From Salinimonas chungwhensis DSM 16280 (lineage in GTDB: Bacteria > Pseudomonadota > Gammaproteobacteria > Enterobacterales > Alteromonadaceae): a stretch of DNA of 64,000 nucleotides. The position numbers and the translations under genes were made by a program. Below, one piece after another: positions 1 through 64,000 of this stretch (positions are counted from its first letter, which is position 1; every line of letters starts with the position of its first letter). Under the pieces are notes generated by a model. It saw only the letters and a list, made by a program, of their open reading frames with translations. It did no database searches and was not told the origin of the DNA. The stretch covers positions 1 through 64,000 of the forward strand of contig NZ_KB899378.1 in assembly GCF_000378185.1 (NCBI RefSeq), in the 5' to 3' direction.

Positions 1-180
1 CTTCACCTGAGCGACTTCCGGCAAATAGTGGCTATCCCGAATTCGATTACGATTTACTTCTCTACTGATGGTGCTGTGGCTCACGTTCAGACGCTTTCCT
101 ATCTTCCGATAACTGAAACCCTCGCGTAAGTAGGCCTCGATCTGGTATCGTTGTCCCTCGATCAACTGCTTGTAACTCAT
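1..180 (-). CDS. IS30-family transposase, N-terminal fragment (runs off the window)
   Basis: The first 60 codons of a transposase read leftward and leave the window, so the DDE catalytic domain cannot be seen. The visible part has the N-terminal helix-turn-helix typical of IS30-family enzymes: it opens MSYKQLIEGQRYQIEAYL, then has YRKIGKRLNVSHSTISREV followed by N-R-N. In the family this domain binds the terminal inverted repeats. The ATG at 180-178 fits the usual start of the family. About 100 bp of non-coding IS end follow between this start and the interrupted gene at 270-1097. Family assignment is confident; whether the element is intact cannot be judged. Confidence 0.88.
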   Translation of the reverse strand, partial: MSYKQLIEGQRYQIEAYLREGFSYRKIGKRLNVSHSTISREVNRNRIRDSHYLPEVAQVK

Positions 181-283
181 GGTAACTACTCTTGTTTTTT
201 GGCGATTACAGAGTACCACCAACAGGCAGTTGATCTCTCCTCACCGTTTAACCATGAGTGGTGCACTTATTATCTGAATTCGG
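1..283 (-). mobile_element. Right part of an IS30-family insertion sequence
   Basis: The transposase fragment plus about 100 bp up to roughly position 277-283 form one end of an insertion sequence. The segment around 255-283 (GTGCACTTATTATCTGAATT) looks like a terminal inverted repeat, inferred from its position and its junction with the truncated reading frame at 270. The exact boundary and the target duplication cannot be fixed because the left end is outside the window. Confidence 0.6.
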
Positions 284-1097
284 GTATACATACATAAGAA
301 GAAGAAGTCATATCTAGGTAACGTATATTCTTAAATGACTCTTCAAATTTAAGTACACAAGCGGGATTGAAAAACTTTGCTGTTTCTACAGGATTGGAGC
401 ACCTTATCTTAAACTTTTTGTTAAACTCTTTGCTCGCCGAATCCCATTTTTCTTTGAACTGACTTCTCGTATTAATAGTCATCAAAGGCAAAGATGGCAT
501 ATGGCTAAGGACACCATATTCATAATGCGTAGTTCTTCTTTCGGTGGTTGTTTTGTTTCCGTCTGAATCTTCGTCCTCTTCCTCTGTAACATCTACGTAC
601 TTGAATTCAAACAATTGGAAGAATGCTCCGTCTTGTGTCTTTCCGTCGTACAAGGCTGTAATCTCCTGGCTTTCATCGCCAGCTCTAAACACGCGGAATT
701 GTCTTTTTAAATCTTTCCATAATTCTCGTCCGTTAAAAGCTTCATTAGGAACTAAATTATTTGCTAAAGCTAAAGCCGTATGCCCTAGGTTTCTTCCCAC
801 GTTTTTTACTTGCTTTTTCTTTGATAAAAACGCAAAAACACTACCTATGAATACTATAAATGAAGCACCTGCAAGCATAAGCCCTTCATCAGAGGACGAA
901 TTCGCATAAATAATTAGGGTAAGGAAAAAGGAGATAAATAATAGATATATAACAAACGGTTGTTGAAAGGTATACGAACCTGATTTGGAATATTCTTTTA
1001 TTTCTTCCACAATACTCGGTATATCATCCCTGGACTTTGCAGATATTCGCAAGTCTTCCAGTTTTGCTAGATGCGTTTTCAAAGCTTCATTGCTCAT
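270..1097 (-). pseudogene. DUF3137-like membrane protein, 3' end cut off by the IS30 element
   Basis: The protein has 275 residues in the present frame. A soluble N-terminal stretch is followed by two hydrophobic helices (about residues 48-64 and 72-90, separated by a short Ser/Asp/Glu loop), then a cytoplasmic domain. The segment EFNKKFKIRCSNPVETAKFF resembles the conserved FNKxFxVxxxDPVEARxxLTP region of DUF3137 proteins, whose function is unknown. A good AAGGA ribosome site lies six bases before the ATG. The last residues (PEFR) are read from sequence that appears to belong to the insertion sequence, so the natural C-terminus is missing. It may still make a truncated protein. It is unlike the surrounding core genes and may be island cargo together with the integrase. 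Confidence 0.65.
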
Positions 1098-1194
1098 ACT
1101 ACTTCCTTGTTCTTGTTAGCGCTGGTAAAAATCTAGTTTTTCTCTACGCACTTTATTATTTTCGACGAAGATTACAGATTTTTATATAAGGTGT

Positions 1195-1263
1195 CTAGTG
1201 CCCGAAGCTGACAAAATTGATCACGAAAACGTGCTATTTTCTAACGTTACTTTCGGGCACTAG
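1195..1263. repeat. 12-bp perfect inverted repeat just past the integrase stop
   Basis: CTAGTGCCCGAA (1195-1206) is repeated in inverted form as TTCGGGCACTAG (1252-1263), with 45 bp between. A smaller hairpin (CACGAAAACGTG) sits inside. The right arm ends eight bases from the integrase stop codon. It could be a transcription terminator, but the wide spacing and lack of a T-run fit a recombination or protein-binding site better. Confidence 0.6.
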
Positions 1264-1271
1264 CAGCTATG

Positions 1272-2459
1272 TTAATTTACATCGAGATTGTCAAACGCTC
1301 CGACAATTGAGTTTCTAACTTGGTCGATATTGGCATATGCATAAACCATTGTATGCTTTAACGATGTATGGCAAAGAGCCTTCGAAACCACACTAACATC
1401 AGCCCCCGATTGAATTTGCCAAGTAGCAAATGTTCTTCGGAGGTCGTGTGGTCTGGGGCGAATATTAGGGTTATCATGATACAGGCCTGCTCGTTTAATC
1501 GCCGCCTTCCACACCGAATCGCCACCTGTTATGTAGCCGTATTTTGATTTCTGCTTGGATGGAAACACAAAATGGTTACCTGAATAGGCTTTTTGACGTC
1601 TTCGTAGAAGAGAAACTGCCAGCGGGTGAAGCGGAATTTCGTAAATCTGATTGGTTTTTGTCCGAGTCGCAGGTATCAACCAAACAGCGTTACTTAAGTT
1701 GATATCTTTCCATTCCATAGTCTTCACATTTGTCAGCCTAGCACCAGTGAAAAGAGCCATACGATATATATCAGCTACGTCTTGATTTGAGGCGTGTTCC
1801 AATGCTTTCATCAACTGTCCAGCCTCTTGATGAGTAAGATATCGGCTTCTCGTTACACCTGGCATCTTTTTAATACGCTCAAATGGATTAAGTATTAATC
1901 CTGCATCTTCAAAGTCGATGACATAATTACACGCTGCTTTTAACACTGATACTGCTTTGTTGTGAGCGCAATATCCCTTATCTTCGAGTTCTCGGAAGAA
2001 CGAACGAACTTCTTTTCTATCCAGCTGTGCAACAACACGATGGCCGAGACTGGCTTTGACATGAAGATTATACGCAACTTCAAAACCATGTTTTCTGCCA
2101 GCAACCGTTCCTCTATGTTTAAGTTCATTCTCTCGATACAACTCAAACATACAGTTAACAGTAAGACTTTTAAGACTGCTCGGTACTGAAACGCCTTTTT
2201 GGCTCTCGTTTTTGAATCCAGAATGCTGACTATCTGCAATTAACCTTGCTGTTGCTAAACTCATGGTCGAAGCATCGCCTATCTTCCGCTTTAGGTCTTT
2301 CCCATTCTTTTTTGCTCTGTAGTAAAAACTTTTAGAGCCGCTGGGCCGCACAACAAATTTCAAATAGGTTCTGTGCTTGTCGCGAAAAATTTGGCTCGAT
2401 GACTTCGGCTTGATATCACCTAAAAATTTATCGGTTAGGTTCTTAATTATTTCTGGCAT
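1272..2459 (-). CDS. Tyrosine recombinase (phage/island-type integrase)
   Basis: This is a site-specific recombinase that would integrate or excise a genomic island. The 395-residue length matches island integrases with an N-terminal arm-binding domain (DUF4102-like; residues about 10-80, including SKSFYYRAKKNGKDLKRKIG), a SAM-like core-binding domain and a C-terminal catalytic domain. Catalytic residues are visible: R241 (TGARLTN), K268 (RTKTNQIYEIPL), H338 and R341 (HDLRRTFATW), H364 (ALCHTSL) and nucleophile Y373 (MVYAYA). The set is complete, so activity is plausible. The ATG at 2459 is preferred because AAAGG lies six bases upstream; a GTG six codons earlier is possible. No tRNA gene adjoins it. 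Confidence 0.92.
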   Translation of the reverse strand: MPEIIKNLTDKFLGDIKPKSSSQIFRDKHRTYLKFVVRPSGSKSFYYRAKKNGKDLKRKIGDASTMSLATARLIADSQHSGFKNESQKGVSVPSSLKSLTVNCMFELYRENELKHRGTVAGRKHGFEVAYNLHVKASLGHRVVAQLDRKEVRSFFRELEDKGYCAHNKAVSVLKAACNYVIDFEDAGLILNPFERIKKMPGVTRSRYLTHQEAGQLMKALEHASNQDVADIYRMALFTGARLTNVKTMEWKDINLSNAVWLIPATRTKTNQIYEIPLHPLAVSLLRRRQKAYSGNHFVFPSKQKSKYGYITGGDSVWKAAIKRAGLYHDNPNIRPRPHDLRRTFATWQIQSGADVSVVSKALCHTSLKHTMVYAYANIDQVRNSIVGAFDNLDVN

Positions 2460-2537
2460 GTTCCACCTTTGTTCCACTTCGATTATTTAAATTAAGGTGG
2501 AACAGAGTGGAATAAAGACTGATAAAACGGAGGTTCG

Positions 2538-2599
2538 GGTGGCCCTCACCCCATTAAAAATGCCTAAAGGGACGTACTTCTAAGAAGGGTGGGGCCACC
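2538..2599. repeat. GC-rich inverted repeat upstream of the integrase
   Basis: GGTGGCCCTCACCCC (2538-2552) pairs with GGGTGGGGCCACC (2587-2599) with one bulge, and CTTTTTCC follows on the plus strand. No plus-strand gene precedes it, so it is not an ordinary gene terminator. It may be part of the attachment site, a structured leader or the end of a small RNA. Confidence 0.45.
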
Positions 2600-2645
2600 A
2601 CTTTTTCCTACGCTTCAACGATAGTTACTACTAATCTGATTTGGT

Positions 2646-2700
2646 GGGTGCTGTGGCAAATATGACTCATAATCAGAGCAGTATATTGCCATTAACACCC
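2646..2700. repeat. Interrupted inverted repeat between integrase and porin gene
   Basis: GGGTG (2646-2650) and TGGCAA (2654-2659) are mirrored by TTGCCA (2686-2691) and CACCC (2696-2700). It lies 25 bp beyond the 3' end of the mipA-like gene and may act as its terminator stem or as part of an attachment site. There is no T-run in either direction. Confidence 0.4.
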
Positions 2701-2724
2701 GATTGTCGTGAATTGCTTATTCTG

Positions 2725-3633
2725 TTACCAATTCGCTTTGGCTTCGCTCTGGTAGCCGCGCCAGACAAATCCTACCCCAAGGCTGTACGTAATGTCTTTT
2801 TCGTACAATGGGCTGTCTTCATTTGCCGAACCGCCGTTAAACTGCATGGATGCGCCAAAAAAGCCGCGCAGGTTGTCAATAATTGGAAAAGCCAAGCTGG
2901 CAGAGATTTCAGCGCCCAGGTAGCCGCCCGTCGCGTTGTAAGCTGACCTGAAATCAGTCTGGTATTCTGGCGCAACCTGGTAAAAATAATCGTGTAACTT
3001 TTCGGTTGCCCAGGTCATGCGAGCAGCAAGAGTAAAGCCAGTGTCGGGGGTAAATACACCGCGCTGTTGATATCTTAATGTCGGTTCAAAAACATACCCT
3101 CTGGCATCTATTCCACCGAAATCCGAAGACAATACGGCCCTTGTCTGCATTTGTGCATTCAGGCGTGCGTTACCACCAGCGTCAAAGGAAAATTCCTTTA
3201 TTTTGTAGATTAACTGTGGACCTACCTCAAATAAGTACTCCAGTTCAGGCATCCCTTCGCGCACCGTATCATCGTCGCTATCTGCGGCAAAAGCACCACT
3301 GAAACTGACATCAAGTTCAAGGGTGTTATTTTCAACAAAAACGGCTCTTGCGCCGCCTTGGCCGCCCACGCGGAAGATATCCCCTCGATATATTGCATAT
3401 GGTAAGGCTAAGGCCACCACATTTCGCTCGCCTGATGCAGGATAATTGGGCACTTCAATTGCACCGCCCCCTACCCCCACTTCCCAGAGCGGCTGCCGTT
3501 CGTTCAAAGCTTCAAACCCGGTTAAGTTACGATTGGGAGACGTATCAGTTGTCGCCTCTTCCGTTTGCGCAAGACCGGCGTGGCTTAGCACCATCAATGC
3601 GGTAAACAGCAAGGTTTCATTAAGGTATTTCAA
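2725..3633 (-). CDS. MipA/OmpV-family outer membrane protein
   Basis: This is a 302-residue outer membrane beta-barrel of the MipA/OmpV family. Members are scaffold or porin-like proteins, some linked to peptidoglycan enzymes or antibiotic resistance. A signal peptide is clear (hydrophobic LLFTALMVLSHAGLA followed by Q). The mature protein begins with the family's WEVGVGGGAIEVPNYPAS segment, continues in alternating beta-strand patterns and ends with an aromatic residue (W), as expected for BAM insertion. The start is a TTG with AAAGG eight bases upstream. It stands alone, next to the integrase, and is probably the first core gene beyond the mobile region. Confidence 0.88.
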   Translation of the reverse strand: MKYLNETLLFTALMVLSHAGLAQTEEATTDTSPNRNLTGFEALNERQPLWEVGVGGGAIEVPNYPASGERNVVALALPYAIYRGDIFRVGGQGGARAVFVENNTLELDVSFSGAFAADSDDDTVREGMPELEYLFEVGPQLIYKIKEFSFDAGGNARLNAQMQTRAVLSSDFGGIDARGYVFEPTLRYQQRGVFTPDTGFTLAARMTWATEKLHDYFYQVAPEYQTDFRSAYNATGGYLGAEISASLAFPIIDNLRGFFGASMQFNGGSANEDSPLYEKDITYSLGVGFVWRGYQSEAKANW

Positions 3634-3838
3634 TACTTTGGCCTTTGCGGGAACACCATAAAAAATCGAGTGTAACGGGAACGTCTCACGATTAACAGTT
3701 AACCAATAGTGGGTTGCACAAACGTACTCGCCTGCCGCGCAGGAACGGGACGCAAAACCGGTTTTATAGTTTGATTCGCGCTAGTGACTAAAAGCTATTA
3801 AACACCAGGTAGAAACAAAAAAGAGCTTTTTCGCCTCG

Positions 3839-5047
3839 TTATCCAAAGGGATCCTCAATCGACTTGCAGGGTTTGGTAAACCAGCGAGGGCCTGTGTCAG
3901 TCATATAAAAATGATCTTCAAGTCGAACACCAAACTCACCCGGAACCACAATCATTGGTTCATTGCTAAAGCACATCCCCTTAGCCAGCTGTTGCGGATT
4001 ATCTTTTACCAAGTACGGCCATTCGTGAATATCCATGCCAATGCCGTGACCCGTTCTGTGCGGCAGACCCGGCAACTGGTAGTCTGGCCCCAGCGCATCT
4101 TGTTCCAGACTCAGCCGGGCGGCGGCATCTACATCGCCACACGTAGAACCAATTTTTGCCGCTTCAAAGGCTGCGATTTGTGCGCGTTTTTCACTTTCCC
4201 ATATCGCTTTTTGTTTGTCTGTCGCCTGACCATAGCAGTAGGTGCGGGTAATATCTGAAAGGTAACCGTGAAGCCGGCAGCCAGTATCTATCAGCACCAA
4301 ATCATCGGCTTGCAGCACCTGCGGATCCTTTACCCCATGCGGATAAGATGTTGCCTGGTCAAATAAAACAATACAGAAAAAACTGCCGCTGCTCCCAACC
4401 TTTTGATGAGCTCGATTAATAAACGCTTCCACTTCGCTCGTTGTTATCCCCTCACACAGCATACTGGCTGTGGCTTTATGCACGGCAAGTGTCATATCCA
4501 TTGCACGTTGAATCAGCGCAATTTCAGCAGCCGATTTATACATACGACAGTGTGCGGTTACCTCGCTGCCGTTGATAAAGCGGGTGTTACTTAAGGCTTT
4601 GTTAAATCCATCAACCATGAAGAACGCGGTCGACTCGTCAAGCGCAATTTTATTGCCACCTGCTTTATCAATACGCTCAAGTAAGCAGGCAAAAAGTGCA
4701 TAGGGGCTCTCATGCTCCTGCCATCCGACTATATCGCCCGCGGTAATTTTGCGCTCATTCAGTGAGTCAATTTCAAACGTGGGGGCAATATAGACAACCT
4801 CGCCCGCAGCGGGCAGAATTGCGCCAACCAGCCGTTCGCTGGGATACCATTGCATACCAGTAAAATAGGTCATATTAGTGCCTGCATTTAGATACAACGC
4901 ACCAATATCATTTGCCTGCATATACACCTGCGCTTTGGCTATGCGGCTCTGGTACTCTGCCGCGTCAATAGGCGCGATATCTGTTGTCATGTCAATCAGA
5001 CTATCCAACGCCTCATCCGCTGTTTTACCACCAATACCTGTTGCCAT
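3839..5047 (-). CDS. M24-family metallopeptidase (Xaa-Pro aminopeptidase-like)
   Basis: This is a 402-residue cytoplasmic dipeptidase or aminopeptidase of the pita-bread fold. An N-terminal creatinase-like domain (residues about 28-165) precedes the catalytic domain. All five dinuclear metal ligands can be seen: D254 (LIDTG), D265 (SDITRTY), H334 (TGHGIG), E363 (SNEPM) and E377 (RLEDH). H237 (YPHG) is the usual substrate-binding histidine. An AGGTGA site lies seven bases upstream of the ATG. It is monocistronic; the closest assigned relatives are Xaa-Pro peptidases, but the substrate is not certain. There is no signal peptide. Confidence 0.9.
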   Translation of the reverse strand: MATGIGGKTADEALDSLIDMTTDIAPIDAAEYQSRIAKAQVYMQANDIGALYLNAGTNMTYFTGMQWYPSERLVGAILPAAGEVVYIAPTFEIDSLNERKITAGDIVGWQEHESPYALFACLLERIDKAGGNKIALDESTAFFMVDGFNKALSNTRFINGSEVTAHCRMYKSAAEIALIQRAMDMTLAVHKATASMLCEGITTSEVEAFINRAHQKVGSSGSFFCIVLFDQATSYPHGVKDPQVLQADDLVLIDTGCRLHGYLSDITRTYCYGQATDKQKAIWESEKRAQIAAFEAAKIGSTCGDVDAAARLSLEQDALGPDYQLPGLPHRTGHGIGMDIHEWPYLVKDNPQQLAKGMCFSNEPMIVVPGEFGVRLEDHFYMTDTGPRWFTKPCKSIEDPFG

Positions 5048-5411
5048 AACATCACCTGAAGTTAACTAAAAAAAAGGCTCTCACGCTACAATAAACCCCG
5101 GCAAAATCGAACCGGACACGCCGTACTGTTAGTTCAAGCGCTAATATCCCACTGAGCACCTTCCTTTACCAGACCAAAGAGCGTCGCACCAATTACAAGT
5201 ACTGGCTTCCCTTGTTATGGCACTCTACGATGTACTTAGCTGCTACTTTTCTTGCCGTGTTAAACTTTCGCCCGAGCAAAACCTTCCGGTCTAGACAATG
5301 TATATTTTGAACTTTAAGAATTAGTGACAACACAACACTTTATTACGCACGGATAGCCGGTAGTTGTTTTAGTCTCTCATCTCTAATTTTTAGAGCGAAA
5401 TACTAAACACT
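5048..5411. other. Intergenic stretch with no gene seen
   Basis: No convincing reading frame, repeat or RNA is seen in these 364 bases. The part nearest 5412 becomes AT-rich, as in the small-peptide locus that follows. Confidence 0.5.
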
Positions 5412-5609
5412 TCACAACCTGACAAACAGCTTCCCGTATATACTGAATAACAGCATGCTAGTAATAAACATTAAAGCCATCCCAATAGCATCAACAGGAA
5501 CTGACAACGTTAATAGTGAAACCTCTACAGCTGAAAATGCTACTGGGAGGCCGATAGCAATAAGTTTTTTTGAAATAACCATATTCATTGCACGCTTGAT
5601 TATGTTCAA
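5412..5609 (-). CDS. Small hydrophobic protein, candidate immunity protein
   Basis: This 65-residue protein has two predicted membrane helices (about residues 14-35 and 40-58) and a basic N-terminus. It starts 13 bases after the end of a broken double-glycine-leader peptide gene and would be co-transcribed with it. In class II bacteriocin loci this slot usually holds the immunity gene, and such proteins are small, basic and membrane-bound. Function is inferred from size, topology and position only. A second in-frame ATG lies at residue 8. Confidence 0.5.
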   Translation of the reverse strand: MNIIKRAMNMVISKKLIAIGLPVAFSAVEVSLLTLSVPVDAIGMALMFITSMLLFSIYGKLFVRL

Positions 5610-5622
5610 GTGTTTTTATTTG

Positions 5623-5829
5623 TTATGGGATTGCGTAGCGGATAGCCATGCCTGAACTAAAAATTGACGCGCCAGGCAGTATACCCACACCCAATGGCGT
5701 GAACATCGCGGCTCCCGCCAGACTCATGGCTAGAAAACCACCCGCAGACGCTACCGATACGGCATAGCCCATTTCGTTTTAGACGCCAGCACTGACTTGC
5801 TCAATATCTCTTAACAGTAATGTTTGCAT
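5623..5829 (-). pseudogene. Bacteriocin-like precursor with leader, interrupted by TAA
   Basis: The reading frame from the ATG at 5829 gives MQTLLLRDIEQVSAGV, then a TAA at 5779-5781, then 51 further residues in the same frame to a stop at 5623. The first part is a close match to a double-glycine-type secretion leader (hydrophobic positions, acidic Asp/Glu, then I-E-Q-V-S), though it ends in Ala-Gly, not Gly-Gly. The part after the stop is Gly/Ala/Ser-rich and hydrophobic (for example GYAVSVASAGGFLAMSLAG), as in mature class II bacteriocins. AAGGA lies nine bases upstream of the ATG. One substitution would restore a 68-residue precursor, so it is called a pseudogene. A small membrane protein gene follows directly. 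Confidence 0.55.
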
Positions 5830-6306
5830 GAAAATAATTCCTTTTAGCTGCTTAAATACACGTTTATCGTGTCTGATAATTATGACTTATCGTCAGTTTT
5901 TGAAAGCTGATCATAGGAATAGAATTGAAAACGAAATTTACATACCGCCGTTCAGCACACATATTCTGTAATATCGTCAGCGCTACCCCCATGAAACATG
6001 CTTACATGCTTTTACAAACCCAATCCTTAGTGCAGCCTGCTTGAATTTGCTAAGCTGGTACAACTTAACAGGTTTTTGTATTAAAACGACGGGCCAGGGA
6101 ATTACTAGCTTATGACCGATTGTATTTAGACCGGTTTGCGATCTTGTTAGATAAACATATGAAGGAAACGCGTAGCCTGTTCGTCTTCCGGTCGAACCAG
6201 ATGTAAGGCATCTGTGGTTTTTGCGAAGATACTGATAAAAACATTAGCCCTTATTGGGGGGCTTTGTGCCGCTATGCCTGACTACCTATAACTTCAGCAA
6301 ACCGGT
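5830..6306. other. Intergenic stretch upstream of the small-peptide locus
   Basis: These 477 bases are partly AT-rich and should hold the promoter for the leftward peptide locus. I see no further GG-leader frame, RNA gene or strong terminator. Confidence 0.4.
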
Positions 6307-7431
6307 TTACTCTTTGTCATCTTTTGTCCGGGCTATAGCCACATCCTGTTTTACCTCCCGCGCGGCATCTTCTGTCACGAGGTTTTGGGTCAGCGCATGA
6401 CTTGCCGCTTCTGCGGCATCTTTAATAAACTTGAAAGGCACATCATAGTCTGCAAACTTTTCGGCCGCAGCAGTGATTTTTTTCGACCGCGAGGCGGGCT
6501 TTAAGTCACGAATATAGACGGCTGAAACTCTCTGCGGATGCGCTTTAACCACTTCTAGATACGCGTAAACATCATGTTGACCTGAATCACCTATCAACAC
6601 TACGTTCAGTTGCGGGTAGGTTTTCAAAATGGCCTCTATGCGGTCTTTTTTGTAACTTTCGTGACCACTTTTAAACCAGCGGTCTTCGCGAAGGCCAAAA
6701 TCTTTTAATAATACAGGGCCTTTGGGCAAGTCATGGATCGCAATAAACGCGGCAATAAGGTCGTAAATATTCCAGGGGCTGCTCGATACATAAAAGAAAG
6801 GATTACCGGCACTTCCCGATGCACCTTGTTGTAACGCGTTATAAAATTCTGAGGTACCCGGAAACAATTCACGGCTATGAGCATTATTTAGCAGTACCGT
6901 TTTTGTGTGCCGAAAAAAATTATTGGCTCCGGTACGCATGATAGTGTCGTCGACATCGCTGATCACGGCAAACTCGGCGCCATCAGCTGGTACAGATATT
7001 TCTGCAACACTGTGCTCTTCGGCTTTGGGTAACGCTGAATCGGCAGCCTCCAGTGTTAGCTCGGTCCAGGGCTGCTGCACATTTTCGGCAGTGGGCGTTT
7101 TCCACTGATAGTGAAAATAACCGTCAGCATCTGTGGTCACAGTGCGCACTTCTTCACCCAGCTTCAGGGTAATGTCCGTAAACGGAATTTCATCGCTTCG
7201 ATAACGACGTAGCATGTGTACCAGATTTTTCCAGCGACTATCATCAAGTCCTCCCTCAACGCCCTTTGCCTCTAGTAGCCTGCCGGCAACCCACAGTTCG
7301 CTTGTCGTCCCATAAGTCATATAAGGCTGCACAATCACCGGCGAGTAGCCATACCACCGCTTATAGCGATGCCTTAGCCTGTCTAAGCGCCTTTCCAGTC
7401 GATGAACCCATCGGCGAGCGGTACTTTGCAT
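6307..7431 (-). CDS. App1-type phosphatase (DUF2183, HAD-like)
   Basis: This 374-residue protein has a C-terminal App1 catalytic domain, named after yeast phosphatidate phosphatase App1. The HAD-type motif VISDVDDTIM carries the nucleophile D159 and the general acid D161. Later motifs are YVSSSPWNIYDL, the Lys-containing KSGHESYKKDRI and the metal-binding VVLIGDSGQHD. The first 150 residues form an arginine-rich start and a small beta-domain (ITLKLGEEVRTVTTDADGYF). There is no signal peptide. AAGGA lies five bases before the ATG. In bacteria the substrate is unknown; a lipid or other phosphomonoester is inferred from the yeast enzyme. It appears monocistronic. Confidence 0.85.
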   Translation of the reverse strand: MQSTARRWVHRLERRLDRLRHRYKRWYGYSPVIVQPYMTYGTTSELWVAGRLLEAKGVEGGLDDSRWKNLVHMLRRYRSDEIPFTDITLKLGEEVRTVTTDADGYFHYQWKTPTAENVQQPWTELTLEAADSALPKAEEHSVAEISVPADGAEFAVISDVDDTIMRTGANNFFRHTKTVLLNNAHSRELFPGTSEFYNALQQGASGSAGNPFFYVSSSPWNIYDLIAAFIAIHDLPKGPVLLKDFGLREDRWFKSGHESYKKDRIEAILKTYPQLNVVLIGDSGQHDVYAYLEVVKAHPQRVSAVYIRDLKPASRSKKITAAAEKFADYDVPFKFIKDAAEAASHALTQNLVTEDAAREVKQDVAIARTKDDKE

Positions 7432-7983
7432 ATTAATCCTTACCAGGTAAATGGCGAATGGTTGAATACAGTTAGCCTACGTTAGCAATACAGTCGAAAG
7501 ACTACTAAAACTGTCGATATTAATGGTAAATAGGAGCACCTGTTATCAAGCCTGCACTCACTTCTGCTAATTATAGACTTTGGTACACAGCAAGGGCCGT
7601 TTTAAAAAGCGATATCGTTAAGCTTGCTTGACAAATTTATGCTCAGTACCCCAACAGTGTTTTTTAACAAGAAACGGCTAATTAAGTGAGTGGACGATAC
7701 TGTTACCGACAGTAAAAGTTGCATACGCCATTGAACAAAGAACAGATGCGTTTAAAACAATAAACAACGCGTATCACCAAAGCCGGTATGTTCCTGGTTG
7801 TAAATTACCTGCACGTACAGTTATAAAATTGGGCCCGGCTTTCACAGCTGCACGAGTTTCCTGCGATCACTCTGCAATTAATGCCCGTATATATTCCAGC
7901 GAGTAAATCCGGATATATTTGCAATTCAGCAAGCCTGGAGCGCAAATACGCCACGCATTAGTAATAAAAAGGAATAGTCGTTA
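7432..7983. other. Intergenic stretch between divergent genes
   Basis: These 552 bases must hold the promoters of the leftward phosphatase and the rightward ADP-ribosylglycohydrolase genes. No gene, clear operator or RNA structure is recognised. Confidence 0.4.
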
Positions 7984-9054
7984 ATGGCTGACCTACATGA
8001 AATTCGAGTGACAGCAGCACTTAAAAACGCATTTGTGGCCGACGCTCTGGCAATGCCTGTTCACTGGTATTACAACCCTGCTGACATTTTGAAAGATTTC
8101 CCAGGTGGCATTCAGCAATTTGAAGATGCGCCGACGTATCATCCTTCTTCAATTATGTCTCTTCACTCTACCCGTCAGGGGGGACGGTCGAAAATGTCGA
8201 AATCACCGGAAAAAGAAATTGTGGGAGATGTGATATTAAAAGGCAAGCGCCAGTACTGGACAGGCGCTCATCAACATTATCATCAAGGCATGAAGGCCGG
8301 TGAAAATACGCTAAACGCCCACTGCGCCAGAGTTGTTCTACGATGCTTAGCGGATGGTTATGCGCGGGATAAATTTTTAGATGGTTATATTGCGTTACTA
8401 TGCTCACAAGAACCGGCCCATCCAGATACCTATGCTGAATCATTTCACCGGGGCTTTTTCGCCAATCTCGAACAGGGTAAGCCGGCCCGTCAATGTGGCG
8501 CTGTTACTCATGATACGCCATCCATAGGCGGCCTGGTTATGATTGGACCTCTCGCCCTGGTCCGCAGTGCAAAAGGTGAAAGTCTTGAGGATATCCAGCA
8601 GTTATCAAGACGTCACTTAGCACTAACACACCCCAGTGAAGAACTTGCGCTAATCTGTGATTTCTACGTAGAGCTGCTACATCGATTATTACACCGAACA
8701 GAAGACTCACCACAGGAAATATTGTCGGATATCGCCATGCGCTCAAATAAACTTTCATTATCAGAACTGGTGGCAAAGCAGCGCAGTGATATAGAGATTG
8801 TCGGGCGACGATTTTCTTCGGCTTGCTACATTTCAGACGCCTGGCCTGCTGTGTTGTATTTTGCCTACCGCTATGCCGATGATGCGAAAAGAGCGTTGAC
8901 TGCCAATACAAATGTAGGCGGTGATAATGTCCACCGTGGCTTTGTACTTGGAACCATCATGGGGCTTGTTGAAGGAGCGCCAATTGATACTTTGTACGAA
9001 CAGCTTGTTGACGCAAAAGCGCTAGGGACCGAAATACAACAAGCATGCAGGTGA
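7984..9054 (+). CDS. ADP-ribosylglycohydrolase (DraG/ARH) family protein
   Basis: This 356-residue all-helical enzyme-family member would remove ADP-ribose from proteins or small molecules. The N-terminal VADALAMPVHWYYNP corresponds to the family's GDALGxPxE metal-site region, and the C-terminal NVGGDNVHRGFVLGTIMGLV to the GGDTDxxAxxxGAxxGA motif. In this protein the second motif reads GGDNVHRG, so the usual downstream Asp is replaced, as is the Glu after DALAMP. It therefore belongs to a divergent branch, and ADP-ribosyl hydrolysis is not assured. AAGGAA precedes the ATG by ten bases. No dinitrogenase reductase system is nearby. Confidence 0.82.
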   Translation: MADLHEIRVTAALKNAFVADALAMPVHWYYNPADILKDFPGGIQQFEDAPTYHPSSIMSLHSTRQGGRSKMSKSPEKEIVGDVILKGKRQYWTGAHQHYHQGMKAGENTLNAHCARVVLRCLADGYARDKFLDGYIALLCSQEPAHPDTYAESFHRGFFANLEQGKPARQCGAVTHDTPSIGGLVMIGPLALVRSAKGESLEDIQQLSRRHLALTHPSEELALICDFYVELLHRLLHRTEDSPQEILSDIAMRSNKLSLSELVAKQRSDIEIVGRRFSSACYISDAWPAVLYFAYRYADDAKRALTANTNVGGDNVHRGFVLGTIMGLVEGAPIDTLYEQLVDAKALGTEIQQACR

Positions 9055-9671
9055 TTTTCGTAACTCACCGAAAAATTGGTTTTTCCCGCGGAATAAAACG
9101 GCAATCCAAATGCGTCAAAAGAAGTCTCTGACTAAAGACGGTTTTAAGACCTTCGAGACCCTCCGCAAGTAGACTTCCGACATTGCCTTACCCAGATAGG
9201 CTTTACGAATTTTGCATTCAATTGTAAACGCGCTTGTTACTTTTTCTAGCCCATTTTATTAAACCTAAAGCAAAGACCTAAGCGTCTATTAATGCTTCAT
9301 CCGTTTGTCTTTCACAACTCCACCAATTCATGCTTATCAGAACGCACTTATAAGTGAAGATATGGCGTATATCTGGTAGCTGGCTCTCACTAGAAAAAAC
9401 CGTAAGACTTTGGCGGTCTACCTTCGCAACGTAAGGGACGAAACTGAAAAGCTTCAATTCACAACCCTAAATTTGATGAGCAAAATTACGGTGTCAGCTT
9501 ATTTAACACATGAAAAAATGTAAGACCCTGACCAATCATCGCCCCTGACCAAAAAAATCAATTAAAAACAACTATCTAACATTTTATTAGTACTTTTGGC
9601 TTAGCTTTTGCTGACTAGCTGCTGTAGTAGTATTACTAAAACGTGATGATTTAAATAAAACGGAGATTTCA
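9055..9671. other. Long untranslated stretch before the PEP-CTERM-like gene
   Basis: No gene is seen in 617 bases. Around 9405-9455 small hairpins can be drawn (AGAC/GTCT and CCTT/AAGG separated by short loops, then GGGACGAAAC). Part of this recalls the GGGACGCAAAGC end of c-di-GMP-I riboswitches, but the rest of that consensus is absent. It may be a long structured 5' leader. Confidence 0.3.
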
Positions 9672-10445
9672 ATGAAGTTCAAAGTAGTTGGGGCGCTTGC
9701 CTGTGTACTGTCCATGTCTGTATCAGCTGGCCAGATCGATATTGTTAATGCCAACGGCACTATCGACAATCAGTTTATGTCAAGCAATGGCGGCTTAGGC
9801 ACCCAAAATTTCGCAGGTGGTTTTGATAATGGTGTCTCGGTATGGCTCCGTGCCCGTAACTCCGGCACCAATGATATATTCAGAAACGGCAATACGTTTT
9901 TCTTAAACGAGTTTAGTGGTAACGCTTCTGATGACTTTTCGTTTGAATTTCAGTTTACCCCCGCAGCCGGAGCAACGCTTCCTGATAATGATTATTTTGT
10001 ACAGCTGAAAGTTGATAACGACCCAACAGCTGGTGTCGACTGGTCGGGAGCGCTTTTAGAAGGCACTATTTCAGAGTTTTGGTCTGGTGGAGACTCGTAT
10101 TCAGTTGATGGGGTTACCTCTCGTAACAATACGGGTCTTGTCGAGTTTGCAGATACTAGTGGCAACTTCGATGTCTTGCCCGACTATGTGGTGACCAATT
10201 CCTGGAAACCTAAGTGGAACTTTCTGTTAGGCAATGACTTTGGCGGCGCACCTGGCGCTGGGCTTTACGATATCAGTCTTTCTGCATTCAATCTGAACGA
10301 TAATGGCGAACAGGGCACGCTGTTAAATTCTGTTCAAATTACTGCGCAAGTTGGTGACCCTGTCAGTGTTTCTGAACCCGGTCCTCTGGCACTGCTATTA
10401 ACCGCTGGCCTGGCATCGTTAAGGCTTCGTCGTAAGCGTAAATAA
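9672..10445 (+). CDS. Secreted protein with PEP-CTERM-like anchor
   Basis: This 257-residue protein starts with a signal peptide (MKFKVVGALACVLSMSVSAG) and ends with a sorting tail: SEPGP, a hydrophobic helix LALLLTAGLASL and a basic RLRRKRK end. This layout is the PEP-CTERM architecture, whose proteins are processed by exosortases and are often linked to exopolysaccharide matrix. The central part is rich in Gly, Asn and Asp, and has no recognised catalytic motif. CGGAG lies seven bases before the ATG. No exosortase is in the window; an EPS cluster is 15 kb away. The proline-poor SEPGP variant is not the textbook motif. Confidence 0.75.
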   Translation: MKFKVVGALACVLSMSVSAGQIDIVNANGTIDNQFMSSNGGLGTQNFAGGFDNGVSVWLRARNSGTNDIFRNGNTFFLNEFSGNASDDFSFEFQFTPAAGATLPDNDYFVQLKVDNDPTAGVDWSGALLEGTISEFWSGGDSYSVDGVTSRNNTGLVEFADTSGNFDVLPDYVVTNSWKPKWNFLLGNDFGGAPGAGLYDISLSAFNLNDNGEQGTLLNSVQITAQVGDPVSVSEPGPLALLLTAGLASLRLRRKRK

Positions 10446-10452
10446 AATAGTA

Positions 10453-10483
10453 GTAAGTGACACCGTCAATCGGTGTCACTTAC
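10453..10483. terminator. Bidirectional hairpin between converging genes
   Basis: A perfect 13-bp stem (GTAAGTGACACCG at 10453-10465, CGGTGTCACTTAC at 10471-10483) with a five-base loop lies between the PEP-CTERM-like gene and the converging glycoside hydrolase gene. It has no strong T-run on either side. Confidence 0.7.
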
Positions 10484-10536
10484 ATTGCTATACCCGTCTT
10501 CAGCTATCGTGCGCGGGCTGGCTCTCTGCCACTTAT

Positions 10537-11865
10537 TTATTTCTTATCAACATAAAACGGAATATTCGCTGTGGCGACTTTGTCACTGCCACTGAGCACA
10601 TAAGCAAACAGCCGGTAACCCCCTGGTTTTTTGGGTGCCTTAAAAACTAACTGTCCGTTATCTTCTTCTTTGAACAACCCTGCTACGGGCTGTGGACGCG
10701 CTTCCGGATCGCCGCCCGCTTTGATATCTGTGCTCTCCGGCAGAATTTCCCACCGCACAGTGGCGCCATCATCCTGCCAGGTTTTGTAATCAAGCGTCGC
10801 TGTAAGTTCTTTGCCCGAAACCGTGTGGATACTATCAGAAGCGTTTTTCCCGTTAATCGTCAGTGCGTTTATGGCAGGCGCTCGTACTGCCGGCCACTCA
10901 CCATTCCAGTTGTAATACAGCGAGTCTACGACTTCATTTGGGTAGCCGGCTTCAGTAAATACGCCATACCAGGTGGGCGTGGTTTCCTGTTTCTGACCCC
11001 ATAAAAACGCATAAGATCCCAGCGCGCGGCCTGGCGCAGCCAGAATGCCGCCTTCATACCGGCTGCGGTAAGACGCCGCTTTTTGTGTACTGGTCTGCTC
11101 AATGGGCACATCCCAGTCAGTACGTGCTACCTGCCAGTGCCCTGTTGGGCCCCACTCAGTCACCACATAAGGGCCTTCATACCCCATATCAAGTAAGTCC
11201 TGGGGTAAGGATTCCAGCCCGCCATAAATGTTGATACTCAGATAATCAATATCAGGCACGCGGGCGAGGATAAGATCCAGCTTCTCTTTATCGATGCCTG
11301 CTGTCACTGTCGTAACCAAATGATTGGGATCCAGTTCTTTAATCATGGCCGCAATATCTTGTACGGCATACCAGACATCGGTATTGGTGTAAAACAAATC
11401 AACTTCGTTACCAATACCCCAAACCAGCAACGCAGGGTGATCTTTTAGCGCCAAAACGCGCTCACGGACTCGTTCTTTTTGTGCAGCGACGGCCGCTTTG
11501 TCGCTATAGTCAAAGCCATGTCGCTCATGCCCAAGGCGCAGACCCATCATCACCGTCAGACCGTTTTTATATGCTTCATCTAATACAGCTTCTGCATTAT
11601 CGGTTCCCCAGGTGCGTAATGAATTGGCCCCTGCTTCGGCCAGCTTCGCAAGTCGGGTACGGCCACCGGCGCCTTTGATGAAATAAGGGTCGCCACCTCT
11701 TAAAATCGTATACCCCTGTTTTGTTTTTACCAGTTCAGTTTTAATTGCCTGATGTGCATCACCACCTGGGGCTGGTGCTTTAGCAGCCTCTAAAGGGGTG
11801 TGAGCAGTACACGCAGTTAATACTAGCGCAGCCACTATTGCTGACCAACAATACCGGTTTTTCAT
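10537..11865 (-). CDS. Glycoside hydrolase lipoprotein (GH2-like TIM barrel)
   Basis: This is a 442-residue lipoprotein: the signal peptide ends in a lipobox (LTAC, lipidated C19). A TIM barrel of the glycoside hydrolase clan A type follows, with the acid/base E154 in WGIGNEVDLF and the nucleophile E237 in VVTEWGPTGHW, and other conserved parts such as GANSLRTWGTDN. The last 110 residues form a beta-sandwich-like domain. Location is probably the periplasm or outer membrane. AAGGG lies nine bases upstream of the ATG. A LacI-type operator-like palindrome upstream suggests carbohydrate control. The substrate is not predictable; a beta-glucan or similar is possible. Confidence 0.82.
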   Translation of the reverse strand: MKNRYCWSAIVAALVLTACTAHTPLEAAKAPAPGGDAHQAIKTELVKTKQGYTILRGGDPYFIKGAGGRTRLAKLAEAGANSLRTWGTDNAEAVLDEAYKNGLTVMMGLRLGHERHGFDYSDKAAVAAQKERVRERVLALKDHPALLVWGIGNEVDLFYTNTDVWYAVQDIAAMIKELDPNHLVTTVTAGIDKEKLDLILARVPDIDYLSINIYGGLESLPQDLLDMGYEGPYVVTEWGPTGHWQVARTDWDVPIEQTSTQKAASYRSRYEGGILAAPGRALGSYAFLWGQKQETTPTWYGVFTEAGYPNEVVDSLYYNWNGEWPAVRAPAINALTINGKNASDSIHTVSGKELTATLDYKTWQDDGATVRWEILPESTDIKAGGDPEARPQPVAGLFKEEDNGQLVFKAPKKPGGYRLFAYVLSGSDKVATANIPFYVDKK

Positions 11866-11894
11866 CGATGATGACCCTTGTTTACCTGAAATTA

Positions 11895-11908
11895 TGTAAG
11901 CGCTATCA
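11895..11908. promoter_or_regulatory. LacI-family operator-like palindrome
   Basis: TGTAAGCGCTATCA is a near-palindrome centred on GC, of the form TGTAAnCGnTTACA-like sites bound by LacI-family sugar repressors. It lies 30 bases upstream of the glycoside hydrolase ATG. The regulator is not in the window. Confidence 0.5.
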
Positions 11909-11994
11909 TTTCACGTTTTATAGGCATTTTCATCTTTTTAACATTTAATCGTGAAGCTCTTGCACCCGCACGCTTTGATTTTCTTACCCGCTCA

Positions 11995-12024
11995 TGAAAA
12001 ACCGAACCATGGTCCGGTTTTTCA
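11995..12024. repeat. Near-perfect 30-bp palindrome between divergent genes
   Basis: TGAAAAACCG (11995-12004) and CGGTTTTTCA (12015-12024) flank an inner ACCATGGT, so almost the whole 30 bp is symmetric with one mismatch. No gene ends here, since the neighbours diverge, so it is not an ordinary gene terminator. It may be an operator or the end of a small RNA. Confidence 0.55.
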
Positions 12025-12078
12025 TTCTTGGTAAAAATATATAGTGGCTTGCCAACGCGTTAATAAGAAGGTAATAGC

Positions 12079-12582
12079 ATGCGCGCAGTTAATTTTTGCA
12101 GGTATTACCTCCTGCTAACTCGCACGGCCGAAATAAACATGTTGAAAGCAGCGCTATATATGACTTTGATGACGCTCGGCGTTTCGGCAGCCGCATTGGG
12201 AATAATTAATATAGCGTTTGATTTTGAAGATGGGCCAAACTGGATGAGACCGGTACCAATCCTGACACTGTTTTTTATTGTCGTAGTCCTTGCTCCGGCC
12301 CTTGAGACAGCGTTACTTGTGATGTTTGTGAAAGTGGGTCAGTATGTGCAATTAGGGGCCCTCACCATAGCAGCGCTTTTCGCCTTAGGTATGGCCTGCC
12401 TGCATGCCGAAGACACAGCACATGGCCTGATTGTGACACTACCGTTTTTTATCTGGACCTATTTTTACGCAAGCACGCGAGACCAACTTCCTGACAGAGC
12501 CTGGAAAATTATTTTTTTTTCCCATGCCATTCACAATGCAGTAATAGTGGCAATGATGGCAGCAGCGTTGGTCTTTGCGTAG
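12079..12582 (+). CDS. Membrane protein, possibly a degenerate CPBP-type protein
   Basis: This 167-residue protein has four to five membrane helices. APALETALLV followed later by ACLHAEDTAHG and HAIHNAVIVAMMAA echo the E-E-x-x-x-R, H and H-x-x-x-N motifs of CPBP (CaaX/glutamic) intramembrane proteases. The paired glutamates and arginine are not intact, so protease activity is doubtful. GAAGG lies eight bases before the ATG at 12079. An alternative ATG at 12139 has no ribosome site. It is a single gene. Confidence 0.5.
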   Translation: MRAVNFCRYYLLLTRTAEINMLKAALYMTLMTLGVSAAALGIINIAFDFEDGPNWMRPVPILTLFFIVVVLAPALETALLVMFVKVGQYVQLGALTIAALFALGMACLHAEDTAHGLIVTLPFFIWTYFYASTRDQLPDRAWKIIFFSHAIHNAVIVAMMAAALVFA

Positions 12583-12646
12583 GGGCCTTAATGTGGACCT
12601 ATTCTCCTTTCTTGCTCTAGTGAATACGACATGAGCATAACAATTA

Positions 12647-13741
12647 TCACTCACCTAAACAGGCTTTCAGGTGCTCAGCCCAAAACTCAGGTGAATATTG
12701 AACAGCTTGGTCACCGATACTAATTTCGCAGATACAATGCTTTTCGGTCTCCGCGCGGGGTAACGGTAAAGCCATCACACCTGTGCGCTGCGCACAATCA
12801 AGTAGTTTATTAACCAGAGACTGGCTATCAGAATTGATCTTGATGTGAAACATGGCCGCTTGCGGAGATTCGGGGATAATCTCAAATGATTCTGCCGCTA
12901 ACTTCTGGCCCAGCGTGATTGCATAGCTAATAAACTGCGGCATTTTTTTATTCATAAGGGCTATGCCTCGCCTGGCAGCCAGCGCTTCAGGATAAAGCGT
13001 AACAGGATTCCCACCTGCTCTTCGTGCCCAAATTCGGGCCTCCTCTACCAACGCCTGCTCTCCCAGCAACGCAGCACCAAAAATGCCATTTAAATCTTTG
13101 TAAAAACTCGCATAGACACTGTCAAAAAGCGCTGCAATTTCCTTCAGGCTCCGCTGGTAATACAACGTTGTTTGCCACACTCTGGCCCCATCCATGTGCA
13201 TAGCAACCTGGTTATTGTTACACCACTGACGAATGGCGACTAACGATTGCCAGTCTGGCATAATCCCACCAAGTTCGCGCATAGGGGTTTCGATGACTAT
13301 GGCACAAATCTCTGAAGCATCCAGTGTATCAATGTCCTTTGCGGTAATTACCGCATCTGCCTGTCCAACGGTTTTAACCCGTTACTGCCATAGTGTTTCA
13401 ACAGCTTGATGTTCGTGAAGCAATAAGTGAGATGTAGGATGCAGCGCAATACCAGGCTTTTGAGTACGCTCGCTGTAGCATTTCAAAGCAGCGTTTTGCG
13501 CCAGGGTGCCGGTCGGCAAAAATAATGCGGCCGGTTTATCGAACAGCCAGGCAAGCTCTTGTTCAAACGCGTGAACGCTGCCACCCTGACCGTACGAGTC
13601 CCGGATATCATCTGCCTGTGCGTACTGGCTTAAGAGGAGCAGCTCATCTTTTATGGTTGGCTGAGCGCTTCGATGAATTATCGCTTTGCTTTGGCTCAGT
13701 AGCTGCGCATAACGTTGTTTTTGCCATGATGTGACGGTCAT
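12647..13741 (-). pseudogene. Threonine aldolase-family (PLP) gene broken by one TAA
   Basis: The frame from the ATG at 13741 (AAGGTGA seven bases upstream) runs 119 codons to a TAA at 13382-13384, then stays open in the same frame to 12647. Joined, it is a fold-type I PLP enzyme of the beta-eliminating lyase/threonine aldolase family: GSVHAFEQELAWLFDKPAAL and FLPTGTLAQNAAL in the first part, HLLLHEH, then HMDGARVW and the lysine-bearing ASFYKDLNGIFGAALLG in the second. The intervening stretch after the TAA has no other stop and looks native (for example VIETPMRELGG). The loss appears to be one base change. A shorter product from internal ATG 13282 would lack part of the active site. Confidence 0.85.
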
Positions 13742-13768
13742 TTTTTCACCTTAGTTTGCGCGGCTGCA

Positions 13769-14020
13769 TCATTTCATATGCACTTTACCGCCCACCATTT
13801 TATAAGCCGGAGCGCCGCGTATCATTGTTTCCCGGGCGAACTGCTGGCCACATCCCGGACATATGCACGGGGTGTTGGTGTAGTCTTCGACAATACGTTC
13901 AACAAAGCATTTGACTAGCGCGCCCTTGCCACCTTTTCGATATTTGAAAATTGGCGCTTTACATTGCAGGCATGAGATTTGAACGGTACGCCGTGGGCCT
14001 TTTTTGTTCGGTTTCGCCAT
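13769..14020 (-). CDS. Small zinc-ribbon protein of unknown function
   Basis: This is an 83-residue basic protein with two Cys pairs, CLQC (about residue 17) and CICPGC (about residue 53), forming a probable zinc ribbon. The basic opening KPNKKGPRRTVQ would suit nucleic acid contact, but no function is known to me. It lies 27 bases upstream of the broken aldolase-family gene on the same strand, so they could be co-transcribed. Confidence 0.65.
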   Translation of the reverse strand: MAKPNKKGPRRTVQISCLQCKAPIFKYRKGGKGALVKCFVERIVEDYTNTPCICPGCGQQFARETMIRGAPAYKMVGGKVHMK

Positions 14021-14228
14021 GTCATGTGTTCAGCAGATGATCCATTATTTCATGGTAAAGACAGCAGCACCTGATTTCCAGCCAACCTTAGGGCTTACTA
14101 TTTAGTGAAATTAGAAAAAAAGCACAAAATTTACTCGACAGCAGCCAGCGTATTATTTATATTGCGCGCCCGCAGCTTCCTGAGGCGAAGCATCACATTC
14201 TTCTTTTTCTATCCGCTGGACACCTGAT

Positions 14229-15818
14229 TTGATTACCACTGCCAACGTCACTATGCAATTTGGCTCTGAGCCATTGTTTGAAAATATCTCCGCAAAATTT
14301 GGAAACGGCAACCGCTACGGCCTTATTGGCGCCAATGGTTGCGGTAAATCCACCCTGATGAAAATTATGAGCGGCGAACTTACGCCGTCAGCCGGCAATG
14401 TGTCGATGACGCCGGGTACTAAACTCGGTATTTTAAGTCAGGACCAATTTGCTTTTGAAGATATGACGGTAGTGGATGCTGTTATTGTGGGCGATCGCGA
14501 ACTGTGGGAAGTCAAACAGGAACGTGATGAAATCTACAGCAAGCCGGATATGAGTGAAGAGGATGGCATGCGCGTCGCCGACCTGGAAACACGCTTCGCC
14601 GAGATGGACGGGTACACAGCTGAAGCCAGAGCGGGTGATATTCTTAGTTCTGCCGGTATCGATGAAAGCTACCATTTCGGGCTTATGAAAGAAGTTGCAC
14701 CGGGTAAAAAAGTAAGAGTACTTCTGGCTCAGGCCTTGTTTGCCGACCCCGATATTCTGTTACTGGACGAGCCTACTAACAACCTGGATATCTATACCAT
14801 TCACTGGCTGGCCGAAGAATTGAGTAAGCGTAAAGCCACAATGATCATCATCTCGCACGATCGACACTTTTTAAACTCTGTGTGTACCCACATGGCAGAC
14901 ATTGATTATGGCGAGCTGCGCATCTACCCGGGCAACTATGACGCATATGCCGAAGCGGCGGCGCTGGCTCAAGAACAGCTTCACCTGGAAAATGCTAAAA
15001 AATCCGCAGAGATAGAAGAGTTGCAGGGTTTTGTGGCACGCTTTTCCGCCAATGCATCAAAGGCAAAGCAGGCCACGTCCCGCGCGAAACGTCTTGAAAA
15101 AATTGAGTTAGCCGATATCAAAGCGTCAAGTCGCCGAAAACCATTTATTCAGTTTAAACAGCACAAAAAGTTGCACCGTCTGGCCATTACTCTGGAGGAC
15201 CTGGGTCATAGTTATTCTGATGAGCCTTTGTTTAATAATGCAAACCTGCTGCTGGAAGCAGGCTCACGTCTTGCGATCATTGGTGAAAATGGTGCCGGTA
15301 AAACCACCTTACTAAAGTGTCTGGTAAATGATCTTGATGCCAGCGAAGGTGTTGTTAAATGGGCGGAGAATGCCTCCTTAGGTTACATCCCCCAGGATAG
15401 CTCAAAAGACTTTGACTGTGACCTCACGTTGTTTGAGTGGATGTCGCAATGGCGTGGTCCCAAGCATGATGACTTACAGGTCAAAGGCATGCTGGGCAGA
15501 TTATTGTTCAACTCTGAAGATTTCAATAAAAAAGTACGCGTTTGCTCCGGGGGAGAAAAAAACCGCCTGCTTTTCGGCAAACTGATGCTGCAGGATATTA
15601 ACGTGCTGGTGATGGACGAGCCCACTAACCACCTCGATATGGAGTCTATTGAGGCGCTAAATAATGCATTGTACAAATTTGACGGCACCGTAATTTTTGT
15701 TAGTCACGACCGCGAGTTTGTATCATCACTGGCCACGCAGGTTATCGAAATAAAAGACAATAAAATTAATAATTTTGAAGGCACTTATGAGGAATTTGTA
15801 GCGCACTCTGCTGCATAA
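14229..15818 (+). CDS. ybiT: ABC-F ATPase, YbiT type
   Basis: This 529-residue soluble twin-ATPase has no membrane segments. E. coli YbiT has 530. The opening [20 protein letters not shown] is nearly that of YbiT. Walker A motifs are GANGCGKST (near residue 36) and GENGAGKTT (near residue 358), and the Walker B regions are [11 protein letters not shown] and [11 protein letters not shown]. The linker between the two domains carries the basic, helical segment of ABC-F proteins that contacts the ribosome. The start codon is TTG, chosen because homologues begin here; the ribosome site is weak. Family members modulate translation. It ends 15 bases before a converging small membrane gene. Confidence 0.92.
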
Positions 15819-15832
15819 GAATACCTTACAGC

Positions 15833-16081
15833 TCATCTTAAAATAAGCAGTGTGATTGCAAAGAGCAAAGTGGGATGAGTGAGTACATACCATCCGGCAT
15901 AATTAATATTATTGCTAATGATTTTTCCATAGGTTTTTGTTGTATGGCGGATGGTTATTGGTATAACTGAGATAATAAAAGCTATGAAAATTGTTAATTC
16001 GTCTGCCAATACACAGAGCGTAATCACCACGACGCTCGCGAAAAGTACAATTTTATATAATGGCCATTCGTAAAATTTCAT
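15833..16081 (-). CDS. Small membrane protein, candidate immunity protein
   Basis: This 82-residue protein has three hydrophobic segments (about residues 10-25, 28-43 and 66-80). It is the last leftward gene of an AT-rich island that begins with two double-glycine-leader peptides at 16873 and 16678 and includes another small membrane protein at 16191-16364. The order precursor-precursor-small membrane proteins is typical of class II bacteriocin immunity genes. No sequence family is recognised. The ribosome site is weak. Function is inferred from context. Confidence 0.5.
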   Translation of the reverse strand: MKFYEWPLYKIVLFASVVVITLCVLADELTIFIAFIISVIPITIRHTTKTYGKIISNNINYAGWYVLTHPTLLFAITLLILR

Positions 16082-16190
16082 TACATTGAGTGCTCATAAA
16101 GTTAATAATAGTAAGCATCGATAATTTAATATTTCCCAAGTTAACTTTATAAAAATTAAGCTACTTTATTAAACCGGAAAAAACTTTAAT

Positions 16191-16364
16191 TCAATACTTT
16201 TTTCTAAAGAAGTAACCTACTACGGTGAGAACCATACCACTTAAAAACCAGGGGTTTGAGGTGATTGCCACACCGGCACTTAATCGCTCAAACACTGCTA
16301 TAATCAGAAATATTACTGCTATTGAAATAACAGAGATATCAAAAATTATAGTTTTAGTAATCAT
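16191..16364 (-). CDS. Very small membrane protein, candidate immunity protein
   Basis: This 57-residue frame opens MITKTIIFDISVISIAV, has a first helix (residues 5-25), a short polar loop with E26-R27, a second helix (39-52) and a basic RKKY tail. The ribosome site GAGGG six bases before the ATG is strong, which supports a real gene. It sits between the bacteriocin-like precursors (ending 16505) and the 82-residue membrane protein gene. A helical hairpin of this size is common among bacteriocin immunity proteins; no family is recognised. Confidence 0.55.
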   Translation of the reverse strand: MITKTIIFDISVISIAVIFLIIAVFERLSAGVAITSNPWFLSGMVLTVVGYFFRKKY

Positions 16365-16390
16365 TGTTGCCCTCGTGATTTATTGCAAGT

Positions 16391-16410
16391 AAGGGGTGCG
16401 CCATCCCCTT
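16391..16410 (-). terminator. Hairpin between precursor genes and membrane-protein genes
   Basis: AAGGGG (16391-16396) and CCCCTT (16405-16410) form a six-bp stem with an eight-base loop, 95 bases after the second precursor. There is no T-run in the leftward direction, so it could attenuate transcription without blocking it. Confidence 0.4.
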
Positions 16411-16504
16411 AAATATATTTTTTATTCACACACATTTTGCGTTACTAAGTAATCACTTAAAAACTGTAGCAACGCTTGTATTTGAATTGGCGAAAATGAA
16501 AGTT

Positions 16505-16678
16505 CTATGGATGTTTATGCAGCGCATCGTATGTCGCGCCTCCTAACCATGTTCCAAAATTGTTAAGTGACCGAATAGCTCCGCCTACCAACCAGCCCAT
16601 TCCATAGCCAGCTGCTTCAGCGCCTTTGCCGCCTCCAGTTACCTGATTTATTTCCTGAAAATCAATCTATTTAATCAT
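16505..16678 (-). pseudogene. Second double-glycine-leader peptide, amber codon at position 4
   Basis: From the ATG at 16678 the frame reads M-I-K, TAG (16667-16669), then IDFQEINQVTGG, which is an excellent double-glycine leader, followed by a Gly-rich core (GKGAEAAGYGMGWLVGG...) and the ending ATYDALHKHP before a stop at 16505. Removing the TAG (GAG to TAG is a single change) gives a 57-residue precursor with a core of about 41 residues. The last ten residues nearly match those of the intact precursor just upstream (GLYDALHKQP), so the two are paralogues. A start at a non-ATG codon after the TAG is possible but I see no good ribosome site for it. Only 12 bases separate it from the upstream precursor's stop. 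Confidence 0.65.
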
Positions 16679-16690
16679 TCTTAGTGTCCA

Positions 16691-16873
16691 TTAAGGTTGT
16701 TTATGTAACGCGTCGTAAAGCCCATTACCTAATCCTTCTCCAAAAGACCAGGCCACATCAAGTACTGATAAATAAGCACCAAATGCTACTGCTCCAGCGT
16801 AATAATGTAGCGGAGTTCCACCTGAAATATATCTTATTTTGTTTTCATTTAAGGTTTCAAATGTGTCTTTCAT
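16691..16873 (-). CDS. Double-glycine-leader bacteriocin/microcin-like precursor
   Basis: This is a 60-residue peptide. Residues 1-19 (MKDTFETLNENKIRYISGG) form a leader with the usual spaced hydrophobic and acidic residues and a Gly-Gly end, the signal cut by C39-peptidase ABC exporters. The 41-residue core begins TPLHYYAGAVAFGAYL, is amphipathic to hydrophobic, includes Trp and a GEGLGNG stretch with GxxxG spacing, and ends YDALHKQP. AAGGA lies six bases before the ATG. A paralogue follows 12 bases downstream, then two small membrane proteins. This is the pattern of a two-peptide (class IIb-like) bacteriocin. No C39 transporter is in the window, so export would need one elsewhere. Activity is inference. 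Confidence 0.7.
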   Translation of the reverse strand: MKDTFETLNENKIRYISGGTPLHYYAGAVAFGAYLSVLDVAWSFGEGLGNGLYDALHKQP

Positions 16874-17271
16874 AAATATCCTTATTTAACTTTTATGAAA
16901 ATTACAAATATTCGTATCGAATATCTACTTTTGTCTAACGGCATGTTGAATAGTAACAAGCCATTTTAAAAATAAATACTGAACAAATTGTCGTTTTATC
17001 AATCTACACATTATTTAAAGCGAACAGCACTTCAGTATATGTAGTGGTTTACTTTAAAATGACTAAAGTAAACTACATAAGTAAGCAGGGCGAAAAGAAA
17101 CCTCGAAAACCAATAAATAGCAAATTGTCACTACTTTTATCATAGCACCCCATCATCTTATAAAGTGTGAGCATTGGTTTCACCTGTACCAGGGTGTAGA
17201 TATTTTTCATAAAAATGGATAAGCGTATGAGATCTTTGAAGTACAATTGTTGGCAAAAATTCGGAGTCTTT
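16874..17271. other. AT-rich intergenic stretch, promoter region of the peptide locus
   Basis: About 400 AT-rich bases separate the leftward peptide operon from the rightward TPR gene. The only marked structure is the inverted repeat at 17047-17073. No further leader peptide is seen. Confidence 0.45.
17047..17073. promoter_or_regulatory. Operator-like inverted repeat upstream of the peptide operon
   Basis: GTTTACTTTA (17047-17056) and TAAAGTAAAC (17064-17073) are a perfect 10-bp inverted repeat seven bases apart, and outer GTAG/CTAC extend it with a small bulge. It lies about 175 bases upstream of the intact precursor. It could bind a dimeric regulator; a terminator is less likely because no gene ends here. 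Confidence 0.45.
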
Positions 17272-17913
17272 ATGCAAATTTTACGAACAACCGCACTAGT
17301 GACTGCGCTTTGCTTCTCTTTACCTGCTCTGGCTCAGGAGAAATCCTCGTTATTAGATATCCAGCATAAGTGGGCGAAAGTAAACTATGGCATTGACAAT
17401 GCAAAGCAGCTTGGTCAGTTTGAATCTTTGATTGAACAAGCTCGGGAACTTGTAGCAGCATCACCCAATAACGCCGCAGCCCTAACCTGGCTCGGTATCG
17501 CACAGGCCAGTGCTGCCAGAGCAAAAGGCGGACTGGGCGCACTTGATTTTGCTGAAAACGCCCGTGAAAATTTTGAAAAAGCCATAGAGATTGAACCGTC
17601 GTCGCTAAACGGCACAGCGCTATTCAGTCTGGCCGCGCTGTATTATAAAGTCCCCGGTTGGCCAGTGAGTTTTGGCGACGTTGATAAAGCCGAGAAACTT
17701 TTTAAAGACGCTCTCGCCATCCACCCGAAAGGTATCGACCCTAACTATTTTTATGCCGAGTATTTATACGAAGAGGGCAATTATGAGTCGGCCTACAGAT
17801 ATTTGCAGCAAGCATTGCAAGCTGATCCTCGTCCGAATAGACCGCTGGCTGATAGCGGCCGACGTGAAGCTGTTAAAACGTTATTGAAAAAAGTTACGTC
17901 AAAACGCAGTTAA
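17272..17913 (+). CDS. Periplasmic tetratricopeptide-repeat protein
   Basis: The start at 17272 (GGAG five bases upstream) places a clean signal peptide (MQILRTTALVTALCFSLPAL, then AQ) at the N-terminus; an earlier in-frame ATG at 17215 would bury it. The mature protein of about 190 residues has TPR-like helical pairs with typical endings such as AIEIEPSSLNG, ALAIHPKGIDP and ALQADPRP. It is likely a periplasmic scaffold or assembly factor. No partner is evident; katG follows 150 bases downstream as a separate unit. Confidence 0.75.
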   Translation: MQILRTTALVTALCFSLPALAQEKSSLLDIQHKWAKVNYGIDNAKQLGQFESLIEQARELVAASPNNAAALTWLGIAQASAARAKGGLGALDFAENARENFEKAIEIEPSSLNGTALFSLAALYYKVPGWPVSFGDVDKAEKLFKDALAIHPKGIDPNYFYAEYLYEEGNYESAYRYLQQALQADPRPNRPLADSGRREAVKTLLKKVTSKRS

Positions 17914-18065
17914 CGGTGAGCCCGGGGGCTGATTATTCAGTACGTTGATTTCTCTTAAAAAATCCGATTAGCATAATCTAATTTACTTATTTCCCAGAAG
18001 CCCACTTTTAGACGATGCTTAGTGGGTAGCTTATGTTAATGACATTGTACTAAGAGGAATAAATT

Positions 18066-20291
18066 ATGTTAAAGCGCGTAATGACAGTGGCAGCGGCAGT
18101 GTCCATCGCACTGTCGCCGGTAACAATGGCTGCCGAACAACAGGCGCAGTCACAAGAAGTGCGCAGCAACGCATTCTGGTGGCCGGAACAGCTGAACCTT
18201 GGCCCATTGCGGGCGCATGGCCCGGAATCAAATCCTTATGGTGAAGATTTTGATTATGCTGAGGCTTTCGAGCAGCTTGACCTACAAGCTGTAAAAAAAG
18301 ATATACGTGCAGTACTGACCGACTCACAGGATTGGTGGCCGGCTGACTATGGTCACTATGGTCCGTTCTTCATTCGTATGGCATGGCATGCTGCGGGAAC
18401 CTACCGTGTGCACGACGGACGTGGCGGTGCTGGTGGTGGCCAACAACGCTTCGACCCGCTAAACAGCTGGCCTGATAATGCTAATCTGGATAAGGCGCGA
18501 CGCCTGCTCTGGCCAATAAAGCAAAAGTACGGCCGCAGTATTTCGTGGGCGGATTTGATGGCGCTTACCGGGAATGTAGCGTTAGAGGACATGGGCTTTA
18601 AAACATTCGGCTATGCCGGTGGGCGTGTTGATGACTGGGAACCCGATTTGGTTTACTGGGGACCGGAAAGCAAGTTTTTAACCGACGAGCGCCGGGATAA
18701 AAAAGGCAAACTTAAAGGACCTTTAGCTGCGGTGGAAATGGGGCTTATTTATGTTAACCCTGAAGGGCCTCACGGCAACCCAGACCCTATCGCGTCAGCA
18801 AAAGATATTCGTATGTCCTTTGGTCGCATGGCAATGGATGATGAAGAAATTGTTGCTTTGATTGCCGGTGGTCACACATTTGGTAAAGCCCACGGCGCTA
18901 AAAAAGCAGATTGTCTGGACAAAGAACCGGCTGCAGCAGGTGTTGAAGAACAAGGTATGGGCTGGAAAAATAAATGTGGTAAAGGTAACGCAGAAGATAC
19001 CATGACCAGCGGCCTTGAAGGTGCATGGACAGTTACGCCCACGAAATGGACGACTAACTATCTGGATAACCTGTTTGCCTTTGAGTGGAAAAAAACGAAG
19101 AGTCCGGCAGGAGCCACTCAATGGATTCCTAAATCAGAATCTGCTGCGAATATGGTTCCGGATGCCCACGACAAGTCAAAGCGCCATGCACCAATAATGT
19201 TCACCACTGACCTGGCGTTAAAAGAAGATCCTGAATTCCGTAAAATCGCATTGCGCTTTAAAGATAACCCGGAAGAATACGAGAAAGCCTTTGCTAAAGC
19301 CTGGTTCAAGCTAAATCACCGAGATCTCGGCCCCCGTGCTCGCTATCTTGGCGATGAAGTGCCTGAGGAAGTATTGAAATGGCAGGATCCGATTCCCGAA
19401 GTCGATTATAAACTGGTAAATGACAAACAGATTTCCCAGTTAAAAGCGCAGATTTTAGAGACCGGATTAACGATCCCAGAGTTAGTGAGAACGGCATGGG
19501 CCTCTGCTGCAAGCTATCGCGATACCGATATGCGTGGCGGCGCAAACGGCGCGCGGATCCGACTGGCTCCGCAAAACAGCTGGCCGGTGAATAACCCGGA
19601 CGAACTGGACAAGGTACTGAATGAACTTCAGCAAGTTCAAAAGAACTTCAACGAAGGCTCATCTGAGGTGCAAATTTCTCTGGCGGACACGATTGTTCTG
19701 GCAGGGGCTGCTGCCATCGAAAAAGCCGCCAGTGATGCCGGTTATGATATCAGTGTTCCGTTTAAGCCAGGTCGTGCTGATGCCAGTGCAGAGATGACCG
19801 ATGTCGACTCTTTTGCCTACTTAGAGCCCAAAGCTGATGCCTTTAGAAACTATTATTCTGAGGACGCCTGGAAATCGCCGGCAGAAATGATGGTTGAACG
19901 TGCTGATCTGTTGTCCTTAACGGTACCAGAGATGACAGTATTGTTAGGAGGCATGCGGAGTCTGGATGCAAACCACGACCAAATGCAGCATGGTGTGCTT
20001 ACTACCACTCCCGGACAGTTGAATAATGCATTTTTTGTGAATCTGTTGGACATGTCTACGCAGTGGGAAAAATCGTCGGATGACGAGACAATTTATGTAG
20101 GCAAAGACCGCAAGACCGGTGAGCAGAAGTGGACCGCCACGCCGGTTGACCTGATCTATGGTTCAAATTCTGAATTGCGTGCTATTGCGGAAGTTTATGC
20201 ATCTGATAACGCAAAACAGAAGTTTGTGGATGACTTTGTCGCTGCCTGGACGAAGGTAATGACCAACGACAGGTTTGACCTTAAGTCTTAA
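18066..20291 (+). CDS. katG: Catalase-peroxidase KatG with signal peptide
   Basis: This 741-residue bifunctional heme catalase-peroxidase has an N-terminal signal peptide ([20 protein letters not shown], cleavage near A22-A23), so the enzyme should work in the periplasm. Distal residues R104, W107 and H108 are in [12 protein letters not shown]. The Met-Tyr-Trp adduct is W107, Y229 ([12 protein letters not shown]) and M255 (GRMAMDDEE), and the proximal heme ligand is H270 ([11 protein letters not shown]). All are present, so it should be active. The second, inactive KatG half follows to the C-terminus. AGAGGAA lies six bases upstream of the ATG and a strong terminator follows. OxyR, encoded 28 kb away, is a plausible regulator. 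Confidence 0.96.
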
Positions 20292-20333
20292 TCACTACGT
20301 TGCAATGCAGATATACAGGTCTCAGAGCCTGAT

Positions 20334-20358
20334 AAAGCCGCCCCAGGGGCGGCTTTTT
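20334..20358 (+). terminator. Rho-independent terminator after katG
   Basis: AAAGCCGCC (20334-20342) pairs with GGCGGCTTT (20348-20356) around a five-base loop, and T-rich sequence follows. It shows that the downstream hydrolase frame must start after it. Confidence 0.88.
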
Positions 20359-20415
20359 ATTTATGCCCCAAAATTCGATAAAGTAGCCGTTACTTCATCG
20401 CAATGGTTAAAGCGT

Positions 20416-21138
20416 ATGCACCCTGCATTTGTTCCCGTTATCTTTTTAGTCAGCCTACTTTTCAGCGGCCTGACGGTCGCTCAACATTCTCAGAAGCTGC
20501 TATTTATCGGTAACAGTTTCACGTTTTTTAACCAGGGTATCGATCATCACGTGGCTGCGCTTGCCCGTCACGTCACCCCCTCGCAAGAGTTATTTACACA
20601 ACGCAATGCCTTTGGTGGAGAAACATTAAAGGGCCATGTCACTCGTCGAGATACCGTTGAGGTGATCGCTAAGCATAATTGGGATCATGTTATTCTGCAG
20701 GGTTATAGTAACGAACCAATAACGGATTATGCCCGGTTTGAAAAATACGCCTTAAGACTGACTAATGAAGCACGCGACGCGGGCGCTACCGTACATTTGC
20801 TGATGACGTGGGCTTATCGTAAGCAGCCGGCTATGACTGAAAAACTGCAACGTGCCTATGAACGGGCGGCCCGTAATACGGCGACCCGGGCTATCCCTGC
20901 CGGCGCCGCTTTTGCCCTTGCAGTCCAAAGGCAGCCTCAGCTCAACCTGTACAGCGACAACAAGCATCCTAATACAGCGGGGACTTATCTTGCTGCCTGT
21001 GTGGTTTACCAATGGCTGTTTGATATTCCATCTTCACAAAGCCGCTATTATGGGGGGTTATCGCCACAGCAGGCCAGGTTTTTACAGCAGGTGGCAAGCG
21101 ACACTGTTACGCAATTTAAACCAAATAAAATGCAGTAA
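20416..21138 (+). CDS. Secreted SGNH-family hydrolase
   Basis: The start at 20416 is chosen because the longer open frame would include the katG terminator, and because a signal peptide then begins at once (MHPAFVPVIFLVSLLFSGLT, then VAQ). The 240-residue protein has the SGNH block I LLFIGNSFTFFNQG, with Asn-Ser in place of the common Asp-Ser, VILQGYSNEP, and the catalytic D-x-x-H in YSDNKHPNTAGTYLAA. It would be a periplasmic or secreted esterase, possibly a carbohydrate esterase. The ribosome site is weak. It could share a promoter with yigZ downstream. Confidence 0.72.
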   Translation: MHPAFVPVIFLVSLLFSGLTVAQHSQKLLFIGNSFTFFNQGIDHHVAALARHVTPSQELFTQRNAFGGETLKGHVTRRDTVEVIAKHNWDHVILQGYSNEPITDYARFEKYALRLTNEARDAGATVHLLMTWAYRKQPAMTEKLQRAYERAARNTATRAIPAGAAFALAVQRQPQLNLYSDNKHPNTAGTYLAACVVYQWLFDIPSSQSRYYGGLSPQQARFLQQVASDTVTQFKPNKMQ

Positions 21139-21182
21139 CAGCGACGTGCTAAGCGTTATATTCACAGGTATACTGCTACCCT

Positions 21183-21794
21183 ATGCCATATCAAATTCCC
21201 AAAACTACTTATCATACTCGTTATGAGATAAAGAAAAGCCAGTTTATCGGCTACGCTGCACATGCCCCTTGCAGAGAAGACGCAATGGCGTTTGTGGCAA
21301 GTCTCAAAGCAAAATATCCCGATGCCGGCCATCATTGCTGGGCATACTTACTGGGCTCGCCTGCCGCTCCTGAAAGCATTGCTATGAGTGACGATGGTGA
21401 ACCCAGTGGCACTGCCGGAAAACCTATACTGAATGTTTTACAACATAATGACATTGGCGACATTATTATTGTGGTAGTGCGTTATTTCGGTGGGATAAAG
21501 CTGGGGGCCGGAGGGTTGGTACGGGCATATTCATCATCGGCTCAAATGACCCTGGAATCACTGCCCACCCATCAATTGGTTAAGCAAACCAGTTTGAGGG
21601 TTACTGCCGATTTCAAACACGAACAATTTGTTCGTCATTTTGCTCAACAGCATTCGGGCAGCATTAACGAGACTCAATATCATACTGCGGTGACTATCGC
21701 TATGTTGCTGCCCGACCAGGCTGTAGAAACCTTTACCTCATTAGGTGACAGCATGGGCTTTACGGTCGAGATCGGACAGTCTGCGGGACGTTAG
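21183..21794 (+). CDS. yigZ: YigZ/IMPACT-family protein
   Basis: This 203-residue protein is almost the length of E. coli YigZ (204). The family signature is present: KKSQFIGYA near the start, HHCWAYLLG, MSDDGEPSGTAGKPIL and VVRYFGGIKLGAGGLVRAYS. The second domain is the ferredoxin-like UPF0029 C-terminal part. The eukaryotic relative IMPACT regulates GCN2; the bacterial function is unclear. The last four bases overlap the converging ohr gene. The ribosome site is poor. Confidence 0.92.
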   Translation: MPYQIPKTTYHTRYEIKKSQFIGYAAHAPCREDAMAFVASLKAKYPDAGHHCWAYLLGSPAAPESIAMSDDGEPSGTAGKPILNVLQHNDIGDIIIVVVRYFGGIKLGAGGLVRAYSSSAQMTLESLPTHQLVKQTSLRVTADFKHEQFVRHFAQQHSGSINETQYHTAVTIAMLLPDQAVETFTSLGDSMGFTVEIGQSAGR

Positions 21795-22219
21795 GCCAGC
21801 TTCAAATCAACTTCAATATTGCCGCGGGTTGCGTTTGAGTAAGGACAAACTTCATGTGCTGCGTCAACCAGCTTGCGGGCATCAGCTTCAGGCATATCAC
21901 CTAAATCCACCGTCAGTGTCACTGCAATGGCAAACCCTTTGTCGATAGGTCCGATAGCCGCTTCACCTGTAACTGAAACATCATTGCTCAGCTTAAGATT
22001 TTGCGTACCTGCGACATGCTTCAGGGCGCCGATAAAACAGGCAGAGTAACCGGCAGCAAACAGCTGCTCAGGGTTAGTGCCATCACCATCATCGCCACCC
22101 ATGGCTTGTGGTACGGAAAGTTTGGTTTTAAGACGTCCATCACTTGATTCAGCGCGGCCATCTCTGCCACCTGTGGCAGTGGCTTTGCCTGTATATATAA
22201 CGCTATCCAGTTTATGCAT
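21791..22219 (-). CDS. ohr: Organic hydroperoxide resistance protein Ohr
   Basis: This 142-residue OsmC/Ohr-family thiol peroxidase reduces organic hydroperoxides to alcohols, usually with lipoylated proteins as reductant. The two catalytic cysteines are present: C61 (AAGYSACFIGAL) and C125 (AHEVCPYSNATRGN). The GGDDGDGTNPEQLFAAGYSA region is characteristic of the Ohr subgroup. It is divergent from ohrR, and two operator palindromes lie between them. Confidence 0.94.
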   Translation of the reverse strand: MHKLDSVIYTGKATATGGRDGRAESSDGRLKTKLSVPQAMGGDDGDGTNPEQLFAAGYSACFIGALKHVAGTQNLKLSNDVSVTGEAAIGPIDKGFAIAVTLTVDLGDMPEADARKLVDAAHEVCPYSNATRGNIEVDLKLA

Positions 22220-22242
22220 GAGCTTCTCCTGCTGTTAATTTA

Positions 22243-22256
22243 CTTTGCATGCAAAG
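22243..22256. promoter_or_regulatory. OhrR operator, copy near ohr
   Basis: CTTTGCATGCAAAG is a perfect palindrome 24 bases upstream of the ohr start. The core TTTGCATGCAAA is repeated near ohrR. OhrR proteins of the MarR family bind such palindromes and release them when their cysteine is oxidised. Confidence 0.82.
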
Positions 22257-22290
22257 CAAATTAACCCATATAGTGTTGCTGTTCAAGTAG

Positions 22291-22302
22291 TTTGCATGCA
22301 AA
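22291..22302. promoter_or_regulatory. OhrR operator, copy near ohrR
   Basis: TTTGCATGCAAA is a perfect 12-bp palindrome 20 bases upstream of the ohrR ATG, identical in core to the copy at 22244-22255. It suggests autoregulation of ohrR along with control of ohr. Confidence 0.8.
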
Positions 22303-22321
22303 ATTGTCTCAGAGGTGATTT

Positions 22322-22756
22322 ATGACAACCCCCCTTAGTTTAAACAATCAGCTTTGCCATCGGTTTTATACCCTGTCCAATGCTTTCAGCCGGGCTTACC
22401 GTCCCCTGCTCAGCCAATTGGGGATAACTTATCCGCAGTACGTAGTTCTGATGAGCCTGTGGGAACGCGACGATGTACCGATTTCAGAACTGGTTGGACA
22501 TACCCGCATCGATGGCGGTGCCATGAGCCTTATCCTAAAGAAGCTGGAAAAAAAAGGCTTTATTACTTTTTCTGCAGATGAAAAAGATCGTCGCATAAGA
22601 CGGGTTTTGCTGACCCCATTCGGTCATCAGCAAAAAGCACGGGCAGAGGGTATACCTGAGCAGATGCGATGTAAGCTGAAAAACATTACCCAGGCGGAGG
22701 CCTCAACGCTGCTCCTTTTAATGGATAAGCTAAATGCAGAACTGGAAGATGAGTAA
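22322..22756 (+). CDS. ohrR: MarR-family organic peroxide sensor OhrR
   Basis: This 144-residue winged-helix repressor has the reactive N-terminal cysteine C12 (NNQLCHRFYTLSNAF) that defines the OhrR group; no second cysteine suited to a 2-Cys form is obvious apart from one near residue 120 (MRCKLKN). Further signatures are LGITYPQYVVLMSLWE, the recognition region DGGAMSLILKKLEKKGFI and the wing DEKDRRIRRVLLT. CAGAGGTGATTT precedes the ATG. With ohr and the two palindromes it forms a complete peroxide-sensing switch. Confidence 0.93.
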   Translation: MTTPLSLNNQLCHRFYTLSNAFSRAYRPLLSQLGITYPQYVVLMSLWERDDVPISELVGHTRIDGGAMSLILKKLEKKGFITFSADEKDRRIRRVLLTPFGHQQKARAEGIPEQMRCKLKNITQAEASTLLLLMDKLNAELEDE

Positions 22757-22915
22757 GTAGCATCAGGTAGGGAAAAGCATTGGTTTAGCAAGATGATGCG
22801 CTGTGAGTAATCTAACTAGCCGGATAACCCTTTTACAGTGTTGCCCACTGCCAGACGCGCCCTACCCGTTCCCATCATTATAATTTTGTCTGTTGAAGAG
22901 GTCAGTGCTAGATTA

Positions 22916-22937
22916 CCTGCCTTTTTGAAAAAGCAGG
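22916..22937. repeat. Hairpin upstream of the DUF481-like gene
   Basis: CCTGC-C-TTTTT (22916-22926) and AAAAAGCAGG (22928-22937) form a tight hairpin 43 bases before the next gene's ATG. It lies in the 223-base gap after ohrR and could be a leader structure; it lacks a following T-run. Confidence 0.4.
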
Positions 22938-22979
22938 CGTGAAGGTTCTCCTGCAATCCGCTTCGATAAGGATATTTTT

Positions 22980-23780
22980 ATGCCAGACCTTAGTCCCCAC
23001 TGTAATACAGTACAGCCTGTGCGGTATCTTGTAGCCGGGTTAATGTGCTGTGGCCTGAGTCAGGCTGCTCATGCAATTGTGCCAATCAATGTAACAATCA
23101 TACCGCCAGAAGGTATCAGTGGCGAAACCAGTGTGAGTATTAATGGCCAGTCCGGGAATAAGGATGAGCAGGAATATAGTGTAAACGGCTTAGTGCGGTT
23201 TAAGAAAAACACCGATTTATTTGTTTTATTAGGTGACTACAGCTACTCAGAAACCAACGATGTCACAGACGAAGATGAACTGTTTTTACATGGCAGATGG
23301 GTTCGTCAGGATCAATTTGGAGAGTCAGTCGACTCTGAACTTTTTGTTCAGTATCAGTATGATGACTTTGCCGACATCTCAGGCCGGCGATTGGCTGGTG
23401 CCAATGTAAGATGGCGCAATGAAGAAAAAAACTTAACTTCTGAACGCCAGTTTATTGTCGGCACAGGACTGTTTTATGAGTCAGAAACCTCTGAGCAGAC
23501 GTCGGTAACAGACGACACTATAAGAGCCAATATTTACACCAATCTGGTATATCGGCATACCGGCGATTTTCCGTATGTCGCGTCGGCTTCTACGTATATC
23601 CAGCCGGCTGTCGATGACCTGAGTGACCTGCGACTACTGGGTGTGGGCAGTATTAACTTTCCCATCCGCCCCTCTTTGAGCGTAGGATTTGATATTGAGG
23701 TGAAACATAACTCAATACCGTTTTCAGACGTGAAAAAGACCGACGTAGATTATGGTGTATCACTGAGCTATGAGTTTTGA
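22980..23780 (+). CDS. Putative outer membrane beta-barrel protein (DUF481-like)
   Basis: This 266-residue protein has a signal peptide (YLVAGLMCCGLSQAAHA, cleavage near residue 33) after a longer than usual polar N-terminus. The mature part alternates beta-strands with aromatic residues and ends in YGVSLSYEF, a terminal Phe typical of barrel proteins. The pattern LFVQYQYDDFADISGRRLAGANVRW resembles the DUF481/YdiY salt-induced outer membrane family. AAGGA lies eight bases before the ATG. Function is unknown; it stands alone. Confidence 0.65.
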   Translation: MPDLSPHCNTVQPVRYLVAGLMCCGLSQAAHAIVPINVTIIPPEGISGETSVSINGQSGNKDEQEYSVNGLVRFKKNTDLFVLLGDYSYSETNDVTDEDELFLHGRWVRQDQFGESVDSELFVQYQYDDFADISGRRLAGANVRWRNEEKNLTSERQFIVGTGLFYESETSEQTSVTDDTIRANIYTNLVYRHTGDFPYVASASTYIQPAVDDLSDLRLLGVGSINFPIRPSLSVGFDIEVKHNSIPFSDVKKTDVDYGVSLSYEF

Positions 23781-24139
23781 AGCAGAGGTAACCCAAAACA
23801 ATCCCGCGGTAAATCCGTTTTATTTCGTTAGATGAAGCACCAGCTGTCTGTCATTCTACATTGCGTTGGTGACTGGTTTCTCACTTATAGTTTACCAAGA
23901 GCATGTAATTTTTTTCTCATGCACTCCCCCCGCCAGCACATGATACAAGAGGAGCGTGCTGCTGCGCCTGTCATCAGGCGGGAGATAGTGATAAAAACCT
24001 GGCATATCTGTAGTATCTCCTCAGTTATTCCAGGATGATAAGTATGTGCTCAACCTTGATTTGACACGCGTTCATCGAATTTTGAGGTTGATGCGTATAA
24101 GGTTGAGTTTACACGTGTACGCTCAAAAGGTGATTGGTT
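23781..24139. other. Intergenic stretch with no gene seen
   Basis: In 359 bases there is no convincing frame or RNA. It presumably holds the promoter of the HlyIII-type gene; TTGAGGTTGATGC and AAGGTTGAG near 24085-24110 are short direct repeats of unclear meaning. Confidence 0.35.
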
Positions 24140-24775
24140 ATGTCGTCAGTACCCTCTGCGGGTTATACTGTTAAAGAAGAATGGATTAACAGTCTGAGTC
24201 ACGGCGTAGGGCTGGTAGGCGCTATTGCAGGCCTGGTCTTAATGCTGCTGCGGGCAGACAGTGTGTTAGCAGTCACCGTGTCAGTGATATACGGTGTTTC
24301 GCTCATCCTCATGTTCTTAAGTTCCACGCTGTATCATGGAATTACCCATCAGCGAACCAAAGGGTGGTTGAAGTTGTTTGATCACAGTGCCATCTATCTG
24401 CTCATTGCGGGCACTTATACGCCCTTACTGCTTATTTCTATTGGCGGCTGGCTGGGTATCTCAATGACCATTGTGGTCTGGTCGCTGGCCCTTGGGGGCG
24501 TAGCGTTTAAATTGGTCGCTCAGCACCGGTTTCCCCGTATTTCAGTAGCCACTTATCTGTTGCTGGGGTGGATTGCACTAGCGATCATCTACCCGCTATA
24601 TACAGCATTGCCAGAGCCCGGATTGTGGCTTATCGTCGCCGGTGGACTCTGCTTCAGTATTGGGGTTATCTTCTATGTCGCAAAAAAGGTAAAATATACT
24701 CACGCTATCTGGCATCTTTTTGTTATAGCCGGGTGCAGCTGTCACTATCTTTCCATCTATTATTATGTTGTTTAA
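24140..24775 (+). CDS. HlyIII/YqfA-family membrane protein
   Basis: This 211-residue protein has seven membrane helices and belongs to the hemolysin III/progestin and adipoQ receptor superfamily. Conserved residues of the fold are present: NSLSHGVGLVGA in helix 1, SSTLYHG in the second segment, the LFDHSAIYLLIAGTYTPLL helix, and a histidine in the last helix (HAIWHLFVIAGCSCHYLS). These usually form a buried metal site. Despite the family name there is no good evidence for toxin activity; membrane lipid homeostasis is more likely. The ATG at 24140 was chosen over a TTG six bases earlier. Confidence 0.88.
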   Translation: MSSVPSAGYTVKEEWINSLSHGVGLVGAIAGLVLMLLRADSVLAVTVSVIYGVSLILMFLSSTLYHGITHQRTKGWLKLFDHSAIYLLIAGTYTPLLLISIGGWLGISMTIVVWSLALGGVAFKLVAQHRFPRISVATYLLLGWIALAIIYPLYTALPEPGLWLIVAGGLCFSIGVIFYVAKKVKYTHAIWHLFVIAGCSCHYLSIYYYVV

Positions 24776-24788
24776 GGCTATTAGCGAT

Positions 24789-25319
24789 ATGAAACAGCCC
24801 GAAGAATCTCAGAGCCCTCAACCCGCTAAGGGGTCGCCTCAACATTTTTTGAACTGGTTTCATACGCCGGCGGGCAAAGTTACTTTTGGTCCACGTCCTG
24901 ACATTGCTTTGCTAGAAGAATTTCATGTACAGGGTGTATCCCATGTTGCGTCATTCCAGACATCTGAAGAGGATGTGCTAACACTTAAACAACAATGCCG
25001 GGCGCAAAATATTGAGTGGGTGTGGCTTCCTATTGTGCATTTGCAGGAAAGTAGTCAGGCTGAAATCGCCATGCTTCAACAGTATGTTGCAGAATTACGT
25101 CAGATTCTTACCAAAGGCGGTCACATTTATTTGCATTGCGATGAATCCGGGCTTCGTTGCCATTTAATGTTTATCGCTTTGTGTCATCATCTTGGTATGC
25201 CCTCAGCTAGCAGTTATTCAGCCCTACACGACCTGTCTGGTGGCGATACGAGCACCCTCTCCCGTCACAATTTTGCCTGGGCGGCCGACCTGGGTGGCTC
25301 TGTGCAGTACCAGTTTTAA
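24789..25319 (+). CDS. Protein-tyrosine-phosphatase-like protein with Cx5R loop
   Basis: This 176-residue cytoplasmic protein has a short Pro/Gln-rich start and a core with IYLHCDESGLRCHLMFIAL. This matches the H-C-x5-R loop of cysteine-dependent phosphatases, with nucleophile C117 and arginine R123. An acidic D/E in VWLPIVHLQESSQAE is in the place of the general-acid loop. The P-loop lacks the usual Gly-x-Gly, so substrate and activity are open. An earlier ATG at 24765 would overlap the HlyIII gene by 11 bases, but AAGG supports 24789. The 13-base gap suggests an operon with the membrane protein. Confidence 0.6.
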   Translation: MKQPEESQSPQPAKGSPQHFLNWFHTPAGKVTFGPRPDIALLEEFHVQGVSHVASFQTSEEDVLTLKQQCRAQNIEWVWLPIVHLQESSQAEIAMLQQYVAELRQILTKGGHIYLHCDESGLRCHLMFIALCHHLGMPSASSYSALHDLSGGDTSTLSRHNFAWAADLGGSVQYQF

Positions 25320-25499
25320 TTTCTTACTTTTTTGTCCCGCCACATTAGCACGCAAATTGCTTTATCAATTCTTTTTGTCACTTATGTACTACTTACATAG
25401 TTAGAACAAACACTCGTCTTCCATCAATAGTAATGACCTTGATGGGGACATGTCATTCTATCAAAGCCACTCAAACGTGCACTTCAGAGGACTTTTTCG

Positions 25500-27545
25500 A
25501 TGCGCTATGACTTTTCCTTCTCCCGCCTGCTCTTATATTTATCTGTAACCGCATCGCTACTGGGTCCATTCCCGGCCTTTGCCTCATCATCATTTGTTCC
25601 CGGCCAGCCCGGAGTGAAGGCGCTTTCCGCTATGAATGAAAGCCCCCTGACCGACGATGAGGTCAGAGTGCTTGTAGAGTCAATGAAGGATGATAAGCAA
25701 TTCAAGAGAATGCTGCAAAAGCTGAAAGACGAGGAAATCAGCGCTGCAGCACAACTGCTTACTACGCTGCAAAAGGGTTCGTCGCTTTACGAGGCCACCA
25801 CAACCTTAATCGGCCGTTACCCGGAACAAGCCCGGCAGTTTGTCCGAGCTGCGATGCTGCTATTTCCCATCGATCGCTACCCGCTTTATCACCAGTTACT
25901 CCAGGCTAGTCTATTAAGTGACAGCCAGGTGAAGTCCTGGTCATCATCCACCGGGGTTTTAACCACTCCGCTATATCCGGCAGAGGCGTTTGATGAGGCA
26001 GGTGTAAATATTGAGCCGTTAATCGAATCACTAAGCATCACTATAACCGGTCAGGATGCGCAGACCACCGCTTCGATTTCTTATCGCCAGGCTGATGGGT
26101 CTGATAATACATGGCAGCAAGCCCGTGATCTGCATTGGGAGCCGGTGACGGGAAATCTCACCGGGCCGGTGGTCTATTTGCGCCCTGATACAACATACAC
26201 TGTTCGTATTGACCTTGATCGCGCCGATGCACCTCGTCAGATTTTAAAGCGACAGGTTACTACCAGAGCATCTGCGCCCCCGATTGATCCGCAGAAAGTT
26301 TATCAGTTAGCAGATATCTACAGTGGCGGAACCCTTGATATTGAAGCGCTGGATATTCAGGGAAAGCCAGGAGCCTGGGCGAAAATTGTCGGAAACCCGG
26401 AGCTTCCCATTACCGCCGAAGCAGGTGAAAAACATGCTATCGATATGGGAAACAACAGTTATATCTATTTTGAAAACATCACAGTGCGTGGTGGCCGTAC
26501 GCATAGTGTGTATGCCGAAAAAGCGCATCACATCTGGATTAACCAGTGTGATATTGCTGGCTGGGGCCGGGCACCGAATATTATGAAAGACGGAATAGCG
26601 TACGAACTGGAAGATGCGCAACCTATCAATTATGACTCAGCGATTTATCTGCGCCGAAGTGGCGTTATCACAATAGAAAACTGTCATGTTCATGATCCGC
26701 GCGCTAAAGCCAACGACTGGCGTTTCGGCCATCCTAAAGGACCAAATGCATTTTTTGCTCATGCGAACCATCCGGATCCAGCCTTTAAAGGTCAGGTGAT
26801 ACTACGTAATAACCGATTTGAAGGGTCTCCGGAGCATCGCTTTAATGACGTTATTGAAGGACGCAAAAACGCAGAGCCATTGGGCGGCTTTGTGCGGGAT
26901 TCGGCCATTTACAATAATACTTTGAGATACGCCAATGACGACGGTATTGAGATTGATGGTGGCCAGTATAATGTAATGGTGTACAACAACGATATTGGTC
27001 ACAGTTATACTGGTGTCTCTGCAATCCCTACCCGTGTTGGCCCGGCTTATATTTTCAATAACTATATTCATGACCTGGGGGACCAGACCGGAAAACAATG
27101 GGCAGCGATCAAACTGGGCGGCCTGTACACCGGTTCGTTCGGTAAAACCCACGTTTTTCATAATCTGATAACGGTGGGGCGTAATGGCATCGCTGCATCT
27201 CGGTTTCAGGACGATGATAGTTTCTATACGCATGCGCAAAATAATATTGTAATCACCCAAAAGGATGCCAATAAAGTTGGCCTGGCCATATTCGACCCTG
27301 AGCAGTTCGCAGAAACCCGCTATATCAACAACTTTTTGTTTAACACTAAAAAGGGTGAGCCAAAACTCGAAGGAACCATCACCGTGCCTTATGCGTATCC
27401 TTCTGAGGTAAATACCCGCCATGCACAAAAGTGGCTGGATACAGACGGACAGGCGCTGTTTCCCATCGATGATATACATGCAATACCTAACTTTACCCTG
27501 ACAGGCGCTGACCACGATGGTTGGTTAAATGGGGTGATCAAATAA
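25500..27545 (+). CDS. Secreted right-handed beta-helix protein
   Basis: This 681-residue protein has a signal peptide (LLLYLSVTASLLGPFPAFA, cleavage near residue 28). Residues about 40-150 are helical, 175-255 look like a fibronectin III-type domain (TVRIDLDRADAPRQ), and from about 265 a parallel beta-helix runs to the end, with repeating turns such as ITIENCHVHDP, VILRNNRFEG, SAIYNNTLRYANDDGIEIDG, YIFNNYIHDL and HVFHNLITVG. Such folds occur in polysaccharide lyases, epimerases and hydrolases. It is 57 bases upstream of the Wzx flippase at the edge of the EPS cluster, so periplasmic processing of the polysaccharide is plausible. AGAGGA precedes the ATG. Confidence 0.75.
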   Translation: MRYDFSFSRLLLYLSVTASLLGPFPAFASSSFVPGQPGVKALSAMNESPLTDDEVRVLVESMKDDKQFKRMLQKLKDEEISAAAQLLTTLQKGSSLYEATTTLIGRYPEQARQFVRAAMLLFPIDRYPLYHQLLQASLLSDSQVKSWSSSTGVLTTPLYPAEAFDEAGVNIEPLIESLSITITGQDAQTTASISYRQADGSDNTWQQARDLHWEPVTGNLTGPVVYLRPDTTYTVRIDLDRADAPRQILKRQVTTRASAPPIDPQKVYQLADIYSGGTLDIEALDIQGKPGAWAKIVGNPELPITAEAGEKHAIDMGNNSYIYFENITVRGGRTHSVYAEKAHHIWINQCDIAGWGRAPNIMKDGIAYELEDAQPINYDSAIYLRRSGVITIENCHVHDPRAKANDWRFGHPKGPNAFFAHANHPDPAFKGQVILRNNRFEGSPEHRFNDVIEGRKNAEPLGGFVRDSAIYNNTLRYANDDGIEIDGGQYNVMVYNNDIGHSYTGVSAIPTRVGPAYIFNNYIHDLGDQTGKQWAAIKLGGLYTGSFGKTHVFHNLITVGRNGIAASRFQDDDSFYTHAQNNIVITQKDANKVGLAIFDPEQFAETRYINNFLFNTKKGEPKLEGTITVPYAYPSEVNTRHAQKWLDTDGQALFPIDDIHAIPNFTLTGADHDGWLNGVIK

Positions 27546-27602
27546 GTCATCAGGCGGCCTGGTTCAGGCATTTTTTCTTAAACATGGAAAGTAACGCAGT
27601 AC

Positions 27603-29087
27603 ATGTCATTAAAAGCTAAATCTATCGCGGGTGCATTTTTTAACCTTTCAGCAAATGGCTTTGCACAGATAGTCAATTTCGCTGTCTACGCCATAATGGC
27701 CCGAATTCTTGAGGTAGAAGCCTTTGGACTGGTGGCCATTTGCCTGATGGTGGTTGAATTTTGCAACCTGTTTGTCACCGTGGGCATAAGTCAGAACCTG
27801 ATCCAGCGAAAAACCTGGGACAATCAGTTCGCCAGCCTCTCATTCTGGGTGTTGATTGGCGTATCCTGTGTAATAGCAATACTGATTTTTGCTGTGGCAG
27901 TTCCTATCGCCTGGTTTACCTACTCAGAGCTGGCGGCTCAGCTTATCGCTGCACTGGCTATTATTCCGGTAGCCAATGGGTTCCGGCTGGTGCATAAAGC
28001 AAAACTTGAACGCAATTTTGAAAACAAAAAGCTAGCCGTGTACGACACGGTTGGTGTGCTCATCGGCGGCATCGTGTCGGTGGTTACTGCACTGGACGGG
28101 TATGGGGCCTGGGCAATCATCTTTGGTAAAATAGTTCAGGCGGTGATATCCACCATACTCACGTGCGTGCGCTCCGACTTTCGGCCTGAGAAAGTCGCCG
28201 ATCGGTCTCATCTGCCTGAAATTATCACGTTTGCCAAGCCGCTTATTGCTATGTCTTTTGTTAATTTCTTCTCGCAAAAGGCCTCTAACATAATCATCGC
28301 GTTTTTTCTCGGTGCATCCACATTTGCTTTTGCTTCCGTCGCTCGCCAGGGCTTTTCGGTGATTAATAATCTGACTTTTCAGCCATTGAACCGAATTGCA
28401 CTGGCCGGACTATCCCGGGTCAGTACAGATAATTTGAATAATACCTTTGGCCGCATGGTGGGTATGACCGCTATATTTGTATCGCCGGTCTATTTTGGTG
28501 TGGGCGCGATAGCCCATCCTTTCGTAGAGCTGGTATTTGGCGATAAGTGGACCACCAGCGCTTACCTGCTTTCGATAATGGCTGTTATGGCGCCAACCCA
28601 GGTGATGGCATATTATCTGCCCAACTTGCTTATTTCCCGTGGTATGCCACGCCAGGCGTTCAGCCTCAATATGATTAACCTGGTTGTAAATATGGTATTG
28701 CCACTGCTTGCGGTGCCGTGGGGACTGTACGGGGTTGTGGTCGCTCTGGTAGTGGCAAATTACATCACATTGTTTTTGAAATTTGCGCTGGTGAAAAAAC
28801 ACTTAGGAATCGGCCTTGTAGATGCACTCCGTCACACCTGGATGTTTTCGGCTGCCGCTATCATAATGTACGCTGTTGTGCTTTGGCTGGAACGGTTTGC
28901 CATTTACGGGCTGGAAAATATCTTTCTCAATATTGCAGCGCTCGCTGGCACTGGGGCTGTTATTTACTCTGGCATACTGTTGCTATTCTTCCGGCGTAAG
29001 AGCTTTTCGGTAATGGCAGAGCTTAAACGTACGAAAAAACAACCAGTAAAACCTGACCAACCACCCCACACTCCGCGCCCCGAATAG
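27603..29087 (+). CDS. wzx: Oligosaccharide flippase (Wzx, MOP superfamily)
   Basis: This 494-residue membrane protein has 12 or more helices and opens MSLKAKSIAGAFFNLSANGF. It belongs to the polysaccharide transporter group of the MOP superfamily, close to WzxC-type exporters (MARILEVEAFGLVAICLMVVE and SQNLIQRK segments). It would flip the undecaprenyl-linked repeat unit across the inner membrane. The C-terminal tail is basic and Pro-rich. It follows the beta-helix gene closely and is the only flippase in the cluster. Confidence 0.9.
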   Translation: MSLKAKSIAGAFFNLSANGFAQIVNFAVYAIMARILEVEAFGLVAICLMVVEFCNLFVTVGISQNLIQRKTWDNQFASLSFWVLIGVSCVIAILIFAVAVPIAWFTYSELAAQLIAALAIIPVANGFRLVHKAKLERNFENKKLAVYDTVGVLIGGIVSVVTALDGYGAWAIIFGKIVQAVISTILTCVRSDFRPEKVADRSHLPEIITFAKPLIAMSFVNFFSQKASNIIIAFFLGASTFAFASVARQGFSVINNLTFQPLNRIALAGLSRVSTDNLNNTFGRMVGMTAIFVSPVYFGVGAIAHPFVELVFGDKWTTSAYLLSIMAVMAPTQVMAYYLPNLLISRGMPRQAFSLNMINLVVNMVLPLLAVPWGLYGVVVALVVANYITLFLKFALVKKHLGIGLVDALRHTWMFSAAAIIMYAVVLWLERFAIYGLENIFLNIAALAGTGAVIYSGILLLFFRRKSFSVMAELKRTKKQPVKPDQPPHTPRPE

Positions 29088-29109
29088 GGGCTTTGGTTCA
29101 CCGCTTACT

Positions 29110-29145
29110 ACGCTTTACCTGAGCAACTATCATCAGGTAAAGCGT
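29110..29145 (+). terminator. Hairpin after the flippase gene
   Basis: ACGCTTTACCTGA (29110-29122) and TCAGGTAAAGCGT (29133-29145) form a perfect 13-bp stem with a ten-base loop just after wzx. A clear T-run is missing. Confidence 0.7.
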
Positions 29146-29474
29146 TCACAACCCCCACCTCACTTTTTCAAACATCCTATAAACATTAATTAAATAACGA
29201 AAAAATCTCTTATTTTTCAGCGTGATAAAAACCTACAAAAGTAGGCACAAAAGATGCTTAACCAATAGTAATTATAAAAAAATTATCGTTCTGGAGACAG
29301 ACCATGGAAACTCTTTGTGCACTAGCGTTTGCTTACCAATGTGTGTTGATTCTTCGCCGCACACAATTTGCGGGTATGACAATGAGAGCACCCGCTTGAT
29401 CGCTCCATGTTGGTATTGAGCAACCTGTCTGTGCAGTGCCCGTGTTTTCATGCAGCAACCACAGAGACCCATTC
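29146..29474. other. Intergenic stretch before the GntA-like gene
   Basis: About 330 bases, AT-rich at the start. A small hairpin CCTACAAAAGTAGG lies at 29232-29245. No gene is supported; the stretch presumably holds the promoter for the two-gene operon that follows. Confidence 0.4.
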
Positions 29475-30170
29475 ATGCAAACTTACTTATCTCAGCAGGA
29501 TGAAAATTTAAAAGCATTTATTGCGCAAAAAGGTTTTCCCTGTGTCGGCGCCAAAACAGCGCTGCATAAAGAACAAATCCATCATCATCATTATGGTTCG
29601 CTGGATGACAGCGCCGACAATACCGATATCCTCAGCGACCTGTACGCTTTCATTGAACGGTTTGATATCAGCAAACATATGTTTTCCTCATTTGTATGTA
29701 CTTTTGAGGGACCATGGCATCATAGCGAACGTCAGTTTGAACGATTATTGTGGGACAAGCTGCAACAGCTCCACGATGTTGATTGTCGTCTTCACGGATG
29801 GGACTCACGGGTAAGCCAGAATCCGGAACACGATAATTTCAGTTTCAGTCTCGGAGGCCATGCTTTCTTTATCGTGTGTCTGAATCCGGTGAGCCGCCGT
29901 AAAAGCCGTCGCTTCGAGTCTCCAACGATAGTGTTTAATCTTCACCAACAGTTTGACCAGCTCCGTGACGAAGGGAAATTTGTTGAATTTCGCGACCATA
30001 TTCGCAAACGCGATACACTTTTTAGCGGCTCCGATAATCCAATGTTGGATAACCACGGTAGTGATTCTGAGGCAAAACAATACAGTGGGCGCCAGTTAGA
30101 ACAAAACTGGCAGTGCCCTTTTCACCCTACCAGGGAGCATGTAAAAGATGGAAAAAATAGCACCACGTAG
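29475..30170 (+). CDS. YqcI/YcgG (GntA-like) family protein
   Basis: This 231-residue protein, counted from the ATG at 29475, belongs to the YqcI/YcgG family. That family includes GntA, a heme-dependent N-hydroxylase in guanitoxin synthesis. Conserved blocks are FPCVGAKTA, HDNFSFSLGGHAFFIVCLNP, SRRKSRRFESPTIVFNLHQQ, FDQLRDEGKFVEFRDHIRKRD, NPMLDNHG, and the C-terminal SEAKQYSGRQLEQNWQCPFH. The His and Cys residues of these blocks are candidate heme contacts. The gene overlaps the next one by 23 bases. By family knowledge the pair could oxidise a guanidine or amino compound; this is not a polysaccharide function. An earlier start at 29436 is possible. Confidence 0.82.
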   Translation: MQTYLSQQDENLKAFIAQKGFPCVGAKTALHKEQIHHHHYGSLDDSADNTDILSDLYAFIERFDISKHMFSSFVCTFEGPWHHSERQFERLLWDKLQQLHDVDCRLHGWDSRVSQNPEHDNFSFSLGGHAFFIVCLNPVSRRKSRRFESPTIVFNLHQQFDQLRDEGKFVEFRDHIRKRDTLFSGSDNPMLDNHGSDSEAKQYSGRQLEQNWQCPFHPTREHVKDGKNSTT

Positions 30171-30723
30171 TGGTACAGCGTTTGAATTGCAAGCCGGTCA
30201 AAAACTTAAGGTTATTGACCCGGAAGGCGAACAGGTTGCTGATCTCTACGCTTTTAACAGTGAAAATCATAATGAATATCTGTCGTCAGGCCGCTCTTTA
30301 GACTATAACGAAAGCGTTAATTTTGGTCAGGGCGCTAAGTTGTATTCCAACGCGAGTCGGGAGATGTTTGAAATTATCGAAGATACCGTTGAAGATCATG
30401 ACTTCTTACTGACCCCGTGCAGCAAAGCGACTTTTCGACACTTTTATCCTGATGAAGAACCGGTTCCCGGTTGTCACGGCAATCTCGCCAACGCCTTTTC
30501 AGCATATGGTATTCCTGAGCACCTTATAAATACCACCTTCAACACCTTTATGAATGTGGCTATCGATGAATCAGGCAAGCTTTCTGTGTTACCGCCCAAG
30601 AGTAAAGCTGGCGATTACACAGTATTTGAAGCAAAGATGGATATGATTGTAGGGCTTACCGCTTGCTCGGCCGGAGAGTCAAACAACTTCAGTTACAAAC
30701 CTATCTGTTACGAAATTCTCTGA
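30148..30723 (+). CDS. DUF1989 (urea carboxylase-associated-like) protein
   Basis: This 191-residue protein has the DUF1989 fold. Its metal-binding Cys/His residues lie in LLTPCSKATFRHFYP, GCHGNLANAFSAYGI and GLTACSAGESNN. Members are found beside urea carboxylase, guanidine and amine metabolism genes. It overlaps the GntA-like gene by 23 bases, indicating translational coupling and a joint pathway. The ribosome site GGGAG lies inside the upstream gene. The reaction is unknown. Confidence 0.85.
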   Translation: MEKIAPRSGTAFELQAGQKLKVIDPEGEQVADLYAFNSENHNEYLSSGRSLDYNESVNFGQGAKLYSNASREMFEIIEDTVEDHDFLLTPCSKATFRHFYPDEEPVPGCHGNLANAFSAYGIPEHLINTTFNTFMNVAIDESGKLSVLPPKSKAGDYTVFEAKMDMIVGLTACSAGESNNFSYKPICYEIL

Positions 30724-30734
30724 TTTGCGTTACC

Positions 30735-30760
30735 GGCCCGGATAATCTTCTATCCGGGCC
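30735..30760. terminator. Bidirectional terminator between converging genes
   Basis: GGCCCGGATA (30735-30744) and TATCCGGGCC (30751-30760) form a 10-bp stem with a six-base loop between the DUF1989 gene and the converging pyruvyl transferase gene. Confidence 0.75.
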
Positions 30761-30766
30761 CATTCA

Positions 30767-31573
30767 CTACACGCCCCACAAATCAAACGGAAACGCCTGG
30801 TAAAGTTTACGGGCAATCGGTGTGAAATCAGGGGGGGTGGGAATATCTATCGTTAGTCCCTCTTTTACTGAGGTAACTTTAGGAATATCCCGACGGCCCG
30901 TGCCCTGAAAATAATCTTCATATTTAAACATCGACTCTCCGCTGCCAGAGTCAAAGAAAACAGCGGGAATACCGTAGGCTTCGGCGATAATTACGCCATG
31001 CAGGGAGCTGGAAATAACCCGTTTACTGTTAACAATTGATTCGATGAAGCTACCCGGATATTGCATCGGTGTCACCAACGCATCCTTATAGTCGTCGTAA
31101 TGTGACATATCATCATTCATATGATTAATCACAATGTACGCGTTTGCATCCGATGTCTGCATAAGAGATTTAGGATAAAAATACGGCAACAAAATAGCCG
31201 GATCGCCGTAGATCTGTGGTACCTCAATGCCGCGCTTCATCAAATAGTCCCGCGTTAAAGGCCCGCGTACTGCCCGCACATCCAACTTGTCGAAACGATT
31301 TACCTTATCGTCCATTTTTTTATTGAGGCCTGTCCCCCAAATAGTGTCATTGGTATTTGCAAAGTGCAGAACCGAACCAACGCTTACCAATTTATTGTCA
31401 TGGTTAAGTTTATCGGTAATTTTTCTGCCTTTCATGGCGATGATCCGGTTTACCAAATCATACGCCACGTAGTCGCCAATGTTAGGCCGGGGATCTTTTT
31501 TCGACTGCCACCAGAATATCAGGGACTTTTCTTTTGCATATTTTTGTTTTTCGGCCCAATTATAAAACATCAT
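30767..31573 (-). CDS. Polysaccharide pyruvyl transferase family protein
   Basis: This 268-residue enzyme of the WcaK/CsaB family adds pyruvate ketals from phosphoenolpyruvate to sugars of exported polysaccharides. Family features include NIGDYVAYDLVNRI near the start, the mid-protein VRGPLTRDYLMKRGI followed by YGDPAILLPYFYP, and the C-terminal VISSSLHGVIIAEAYGIPAV. AAAGGA precedes the ATG pair. It is the last gene of a leftward unit with the Stf0 sulfotransferase and the GT2 gene. It implies an acidic, pyruvylated EPS. Confidence 0.88.
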   Translation of the reverse strand: MMFYNWAEKQKYAKEKSLIFWWQSKKDPRPNIGDYVAYDLVNRIIAMKGRKITDKLNHDNKLVSVGSVLHFANTNDTIWGTGLNKKMDDKVNRFDKLDVRAVRGPLTRDYLMKRGIEVPQIYGDPAILLPYFYPKSLMQTSDANAYIVINHMNDDMSHYDDYKDALVTPMQYPGSFIESIVNSKRVISSSLHGVIIAEAYGIPAVFFDSGSGESMFKYEDYFQGTGRRDIPKVTSVKEGLTIDIPTPPDFTPIARKLYQAFPFDLWGV

Positions 31574-31606
31574 TCGTCCTTTGTTCTGTTGACCTTCTAA
31601 ATACGA

Positions 31607-32419
31607 TTATTTCGCGGTACGGCGGCGAAGCAGACGCTTCTTTACACGTCGTAACGGGCTTTCCCGATTGAACCGCATCAGCTCATCGTTTTGGTTAAAT
31701 TCACTGATAAAGCGACGGGTCCACTGCTGATTAGTCGTATCACTCTGCTTTTTTGTCACCGGTGCCGACGGTATCCGTTCACTTTCAACAGTAACCTTCA
31801 TTAGCTGAGCGATACGGGTGATGGCGTGAGCGGTATCGCTCTTTACATCTTCAAATCGTAGATCCATGTAAGCAGCGCCCGAAGCACTGAGTGTGTATTT
31901 CCATGAGCTGTTTTCAAACAGGATCCGACGTAACCCATCGTCTATGTCGTCAAACCGATAAACTGGTTGTTGCTGCGCCTGCTGTTTGGAAATCCATGCG
32001 CCCGTCTGCCTGGCCACGGCCAGCGATACAGCCTGGGACATCACATCTTCTCGACTGAGAAAGACAAAATGAGGATTGGGAAAAAGGGCTCTCACACTGG
32101 CAAAGCCACCGAGTGTCTGTAAGTGGCTATAATGAAGCTTGATACCGAATACACCGTTGGGAGAAGTGCGACGGCGCATAAGTTCACGCATCACTGCATG
32201 CGTATCAGTAAGGCCAAATTTTTGTTTCCAGTGGTGCAGATTATTCGTATTGGCATATTCCAGAGGAAAACCAAACGCATCTGTCTGATGCAATGCATGC
32301 CCCAACATATGACTGCCTGAGCGCACTGTGGAGGCGATAATAAGGGTTTTTTCAGTAGCAGTTTGTACCGAATAGTCGTGTTCATCAGCGAACTGATCTT
32401 CGTAAAGTTCCATTGTCAT
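31607..32419 (-). CDS. Stf0-type sulfotransferase
   Basis: This 270-residue enzyme has a PAPS-binding start (TLIIASTVRSGSHMLGHAL), FGFPLEYANTNN, and a later FLSREDVMSQAVSLAVARQTG block. It matches the Stf0 family, named for a mycobacterial trehalose 2-sulfotransferase. It would transfer sulfate from PAPS to a sugar. The ATG at 32419 is preferred because the longer frame (from 32524) overlaps the upstream glycosyltransferase by 94 bases; 11 bases separate the genes with this start. The basic C-terminus (RRVKKRLLRRR) may bind the membrane or acceptor. Confidence 0.85.
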   Translation of the reverse strand: MTMELYEDQFADEHDYSVQTATEKTLIIASTVRSGSHMLGHALHQTDAFGFPLEYANTNNLHHWKQKFGLTDTHAVMRELMRRRTSPNGVFGIKLHYSHLQTLGGFASVRALFPNPHFVFLSREDVMSQAVSLAVARQTGAWISKQQAQQQPVYRFDDIDDGLRRILFENSSWKYTLSASGAAYMDLRFEDVKSDTAHAITRIAQLMKVTVESERIPSAPVTKKQSDTTNQQWTRRFISEFNQNDELMRFNRESPLRRVKKRLLRRRTAK

Positions 32420-32430
32420 TCTTAACCGGG

Positions 32431-33291
32431 CTAAACGCGCTGGCGCAGTTTTTTCAGAGAAACAGCGGTGATATGTTGCAATGTCACGCGCAAACCGGCG
32501 CGTTTGACAGATTGCATAATCCACTGTGCTTTTTGTTGCTTAAGCGGTAGATAAACGAGAAGCTGCGCAGCCACGCGTTTTCGATAATTCTCCTCACCTA
32601 AAAAAGCTCTGTGCTTATCGGCAGAGCGCAGACGCACAATGGCCTGCTCAGGCGTCATTTTGGCAACTTTGGCGCCTATGCCATCCATGTTCATAAAGCG
32701 ATACATGAATATTGCTCGGGGAATATTCACCAGTTTGTAGCCTTTTTGCAGCAGTCGGACATACATATCCCAGTCCTGACCATTGGGCAGGGTTTCATCA
32801 AAACGCTCTTCAATGGCCAGCGAACGTTTCATACTAAAGCCGCTCATACCGCAGTACTGATTACCGGTCTTGAGAATATCCGGCTCGACATGAGGTGACA
32901 GCTGTACAAAAATTTCATCTTCCTTGCCCAGGTTCTGATACCCACTAACAACAGCATCCGCTCCCTCATCATAAGCCTGAAGATGCTCCAGTAGATAATC
33001 GGGCATCCAGATATCATCATCATCTAAAAACGCAATGATATCCCCGCGCGCGCTGTCTACACCTACGTTGCGGGCTTTATTAGCGCCTGACGAGGTCGCC
33101 AATGGTTTATAGATAAAGTTGTCATGATGGCTGAATTCTTCAATAACCTGGTCATATGGCACTGAAGATGCATCATTGACCACAATAACTTCCAGCGGTT
33201 TAACAATTTGAGCATAAACGCCATCCAGCGCTTCTTTCAATTCATCCGGTCGATTAAACGTCGTAATGACAACACTGACGGTATGGCTCAT
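32431..33291 (-). CDS. Family 2 glycosyltransferase
   Basis: This 286-residue GT-A enzyme starts SVVITTFNRPDELKEALDGV, has the nucleotide-contact VVNDASS, ANKARNVGVDSARGDIIAFL and the metal motif DDDD. GQDWDMYVRLLQKGY corresponds to the catalytic-base region (E/D-D-x-D-x-x-x-R). It would add one sugar of the EPS repeat. It is the first gene of a leftward three-gene unit, divergent from the GTG-started sulfotransferase. Confidence 0.9.
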   Translation of the reverse strand: MSHTVSVVITTFNRPDELKEALDGVYAQIVKPLEVIVVNDASSVPYDQVIEEFSHHDNFIYKPLATSSGANKARNVGVDSARGDIIAFLDDDDIWMPDYLLEHLQAYDEGADAVVSGYQNLGKEDEIFVQLSPHVEPDILKTGNQYCGMSGFSMKRSLAIEERFDETLPNGQDWDMYVRLLQKGYKLVNIPRAIFMYRFMNMDGIGAKVAKMTPEQAIVRLRSADKHRAFLGEENYRKRVAAQLLVYLPLKQQKAQWIMQSVKRAGLRVTLQHITAVSLKKLRQRV

Positions 33292-33380
33292 AAATTCCCT
33301 GCGAAAAGTTAAGAAAAAGCATCGTTGCCTGAGGAGATGTCAGAAGCATTTCCATAAGTGATTTTTTAGGAGCAAGAATC

Positions 33381-34166
33381 GTGCAAGAAATTTTAAAGCA
33401 ACAGTCACGCAAATATTTATCGCGATACCCCAGAATTTTTTTCTGTCATGTCCCCAAGTGTGCCGGCGTCTCTTTATCCAAAGCTATTTATGCATCTGTA
33501 TATCCCAGTGTTCTCAAAGCCACTAAGTTTACGGCCCACATTGACTTAAAAAGCAGCCGGTCGAACGCGGAATTATTGGGTATTGATATGATGACTGCCA
33601 GGGAGTGCCAGCTCGTCTCGCACCTGGAGACGCCAGGAATGTTATACACTAACGGTCATTGTATTGCCCGGCCGGACGTAGTAAGCAAATACTCCCCACA
33701 CTGGCACTTTCTTACCATTTTGCGTGATCCGGTAGACCGCTTTATTTCAGAGTTTGTGTATAACAGATATAAAGAATCTGAGTGGTTAAAGCATAATGAT
33801 GATATCGACAGTTATATCGATTCGCCGAAGGGCATCAGTGCCGGTGTAACCTATGCCCGCTATTTTTCAGGCATAACCGACAGCGATGCTATTCTTGCAG
33901 ATCCTGAGACCGCGGTGGAAGCTGCTGTTGCAAATTTAAGACGGTTTGCAGTGGCCGGTACCCTTGACGATATGCCAGGCTGGATCGCTCAGTTTAATCA
34001 ACGTTTTAAAACCAAAATCAATATTGATAGCAAAAATAAAAGCCCCAACCAGCATGCCTTTAGTGATATTACTAACGACGCTGCCATCATGACAAAAATT
34101 CGCCAGCGGTGTGAAGCAGATAGCCAGATTTATCAGCAGCTCAAGGCCAGCAACGCAGCCGCATAA
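33381..34166 (+). CDS. Second sulfotransferase (heparan 2-O-sulfotransferase-like)
   Basis: This 261-residue enzyme has the 5'-phosphosulfate loop in FFCHVPKCAGVSLSKAIY and the 3'-phosphate motif in LTILRDPVDRFISEFVYNRY. It belongs to sulfotransferase family 2 (PF03567-like), distinct from the Stf0 protein next door. The start codon is GTG with AGGAG nine bases upstream. It is transcribed alone, rightward, between two leftward gene units. With the neighbouring Stf0 gene it predicts sulfation of the polysaccharide at two positions. Confidence 0.85.
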   Translation: MQEILKQQSRKYLSRYPRIFFCHVPKCAGVSLSKAIYASVYPSVLKATKFTAHIDLKSSRSNAELLGIDMMTARECQLVSHLETPGMLYTNGHCIARPDVVSKYSPHWHFLTILRDPVDRFISEFVYNRYKESEWLKHNDDIDSYIDSPKGISAGVTYARYFSGITDSDAILADPETAVEAAVANLRRFAVAGTLDDMPGWIAQFNQRFKTKINIDSKNKSPNQHAFSDITNDAAIMTKIRQRCEADSQIYQQLKASNAAA

Positions 34167-34174
34167 GAAAAACA

Positions 34175-34203
34175 GCGCAAAAAGTGAAAAACACGATTTG
34201 CGC
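34175..34203. terminator. Hairpin between converging EPS genes
   Basis: GCGCAAA (34175-34181) pairs with TTTGCGC (34197-34203) between a sulfotransferase gene and a converging glycosyltransferase gene. The stem is short and the loop long. Confidence 0.45.
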
Positions 34204-34208
34204 GTTCC

Positions 34209-35192
34209 CTACAAAACCTTCTGCCAGGACAATAACACTTCCCGCTCACCATAACGTTGCATGGCCTGATTAATGACCTGCTCACTGTCTGTATAGTTAA
34301 GTTCAGAAAGCTGTTCTTGCAGGTTATCTGCGTTCAACACATGAACAAAGTTGAATTCTTTCGATTTGGCGCGGCCAAATGCAGAATCAAAACACAATAC
34401 ATTAGCTCCCAGACTCAGTGCCATATAAAATGTGCCGGAAGAAATCATGGCCCCGTCTTCGTGGGGAATAATGACGAAGCGGCTATCCGCGACTGCGCTT
34501 TCCAGCGCGTCCTGTTCAATAAACGCGTTTTGCCAGCTTACCGCAAGGCCGCGACGCGCTATAATTTCGTGCAGTAAACGGGTGTGGTCAGCATCTGCAC
34601 ATTTGCCCATTATCTTTAAAGGTTGCATTTCTGGCCAGGCGTTAAGTAATGCATCAAGCCGTTTGTAGGGCTTGATAACACCAAAATACAGAAATTCTGT
34701 GTTACGTGGATGACTGGCCGAGTCCTCTTTGAATTCTTGTAATGCAATATCTGACTTATACAACGGATGCCTGACGGTCTGTGTGCTTATCGCCGTAACC
34801 CGCTCCAGCGTCACTATTTCGTGTGATATTTTATGCATCAGCCAGATGATCAGCCGGTACAACCTATTTGTTTTTTGCAGATTATGCGGCTTGAAATTGT
34901 GCCGTAGCCAGATTATCCGATAACTAAAAAGACGCATCGCCAGCAGACTCAGCAGAAAACCGATAATAAACAAGATGCGCCGAATACCCGAAAGTCCTTG
35001 TCTGAAAGGCTGGTCTTCATACCAGTTCAGCAGTACAGAATTTTTTTCCCGTTTCTTAAAATTATTTAGCGAATACAATTCTTTAAGCGGTAATATTGAA
35101 AATCCCTGTCGGCTCAGCACGCTCTTGGTGCGCTCTATGAATCCGTTACTGTGCGTAAATGGGTAAAGATAGACCCTGCGGGTACTTTTCAT
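34209..35192 (-). CDS. Putative glycosyltransferase (GT-B fold)
   Basis: This 327-residue protein has a hydrophobic segment around residues 72-95 (RRILFIIGFLLSLLAMRLF) and a C-terminal GT-B-like half: EFLYFGVIKPYKRLDALLNA, LKIMGKCADADH and the donor-site-like IIPHEDGAMISSGTFYMALS. This resembles GT4-like enzymes with a membrane contact. It overlaps the upstream GT4 gene by four bases (ATGA). It is the last gene of the leftward operon from 38831. Donor and acceptor are unknown. Confidence 0.72.
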   Translation of the reverse strand: MKSTRRVYLYPFTHSNGFIERTKSVLSRQGFSILPLKELYSLNNFKKREKNSVLLNWYEDQPFRQGLSGIRRILFIIGFLLSLLAMRLFSYRIIWLRHNFKPHNLQKTNRLYRLIIWLMHKISHEIVTLERVTAISTQTVRHPLYKSDIALQEFKEDSASHPRNTEFLYFGVIKPYKRLDALLNAWPEMQPLKIMGKCADADHTRLLHEIIARRGLAVSWQNAFIEQDALESAVADSRFVIIPHEDGAMISSGTFYMALSLGANVLCFDSAFGRAKSKEFNFVHVLNADNLQEQLSELNYTDSEQVINQAMQRYGEREVLLSWQKVL

Positions 35193-36319
35193 TGATTTGC
35201 CCTGCGCGCTGAGCCAGTAGCAGAACCGGCTGATGATTTGATTATTTGCGCTGCTTCAACCGCGATATTATCCCAGTTGAAGGTTTCCAAAAAACGCGCT
35301 TTGTCGATTTGCAGATTAAGCGCAGACAGTTCGGTGAGTTTTTCTGCCAGTGCATCGGTATTGCCTACCTCAAAATAACAATCATCGGGCAGCCCGATAT
35401 CCGCATTTGGCGTAATATCACTTAAAATCACCTGTGTACCGGCGGCAATAGCTTCCAAAGCGACAATCGGTAATCCTTCATGATAGGAAGGCAGACAAAA
35501 TACCCGGGCAAATTTATACAGAGCATGCAGTTCATCGCCGCTTCTGCGCCCTGCAATCATAATATTCTCTGATGCCTGATTAATTAGCGCGCGGGAATAA
35601 TCGTCTTCATGATCGGCACTGCCTACAATAACCAGCTTCAGTTCTGACTGACTTTTTCGGTAAGCCTCAGCCAAATCGTGAAAGCCTTTTTCCGGCACCA
35701 GGCGGCCTACTGTAAGAATGAACCCGCCAGGCTTGATATCCAGATCTCCGGGTAGTTTGTCAGCGCCCAGAGACGCATCAACATCAGTTAACGCGCCATT
35801 GGGGACGTAACAAATTTTCGCGGCCTGTGCGGGGTGCTCATTCTGCAAACGGGTTGTCAGCGACTGACCTACTACAATAATTTTATTCGCGAATTTGATA
35901 CCGAGAGTTTCACCCAGCTTTAATAATGTTTTCGCGAAGCTGTTCCACTTTTGTCGATCGTAATCTGCGCCGTGATGAGTCACTACCACTTTCATACCCA
36001 GCAGTCTGGCCAGCGGTGCAAAAAGCGCCGGGCCGATAGCATGTATATGCAATACATCCGGGCGAACCACAATGCGTGCATAAATGATCGCCAGAAAGGT
36101 GTGCAAAAATGTCTCAAAAAATTTATGTTTCAGCGTCCATACTGAACGCAGCCTGACCCCTTTGTAATTGCGGACATGTTTATCGACGTAAGGCGAGCGG
36201 CAGATCACAGTAATATCTATGTCAGCTTCAGCCATGCGCGGATAAAGTTGCTGACAATGCGACTCTATTCCACCCATTACATTGGGAATACCGCGCAATC
36301 CTACAGCACAAAGCTTCAT
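35189..36319 (-). CDS. Family 4 glycosyltransferase
   Basis: This 376-residue GT-B enzyme begins with AVGLRGIPNVMGGIESHCQQ, typical of capsular GT4 enzymes. It has VTHHGADYDRQKW, the phosphate-site loop FILTVGRLVPEKGFHDL and the E-x7-E motif in PSYHEGLPIVALEAIAAG. GGAG lies six bases before the ATG. It overlaps the next gene by four bases, so the two are translationally coupled. A role as repeat-unit glycosyltransferase is inferred. Confidence 0.9.
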   Translation of the reverse strand: MKLCAVGLRGIPNVMGGIESHCQQLYPRMAEADIDITVICRSPYVDKHVRNYKGVRLRSVWTLKHKFFETFLHTFLAIIYARIVVRPDVLHIHAIGPALFAPLARLLGMKVVVTHHGADYDRQKWNSFAKTLLKLGETLGIKFANKIIVVGQSLTTRLQNEHPAQAAKICYVPNGALTDVDASLGADKLPGDLDIKPGGFILTVGRLVPEKGFHDLAEAYRKSQSELKLVIVGSADHEDDYSRALINQASENIMIAGRRSGDELHALYKFARVFCLPSYHEGLPIVALEAIAAGTQVILSDITPNADIGLPDDCYFEVGNTDALAEKLTELSALNLQIDKARFLETFNWDNIAVEAAQIIKSSAGSATGSARRANQ

Positions 36320-36349
36320 ATTTTTCTCCAGTAACAGCTGTATCCACAG

Positions 36350-37678
36350 CTATTTTTGTAAGCGAATAAATCGGGTGAGGAAGGCAGGTGCATGGCTCTC
36401 GCTATCGTTAAGTAACCGCACTGGTGCCAGTGTACTGCCGATCAGAATGGCGTACAGAATGAGTCCTTCAATATTCCACAATGGCATAGTGGCGAAACAC
36501 ATAATCAGAAAGCCCACCATTGAAGAAAACAGCATAAGTGAAAACCGCCGATTTTTTATCCGCAGCGATTGTTTTAAAAATCCGGCTACCGCCAAAAGAA
36601 AGCTAAATAATCCCAGCGCACCATACTCGAATAGAAAAGACACATACGTATTGTGTGCGTATTTGGGGAATCGGCCACTCCAGGACTCCGGGCCCCACCC
36701 CACCAGTTGATGAATCCAACTACCCTGCCAATAGGTGTAAATGTACTGACTCCAGATGTATACCCGGGCTGAAAAGATATCTTTTTCAGCCTCTGAATAG
36801 TACATGGGCGCCTTCATTAGCTCGTCCAGCGAACCGAGAAAAACAAACACATCAGCAAACCGGTCCTGCATCGAATAAGTCAACAGTAAAAATGCCAATC
36901 CCATACCAAAAAAGGCGGCGATAAAAAATACAGGCTTATATCTGGAAGCGATTCTGGCCTCCATGGTGTTGAAAGCAAATATTGCAGCAAGAGGCAAAAT
37001 AGCCAGCACCGAAGTTCGGTAATTCGCTATGACCAGCAAAATACAGCCTAAAGAAAACAGTAAAGTTCGAAAACGAATATACCCGGTAGAGATTAGCCCC
37101 ACCACCAGCGTAAAACTGGCGATAATCATGGAAAATGCTGCCTCGTGATTATAGCCACCGATATAACTTACCGATCCATCAGATTCAGTCGCCTTGGCTT
37201 CACCCAGTAAAATAGACATAATCTGCAAGCCGACCGGGAGAAAAAATGCGACCAGTAATTTTCGCAGAACCTCATCTTTACCCGTGATACGGGTTGCCAT
37301 AAAAATAGCGCCCGCCACAGTAAGAAAAAACAACCACTTCACCATTACGTTAATCAACCCGCTAAACGTTCCGTTTAACAGGCCACTGACAACAATAATG
37401 GCGAAAAATAAATAGAGTAACCCCAGCTTTCTCAGTGTCAGCATGGTGGTAGGGAGCAGTAAAAGGCCTACGGCTGTAATCCCGATAGATGAAAGGGCAT
37501 TAATAGAAAAACCCGCGACAAGGGGCTCATACGTAATCTGGTGAAATGCAGACAGAAAAAACCGTAGCCACAGCGCCATTACCGCAAACGCCAGATATTT
37601 ATTACAGCGGCGAGATATAGCGCGATAAACCAGATAACCGCTGACCAGCCCGAAGGCCAGTTTAACCAGCAGGAACAT
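36350..37678 (-). CDS. O-antigen ligase/polymerase-like membrane protein (Wzy candidate)
   Basis: This 442-residue protein has about 11-12 membrane helices and a large periplasmic loop containing GWGPESWSGRFPKYAHNTYVSF. The H-N-x-Y/F pattern in the loop is typical of the Wzy_C/O-antigen ligase family. In a Wzx/Wzy pathway it would polymerise repeat units in the periplasm. It overlaps the upstream GT4 gene by 17 bases. A second related protein is encoded at 39399-40901; which of them is the polymerase is not settled by sequence alone. Confidence 0.82.
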   Translation of the reverse strand: MFLLVKLAFGLVSGYLVYRAISRRCNKYLAFAVMALWLRFFLSAFHQITYEPLVAGFSINALSSIGITAVGLLLLPTTMLTLRKLGLLYLFFAIIVVSGLLNGTFSGLINVMVKWLFFLTVAGAIFMATRITGKDEVLRKLLVAFFLPVGLQIMSILLGEAKATESDGSVSYIGGYNHEAAFSMIIASFTLVVGLISTGYIRFRTLLFSLGCILLVIANYRTSVLAILPLAAIFAFNTMEARIASRYKPVFFIAAFFGMGLAFLLLTYSMQDRFADVFVFLGSLDELMKAPMYYSEAEKDIFSARVYIWSQYIYTYWQGSWIHQLVGWGPESWSGRFPKYAHNTYVSFLFEYGALGLFSFLLAVAGFLKQSLRIKNRRFSLMLFSSMVGFLIMCFATMPLWNIEGLILYAILIGSTLAPVRLLNDSESHAPAFLTRFIRLQK

Positions 37679-38831
37679 AAGGGGTATCCTGGACAGGCGA
37701 TGGCAAATTCAGACACTCAATAATTCGCTGTGCAAAAATGGCGTCACTGAAGCTTTTAGCGCGTTCAGCGCTTCGGGCTGCAAAATACTCCAACTTCTCT
37801 GGATCGTTGAGATAATCCATCGCTTTGCGCACGGCATCCACGTCATTTACCGGACATAAACACCCGTAGTTTGCCGGCGTAAATGTCGCCGTGTGCGCCG
37901 GATACTCGCCGGATAAAATCTCAGCCGGGCCGGATGCACAGTTTGTCGCCACAACGGCTTTACCTAGACACATCGCCTCAACAATAGCGTTTGGAAAACC
38001 TTCGGCATTAGAGGTAGATATAAAATATCTGGCTTGTTTCAGATAAGGGTAAGGATTGGATTTAAATCCAAGAAAATGCACCTTGTCTGCAACGCCAAGA
38101 CGGGCGGCTTGAGCACTGAGTGCCTCCGCCTGATCGCCCTGGCCCAGAATGACCAAATCCTCATCCATATTACTTTGCGCATAGGCGTCAATTAACAAAG
38201 CAAAATTTTTATTTTTTACCAGCCGGCCGGTGCCAACGATATAAGCATTTTCTGGCAAATCAGTCACTGGTTCTGCTGCCAGTTGCTGAATTTCTGTCGC
38301 ATCGTAAGGGTTATAAACCGTCACTGTCTGGGCTGCCGAGACGTTGAAATTTGCGATCAAATCTGCTCTGACTCCCTCGGATACGGCCATCACTTTATGC
38401 GCTCTGGGATAGGTAGCCTTAATCATCATTTTGCTGATATTGTCTTTCAGGCCTCCCGGAAAATGACTGCTTGTATTCACTCTTTCGCTGATTACAGACT
38501 GATAACCCAACTGATGTGCCAGCACGACATTAAGCATATTACTGCGGGTCAGAAAGCTCATGCACGTATCGGGTTTGATTTTTTCAAGCGCGGTTTTTAA
38601 CTGGCGATAACCCTGGAGCAAATTACCCGAAGTATTCAAGGTGGTTTTGGTTACATAGTCGGGACAGCGGTGTGACTCTGGAAGGTCGTCCAGTAATAAT
38701 AAATGTATTGAAATTGCCTGCTGAGTAAAATACGCTTGCATAATGCTCAGCAGTCTGCACATCACCCGTTCGGCGCCGCCGCCTTCCAGCGAGTTGATGA
38801 TAAAAGCAATACTGCGAGTCTGCTGAGGCAT
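37662..38831 (-). CDS. Family 4 glycosyltransferase
   Basis: This 389-residue GT-B enzyme has SIAFIINSLEGGGAERVMCR at the start, the donor loop YIVGTGRLVKNKNFALLIDA, VHFLGFKSNPYPYLKQARYF and the E-x7-E motif in STSNAEGFPNAIVEAMCLGK. The ATG at 38831 is preferred over a TTG two codons earlier because AAGGA is then seven bases away. It is the first gene of the leftward operon GT4-Wzy-GT4-GT. Confidence 0.92.
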   Translation of the reverse strand: MPQQTRSIAFIINSLEGGGAERVMCRLLSIMQAYFTQQAISIHLLLLDDLPESHRCPDYVTKTTLNTSGNLLQGYRQLKTALEKIKPDTCMSFLTRSNMLNVVLAHQLGYQSVISERVNTSSHFPGGLKDNISKMMIKATYPRAHKVMAVSEGVRADLIANFNVSAAQTVTVYNPYDATEIQQLAAEPVTDLPENAYIVGTGRLVKNKNFALLIDAYAQSNMDEDLVILGQGDQAEALSAQAARLGVADKVHFLGFKSNPYPYLKQARYFISTSNAEGFPNAIVEAMCLGKAVVATNCASGPAEILSGEYPAHTATFTPANYGCLCPVNDVDAVRKAMDYLNDPEKLEYFAARSAERAKSFSDAIFAQRIIECLNLPSPVQDTPYVPAG

Positions 38832-39398
38832 AGCCAAATCCTTGAGAATATCCTTGAGCTAAGAAGCAAAACCTTCCCTGACTATTTTATTGATGGGCAT
38901 CAGGTGTTTTGTTATAAATGTCGGCGCCTGTAATGCGAAGATTTCAAGGCGGCTTTTCAATAATATATATCGTTAAATGGTAATTACGGTATCGTATTAT
39001 TGTTTTTTCTATATGAATCATTCATCTTTTGTGCCAATCACACTTATTAATGAGCATTACCTTCTTATTCGTTAGTGTGAATCACTTAAGCCACTGTATT
39101 GCTGAGACTATGTCTGTTAAAACTGCTGGTGCCCCCCGCGTTTTGATGCGATGCCACGCTGCGCTATCACAACGTTAGAACGCAAAATTGCTGATAATTT
39201 TTTTCGGGCTGTACCAGCTGTACCTTTCCGGCAACAATTACTCTGCGGTGGTACTTTTTTACCCTCTGCCGACAATACAATCAGCTATTATGAGTTTATT
39301 GAAGCTCTTAGTGCCTGTTTGGAAGATGCTGACAGAGATTTGCCGGCCTGCAAAAATGCCATGGTTTTGAAATAAAATATGGCTGGATCTTTGCTTAA
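38832..39398. other. AT-rich divergent promoter region in the EPS cluster
   Basis: These 567 bases separate the leftward glycosyltransferase operon from the rightward ligase-like gene and presumably hold both promoters. A 74-codon frame at 39151 has no ribosome site or family resemblance and is not accepted. Confidence 0.45.
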
Positions 39399-40901
39399 GT
39401 GTTCACTTTTCGAAGCACTTATCAATCGCTCAGGGTATTGCAACCTGCAACGCCGCTGAGCGGTTTCATTGTACCTACTAATGCCGGAGACTTTACCATC
39501 AGGGTCATTCCACATCTGTTCGCTGCATCATCACTGCGTATTCCGGGCAGATATTACCTGGTCTTGTTCTTAGCAGTATTACTCTGGTTACCAGTACCAC
39601 TTGGGGCTGTTTCTGCGTGGGGCTGGCCAGTGCTTAGCGCGGGGGTGCTGCTGATGACCCTGTGTTACATTCGCCAGTTTCCGGTAACAGCCTTACCCGT
39701 GCTTTGGCAAAACCGCTATTTACTCATACTGTGGCTTTGTCTGCTGTTGTGGCATCTGGTTTTACTCATTCCTTTACCTGAAAGTGTAATGGACATGGTC
39801 CGCCCTCAGCGAACCTTTTTATCACTGAAACAGCATAATCACTGGCTGGCGCTGACTTACAGCACCACCGACACCATAATATCGTTTTTCCGCACGCTCA
39901 CGTATGGCTGTATGTTTACACTCGCGCTGCTATTATTTCGCACAGCGCATCGACTGAAATTACTTCTCCGATGCCTGCTGGTAGTCGGGCTTTTCGAAAT
40001 GCTATACGCCTCCCTCCATTTGTTTTCAGGGGCGCCCAAAAGCTTATTTTTAGATATAAAAACCGGGCCCGCCGCCACCGGTACATTGTTAGATGCATTT
40101 GCCTACGGTCATCTGTTGCTCATAGCATTATTTGCGGTACTGGCATTGCTGATTATCCGTATTAAACCTTCGGTGACGGGCAATCAGCGTCAACGCATGC
40201 GTCGGCTGGTAAATTATTTTTTTGGCAAAAAAACGGTGCTGCGAGTGGCTGCTTTACTGATTTTTGCCGGTCTGGTAATGACAATCCTGCCTGATGTTAT
40301 ATGGGCTACTGTTGTCTCGACGGTACTTTCAGTGATGGCTGCATTTTGTCTGTTTTCACCACGACCACGACGTCTGAGCACTTTCATGATAAGTCTTCTG
40401 ACGGCCAACATCCTTATGATTTTAGCCGCTTCCTATCTGGCTGAACGCCATCCGCTTCCCTCCTCTGATTTATTTGTAACCCTGGAAGACAAGCAATGGG
40501 CACCGATGACACCAGGTCGGTTTGATCATTGGTTACTCGGTAGTGGACCAGGTACGGTGAAAAATACAAATAGAGATGCGCATTTCATACACGTAACAGG
40601 CACCCTACCGGCTCAACACACAGCTGTTTTTCAATTTATTCAGGAATATGGTCTGATTGCCAGTCTGCTTTACCTTGGCGTGTTTTTGTATTGTTTTATG
40701 AGTGCCTTAAAAGCCATGGCCCACCGCCGACATCTGGTATTTCGCGCTGTCGCATTATGCTGTACGGGGGTATTTACCGGCACAGTCTACCTGGCGGTGG
40801 TGAGTACATCGCTTCAAACACCTGTTATAACCGCGTATGTTACTGTGCTGATGGGCGTTTCGCTGGTATCCTTGCAGTGTCGTAAATATCAAAAGGCCTG
40901 A
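39399..40901 (+). CDS. O-antigen ligase-like membrane protein
   Basis: This protein of up to 500 residues has about ten membrane helices and a loop containing HWLLGSGPGTVKNTNRD followed by HTAVFQFIQEYGLIASLLYL. This matches the loop of the O-antigen ligase (Wzy_C/WaaL) family, although the usual H-N-x-F/Y is replaced by H-T-A-V-F. The annotated GTG start is uncertain, and the hydrophobic protein may begin later. It ends one base before the next gene and forms a two-gene rightward unit with it. It could be a ligase or an alternative polymerase. Confidence 0.7.
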   Translation: MFTFRSTYQSLRVLQPATPLSGFIVPTNAGDFTIRVIPHLFAASSLRIPGRYYLVLFLAVLLWLPVPLGAVSAWGWPVLSAGVLLMTLCYIRQFPVTALPVLWQNRYLLILWLCLLLWHLVLLIPLPESVMDMVRPQRTFLSLKQHNHWLALTYSTTDTIISFFRTLTYGCMFTLALLLFRTAHRLKLLLRCLLVVGLFEMLYASLHLFSGAPKSLFLDIKTGPAATGTLLDAFAYGHLLLIALFAVLALLIIRIKPSVTGNQRQRMRRLVNYFFGKKTVLRVAALLIFAGLVMTILPDVIWATVVSTVLSVMAAFCLFSPRPRRLSTFMISLLTANILMILAASYLAERHPLPSSDLFVTLEDKQWAPMTPGRFDHWLLGSGPGTVKNTNRDAHFIHVTGTLPAQHTAVFQFIQEYGLIASLLYLGVFLYCFMSALKAMAHRRHLVFRAVALCCTGVFTGTVYLAVVSTSLQTPVITAYVTVLMGVSLVSLQCRKYQKA

Positions 40902-40902
40902 T

Positions 40903-41295
40903 GTGTACAGAATTAAACATGATGCAGCGCGTCCCTCTCATCTTGAACGCCTGCTGGCATCAATGCCCCCTGATGTTGCAGACAGTTTTACTGAAGAACA
41001 GCTTGATAGTATAAACCGATCACTGACATCTGCTCATTGGCAGCAATGTTCACACTCTCTGGATTTGCGATTTACCTTTAGATTATGGCGCTATCGTTAC
41101 TATCTGGTGCTGTTGGGCGGGCGTAATCGGCGCGCGCTTTCCCGTCTGCAATACCGGTTAGGCCGTCTGTGGCTGGCGTTGGCGGTAATGGTTTTTATGA
41201 TGCTGTGTATGCTGCTGGGGTTGACCGGGCTTTATGTCGTCAAGTCCGCGCTGGGTGTTGATTTATTTTCTGCTTTCTCGCTAGGGCTGTGGTAA
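40903..41295 (+). CDS. Small membrane protein of unknown function in the EPS cluster
   Basis: This 130-residue protein has a polar N-terminal half (SHLERLLASMPPDVADSF, followed by a helical region) and two hydrophobic helices near its end (about residues 85-115). The start is a GTG with AAGG eight bases upstream. It is directly coupled to the ligase-like gene, with two bases between stop and start. I do not recognise the family. Its place suggests an accessory role to the ligase-like protein. Confidence 0.55.
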   Translation: MYRIKHDAARPSHLERLLASMPPDVADSFTEEQLDSINRSLTSAHWQQCSHSLDLRFTFRLWRYRYYLVLLGGRNRRALSRLQYRLGRLWLALAVMVFMMLCMLLGLTGLYVVKSALGVDLFSAFSLGLW

Positions 41296-41315
41296 GCGTG
41301 GTTAGTGTCCCACAA

Positions 41316-42047
41316 TCATGTTGCAACACTGTTTGCTGCTACGATCTCTGCGGGGGTTTGCACAAACAACTGTTTGGCTCTTTGCGCTGAATGTAGTACC
41401 GACACCCGTTCAAAGGCAGCCCCCATTTCATTCGGCCGACGCAGGGTATCGTGGGTATCGGAAGCCACCACGTCTATCTGATTCTTAATGAGCATTTCTT
41501 CAGCAATTTTTTGCACATGATCACCGAAGCGACCAGTGAAGGCCCCGGCTGTCACCTGCAACATGCAACCCTGATTACGTAACCATTGAATCTTTTCCGG
41601 CTGCTTCCAGATATCGCGATTGCGCTCGGGGTGCGGAATTAATGGCTGTACCCCCGCGTTTCGGAACCAGCGGAACAACTGATCCAGACCTGCAGGCATA
41701 TTACTGTGGGGCATCTCAAGCAGTAACACCTGTTGGTTGTTAATCTGGCCCAGAAACGGCAACTTATCGTCTTTAAACCACACGGGCACCATTTCGTTTA
41801 TACGTATTTCACCGGCCCAGGATAGCGTAAGTGGTATGCCGGCCGCATTGATACTTTCTAATAACGCAGCATAACCCTCGCGGATAATGGCTTTGGTATT
41901 ATCAAAGGTGCCCCAGTGCATATGTGGTGTACATACCAGATGGGTAACACCACTATCTACGGTCTGACGCGCCATATCCAGCGCCATTTCCATGGTTCTG
42001 GCACCGTCATCAATACCCGGAATAATATGGCTGTGCACATCTATCAT
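41316..42047 (-). CDS. CpsB/CapC-type tyrosine phosphatase (PHP fold)
   Basis: This 243-residue metal-dependent protein-tyrosine phosphatase is of the type that dephosphorylates BY-kinases such as Wzc. The PHP metal sites are present: MIDVHSHIIPGIDDGA at the start, VCTPHMHWG, LLEMPHS, IPHPERNRDI and the final VASDTHD. It lies 20 bases downstream of the Wzc gene on the same strand, so the kinase and phosphatase are co-expressed. It would control polymer length or export. Confidence 0.92.
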   Translation of the reverse strand: MIDVHSHIIPGIDDGARTMEMALDMARQTVDSGVTHLVCTPHMHWGTFDNTKAIIREGYAALLESINAAGIPLTLSWAGEIRINEMVPVWFKDDKLPFLGQINNQQVLLLEMPHSNMPAGLDQLFRWFRNAGVQPLIPHPERNRDIWKQPEKIQWLRNQGCMLQVTAGAFTGRFGDHVQKIAEEMLIKNQIDVVASDTHDTLRRPNEMGAAFERVSVLHSAQRAKQLFVQTPAEIVAANSVAT

Positions 42048-42067
42048 AAACAGGCCCGCTTCATCGG

Positions 42068-44284
42068 TTAGTTGGCAGTGTAACCATACTGGTCATAAAA
42101 TCCGCCATATCGTTCAGACACATCGGAGCGGCGTAAATCTACCTGGTTTAAAACAACACCATCAACCCGGTGCCCTACCTGTAAAAACCGTCCCAATCCA
42201 TTTTGAATCATTTTTTCACTTGTGCTGTCAGCGCGAACCACGTATATAACTGAATCGCAGGCTTTGGAAACCACCATCGCATCGCTTACCGCCTGGGTTG
42301 GCGCTGTATCCACCACTACATATTTGTAGTGTTTCCTCAAGTATGTAATCAGCGCATTGAAGCCTTCACCGGCTAACAGCTCCTGCGGATTTGAAGGAAT
42401 ACTACCGGCACAGATTAAGTCGATTCCTGACTGTTCATCATGCACCAGACATTCATCCAGAGAGTGAGTCTTCATCGTCAGATTTGATAAGCCGGGCTGA
42501 TAGTTAGGTACGTTAAACCGCTTGCCGATAGAAGGGCGGCGTAAATCGGCATCCACCAGGATCGTTTTATCCAGCTGGCCGAGGGCAAACGCTAAATTTG
42601 TGGCAACCGTAGACTTACCTTCCTTGGGTACGCTGGATGTCACCAAAATAGCCTGATTCTCTTTTTCCAGATTGGTCAGCGATAAACTGGTTCGTAAAGT
42701 ACGCACCGCTTCACTGAACTGATGATACTGATTATCAAAAAATGCCCGAAGCGGCATGGTCGCCTTGCGTTTTTGCGGGATCAGCGGAATGAGCCCAAGC
42801 ATTCTCTGGCCCAGCTTTTTCTCAACATCCTCCACCGAGCGCACGCCACTGTTTAGCGCCTCAAGTACAAACGCCAGAAAGACGCCAAACCCAAAGCTCA
42901 CTACAAATGCCGCACCAATCAACAGGCTGCGATTTGGTTTCGACGGGTTGTTGGGCACAACCGCCGGATCCAGGACTCGGGCATTAGCCGACTTAAAACC
43001 ACCAACTTCACTGGTTTCCTTAAGCCGGGTAAACATAGAACTGTAGAGCTGCTGATTAATATCAACTTCCCGCTGCAACGCGCGACGCTGATTTTCCAGT
43101 TTTGAAAGTTTGCGATACTCTGACTTAGCGCCTGTCACCTCGTCCTGAAGATTTACCACACGCTCCTGCGCAGCCCGATATTGCGTTGTGATACTGGAGA
43201 TCAGGTCACGAATTTGAGTTTGCAACGTACTTCGCACGGAGGTCAGCTCTGCCTGGGCAGCAACCATTTTAGGATGTTTTGGACCAAACACTTTGCTAAG
43301 TTCACTCACCCGACTCTGCGCTTCAGCCTGCTGTCGGCGGACACTTTGTATACTGGGATGATTAAGCACCTCCGGCAAACGGGATAAGGCATCAATGTCG
43401 GCACCATTACGCTGGGTTTGCTCATAAATAGTTCGATTCTGCTTGAGTGTGGACTGTGCGCTGAGCAACTGATCACTGAGTTCTTCCAGTTCTTCGGCGG
43501 CTAAACCAACCACGCCACCGCTTAAATTAACCAACTGATTTTCCTCATAGAAGTCAGTAAGTTTACGCTCTGCATCTTCAAGCTTATCTTTCATACGTTC
43601 CATACTTTCAGTCAGAAAGGACGTCGCTTTGGTGGTCATATCCACTTTTGCCTGCAAGTAGTTTTCAACGTACACATCACCCATAGCATTAGCAATGCGG
43701 GCCGCCAGCTCCGGCGAGTCACTCACGGCTGTGACCTCAATAATTTGCGTATTGTTAACCAAATTAACGGAAATTGAGCCCATGAGTTTGTTAATCGCTG
43801 ACTGACGGCGCTTTTGCGCCTGCTGCGTTTGAGTCAGTGCTTTTTTCTCTTGCTCGGGGATAAATGTCAGTTTTGACTTTATCCACTTTTTGACATCTTT
43901 GATAAGGGAAAAGTTATCGGTAGATTTGGGCATAAATACCGGATCGTTAGATAAATCCAATTCATCGACTGCCCGAGCTGCAACCTGCCGTGACTGAATA
44001 ATTTCATACTGCGTCTGCATATAGTCTTTGCGCGTAGTATCAGATTTGTACACTTCCTCAATCGACATCAGGTTAGCCGGTTGCGATTCAATCAGCAGGC
44101 TGGCTGTGGCCGAATAAACGGGGGTCATCTTCATAACGATTAATGCCACAAGAATTGTGGACAACACCGCAAGAACGATGATGCGACCAGCGTAACGTCT
44201 GAACACCTGCCAATAATGGGCAAAATCGATGGTTTCATCATCGAGGATATTAGCCTGAAGCTGATCCCTCATTTTACTGGACAT
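42068..44284 (-). CDS. wzc: Polysaccharide co-polymerase and tyrosine autokinase (Wzc type)
   Basis: This 738-residue inner membrane protein has a first membrane helix at about residues 28-48, a long periplasmic coiled-coil part, a second helix near 445-465 (SLLIGAAFVVSFGFGVFLAF) and a cytoplasmic BY-kinase. Kinase motifs are Walker A SSVPKEGKSTVATNLAFALG, Walker A' KTILVDADLRRPS and VVVDTAPT. A Tyr-rich tail (ERYGGFYDQYGYTAN) is the autophosphorylation cluster. The ATG at 44284 has AAGGA seven bases upstream; a longer frame from 44392 would overlap the wza gene by 68 bases and is rejected. Confidence 0.93.
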   Translation of the reverse strand: MSSKMRDQLQANILDDETIDFAHYWQVFRRYAGRIIVLAVLSTILVALIVMKMTPVYSATASLLIESQPANLMSIEEVYKSDTTRKDYMQTQYEIIQSRQVAARAVDELDLSNDPVFMPKSTDNFSLIKDVKKWIKSKLTFIPEQEKKALTQTQQAQKRRQSAINKLMGSISVNLVNNTQIIEVTAVSDSPELAARIANAMGDVYVENYLQAKVDMTTKATSFLTESMERMKDKLEDAERKLTDFYEENQLVNLSGGVVGLAAEELEELSDQLLSAQSTLKQNRTIYEQTQRNGADIDALSRLPEVLNHPSIQSVRRQQAEAQSRVSELSKVFGPKHPKMVAAQAELTSVRSTLQTQIRDLISSITTQYRAAQERVVNLQDEVTGAKSEYRKLSKLENQRRALQREVDINQQLYSSMFTRLKETSEVGGFKSANARVLDPAVVPNNPSKPNRSLLIGAAFVVSFGFGVFLAFVLEALNSGVRSVEDVEKKLGQRMLGLIPLIPQKRKATMPLRAFFDNQYHQFSEAVRTLRTSLSLTNLEKENQAILVTSSVPKEGKSTVATNLAFALGQLDKTILVDADLRRPSIGKRFNVPNYQPGLSNLTMKTHSLDECLVHDEQSGIDLICAGSIPSNPQELLAGEGFNALITYLRKHYKYVVVDTAPTQAVSDAMVVSKACDSVIYVVRADSTSEKMIQNGLGRFLQVGHRVDGVVLNQVDLRRSDVSERYGGFYDQYGYTAN

Positions 44285-44324
44285 AGATTTTCCTTCGAAA
44301 TCTGAGTAAAACGGACACGTCTCT

Positions 44325-44870
44325 TTAAAAGAAACGCTGTGGTACGGTAATAATATCGCCGGGCTGAATAAGGTGGCCGACATCAACTTCAATAGCGCGT
44401 TGCTCTTTGCCCATCTGCCGTATAATCTGAATATCTGAGCGCGAAGCGCGTTCGGTATACCCTCCTGCCAGCGCTGCCGCTTTGTTCACTGACAAACCGG
44501 GCTGATAGGGATAACCGCCGGGATCTTTAACTTCCCCGTCAATGAAGAACGGTCGGTATTCTACAATAGACACAGCGATTGAAGGGTTAACCAAATAATC
44601 GCCTTCAAGGCCGTCGTAAACCAGACTTTCAACCTGTGAAAGTGTCAGGCCCACCAACTTAAGTTCGCCGAGGAACGGATAATTTATTTTCCCGACATCA
44701 GGAATGCGGGTTTCCATCGATAAATCGCTCTGACCAAACACCTTTATCAGTATTTTATCGCCTACCCCAAGCCTATACTGGCTCATATTCACATTGCCCT
44801 GCTGGGCAGCTGCATTAAAAACAAACAGCATGAGCACCGCTGCAAGCACATACTTCAGGCTTTTCTTCAT
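44325..44870 (-). CDS. Polysaccharide export protein (Wza family)
   Basis: This 181-residue periplasmic protein has a signal peptide (SLKYVLAAVLMLFVFNAAA). It then has the Poly_export motif YRLGVGDKILIKVFGQSDLS and VGKINYPFLGELKLVGLTLS, and a SLBB-type domain (EYRPFFIDGEVKDPGGYPY). It is shorter than E. coli Wza (379 residues), lacks the lipobox and the C-terminal barrel helix, and so probably needs the adjacent outer membrane barrel as its pore. The ATG overlaps the upstream stop codon by one base. Confidence 0.9.
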   Translation of the reverse strand: MKKSLKYVLAAVLMLFVFNAAAQQGNVNMSQYRLGVGDKILIKVFGQSDLSMETRIPDVGKINYPFLGELKLVGLTLSQVESLVYDGLEGDYLVNPSIAVSIVEYRPFFIDGEVKDPGGYPYQPGLSVNKAAALAGGYTERASRSDIQIIRQMGKEQRAIEVDVGHLIQPGDIITVPQRFF

Positions 44871-46093
44871 TACAGGGTTACCTTCGCTGACAGTCCAATT
44901 ACGTCCCGATCGTAATCTATAGTGTCGCGGTTGCTATCTCGTTCATTTATTTGATAAAAAATACCTAACTGCAACCAACGTCGAAAATTGTAATCAGCAC
45001 CCAACGTTACTTTGGTGGTTTCATCCTGACGCTGCGTGCCAGCCTGGCCTTCAAAATCATCGGTGGCATAGGCTATTCGAGCAGTGGTGGTGAACCGCTC
45101 TACCCAGGCGTGTTTCCAGCTCACACTATAGTCCCGGCTGCGAATATAGTCAGCATCGCTGTTTGTTTCGCGGGTATCCGCACTGGTTTCAACTTTTACT
45201 TCAGAATAAGATACCGGCTGATAGGCCATGCCGACTTCCCACGCTACACCGGAAAAATCGTCCCGGCCAACTGAATCAAATTTTTTCTGTTTGTACCCAA
45301 CCTTCGCAAAGCTTCGGGTATAATCGTTAGTTTGCCACGTCAGGCCGGCAAGGATGCTATTCTCGTCGGAATCCAGAGAGTTCAGCGGGTTTTGCGTTTC
45401 ATCGTAAGTAATTTCCTGGCGATTGGCATCAACCACCAGGTTGGTGCTCGGTGCCACCCGATAGTAAAACGCCGCGCCATAACGGAAGTATTCTCGATCC
45501 CGAAACCGCAAAAAAGCACTGTCGCGGAATTCCAACACCTCCGACCTGTCATCATAATTCATTACTTCGTAACCGCCTGATAGTGCTATTCGCCCCGTCG
45601 AGGAAACATTGCCGTACGAGAGGGTGCCATCAATATTTGCATTCCTGAAGGTGTCGGGTTCCGCTAATGCATTGCCAAAACCGTTAGAGTAGACACGCCC
45701 GCGATCATCATGGCCATCCACAAAATTGGCCCTGGCTGTGAATTTACTGCGCTCGGAAAATACAAAGTCTCCATCAGCGTGCAGGTAATGGTCGGTATAG
45801 TTGTCGGCTGAACTGGAAAAGTATTCGCCACGCTCCAGTCGGTAGCCCAGCTCAACCTCATTGCCGCTAATCTCGGTGACTGCGCGAATCTGTGGCGAAA
45901 CCACGCCAACCCAACTGGTAATCGCTGCGTCTTCATCGCTTGCGTAGGCCACATTATCAATGTGTAAAAAATCGGTATCCAGAACAGGAATAAGATCAAC
46001 ACTGCCCATGCCGATACGACCTGCGTTCTGTGCCTGGCTTGCGCCAGCGACCATAAAACACAGCGCCATCGCGCCTGAAGTTTGCTTTATCAT
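44870..46093 (-). CDS. Outer membrane beta-barrel protein of the EPS export set
   Basis: This 407-residue protein has a signal peptide (TSGAMALCFMVAGASQA), then a long series of alternating strands such as VELGYRLERGEYF, YFRYGAAFYYRVAP and RWLQLGIFYQINERD. It ends with a strand IGLSAKVTL. It belongs to the outer membrane barrel proteins seen beside short Wza-type proteins in many EPS loci. GGAGAG precedes the ATG by five bases. It is the first gene of the leftward export operon with wza, wzc and the phosphatase gene. A direct pore role is inference. Confidence 0.8.
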   Translation of the reverse strand: MIKQTSGAMALCFMVAGASQAQNAGRIGMGSVDLIPVLDTDFLHIDNVAYASDEDAAITSWVGVVSPQIRAVTEISGNEVELGYRLERGEYFSSSADNYTDHYLHADGDFVFSERSKFTARANFVDGHDDRGRVYSNGFGNALAEPDTFRNANIDGTLSYGNVSSTGRIALSGGYEVMNYDDRSEVLEFRDSAFLRFRDREYFRYGAAFYYRVAPSTNLVVDANRQEITYDETQNPLNSLDSDENSILAGLTWQTNDYTRSFAKVGYKQKKFDSVGRDDFSGVAWEVGMAYQPVSYSEVKVETSADTRETNSDADYIRSRDYSVSWKHAWVERFTTTARIAYATDDFEGQAGTQRQDETTKVTLGADYNFRRWLQLGIFYQINERDSNRDTIDYDRDVIGLSAKVTL

Positions 46094-46635
46094 GTTCTCT
46101 CCATTAATAAGTTGGCGATCACTAAAGTTAATGCTGCCTGCTTTGTCATTAGAATCGGGAAGTAGTGAACTGTCACAACAGAATTAGCCGTTAACGGTAA
46201 GCTCCATAGCTGTGACGTTGCTAAACGAGCACCTTCCAAAAGGCATATAGACCTTCGCCATAAGGAACGGGATTCAATCAACATCTTGTGGCGTGAGCAC
46301 AAGCTAAATCTATGCCAGGTATTCAAACGTGATAATAAAGCGCCCTGGATGGACAAAATAAAGATGGAAAGCAACGATAGCGTTCATTGATTAGTCGCCG
46401 CTCTGTCTGGCTATTGGTAATGATTAACCCTCGGCAGAAGAAAAATAATGTAGTAATAAAATTACACAATCGCTTAATCCTGCCTCTAAATCATTGAATT
46501 AGCGCCGTTCAAAAAGTGGAACAATTTGTGCTTAATAGAATCTAGTATTCAGATTTTTATTATCTTAAAAAGCATGTGTGAATTCGGTGGAGCCTTCGTT
46601 TTTCCTGATTTACCACTTACTGGAGTGAATGAGTT
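46094..46635. other. Divergent promoter region of the EPS export and initiation genes
   Basis: These 542 bases, AT-rich near 46440-46570, separate the leftward export operon from the rightward glycosyltransferase gene. A 21-codon frame (46574-46639) starts MCEFGGAFVF and ends in TGA overlapping the wcaJ ATG by four bases. It may be a leader peptide, but its ribosome site is weak. Confidence 0.45.
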
Positions 46636-48093
46636 ATGAAATTCAATCTACTGCAAAGTCAGGCGCTAAATAGCAACAGTTCTTCCAGAGACGAAAGAAG
46701 AAGTGGTATTACAGGTCACTATCAGAGCAGCTTTTCAACACTGTACAGACTTATCGATCTGTCGCTGATTACCGTCTGTTTTTATGCGGCAATTTTCTAC
46801 TATGATTTGACGGTTACCACCACAGGCATGATTTTGCTGTTCATCAACGTTGTATCTTTCCAGATGGCAGCCGAGGCGTGTGATTTGTATCGTTCCTGGC
46901 GCAGTAGCCGTACCAGCTCCATGCTCAAGAGCGCCACGGGTACCTGGCTGCTGAGTTTTGTCGTCACGCTGACTCTGGGTTTCCTGTTTTCCCATAGTGT
47001 AACTCTGTCGCCCTCAATGGTTATGTTCTGGTTTGCCACATCGTTTGTAGCGTTAACTGTCTGGCGGGTAATCATGCGACAGCTTTTATTCAGAGTTCGA
47101 CGCAGTGGAATGAATAGCCGGTCTGCGATTATTGTCGGTGCTACGCAGGTGGGTTATGATATGGCCGAACAGATGGCTCAAAATGAGCACTTAGGTATTC
47201 AGTTCAAGGGAATGTATGATGATCGCCCTTCAGACAGGCTTACCGCCGAGCAGCGCCACGATATAAAAGGCACTATTGATGATGCCATTGAAATGGCGCG
47301 TCTTCACCAGGTCGACTATATCTATATCGCACTACCTACTGCGGCAGAAGATAGAATTAGAAATATTCTGGAAAAATGCAGTGATACCACTGCTAATGTT
47401 TACCTTATCCCCAACTTCTTTATGTATTCACTGCTTAATTCGCGCTGGCAGACAGTTGGCAACGTTCAGGCACTGAGCATTTACGACACGCCGTTTCAGG
47501 GTGCCAGTGATGTCTTTAAACGTATTGAAGATGTGGTCGTCAGTAGTATTATTCTGACCTTTCTGGCAATTCCAATGTTATGTATAGCGGCGGCTGTGAA
47601 ACTTTCTTCTCCCGGCCCTGCCATTTTTAAACAAAAGCGTTATGGTCTGGATGGTAAAGAGATCAAAGTCTACAAATTTCGATCTATGAGCACTCAGGAT
47701 AACGGTACGGAAGTCAGACAGGCAACAAAGAATGACCCCCGGGTTACGCCTCTTGGCGCATTTTTAAGAAAAACGTCACTGGATGAATTGCCTCAGTTCA
47801 TTAATGTTCTACAGGGACGAATGTCCATCGTAGGGCCACGACCTCATGCGGTGGCGCACAACGAGCAGTATCGAAAACTAATAACCGGCTATATGTTGCG
47901 GCACAAAATTCGACCGGGGATAACGGGCTGGGCGCAGGTCAACGGGCTGCGAGGTGAAACTGAAACCGTTAATAAGATGGCTAAGCGGGTAGAGTTTGAT
48001 TTGGAATATATGCATCGCTGGTCTGTTTGGTTTGATCTGAAAATAATCATCAAAACTGTGCTCGGCGGCTTTTCCGGGAATAATGTTTACTGA
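46636..48093 (+). CDS. wcaJ: Undecaprenyl-phosphate glycosyl-1-phosphate transferase (WcaJ type)
   Basis: This 485-residue polyisoprenyl-phosphate hexose-1-phosphate transferase starts EPS synthesis by moving hexose-1-phosphate to undecaprenyl phosphate at the inner membrane. Four N-terminal helices (about residues 35-140) precede a Rossmann-like CoA-binding domain (SAIIVGATQVGYDMAEQMAQ). The catalytic bacterial sugar transferase domain contains KIYKFRSM-like KVYKFRSMSTQD, KTSLDELPQFINVLQG and the terminal PGITGWAQVNGLRGET. Length is close to E. coli WcaJ (464). The sugar is probably glucose or galactose. A terminator follows. Confidence 0.93.
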   Translation: MKFNLLQSQALNSNSSSRDERRSGITGHYQSSFSTLYRLIDLSLITVCFYAAIFYYDLTVTTTGMILLFINVVSFQMAAEACDLYRSWRSSRTSSMLKSATGTWLLSFVVTLTLGFLFSHSVTLSPSMVMFWFATSFVALTVWRVIMRQLLFRVRRSGMNSRSAIIVGATQVGYDMAEQMAQNEHLGIQFKGMYDDRPSDRLTAEQRHDIKGTIDDAIEMARLHQVDYIYIALPTAAEDRIRNILEKCSDTTANVYLIPNFFMYSLLNSRWQTVGNVQALSIYDTPFQGASDVFKRIEDVVVSSIILTFLAIPMLCIAAAVKLSSPGPAIFKQKRYGLDGKEIKVYKFRSMSTQDNGTEVRQATKNDPRVTPLGAFLRKTSLDELPQFINVLQGRMSIVGPRPHAVAHNEQYRKLITGYMLRHKIRPGITGWAQVNGLRGETETVNKMAKRVEFDLEYMHRWSVWFDLKIIIKTVLGGFSGNNVY

Positions 48094-48102
48094 GACTAAA
48101 CA

Positions 48103-48127
48103 AAGCCCGCACTTAGCGGGCTTTTTT
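48103..48127 (+). terminator. Rho-independent terminator after wcaJ
   Basis: AAGCCCGC (48103-48110) pairs with GCGGGCTT (48116-48123) around a five-base loop, with a T-run to 48127. Confidence 0.9.
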
Positions 48128-48287
48128 ATACCAGAACTTATCAGCCATCGCTGTAATTTTTGCCAAAAATTCTGACAAACTGATTTTCAACTAAGTCAGC
48201 GTACCAACCTGTACCTTCCGGTAATATTTTTTGTAGAAAAATAACAACAAACACAAGCGTTATTTATCCATTGTAAAGGTGCTTATG

Positions 48288-49196
48288 TTACTTAAGTGTC
48301 GGTTGCGGTAACAGAGGTGCCAGTATTTCCCCAATGCGACGAAATAATCGCATTCTGGTAGTGCCCGATCGCCAGACCAGACCAATTTCCCGGAATGCAT
48401 CTTCTTCTGCCGGCAATGCTGTCAGCTCTGTATTTTTTAAAATATCCTGATTAATGGCCAGCTCAGGTATGAAGGTATAACCGAGACGACTGTTGGCAAG
48501 CTGTACTAATGTATACAGGCTACTGGCAGCCAGGCTGCTCACCTGCTCGCGATGCTGGAGGCCACAGGCGCTGACGGCATGTCCCGTCATACAATGCTCC
48601 TGCTGCAAAAGGAATATGCTTTTTTTAGGGAGTGACGAAATATCCAATGGATCCGGAAGCGCATCAGTGAGCTCTCTATGCGCCACCAGGTGAAAGGGAT
48701 CGTGACCCAATATCATTTGCTTGCAGCCGGGCGTTTCCATCGGTAATGCCAGCACCAGCAAATCCAGTTCGCCGTCCTTAAGCTGCTCTAGCAAATTGTC
48801 CGTGGTATCTTCTTGTAACTCGAGGGATATATCCGGCAAAAACGCATTAAACGCGCCGATAAGGCCTTCAAACAAAAACGGGGCGATAGTAGGAATCACC
48901 CCAAGTTTTAGCTTGCCACTTTGCCAGTTACCGGCATTTTGCGCATACTCAACTAACTCACCTGCTTCCTGCAGGATAAGCTTGCTGCGCTCAACCACAT
49001 CCAGGCCTAACGATGTAAAAACGAAGGTTTTGTGTTCACGCTCTAATAACTGAGAGCCAAAGTGTTCTTCCAGATTCTGGATTGCTGTACTGAGCGTTGA
49101 CTGACTGACGTTACACCGGTGCGCTGCACGGTGAAAATGCTGTTCCTGATGCAGTGTCACCAGGTAGTGCAAATGCTTTAAATTAGGCCACTTCAT
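48288..49196 (-). CDS. oxyR: OxyR-type LysR regulator
   Basis: This 302-residue LysR-type regulator opens MKWPNLKHLHYLVTLHQEQH, with an N-terminal winged helix (HRAAHRCNVSQSTLSTAIQN). The peroxide-sensing cysteines are C202 and C211 in HCMTGHAVSAC, with the nine-residue spacing of E. coli C199 and C208. It would sense hydrogen peroxide by forming a disulfide and activate genes such as katG. The gene is single, divergent from the usp gene. Confidence 0.92.
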   Translation of the reverse strand: MKWPNLKHLHYLVTLHQEQHFHRAAHRCNVSQSTLSTAIQNLEEHFGSQLLEREHKTFVFTSLGLDVVERSKLILQEAGELVEYAQNAGNWQSGKLKLGVIPTIAPFLFEGLIGAFNAFLPDISLELQEDTTDNLLEQLKDGELDLLVLALPMETPGCKQMILGHDPFHLVAHRELTDALPDPLDISSLPKKSIFLLQQEHCMTGHAVSACGLQHREQVSSLAASSLYTLVQLANSRLGYTFIPELAINQDILKNTELTALPAEEDAFREIGLVWRSGTTRMRLFRRIGEILAPLLPQPTLK

Positions 49197-49439
49197 AAAT
49201 CGTCTTTTAGATTAAGAATCCTTTTTTCAATCTAGCATAAGTATCATCGCAAGGTAAATGGGTGGTTACATTAAAAGTACATTCCGGATCAGGTGTGACT
49301 TTCACTAATTATTCATAGTGCATGTGCAGTCTTTGGGCAGTTTGGATGTATAATTAATCTAAAGCATTTGGGTCACTCGTACCCATTTTTATATGAAGCA
49401 AGTTGATGAATTCGTTGAATAAGCACTCATGAGGAAATT

Positions 49440-50420
49440 ATGAAGGGACATTTTACCAACATTGTTTGTGTGCTTAACGATACACACAAACAGGATGAAG
49501 TTGTCGCGCAGGCGATACACGTTGCCAAGCGTCATCAGGCGAAGCTGACAGTTGTGCTAAAACTTGATGCCCTGCCCCCAAATGCAAAGATGGTGATGCA
49601 GTCTTTCGCCTATCTGGAAACGCAAACCAGCATTGAGAGCTCAGCCGGTGTTTGGCTAAATGATAAAGCAGAGAGCTGGCGGGAAAAATATCCCCTGGAC
49701 ACTGAAGTAAGGATTGGCGAAAACACAAACGACTTCATCCGTTATGTGGTTGAAACCGGGTTTGATCTGGTTATCAAGTTGTCCGAAGCTGATTTTCTTG
49801 AACGGCTGTTCGGCAGTGATGATATGAATTTGCTTAGAAAATGCCCCTGCCCCATCTGGGTCGTTCATCGGGGCAATAGCCGTCAATACGACACAGTGGT
49901 AGCTTGTCTGGACCTTAACTATCATTATCCGGAGCATGAAATATCAGTACGTAGGAGCCTGAACCTCGATATCCTGCGCTACGCAGCGCAGGTCGCATTA
50001 ATGGAGTTTGCCCAGCTTCATATCGTGCATGTCTACGACGCGGTGCCGGAAAATATCGCCCGGGGAGGATTTATATCCGTTGATGATAATCACCTGACTA
50101 GTGATCTGCATGATATCTACGCTGAGCGAGATACCGAATTAGAGCGGCTACTTAACCAATTAGATGAAGAGCTCGACGAAGGTGCACTGGAGTATCTGGC
50201 GCCACAGCGGCATATTATTCACGGCTATCCCCGGCGAGAAATTGCTGCCACAGCACGCTCATTAGGGGCAAAGGCTGTAATAATGGGTACGGTAGCGCGA
50301 ATTGGCGTGCCCGGTTTCATCATGGGCGGCACTGCCGAAGAAACCATTGGTCAGCTGGATTGCGCGGTACTTGGAATCAAGCCTGAAGGCTTCATTTCTC
50401 CAGTAAATGAATCATCCTGA
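49440..50420 (+). CDS. uspE: Tandem universal stress protein (UspE-like)
   Basis: This 326-residue cytoplasmic protein has two Usp domains (about residues 1-145 and 155-315), as does E. coli UspE (316). The second ends with IMGTVARIGVPGFIMGGTAE, matching the ATP-type G-2x-G-9x-G-S/T loop in altered form, then LDCAVLGIKPEGF. GAGGAA lies five bases before the ATG. It probably responds to starvation and stress. A bidirectional terminator separates it from pit. Confidence 0.85.
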   Translation: MKGHFTNIVCVLNDTHKQDEVVAQAIHVAKRHQAKLTVVLKLDALPPNAKMVMQSFAYLETQTSIESSAGVWLNDKAESWREKYPLDTEVRIGENTNDFIRYVVETGFDLVIKLSEADFLERLFGSDDMNLLRKCPCPIWVVHRGNSRQYDTVVACLDLNYHYPEHEISVRRSLNLDILRYAAQVALMEFAQLHIVHVYDAVPENIARGGFISVDDNHLTSDLHDIYAERDTELERLLNQLDEELDEGALEYLAPQRHIIHGYPRREIAATARSLGAKAVIMGTVARIGVPGFIMGGTAEETIGQLDCAVLGIKPEGFISPVNESS

Positions 50421-50434
50421 CCAGACTCTCAATT

Positions 50435-50467
50435 AAAAAAGCCCCGGTGTAATACCGGGGCTTTTTT
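50435..50467. terminator. Strong bidirectional terminator between usp and pit
   Basis: AAAAAAGCCCCGGT (50435-50448) and ACCGGGGCTTTTTT (50454-50467) form a 14-bp stem with a five-base loop and T-runs in both directions. It ends transcription of two converging genes. Confidence 0.92.
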
Positions 50468-50481
50468 GTGCTCAGCCATAT

Positions 50482-51753
50482 TTACGCGACGTTAAATACA
50501 CCTTTAAGCAGATAGAAGAAAATAATTGATAAAATCGCGCCTGCCGGTAACGTGATAATCCATGACACCACGATGTTTCTGACAATGCCCAGATTAAGAG
50601 CCGATACGCCACGTGCCATACCTACACCCAGCACCGCACCCACCAATGTCTGGGTGGTTGAAATAGGCAATCCTGTCCCTGACGCAATAACCACGGTACA
50701 TGCCGCCGCAAGCTCGGCGGCAAAGCCGCGGCTTGGAGTAAGGTGCGTGATGCCCTGCCCAATAGTTTTAATTACCCGATGACCAAACAATGCCAGACCG
50801 GCTACGATACCTAAACCGCCTAACGGTAATATCCATGGAGCCAGCGTCGAGTTTGAATTAATCTCACCACCAGCACTAACCACACTGACCACTGCGGCCA
50901 GCGGTCCAATCGCATTGGCCACATCATTTGAGCCGTGAGCAAAAGCCATGCAACAGGCAGTAACCACCATAAGAATAGCAAATACTTTTTCTACGTTGGC
51001 AGTTTGCAGGTCCGCATCATGGGACTCACTATAGTGCACTTTTTTAATCCAATATTTGCCCAGCATCGCCAACAAAATACCCACGGCAATGGCCAGCAAA
51101 TAGCCGTTTAGCGTAGACAACTCAAGGCCGACGTGCTTAAGGCCTTTCTTGATAGTGACCAAAGACATAACAAAACCCGCCAGAGCCATGTAAAAAGGTA
51201 CATAGCGTTTGGCATTTTCCAGCGGTTTATCTGTGCTGAAAATAAGCTTCTGGGCACTCATGAAGATTAAGTAAGCAATGATACCGGAAATTGCCGGCGT
51301 CACTACCCAGCTCCCCACTATTCCACCGACTTTGGCCCATGACACTGCATCCATGCTAACACCGGTGGCTGTAAAGCCAACGATGGCACCGATAATTGAG
51401 TGTGTTGTTGAAACCGGCCAGCCCAGCCAGGACGCCAGGGCAAGCCATATACCGGCGGCGAACAGTGAAGCAATCATCCCCAGGACGAGATAATCGGGTT
51501 TATCCACGAAGTAAGCGGTGTCAATAATGCCTTTTCGAATAGTAGAGGTCACCTCACCACCAGCCAGATAAGCGCCGGCAAACTCGAAAATCATCGCAAT
51601 AACGATGGCTTGCTTAATGGTTAATGCTTTCGAACCAACAGAGGTTCCCATCGCATTGGCTACATCATTGGCGCCAATTCCCCACGCCATGATAAATCCT
51701 ACGGCAGCTGCCAGCAGAATAAGAGTCGTTCCATAATTTTGCAGAAGTTCCAC
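50482..51753 (-). CDS. pit: Low-affinity inorganic phosphate transporter (PiT family)
   Basis: This 423-residue membrane protein has about ten helices in two related halves. Each half has the PiT signature: GIGANDVANAMGTSVGSKAL near residue 25 and FAHGSNDVANAIGPLAAVVS near residue 270, and the repeat GWPVSTTHSIIGAIVGF with GLPISTTQTLVGAVLGVGMA. It takes up phosphate or metal-phosphate with a proton. The start is a GTG with AGGAG ten bases upstream. It stands 288 bases downstream of phoU on the same strand, possibly a separate unit. Confidence 0.93.
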   Translation of the reverse strand: MELLQNYGTTLILLAAAVGFIMAWGIGANDVANAMGTSVGSKALTIKQAIVIAMIFEFAGAYLAGGEVTSTIRKGIIDTAYFVDKPDYLVLGMIASLFAAGIWLALASWLGWPVSTTHSIIGAIVGFTATGVSMDAVSWAKVGGIVGSWVVTPAISGIIAYLIFMSAQKLIFSTDKPLENAKRYVPFYMALAGFVMSLVTIKKGLKHVGLELSTLNGYLLAIAVGILLAMLGKYWIKKVHYSESHDADLQTANVEKVFAILMVVTACCMAFAHGSNDVANAIGPLAAVVSVVSAGGEINSNSTLAPWILPLGGLGIVAGLALFGHRVIKTIGQGITHLTPSRGFAAELAAACTVVIASGTGLPISTTQTLVGAVLGVGMARGVSALNLGIVRNIVVSWIITLPAGAILSIIFFYLLKGVFNVA

Positions 51754-52041
51754 AGGTAAGTGCTCCTGAATTATTTATGGCTGACGCCAGTTTGCGATTG
51801 GCGCAGGAAGTAAATTTTTTGCCTCAGCGGGCAAGCGAAAAATGCTTTGGTACGAACTAGTATTATCTTTACGCATAGGTCAATAATTAAACTGATCTCG
51901 TTTTGGCAGCGCGCATGATAACGTAATCATTACCGATGCCATAGTCCCGTAATGAGTAAATAGCGAAATTTAGGAAAAAGTTTCGTCACTTGTCGATTTT
52001 AGACGCAATTGTTTCACTTTTATGACATTCCGGCTATCTGA

Positions 52042-52758
52042 TTACTCAAGATTTTCCAGTGTCTGACTAAGATTCTCCAACGGCGTGTGTCGAATATCTT
52101 CACCTCGGGCCAGCGTGACCACATATTCACAAATATTTTTGCAGCGATCGCCGACTCGTTCCAGTGAGCGGAGGGCCCAGAGAATTTCAAGCCAGTCTTG
52201 CATTGACTCGGAACTGTTTTCCATTTCCTTCACAATGTAAGCCAGCAGTAGCTTATACTCACTGTCTATTCGATTGTCCTGGTCATAAACCTCCAGTGCA
52301 GCATTGTCGTCCTGTCTGGCGAACGCATCAAAGGTTCCTCGCATCATCGCGACCACTTTCTCACCGATAGACAGCATGCTGCTTTTAACAGATTCTGATT
52401 GGGGTATTTTTTGTTTGGTCACCAGTCTGGCCATGCGCTCAATTTCGTCACCCATGCGTTCAATATCGGTGATAGCTTTTGAAATAATCATGACCAAACG
52501 TAAATCGGAAGCTGTCGGATGACGCTTGGCAATGATACGCATACATTCCTGATCGATCTGAATTTCCATAGAGTTAATTCGCAGGTCATTCAGGGCGACT
52601 TTTTCGGCAAGTCCGCTATGGTTCAGACGAATGGCTTTGAGCGTATCGATAAGCTGCTGCTCGACTTCGCCGCCCATGGTCATTACGGAGTTACGCAGGT
52701 TCTCCAGCTCAGTGTTAAATTTGCCCGATATATGGGTGTTAAATGCAACCTGTCTCAT
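52042..52758 (-). CDS. phoU: Phosphate signalling protein PhoU
   Basis: This 238-residue all-helical protein (E. coli 241) has two three-helix bundles with metal-binding E/D motifs in ITDIERMGDEIERMARLV and LRSLERVGDRCKNICEYV. It connects the Pst transporter with the PhoR kinase and limits phosphate uptake. AGGAG precedes the ATG. It is the last gene of the pstC-pstA-pstB-phoU operon, 11 bases after pstB. Confidence 0.95.
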   Translation of the reverse strand: MRQVAFNTHISGKFNTELENLRNSVMTMGGEVEQQLIDTLKAIRLNHSGLAEKVALNDLRINSMEIQIDQECMRIIAKRHPTASDLRLVMIISKAITDIERMGDEIERMARLVTKQKIPQSESVKSSMLSIGEKVVAMMRGTFDAFARQDDNAALEVYDQDNRIDSEYKLLLAYIVKEMENSSESMQDWLEILWALRSLERVGDRCKNICEYVVTLARGEDIRHTPLENLSQTLENLE

Positions 52759-52769
52759 TGTTATTACTC

Positions 52770-53576
52770 CTAGCCGTACCGGCCGGTAATATAGTCTTCG
52801 GTCTGTTTCTGTTGTGGCGTGGTGAATAGCGTATCACTGTCACTGTATTCAATTAACCGGCCCTGATGTAAAAACGCAGTATAGTCAGATACCCGCGCGG
52901 CCTGCTGCATATTGTGGGTAACAATAATGATGGTGCAGCGACTTTTTAATTCAGCAATAAGCTCTTCGATGTACAGGGTGGTGAGTGGGTCGAGGGCTGA
53001 TGTTGGCTCGTCGAGTAAGAGAATATCGGGCTTAAGTGCCAGTGCTCTGGCGATTACTAACCTTTGCTGCTGGCCACCGGACAAAATTGCAGCAGAATCA
53101 AACAAGCGATCTTTCACTTCTTTCCACAATGCGGCGTCTTTTAATGCACTTTCCACTGCATCATCTAATTGACGACGAACCTTTATGCCCTGCAGCTTGA
53201 GGCCATAACAGACATTGTCATAAATACTCATCGGAAAGGGGTTGGGCCGCTGAAACACCATGCCGACCTGGGTGCGCAGCTCGGAAACATTTTGTTTTTT
53301 ATGAGTAATATCCCGCTGGCCTATGAATATCTGTCCCTGGTACCGACAGTGGGGATTCAAATCATTCATGCGGTTAAATGCACTGATAAGGGTCGACTTG
53401 CCGCAGCCGCTTTGCCCTATAAAGGCGGTAACCCGGTTTTTTGGGACCCGCATGCTGATATTTTCCAGCACGTGTTTGGTGCCAAATTGCAGGCTGAGAT
53501 TTTCAACCCGAATAGCGGTAAGGTCATCAGAGAGATTGTCTAAATCCAGATATTCATGATCAAATAGGGTTAACAT
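52770..53576 (-). CDS. pstB: Phosphate ABC transporter ATPase PstB
   Basis: This 268-residue ATPase has Walker [21 protein letters not shown], a Q-loop in [20 protein letters not shown], the signature [16 protein letters not shown] and Walker [13 protein letters not shown] with the switch His in [10 protein letters not shown]. It powers high-affinity phosphate import through PstC and PstA. AAGG lies six bases before the ATG. The gap to pstA is three bases. Confidence 0.96.
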
Positions 53577-53579
53577 GCC

Positions 53580-55157
53580 TTACCTTTTTTCGTAGCGTCT
53601 GCGTAGCCTGGACCGTAACAATACTGCCAGAATATTGAGAATAAAAACCACCACCAGCAGTAGTAAACAGGCGGCAAACATCATGGAGGCACTTTTTGCA
53701 TCGGTTTGACTGTGAAACGCCCCATCGTAGATTAACACTCCAAGATGCATAAACTGGCGCTCCAGGTGCAAGTATGGAAACTCACCATCAATTGGCAAAT
53801 TGGGCGCAAACTTAACCGCGCCTACCAGCATCAGCGGCGCAACTTCGCCGGCAGCACGGGCGATGGCCAGAATGACCCCTGTCATAATTCCCGGTGATGC
53901 CATAGGTAAAATGGTATGCCATACCGTTTCGGCCTTGGTCGCGCCCAACGCATAGCTACCGGCTTTCAGATCCTGCGGGACATTACGAAGCCCCTCTTCA
54001 GTAGCCACTATAACTACCGGCAGTGTCAATATTGCCATAGTAAGCGCCGCCCAGAACACCCCTGGCGTACCCATTGTGGGCGCGGGCAATGTGTCGCGGA
54101 AAAAAAGTGCATCAAGACTTCCGCCCACACCATATATAAAAAATCCCAGTCCGAATACGCCATACACAATTGAAGGTACACCTGCCATATTGCTGACACA
54201 AATGCGGATAACTGACGTTAACGTTGTATCTGCCGCATATTCATTGAGATATACCGCTGCCATGACACCAAACGGGGCCACAATAATGGTCATTAAAAAC
54301 ACCATTAGCACAGTACCAAACAGCGCAGGAAAGACCCCGCCCGCCGTATTTGCCTGCTTCGGTGACTCGGATAAAAAGCGTCCTACCCGTTTAACAGCCA
54401 CAGTCAGTTTTTCTGCAAATGACAAGCGGCTGGTATAATCGATACTGTACAACGTATTCAGGGGTAATGTTGTTTCATAGCCGTCAGCCAGACGCACTTG
54501 CATCCGATAACTGTCTCGTTGTGATTCCAGTGCCAGCACCTGGGCATGCCATTTATCAAATGCCTGATTTAAGCGCGCCCGCGCCGGCGCCGCGTCACTG
54601 ACCTGCCGACTGTCCAGTTCAGTGAGCTGAAGATGAATGTCACTAAGAACATTTTCGCGCAGCTCCGCGATACGCTGCTCAATCGTCGCGACTTTGTCAC
54701 GCACTGCATCAAGCCTTAGTATACTGACCGGAGCATCATCTGGCAGCATTACCGATACAGGCTCAGCCAGCATCACTCGCCCATCTTTAAGGGCAATGCG
54801 CGCAGCATTTTTGGCCGGACGCGCTGATTGCATCCAGCTTTCTTCGATCAGACTCTGGTGTGCAAAGGGCGAGGCAGCATCTGAATAATACAGCCAGTAT
54901 ACCCTCGTATCCTCCTGCTGATATTCGCTTTCAATTTGACCAAAGACCACTCTGGCCTGCCCCTGCGGCGAAATATATTCTACCCGCTGTACTTCTTTGG
55001 GCCAGAAGTAGCCACCGCCGCGAGCAGCAATAAGCATTACAATGCTGACCATTGCCAGTAGCAATACCCCGGTGAAAAAAGCCCCTGCCCCGATAAAAAA
55101 TGCCTGACGCTGACCTGATGACAATAAGCGCTTTAAAAGGTTACTAATCATCGCCAA
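53580..55157 (-). CDS. pstA: Phosphate ABC transporter permease PstA, long form
   Basis: This 525-residue permease is much longer than E. coli PstA (296). It has one N-terminal helix (about 20-42), then a large periplasmic insertion (about 45-265, including a coiled-coil-like part), then the six-helix permease core with the EAA loop in YALGATKAETVWHTILPMASPG. It overlaps pstC by 14 bases. Long PstA forms occur in Alteromonas and Pseudomonas relatives. An ATG two codons later is equally possible. Confidence 0.93.
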   Translation of the reverse strand: MAMISNLLKRLLSSGQRQAFFIGAGAFFTGVLLLAMVSIVMLIAARGGGYFWPKEVQRVEYISPQGQARVVFGQIESEYQQEDTRVYWLYYSDAASPFAHQSLIEESWMQSARPAKNAARIALKDGRVMLAEPVSVMLPDDAPVSILRLDAVRDKVATIEQRIAELRENVLSDIHLQLTELDSRQVSDAAPARARLNQAFDKWHAQVLALESQRDSYRMQVRLADGYETTLPLNTLYSIDYTSRLSFAEKLTVAVKRVGRFLSESPKQANTAGGVFPALFGTVLMVFLMTIIVAPFGVMAAVYLNEYAADTTLTSVIRICVSNMAGVPSIVYGVFGLGFFIYGVGGSLDALFFRDTLPAPTMGTPGVFWAALTMAILTLPVVIVATEEGLRNVPQDLKAGSYALGATKAETVWHTILPMASPGIMTGVILAIARAAGEVAPLMLVGAVKFAPNLPIDGEFPYLHLERQFMHLGVLIYDGAFHSQTDAKSASMMFAACLLLLVVVFILNILAVLLRSRLRRRYEKR

Positions 55158-57288
55158 GACGCCTGCGTAGTCGTTGTCGCAAAAGCTCCGCCACGGTGTT
55201 CACTACGAAAGTAAAGGTAAACAAAATACAGGCGGTAAAAAACAATATCTGATAGTGAGTACTTCCTACGTCTGCTTCCGGTAATTCTATTGTAAGGTTG
55301 GCGGTAAGTGCGCGCAGTCCCTCGAGTAAGTCCCAGGAGGCGATGGGCGTATTCCCGGTCACCATCAACACAATCATTGTCTCGCCAAATGCCCGGCCGA
55401 AACCGAACATAGTAGCCGCCATCATCCCGGGCATAGCCACATGCAGAACTACCCGCCTTAATGTTTGTAGCCGTGTGGCACCCAGTGCAAAAGAGGCGCG
55501 TTTCAGATCATCAGGTACACCGGCAATGGCATCTTCGGTTAATGAATAAATACTGGGGGAAATAGCGATCCCCAATGCAATGGCAACAACGATCGCTGTT
55601 TTGCCAACCGGACTGTGGGTGTGAGTCGACAACGCCGCAATGTCAGACTCGCCCATCACGCTTAAAACCCAGCCGGGCGCCCATACCATACTGATATATC
55701 CAAGCAGTAAAATACCCGCTATCGCTACCAGTAGCTCCAGGCCCGGCCGCCAGCTTGCCCAGCGCAAAGCGACGTATTGCTGAATAATCGCAGCCATAAC
55801 CAGAATAAATGGCACGGTGACTAGGAAAAACGCAATACCAAATAACAGCTTGGCCGCCAGGGGTGAAAGCCAGATGGCAGCAATAAAACCAATCAACACA
55901 GAGGGAATTGCCTCCAGAAGTTCGATAGCCGGTTTCACCGCCTGCCGTAAACGGCTACGGGCAAAAAAACCAGTATAAATTGCAGCGCCCAAGGAAAGCG
56001 GGATAGCCACCAGCAAAGCCAGCAAAGAAGCCTTGAGACTGCCGATGATGAGCGGCGTAAGGCCAAACTTTTGTTCCTGAAAATCAGATGCGCTCGACGT
56101 TTGCCAGATGGGCCTGGGCGCAATGTAGCCTTCATACTGCTGAGGCACGAATAGTGAAGCCCACGTCGTAATACCAGACAAGTGGTCGATTTGATAGTGT
56201 GTTAACTGTGAAGAGGAAAATAAATAAAGACGATCGGCATACCAGCTCATCATCGGCGCAGGCACATTTATTGGTGTCTCGGAAACCACCTCACCACTCA
56301 CGCGATTAAGAAGCAGTAAGTGCCCACTTTCGGTTGAAAGGGCCATGGCATTACTGCTGGGGTGTGCAGCCACTGCTAAGGGAGGGCCTTTAGAAGCAAA
56401 GGTATAAGTGGGTACAAATGACAACATTCCTTTATCGTTATGCAGCACCCAGCGGGTAACACTGGCGTCTTTGCTGGCAGTAAACAAAGTACGGTTTTTG
56501 GCAATGGTCTGCCACCAGACTATTGGCTCTGGCAGCTTAATCCGGTTCAGCGTATTGCCCTTCACATCGACAAATGAAAGCGCCTGATCGGTGAGCACTG
56601 CCAGCTGGCCAATGTTAGGCAGAGGTAATAATCGCGTTTTAGGTGGAAACCGCTGGTCATAAAAGCGAGTGGGATGATCCTGCTCAATCCAGCGCACTAA
56701 TGTTGCCTCAGGTGAATCAATTATCGCCACTACCCATTTATCAGATAAGCTCACTCGCCAGTCGGAGCGCTGCTGCCATTGCGTTTTTGGCAGAGCAAAA
56801 GACAGGCCTAACTTGTCTTGCCAGCCTGACATGGTCGCCACCGCCTGATCATCTGCCTGACTGTGCAATCCTCTTACTGCGGAGAGCCGTAACAGACCTG
56901 ATGCCGAAACGGTTACCAGATAATGCTCCCCAGCCAGAGTAACAACGTCAGCTTCGTGATCACAGGGCCGGCGCAAAGTCCGCGATATGGCCAGTTGATT
57001 GTGCTGCAGTTGCGCCAGGGCCACAGAGCATTGCTGAGTCATAAGCATCGCTGGTTGCCCTTCTGCCAAATCGCCGCCGCCGATAATCCGGGTATTATCA
57101 GGGGCTTTGAGGGTAACCTGTGCAGTAAGTTGTGGGGTCAGTGCCAGTGGCAGAGCCTGGCTAATAAGGTGAGCAATAAGCACGAGCATCGTCAGCAGCA
57201 CCAAACCACCAAAGGCTTTCACCGCTATGCGCATTTGCGTATCTTTGCGCATGCGCTGTCGGGTTTTGGATTCAGTTGTGGAATTCAT
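55144..57288 (-). CDS. pstC: Phosphate ABC transporter permease PstC, long form
   Basis: This 714-residue permease (E. coli PstC is 319) has a basic start, a first helix (about residues 20-42), a periplasmic domain with repeated short beta-like blocks (about 45-400, for example HYLVTVSASGLLRLSAVRGL and LAVAAHPSSNAMALSTESGH) and the permease core. The EAA loop is in SFALGATRLQTLRRVVLHVA. The ATG at 57288 is preferred over the first start at 57435, which would produce a strongly basic, cysteine-rich extension with no homologue known to me. No pstS gene is in the window. Confidence 0.9.
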   Translation of the reverse strand: MNSTTESKTRQRMRKDTQMRIAVKAFGGLVLLTMLVLIAHLISQALPLALTPQLTAQVTLKAPDNTRIIGGGDLAEGQPAMLMTQQCSVALAQLQHNQLAISRTLRRPCDHEADVVTLAGEHYLVTVSASGLLRLSAVRGLHSQADDQAVATMSGWQDKLGLSFALPKTQWQQRSDWRVSLSDKWVVAIIDSPEATLVRWIEQDHPTRFYDQRFPPKTRLLPLPNIGQLAVLTDQALSFVDVKGNTLNRIKLPEPIVWWQTIAKNRTLFTASKDASVTRWVLHNDKGMLSFVPTYTFASKGPPLAVAAHPSSNAMALSTESGHLLLLNRVSGEVVSETPINVPAPMMSWYADRLYLFSSSQLTHYQIDHLSGITTWASLFVPQQYEGYIAPRPIWQTSSASDFQEQKFGLTPLIIGSLKASLLALLVAIPLSLGAAIYTGFFARSRLRQAVKPAIELLEAIPSVLIGFIAAIWLSPLAAKLLFGIAFFLVTVPFILVMAAIIQQYVALRWASWRPGLELLVAIAGILLLGYISMVWAPGWVLSVMGESDIAALSTHTHSPVGKTAIVVAIALGIAISPSIYSLTEDAIAGVPDDLKRASFALGATRLQTLRRVVLHVAMPGMMAATMFGFGRAFGETMIVLMVTGNTPIASWDLLEGLRALTANLTIELPEADVGSTHYQILFFTACILFTFTFVVNTVAELLRQRLRRRLGDD

Positions 57289-57446
57289 GCTGTTAACGGC
57301 GCTTTTTTTGATGCAAATTGCGGTGGTTAGCCGCCCATGATGTGGTATTTTAATCGCTATTATCAAGCGAAAGTTGTCTGGCAGCAACCGCAAACAAGAC
57401 GGTGTTCGCCGACATTGTGTATTAACCCTCAACAACCGGAGTATTT

Positions 57447-57953
57447 ATGCAGCCCGTCGTCATTTCAATTATGGGAAAAGATAAGAAAGGGATCGTAGAT
57501 GCCGTGGCCAAAAGCGTATACCAACATGGCGGCAACTGGCAAAGCAGTAGTTTTGCACATATGGCGGGTATGTTCACCGGCTTCGTAGAAGTGCAGGTGC
57601 CAGAAGATCGCCATGAAGAACTGGTGGCCGCGCTAAACGGCATCACTGATTTGTCGGTACAGGCTGTTTCGCTTAAAAATACACAGGATAACCGGTCACA
57701 AACACTGACTGTAGAGGTCATGGGGAATGACAAGCCTGGCATTGTGCAGGAACTCACCACGACCCTTAATCAGTTTAATTTGAATATCGTAACTTTCGAT
57801 TCTGGCTGTGAAAGCGCGCCAAACTGGGGCAGTCTCATGTTCAAAGCAACAGCCGTAGTCAGAGTCCCCGAAGAATTTGACGAAGTGCGCTTGCAATCCG
57901 CTCTGGAAGAGCTAGCCAACGATTTAGTGGTGGATATTTCCACCCAGCTGTAA
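57447..57953 (+). CDS. Double-ACT-domain protein (GcvR-like)
   Basis: This 168-residue protein has two ACT domains: the first starts QPVVISIMGKDKKGIVDAVA, the second TLTVEVMGNDKPGIVQELTT. The G-x-D-x-x-G-I-V turn in each is the ligand-binding loop of amino acid sensing ACT domains. The layout is that of GcvR, which inhibits GcvA control of glycine cleavage, but the protein is a little shorter than E. coli GcvR (190). GGAG lies before the ATG. It is divergent from pstC and just upstream of ppk. Confidence 0.82.
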   Translation: MQPVVISIMGKDKKGIVDAVAKSVYQHGGNWQSSSFAHMAGMFTGFVEVQVPEDRHEELVAALNGITDLSVQAVSLKNTQDNRSQTLTVEVMGNDKPGIVQELTTTLNQFNLNIVTFDSGCESAPNWGSLMFKATAVVRVPEEFDEVRLQSALEELANDLVVDISTQL

Positions 57954-58030
57954 CCCGCAGGCCATGTCATCAGGGTGTCATGATTGATTGGCACCCTTGC
58001 GCTATTTTACTGAAAATCACAGAAGAGAAT

Positions 58031-60097
58031 ATGGAATCGCAGACCCTTTACTATTCTAAAGAACTAAGCTGGCTGGCGTTTAACGAGCGGGTATTGCAAG
58101 AGGCTGCAGATGAAAACAACCCGGCGGTTGAGCGCATTCGGTTTTTAGGTATTTATTCTAACAACCTTGACGAATTCTATCGGGTACGGGCGGCAGAAGT
58201 TAAACGCCTGATCACAATTGCTCAAAACGACGGTAGCGAGCGAGAGGCGGCTGAAAAAATCGCGTTGATGGAGCAAATCCAGCACAAGGTTGTCGCCTTG
58301 TCTGAAAAGTTTAATCAGATTCATAAAGACGTGGTTAAAAATCTTTCGCGATACAATATCTTTATTTTGCGTAAAGATGATCTTGATGAATATCAGCGTA
58401 CCTGGGTACGTGACTTTTTTGTCAACAAAATACTACGGCATATCGCGCCCATTCTTATTGATAAAAAGACCGATTTGTTAAGCCGGTTAAATGGCACTGC
58501 GGTTTACCTTTATGTGGCGATTCGCCGTAAAGACCGCAATACTCGCTATGCTGCTTTGCAGGTACCCACTCAGGAAATGTCACGCTTTGTTCAGATCCCG
58601 CCGCAAAAAAGCCGCAAGAAAAAGCACATTGTTTTGCTGGACGATATTATTCAGTTGTGCCTGGAAGATATTTTTCGCGGATTTATCAAGTATGATTCGC
58701 TGGAAGCTTACTCGTTCAAAATGACCCGGGATAGTGAATATTCAATCAATGATGAGATTGATGAGAGCTACGTTGAAAAAATGTCTGAAAGCATGAAGCA
58801 GCGTTTGATTGCGGAGCCGGTCCGGGTTATCCACGACAATCAAATGCCCAGCGATATGGTTAAAGATTTACGCAAGCGTCTGAAAATCACCTCGCTGGAT
58901 ACGATGCACGCGGCAGGGCATTATCGCAATTTTAAAGACTTTATTGGTTTTCCTAATGTTGGTCGAGACTATCTGGAGCATCCAAAACTTCCGGCAATTG
59001 ATACGCGGGAGTTTTCTAAATACAACACGGTATTCGACGCCATTTCTGCCCATGATATTTTGCTTTATTATCCGTATCATCGCTTTCTGCATTTTACCGA
59101 ATTTGTCCGTCAGGCAGCGTTTGACCCCAATGTAAAATCCATCCGCATCAACATTTACCGAGTGGCCAGTAACTCACGCATTATTAACTCGTTAATTGAT
59201 GCTGTAGACAACGGTAAAAAAGTGACGGTAGTGGTGGAACTACGGGCACGTTTTGATGAAGAGGCCAATATTGAGTGGTCCAAGCGAATGACAGATGCCG
59301 GTATTCGCGTGGTTCTGGGTGTACCGACGCTCAAAATTCACAGCAAACTCTGCCTGGTATCCCGGGAGGAAAAGGGGTCACTGATTCATTACGCCCATTT
59401 CGGTACGGGTAACTTCAATGAAAAAACGGCAAAAATCTACACCGACTTTAGCTTATTTACCCGCAACCAGGACCTGGCCGAGGAAGCGGTTAACGTCTTT
59501 GATTTAATCCAATATCCCTATCGGCGTTATAAATTCCAGCATCTGCAAATCTCCCCGCTTAATGCCCGGACCAAAATCCAGTCTTTGATTCGTCAGGAAA
59601 TTCAGCACCTTAAAGAGGGTCACGATGCACAAATAACCTTCAAGCTGAATAATCTTGTCGACAAAGAACTCATCGACGATTTGTACCGCGCCAGTCAGGC
59701 GGGCGTCAAAATTCGTGGTCTGGTGCGTGGCATGTGCTCACTGATTCCCGGGTTACCAGGTATCAGCGACAATATTGAGCTCATTTCAATTGTTGACCGC
59801 TTTTTGGAACATCCCAGAGTTATGATTTTTGGCGGCGGCGGTGATCGTAAAGTATTTATTTCCTCGGCAGACTGGATGACCCGGAATATGGATAACCGCA
59901 TTGAGGTAGGCTGTCCTATTTATGATAATCGCTTACAGCAACGTATTATTGATATTATTGAGTTACAATTTTGCGATACACTAAAAGCCAGACAAATCGA
60001 CAAGGATCAGCGCAACCATTACGTACGCCGTGGCAACCGTAAAAAACTGCGCTCGCAGGTAGAAATCTATAGCTACCTGAAAAAACTGGAACAGTGA
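58031..60097 (+). CDS. ppk: Polyphosphate kinase PPK1
   Basis: This 688-residue enzyme has exactly the length of E. coli Ppk. It makes polyphosphate from ATP. The N-terminal domain starts LYYSKELSWLAFNERVLQEA. The two phospholipase D-like C domains carry the catalytic histidines in LKIHSKLCLVSREE and DRFLEHPRVMIFGGGGDRKV. The ATG at 58031 with GAAGAG upstream was chosen over an open frame 17 codons longer. It is directly followed by ppx, so polyphosphate synthesis and breakdown are co-encoded. Confidence 0.96.
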   Translation: MESQTLYYSKELSWLAFNERVLQEAADENNPAVERIRFLGIYSNNLDEFYRVRAAEVKRLITIAQNDGSEREAAEKIALMEQIQHKVVALSEKFNQIHKDVVKNLSRYNIFILRKDDLDEYQRTWVRDFFVNKILRHIAPILIDKKTDLLSRLNGTAVYLYVAIRRKDRNTRYAALQVPTQEMSRFVQIPPQKSRKKKHIVLLDDIIQLCLEDIFRGFIKYDSLEAYSFKMTRDSEYSINDEIDESYVEKMSESMKQRLIAEPVRVIHDNQMPSDMVKDLRKRLKITSLDTMHAAGHYRNFKDFIGFPNVGRDYLEHPKLPAIDTREFSKYNTVFDAISAHDILLYYPYHRFLHFTEFVRQAAFDPNVKSIRINIYRVASNSRIINSLIDAVDNGKKVTVVVELRARFDEEANIEWSKRMTDAGIRVVLGVPTLKIHSKLCLVSREEKGSLIHYAHFGTGNFNEKTAKIYTDFSLFTRNQDLAEEAVNVFDLIQYPYRRYKFQHLQISPLNARTKIQSLIRQEIQHLKEGHDAQITFKLNNLVDKELIDDLYRASQAGVKIRGLVRGMCSLIPGLPGISDNIELISIVDRFLEHPRVMIFGGGGDRKVFISSADWMTRNMDNRIEVGCPIYDNRLQQRIIDIIELQFCDTLKARQIDKDQRNHYVRRGNRKKLRSQVEIYSYLKKLEQ

Positions 60098-60105
60098 GTA
60101 GTTAA

Positions 60106-61635
60106 ATGACACAACAAGAGTCGGCGCTGGTCAGCGTAGAGGGTCGAGACGTCAGTAAAGTGGCAGCGTTGGATATTGGATCTAACAGTTTTCACCTGGT
60201 AGTGGCACGTATCAATGCCGGCTCTGTGCAAATTCTGCATCGGGTCAAACAAAAAGTTAGACTTGCAAGCGGTCTTGATGCTGACAACATGCTCAGCGAT
60301 GACGCGATCGAGCGTGGTTTGTCGATGTTAAAGGTGATTGGCGCAAGCCTCGAAGGATTTGAACCGGACTCCGTCAGGGTTGTGGCAACACACACTCTGC
60401 GCCGGGCTAAAAATGCCCGGCGTTTTATCAGAGAGGCCATGGAGGTCTTTCCCTATCCCATTGAAATTATCTCAGGTGAAGAAGAAGCCAGACTGATATA
60501 TTCCGGCGTGGCCCATACCAGTCATACCGAGGGGCGGAGGCTAATTATTGATATCGGCGGCGGGTCGACGGAATTTGTCATTGGCAAGGCTTTTGACCCG
60601 GCCATTTGCTGTAGCCTCCAGATGGGCTGTGTATCGTATACTGAACGTTTTTTCGCTGACGGTAAACTTACTACCGCCGCATTTAACCGGGCCACAACTG
60701 CTGCTCAACAGGCGCTCGCTACCATGCAACCACGGCTGACTTCACTTGGCTGGCAAGATTGCATAGGTACTTCCGGCACCATAAAAACGCTGTTCAACCT
60801 GGCCCAGCGTGACCGCAGCAATGGTCACGCAGTGCCTATTACTCTAAAGAGTCTTAAATCCCTTGTAAAAGAGTTTGTAGCAGCTGGCCACATTGACAAC
60901 CTTACCATGCCGGAAATCAGCGAAGACCGGCGTACAGTGGTTGCTGGCGGGCTTGCCATACTGACCGGGGTTTTCAAAATACTGAAAATAAAAGGTCTGC
61001 ATTATTCCCCCGCCGCCCTTCGTGAAGGCGTGCTTTATCAGATGGAAGACGAACTGCACAATGCTGATATTCGCGGGCGTACTGCTGCCAGTCTGGCTAC
61101 ACGCTATGATATTGATACTGAACAGGCGAACATGGTATTGGGCACCTCGCGCTATTTGTTTCATCAGTGTGCCAAAGTATGGAAACTGAAACATCGTGAT
61201 TTTCGCAGCATGCTAAGCTGGGCGGCAACGTTGCACGAAGTGGGGTTGCAGATTAATTCGCACGGTGTCCAGCGCCACTCTGCCTATATCTTAGCCAATG
61301 TGGACATGCCAGGTTTTACTCAAGAGCAGCAACAATTGCTGGCGACCCTGGTGCGTTTTTATCGCAAAAAAATAAAAACGGCAGAAATCCCTGAGTTCAA
61401 CCAGTATGATGCTAAAAGCGTACGCCGCCTGATAGGCTTACTGAGACTGGCTGTTTTGTTAAATATCAAGCGGCAGCAGATGTTCCTGCCAGAATTTACT
61501 GCTGAAGTAACCAAGTCCAGTCTGACCATGATCTTTCCCGAAGACTGGCTGGCCCAGCGCCCCATCTTGTCGGCTGATCTTATGCAGGAGCAGGATTACT
61601 GGAAAGCCATTGACGTGGAGCTGACGGTAAAGTAA
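60106..61635 (+). CDS. ppx: Exopolyphosphatase
   Basis: This 509-residue enzyme (E. coli 513) of the Ppx/GppA family has the ASKHA phosphate loops AALDIGSNSFHLVVARIN and LIIDIGGGSTEFVIGKAF, with the catalytic Glu in ISGEEEARLIYSGV. The C-terminal half has the helical HD-like region with WAATLHEVGLQINSHGVQRH. It releases phosphate from polyphosphate ends. It starts eight bases after ppk and its last 40 bases overlap the converging diguanylate cyclase gene. Confidence 0.95.
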   Translation: MTQQESALVSVEGRDVSKVAALDIGSNSFHLVVARINAGSVQILHRVKQKVRLASGLDADNMLSDDAIERGLSMLKVIGASLEGFEPDSVRVVATHTLRRAKNARRFIREAMEVFPYPIEIISGEEEARLIYSGVAHTSHTEGRRLIIDIGGGSTEFVIGKAFDPAICCSLQMGCVSYTERFFADGKLTTAAFNRATTAAQQALATMQPRLTSLGWQDCIGTSGTIKTLFNLAQRDRSNGHAVPITLKSLKSLVKEFVAAGHIDNLTMPEISEDRRTVVAGGLAILTGVFKILKIKGLHYSPAALREGVLYQMEDELHNADIRGRTAASLATRYDIDTEQANMVLGTSRYLFHQCAKVWKLKHRDFRSMLSWAATLHEVGLQINSHGVQRHSAYILANVDMPGFTQEQQQLLATLVRFYRKKIKTAEIPEFNQYDAKSVRRLIGLLRLAVLLNIKRQQMFLPEFTAEVTKSSLTMIFPEDWLAQRPILSADLMQEQDYWKAIDVELTVK

Positions 61636-62795
61636 GGCGTTTGTTTTACTTTAACCTGGTTACGGCCTGAAAATTTAGCCTCGTAAAGTGCAGCGTCCGC
61701 CCGACTTATAGCCGCAAAAATATCATAGTCCTGGTGCACTGCTGCCACGCCAAACGAGGCACTCAAAGCTACTGTTTCTGACTCTGTCAGAAGGGGGTTA
61801 TGCAAAATATTTAATCTTAATCGTTCAGCCAGAGCGACGGCATCGCCCAGGTCGCATCCGGGAAGTATAATCACAAACTCTTCGCCCCCTAGTCGAACCA
61901 ACACATCGTCATTTTTCAATTCCGCCCGCAGCTGACTGGTAAAGTGGCGCAGCGCTTTGTCCCCCGCCAAATGACCGAATGTATCATTAATATGTTTAAA
62001 TCGATCTATGTCGCTAAGCACCACACAAACCTTCTCACCGGACTGCTGCATAATGTTGCTAAAGTTATTCGAGTAATCCTGCAGGTATTTTCGATTATGG
62101 CACTTGGTCAACGAATCACTGTAAACCTGCTCTTGCAGGCGAACCACTAAAGAATGTACTACCGACGCTACCAACCCAAGCATTATATTGAGCATCAGCA
62201 GCACAATGAATCCGAACATATAAAATATTTTTCTGAGCTCTGAGACCTCTGAACTAACAAGATACAGAGGAAAACATGCTACGACCGCCAGACAGCACAA
62301 GAGTAATAATCGTGAAAGTAACCTGTCGCCGGCATTACGTTGGTCCATCAGTCGTTTCTGTAAAAAGGCTGATGCCAGCAAAGGCACAGCAGCATTCAGG
62401 GCCAACATTGCATCAATAACTGGACGTGAAATATCGTTTAAGTAGACCACCAGAGACCACATTTGCACCCATACCAAATGCGCCACAATTCCGGTTAGTT
62501 GACCTTTACTGAGTTGCTGTCCATGACGTTTTATTACAGTCATCAGCACCATATACCCAGCCAGCGTGAATATGACGCTACAGCCAGTTACATGAAGTGT
62601 ATTGAACGACAATGCGCGCATGCATAAAAAAACGAACCCCACCCAGAGAAAGAGCAAGAACAGTCTGGCGTAATACCCGGATAATGCTTTTTGCGGGTGC
62701 GAAGGCGTCGGTAATGCATAGGTAAAAATTATCGCAGCCAGAGTAAAAACACCCAGCATAGCAATCTGAATAAATATAAGTGTAATGTCTTCCAA
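61596..62795 (-). CDS. Membrane-bound diguanylate cyclase
   Basis: This 399-residue protein has seven or so N-terminal helices (about residues 5-220, 7TM-type sensor) and a GGDEF domain with the intact active-site motif RLGGEEFVIILPG. LTKCHNRKYLQDYSNN and VCVVLSDIDRFKHINDTFGH are further GGDEF blocks, so it should make c-di-GMP. The RxxD inhibitory site is not obvious. The start is a TTG with GAGG just upstream. The 3' end overlaps ppx by 40 bases. Confidence 0.88.
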   Translation of the reverse strand: MEDITLIFIQIAMLGVFTLAAIIFTYALPTPSHPQKALSGYYARLFLLFLWVGFVFLCMRALSFNTLHVTGCSVIFTLAGYMVLMTVIKRHGQQLSKGQLTGIVAHLVWVQMWSLVVYLNDISRPVIDAMLALNAAVPLLASAFLQKRLMDQRNAGDRLLSRLLLLCCLAVVACFPLYLVSSEVSELRKIFYMFGFIVLLMLNIMLGLVASVVHSLVVRLQEQVYSDSLTKCHNRKYLQDYSNNFSNIMQQSGEKVCVVLSDIDRFKHINDTFGHLAGDKALRHFTSQLRAELKNDDVLVRLGGEEFVIILPGCDLGDAVALAERLRLNILHNPLLTESETVALSASFGVAAVHQDYDIFAAISRADAALYEAKFSGRNQVKVKQTPYFTVSSTSMAFQ

Positions 62796-63088
62796 AGTAC
62801 CTCACCTCTACGCTGTCCTGCTCACGGCCCTACCAGGGGTTAGCCTTTAAAAAACCACGATGGTCGGTTAGCAGAGTATGAGTGTAGGCTGCTATGTCCT
62901 ATTTAAATATTGTTAATTAGTTGTATGACGCGAATGATCTATCAAGACACTTAGCACAAAAGCTGTGAAGAAAAGCAAGGCTGAATAAAGTGGATGAAGC
63001 GGAAAAGTATGGTGGTAAATGCCGACCCGGCAACTGAAAAATCGGTCACCGGAGCAGCACAGGCAATGTCTTTTAAATAAAATCGTAA
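62796..63088. other. Intergenic stretch between DGC and aldolase genes
   Basis: These 293 bases include the promoter of the cyclase gene and the end of the aldolase unit. No hairpin with a T-run or other structure stands out. Confidence 0.4.
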
Positions 63089-63988
63089 TTAGCTTTTTGA
63101 AGCCTGATAAATAGATTCGATGGCTTCATCCAGCGTTTTGTCAAACTCATCCTGAGATTGATCGGCGCTGATACTTTCTGTCAAAGCCCGGGAAAAGCTG
63201 GCAATCATTCCGTTGTTTTCAGTGAGCTTCTTATTGGCGTCATTGCGGCTATAGCCTCCTGACAGTGCAACCACCTTTATCACTTTAGGATGATCAATAA
63301 GCGCTTTGTAAAAATTGGCTGTTTCAGGAAGTGTCAGCTTAAGCATGACGTATTCACCGTCACCTAAAGACTCCAGTTGCTCAAGTATTTGCGTTTTAAG
63401 CATTGCTTCAGCGTCTGCTTTTTCAGGGCTGTGAATATCTACTTCCGGCTCGATAATTGGCACCAATCCGCCGGCGATGATTTGACGGCCGATTTCAAAT
63501 TGTTGCTTAACCACTGCTTTGATTCCAGCTTCGTTCGCCAGTTTTATTACCGAACGCATTTTGGTCCCAAAGACGTGTTGATTATTAGCCTTTTCCAGTA
63601 ATGAAACCAGTGAAGAAATAGGTTTCATTGTCTGAACCCCATCGGCTTCTTCGTTTAGGCCTTTGTCGACTTTTAAAAAAGGAACAATCTTTTTTTCTTC
63701 CCACAGATAACAGGCAGTGGATTTTCCTTCAATTTCACGATCCAGGGTGTTTTCGAACAGAATAGCGCCAAGAACACGGTCACCGTTGAAAGGCTGGCTG
63801 GTAATAATACGCGTACGCATTTGATGAACCATGTCGAACATTTCTTCATCATTGCTATACTGCGACTCATCCACGCCATATAGTCGAAGTGCTTTAGGCG
63901 TACTACCGCCACTTTGGTCCAGCGCCGCTATAAAACCGTCAGCTGTTTTGATTTTATCGAGCATATCGTGCTGTGCTTGTGATGCCAT
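63089..63988 (-). CDS. Class I fructose-bisphosphate aldolase
   Basis: This 299-residue enzyme cleaves fructose 1,6-bisphosphate in glycolysis and makes it in gluconeogenesis, through a Schiff-base lysine. It matches the bacterial class I type ([103 protein letters not shown]). The lysine in VMLKLT is the likely Schiff-base former. GGAG lies eight bases before the ATG at 63988; a GTG three codons earlier is less likely. Confidence 0.92.
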
Positions 63989-64000
63989 GGGCAACACTCC

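What the first reader, a model, noticed from the sequence alone, without database searches (positions are those of the whole stretch)
15833..16873. Compact two-peptide bacteriocin/microcin-like locus with two candidate immunity proteins
Seen directly: two tandem leftward frames 12 bp apart, each with a double-glycine leader (ending IRYISGG and INQVTGG), Gly-rich cores of about 41 residues, and a shared ending YDALHK(H/Q)P. Two small membrane proteins (57 and 82 residues) follow on the same strand in AT-rich DNA. Known: class IIb bacteriocins use two peptides with GxxxG motifs, plus immunity proteins, and are exported by C39 ABC transporters. Inference: this is an orphan two-peptide bacteriocin-like system of a marine gammaproteobacterium.
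Basis: partly seen in the sequence, partly recalled or inferred. Interest (0 to 1): 0.82.

Follow-up and report, generated by a model that had tools for sequence, protein, structure and literature searches.

The report
Disarmed two-peptide bacteriocin locus, immunity kept
A marine bacterium carries two adjacent tiny genes that resemble the paired antibacterial peptides of lactic acid bacteria; in this strain the second gene is cut by an early stop codon while two neighbouring membrane-protein genes stay open, so it has probably lost the weapon and would likely keep the protection.

Summary
Gene alpha (16691-16873, -) is an intact 60-aa double-glycine precursor. Gene beta starts 12 bp downstream (ATG 16678) but has an in-frame TAG at codon 4 and no usual start between that stop and its Gly-Gly site. 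An intact 57-aa beta is in the protein database. Both peptides belong to a paired family in Alteromonadaceae: 23 strong alpha loci, 19 strong beta loci, 19 of 19 betas beside an alpha. The alpha family matches the lactococcin G-beta model (1 of 10 members scanned alone above cut-off; the window's alpha is not), the beta family weakly matches lactococcin G-alpha and plantaricin K: two-peptide (class IIb) bacteriocins. Every core examined has GxxxG. The genome holds an unlinked HlyD + C39-ABC exporter and a TolC. The 57-aa membrane protein is related to proteins beside other pairs; it and the 82-aa protein recur at the same site in two Salinimonas genomes, where a different double-glycine peptide sits. 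A second pair in this genome has stops in both peptides: 3 of its 4 genes have internal stops, against 0 of 38 elsewhere (1 of those 38 lacks a usual start). Best reading: a two-peptide bacteriocin locus turned immune non-producer. No activity is shown.

The parts
16691..16873 (-). alpha peptide precursor, 60 aa, ATG start, leader MKDTFETLNENKIRYISGG, 41-residue core with GEGLG/GLGNG and tail YDALHKQP
   Evidence: AAGGA before the ATG at about 16879-16883 (read by eye)
16505..16678 (-). beta peptide gene, interrupted; open from 16666 to the stop at 16505, core of 41 residues with GYGMG, GWLVG, GTWLG and tail YDALHKHP
   Evidence: (match with 1 TAG inside); intact 57-aa relative P0070
16667..16669 (-). 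in-frame TAG, codon 4 of beta
16191..16364 (-). 57-aa membrane protein, probable immunity protein
   Evidence: hhalign E 1.5e-5 to proteins beside other pairs; relatives at the same site in L063, L064; dN/dS 0.28 and 0.31
15833..16081 (-). 82-aa membrane protein, possible second immunity protein
   Evidence: relatives at the same site in L063 and L064; dN/dS 0.22 against L064; no match to the other immunity-like profile
14229..15818 (+). left flank of the site: ABC-F family ATPase (ordinary gene)
   Evidence: NF011646, 934 bits, cut-off 762
17215..17913 (+). right flank of the site: TPR-type protein, followed by catalase/peroxidase katG 18066-20291
   Evidence: the TPR gene's matches are all below cut-off

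Best explanation
Window 15833-16873 holds a pair of double-glycine peptide genes that likely encode a two-peptide (class IIb-like) bacteriocin of a Gram-negative bacterium, followed by two small membrane proteins predicted to give immunity; the second peptide gene has an in-frame TAG at codon 4, so this strain probably no longer makes the active pair. In intact relatives the mechanism would be: both precursors are recognised by their leaders, cleaved after Gly-Gly and exported by a C39 ABC transporter with its HlyD adaptor and TolC, encoded elsewhere in the genome (parts shown, use inferred). The two mature peptides, each predicted to form one long helix, would pack through GxxxG faces into one membrane-spanning unit that permeabilises the inner membrane of close relatives (inferred from lactococcin G and plantaricin JK). 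The membrane proteins would block this in the producer. The strain would now be an immune non-producer: the peptide genes are breaking while the immunity genes are kept.
For: Family and pairing: 23 alpha loci (E <= 2e-9) in 20 genomes and 19 beta loci (E <= 1e-7), of 295 family genomes; 19 of 19 betas lie beside one of these alphas, and 20 of 23 alphas have a beta match beside them at E <= 0.01 (lists read by hand, some rows near-identical genomes). Relation to known pairs: 22 of 56 alpha relatives match lactococcin G-beta NF038034 and 25 of 56 TIGR03949 at E <= 0.01; P0017 passes the NF038034 cut-off, 39.6 against 37 bits; 3 of 29 beta relatives match lactococcin G-alpha NF038035, best E 0.0025; the beta profile finds plantaricin K, PDB 2keg, E 0.0037. 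GxxxG in 56 of 56 and 28 of 28 cores. AlphaFold2: one helix 21-57 for P0009, the near-identical alpha (mean pLDDT 84), and 20-54 for P0070 (weak, 62). Immunity; in L047 a pair is followed by a PF02517 protein (E 5.9e-17), and Abi-family immunity proteins are described for plantaricins EF and JK (PMC8538875, passages). Exporter: C39 with C28, H101, D117, Pfam C39 + ABC, HlyD next to it, TolC 385 bits, cut-off 225. Interruption: intact natural beta P0070 and 98% alpha P0009, both with a longest contig of 68,424 bases; internal stops in 3 of 4 genes of this genome, 0 of 38 elsewhere, P 3.5e-4 if genes are exchangeable.
Against: No activity, expression or export is shown. The window's own alpha reaches only 16.8 bits against the 37-bit cut-off of NF038034; Pfam has no match for either peptide and NCBIfam none for beta. 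Cores are mostly acidic (median net charge -2 in both families; window alpha -2, beta +1), whereas Gram-positive class IIb peptides are mostly cationic (recalled). Decay is not confined to this genome: 1 of the 38 other genes, the alpha at G033:C14, has no ATG/GTG/TTG before its processing site and no beta; with it counted as broken, P is 1.4e-3, and the genomes are not independent. Gonococcal Nap peptides show that such leaders can serve autolysis (PMC11798529). Whether the stops are real in living cells rests on one assembly. P0009 and P0070 are linked only by an equal contig length, not by reading that contig. Window alpha is intact; decay of one gene may be recent or neutral. Immunity is by homology, synteny and constraint only; dN/dS from so few sites is rough, and between the two Salinimonas genomes it is 0.66 (57-aa) and 0.46 (82-aa), a weak constraint.
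Confidence: 0.67

Rival explanations
1. The locus is a working two-peptide bacteriocin here: beta is made in spite of the TAG, by readthrough or by a rare ATT start directly behind it.
For: The frame after the TAG is intact to its natural end and keeps all motifs; alpha is intact. One strong alpha elsewhere (G033:C14) also lacks a usual start, so an unusual start cannot be excluded for the family.
Against: An uninterrupted natural beta exists (P0070); 17 of 17 strong betas of other genomes have an open frame with a usual start before the Gly-Gly; the second pair of this genome is also interrupted, at other places and by TAA. ATT as a start is rare (recalled) and I see no ribosome site before it (by eye).
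Confidence: 0.09
2. The peptides are bacteriocins but the stops are assembly or base-calling errors, so the strain is an ordinary producer.
For: Reads cannot be inspected here; another gene in the window, a threonine-aldolase-like frame, also has an internal TAA.
Against: Three separate stops fall in 3 of 4 short genes of one family. A same-frame scan of the window listed 7 pairs of long open stretches split by one stop; I tested only the aldolase as one gene and took the other 6 by eye for separate genes or noise. The assembly is rated 100% complete with 0.02 contamination, which does not speak to single bases.
Confidence: 0.12
3. The peptides are exported signals or self-lysis factors rather than weapons against other strains, like the gonococcal Nap peptides that mediate autolysis.
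For: Nap peptides have C39 sites, an immunity protein with some likeness to LagC, and act on their own cell (PMC11798529, passages); double-glycine leaders are also used for pheromones (recalled).
Against: Strict pairing of two unlike peptides, GxxxG faces, and changing small membrane proteins beside the pairs fit two-peptide bacteriocins better. I recognised no receptor or regulator gene beside the pairs, but looked only about 1.5 kb to each side, by eye, without a family scan.
Confidence: 0.1

Closest known systems
Lactococcin G / enterocin 1071 family (class IIb, Gram-positive)
   Same: Two double-glycine peptides needed together; alpha family resembles G-beta (NF038034, up to 39.6 bits, cut-off 37), beta family resembles G-alpha (NF038035, weak); GxxxG; membrane immunity protein.
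   Different: Gram-negative host with an outer membrane; cores mostly acidic; tail Y[DENK]xx[HNY] in 56 of 56 alphas and 12 of 29 betas; small membrane proteins instead of LagC with four membrane spans (PMC8538875, passages); exporter not next to the peptides; window alpha itself below cut-off.
Plantaricin JK / EF (class IIb)
   Same: Beta profile aligns with the GIGYAIGYAFG helix of plantaricin K (2keg, E 0.0037); in L047 a PF02517 protein follows the pair, the Abi type of PlnI/PlnL (PMC8538875, passages; that PF02517 covers the Abi type is recalled).
   Different: Neither membrane protein of the window matches PF02517; sequence likeness is limited to about 20 residues.
Class II microcins of Gram-negative bacteria (such as MccV)
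   Same: Double-glycine leader, small membrane immunity protein, C39 ABC transporter, HlyD-type adaptor and TolC (PMC10233263, passages).
   Different: Two partner peptides; the term two-peptide does not occur in that review; exporter genes unlinked; alpha leader 19 residues against 15-18 in that review.
Gonococcal nap island (napABC, napI)
   Same: Gram-negative, bacteriocin-like small peptides with C39 sites and a LagC-like immunity protein (PMC11798529, passages).
   Different: Three cationic peptides that mediate autolysis; no sequence relation was tested here.

Membership tests
Two-peptide (class IIb) bacteriocins | Two adjacent precursor genes, each with a double-glycine leader | tested here: met
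   Met by the family (19 of 19 strong betas beside an alpha); in the window the second gene is interrupted by TAG.
Two-peptide (class IIb) bacteriocins | GxxxG or GxxxG-like motif in each peptide | tested here: met
   56 of 56 alpha cores, 28 of 28 beta cores found by the script (of 29 rows), and both window cores.
Two-peptide (class IIb) bacteriocins | Immunity gene beside the peptides, membrane-associated | tested here: inconclusive
   57-aa protein related to proteins beside other pairs, under some constraint; protection untested.
Two-peptide (class IIb) bacteriocins | C39 peptidase ABC exporter with adaptor | tested here: met
   Present in the genome at C16, with HlyD, but not linked to the peptides; transport of these peptides untested.
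Two-peptide (class IIb) bacteriocins | Full activity only when both peptides are combined | not testable with these tools
   Needs purified peptides.
Two-peptide (class IIb) bacteriocins | Cationic mature peptides (typical, recalled; not strictly defining) | tested here: not met
   Net positive in 4 of 56 alpha and 2 of 28 beta cores; median -2 in both. Window beta core is +1, alpha core -2.
Lactococcin G-beta / enterocin 1071B (NF038034) | Score above the curated 37 bits | tested here: not met
   Window alpha 16.8 bits, P0009 21.6; of 10 relatives scanned alone, 1 passes (P0017, 39.6).
Lactobin A/cerein 7B family (TIGR03949) | Score above the curated 21.5 bits | tested here: not met
   No match for the window peptides at E <= 10; of 10 relatives scanned alone, 4 pass (P0001, P0007, P0008, P0018).
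Class II microcins | Double-glycine leader, immunity gene, C39 ABC transporter, HlyD-type adaptor, TolC | tested here: inconclusive
   Candidate parts present in the genome, exporter unlinked; immunity function untested.
Class IIb microcins (siderophore type, other use of the name) | Gly/Ser-rich C-terminal siderophore attachment motif | tested here: not met
   Tails are YDALHKQP and YDALHKHP, without a Gly/Ser-rich end (by eye).

The most novel reading that the evidence does not exclude
A Gram-negative branch of the lactococcin G/plantaricin type of two-peptide bacteriocins exists in Alteromonadaceae: acidic GxxxG helix pairs with a C-terminal Y-[DEN]-x-x-H tail that would serve as a shared docking tag for crossing the outer membrane, exported by one shared unlinked C39 transporter. 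The pairs sit in exchange sites where peptides are swapped and immunity genes stay, and this strain is a natural immune non-producer, caught with 3 of 4 peptide genes of the family broken and the immunity genes still under constraint.
Probability: 0.35. Interest if true: 0.66.

Novelty: new variant of a known kind. Interest (0 to 1): 0.5.

Why it matters
Two-peptide bacteriocins are known mainly from lactic acid bacteria (recalled). A paired family in marine Gram-negative bacteria would raise a concrete question: how two helical peptides that must meet in the inner membrane pass an outer membrane. The tail shared by the alphas examined and many betas is a testable candidate. The site between an ABC-F gene and katG, with three states in three related genomes, and a strain whose peptide genes are broken while putative immunity genes stay, give a natural case for the producer / immune / sensitive cycle of bacteriocin ecology.

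Tried and rejected
Rejected: chance ORFs (relatives in other genera, pairing); phage cargo (viral-contig scan with A5: 42 pattern stretches, 0 confirmed; its answer warns that records near the window's genome may be left out; plasmid and phage record collections were not searched); siderophore microcin (no Gly/Ser-rich tail); the C39 protein at G000:C1:193611 as exporter (228-aa ORF beside a repeat protein; I ran no ABC-domain scan on it, and the name Fap is recalled). 82-aa protein as a member of the immunity-like profile A7: not supported. Promoter scan: 3 found against 5.7 expected, so nothing to claim; two terminator-like sites, both on the + strand, against 1.0 expected. PDB search with the alpha profile gave only two designed repeat proteins at E 4.6 and 9.4. 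First name of the left flank, EttA, was dropped: it is an ABC-F ATPase by NF011646 (EttA models do not pass). '1 TAA' or '1 TAG' flags on L004, L007, L008, L011, L012, L013 and L018 were terminal stops taken into the alignment and are not counted as interruptions. Weak A3 hits (86 of 295 genomes at E <= 0.01) often cover the leader half only and are not counted as this family. The C39 co-occurrence (20 of 20 strong-alpha genomes against 153 of 295 with C39 at E <= 1e-25; hypergeometric P 1e-6; the 153 is 205 minus 52 weaker rows counted by hand) is not corrected for kinship: all 16 own-genus genomes in that draw have strong C39.

Full report
WHAT IS THERE. On the minus strand, alpha (16691-16873) is an ATG-started 60-aa precursor with AAGGA before the start. 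Twelve bases after its stop an ATG (16678) opens beta, but codon 4 is TAG (16667-16669); the rest of beta (16505-16666) is open and carries its Gly-Gly site and core, with no ATG, GTG or TTG before the Gly-Gly. Both cores are 41 residues and end YDALHKQP / YDALHKHP. A 57-aa and an 82-aa hydrophobic protein follow (16191-16364; 15833-16081). The cassette is AT-rich (34.6% GC against 46.6%) and sits between an ABC-F ATPase gene (14229-15818, NF011646) and a TPR-type gene followed by katG (17215-20291).

RELATIVES. A protein search with 14 alphas gave 56 proteins and with 12 betas 29 proteins. Sources name some alphas 'class IIb bacteriocin, lactobin A/cerein 7B family', and the named hosts include Alteromonas, Aliiglaciecola, Planctobacterium and Colwellia. 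One beta, P0070, is intact, 57 aa, identical to the window's beta after the stop; P0009 is a 98% alpha; both have a longest contig of 68,424 bases, so they probably lie together in another strain. In whole genomes of the family (295 drawn) I count by hand 23 alpha loci at E <= 2e-9 in 20 genomes and 19 beta loci at E <= 1e-7. All 19 betas are next to one of these alphas; 3 of 23 alphas (G219, G033:C14, G211) show no beta match at E <= 0.01. Some of these genomes are near-identical (for example G164 and G183), so the rows are not independent. In the wider order the strong alpha match is found in 4 of 394 genomes drawn, all 4 of the window's own family (E <= 1e-7). The order of the two genes varies. 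Alpha and beta profiles are related to each other (hhalign E 1.9e-10, leader included).

LIKENESS TO KNOWN PAIRS. NCBIfam at E <= 0.01: alpha family 25 of 56 TIGR03949, 22 of 56 lactococcin G-beta NF038034; beta family 3 of 29 lactococcin G-alpha NF038035 and 2 of 29 TIGR03949. Of ten alphas scanned alone one passes the NF038034 cut-off and four pass TIGR03949. The window's alpha passes neither and its beta matches nothing. The beta profile finds plantaricin K in the PDB at E 0.0037, over the GxxxG helix; the alpha profile finds nothing credible. GxxxG is present in all 56 alpha and all 28 beta cores examined (one of 29 rows gave no core), 149 and 91 motifs against shuffle means of 62 and 35. 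The tail Y[DENK]xx[HNY] is in 56 of 56 alphas and 12 of 29 betas. Net charge is mostly negative, against the cationic habit of the Gram-positive peptides (recalled). AlphaFold2 gives one long helix for P0009 (21-57; mean pLDDT 84) and, with low confidence (62), for P0070 (20-54).

EXPORT. The genome has two C39 matches: a 718-aa C39-ABC protein at C16 next to a HlyD-type adaptor, with C28, H101 and D117 in C39-like motifs (motif recalled; positions), and a C39 protein of 228 aa in another setting. No NCBIfam transporter model reaches its cut-off for the exporter or adaptor; Pfam's C39 and ABC models do. A TolC passes its cut-off. Neither C39 gene lies near the peptides. In three single-contig relatives whose C39 matches are all placed (G066, G075, G283) the nearest is at least 230 kb from the alpha; in G058, with 2 of 3 placed, the nearest placed one is 86 kb away. 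So a shared, unlinked exporter is what I see in these; its use is inferred.

IMMUNITY AND THE SITE. The 57-aa protein is related to small membrane proteins that follow other pairs (A7 profile: hhalign E 1.5e-5, probability 79); the 82-aa one is not. A search with an alignment holding the 57-aa protein, two site relatives and five of the others gave 19 proteins, the named ones from Aliiglaciecola, Salinimonas and other Alteromonadaceae, and one 95% identical to the window's (P0105). At the same site, between the ABC-F gene and the TPR-katG genes, two relatives, L064 and L063, carry relatives of both membrane genes. By equal contig length with P0099 and P0103 these are Salinimonas iocasae and Salinimonas sp. 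HHU 13199. They have another 57-58-aa membrane protein instead of the pair, and L064 has a different 62-aa double-glycine peptide; L063 has only its leader and a few residues more. dN/dS against the window: 57-aa 0.28 (L064) and 0.31 (L063); 82-aa 0.22 (L064), not computable for L063 because synonymous sites are saturated, and the 82-aa frame in L063 differs at its end. Between L063 and L064 the values are 0.66 (57-aa) and 0.46 (82-aa), so the constraint is not strong everywhere. So peptides change at this site and the two membrane genes stay. In other relatives (L045, L047, L049) a protein of about 290 aa follows the pair; the one tested, from L047, is PF02517 (E 5.9e-17), the Abi type described as immunity for plantaricins EF and JK (PMC8538875, passages).

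DECAY. The genome has a second pair at C1:519936-520270, each gene with a TAA 11-12 codons before its natural end, followed by a 69-aa membrane ORF. Thus 3 of the 4 genes of this family in this genome have an internal stop, against 0 of the other 38 counted above; P 3.5e-4 if genes were exchangeable. One of the 38, the alpha at G033:C14, is open but has no ATG, GTG or TTG before its processing site; counted as broken, P is 1.4e-3. Other double-glycine peptide genes in this genome look open: a pair at C9:108260, a pair at C7:127884, single ones at C7:51644 and C7:120677. So the exporter may still have cargo.

READING. I take the locus as a two-peptide bacteriocin cassette that in this strain has lost its second peptide and kept probable immunity. 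Shown: sequence, pairing, stops, exporter genes, synteny, some constraint. Inferred: processing, pore formation, immunity, ecological role. Literature: PMC8538875, PMC11798529 and PMC10233263 were read in passages found by term; other papers only as listings. In nine searches of the open-licence library I saw no listed paper that by title or abstract start describes this family; long result lists were shown in part, and subscription papers are not held.

Noticed in passing
window 12647-13741, - strand: A threonine-aldolase-like gene (both halves match PRK10534 and PF01212) is split by an in-frame TAA at 13382-13384.
   Followed up: partly
L032 (G000:C9:108260) 1501-2000 and L033 (G000:C7:127884) 1269-2128: Two further pairs of double-glycine peptides in the same genome, each followed by a small or mid-size ORF (53 and 124 aa); the C7 pair is very Gly-rich. 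Different from the window pair.
   Followed up: partly
L030 (G000:C7:51644) and L031 (G000:C7:120677): Single double-glycine leader peptides; the second ends in ALYDGAKSVIP and is followed by a 99-aa ORF with two CxxC motifs.
   Followed up: no
L002 (G000:C1:192111-195515): A C39-peptidase protein of 228 aa beside a Ser/Asn/Asp-repeat protein of 309 aa; looks like a functional-amyloid type cluster (name recalled, not tested).
   Followed up: no
L064 939-1127 (-) and L063 about 1098-1211 (-): Same chromosomal site in two Salinimonas genomes: a different 62-aa double-glycine peptide, open in L064 and cut short in L063.
   Followed up: partly
L005 (G033:C14:715069-715215): A strong alpha relative without a usual start codon before its processing site and without a beta beside it.
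   Followed up: partly
window about 17038-17079: An imperfect inverted repeat (TATGTAGTTTACTTTA / TAAAGTAAACCACTACATA) about 165 bases upstream of alpha, seen by eye; could be a regulator site or terminator.
   Followed up: no
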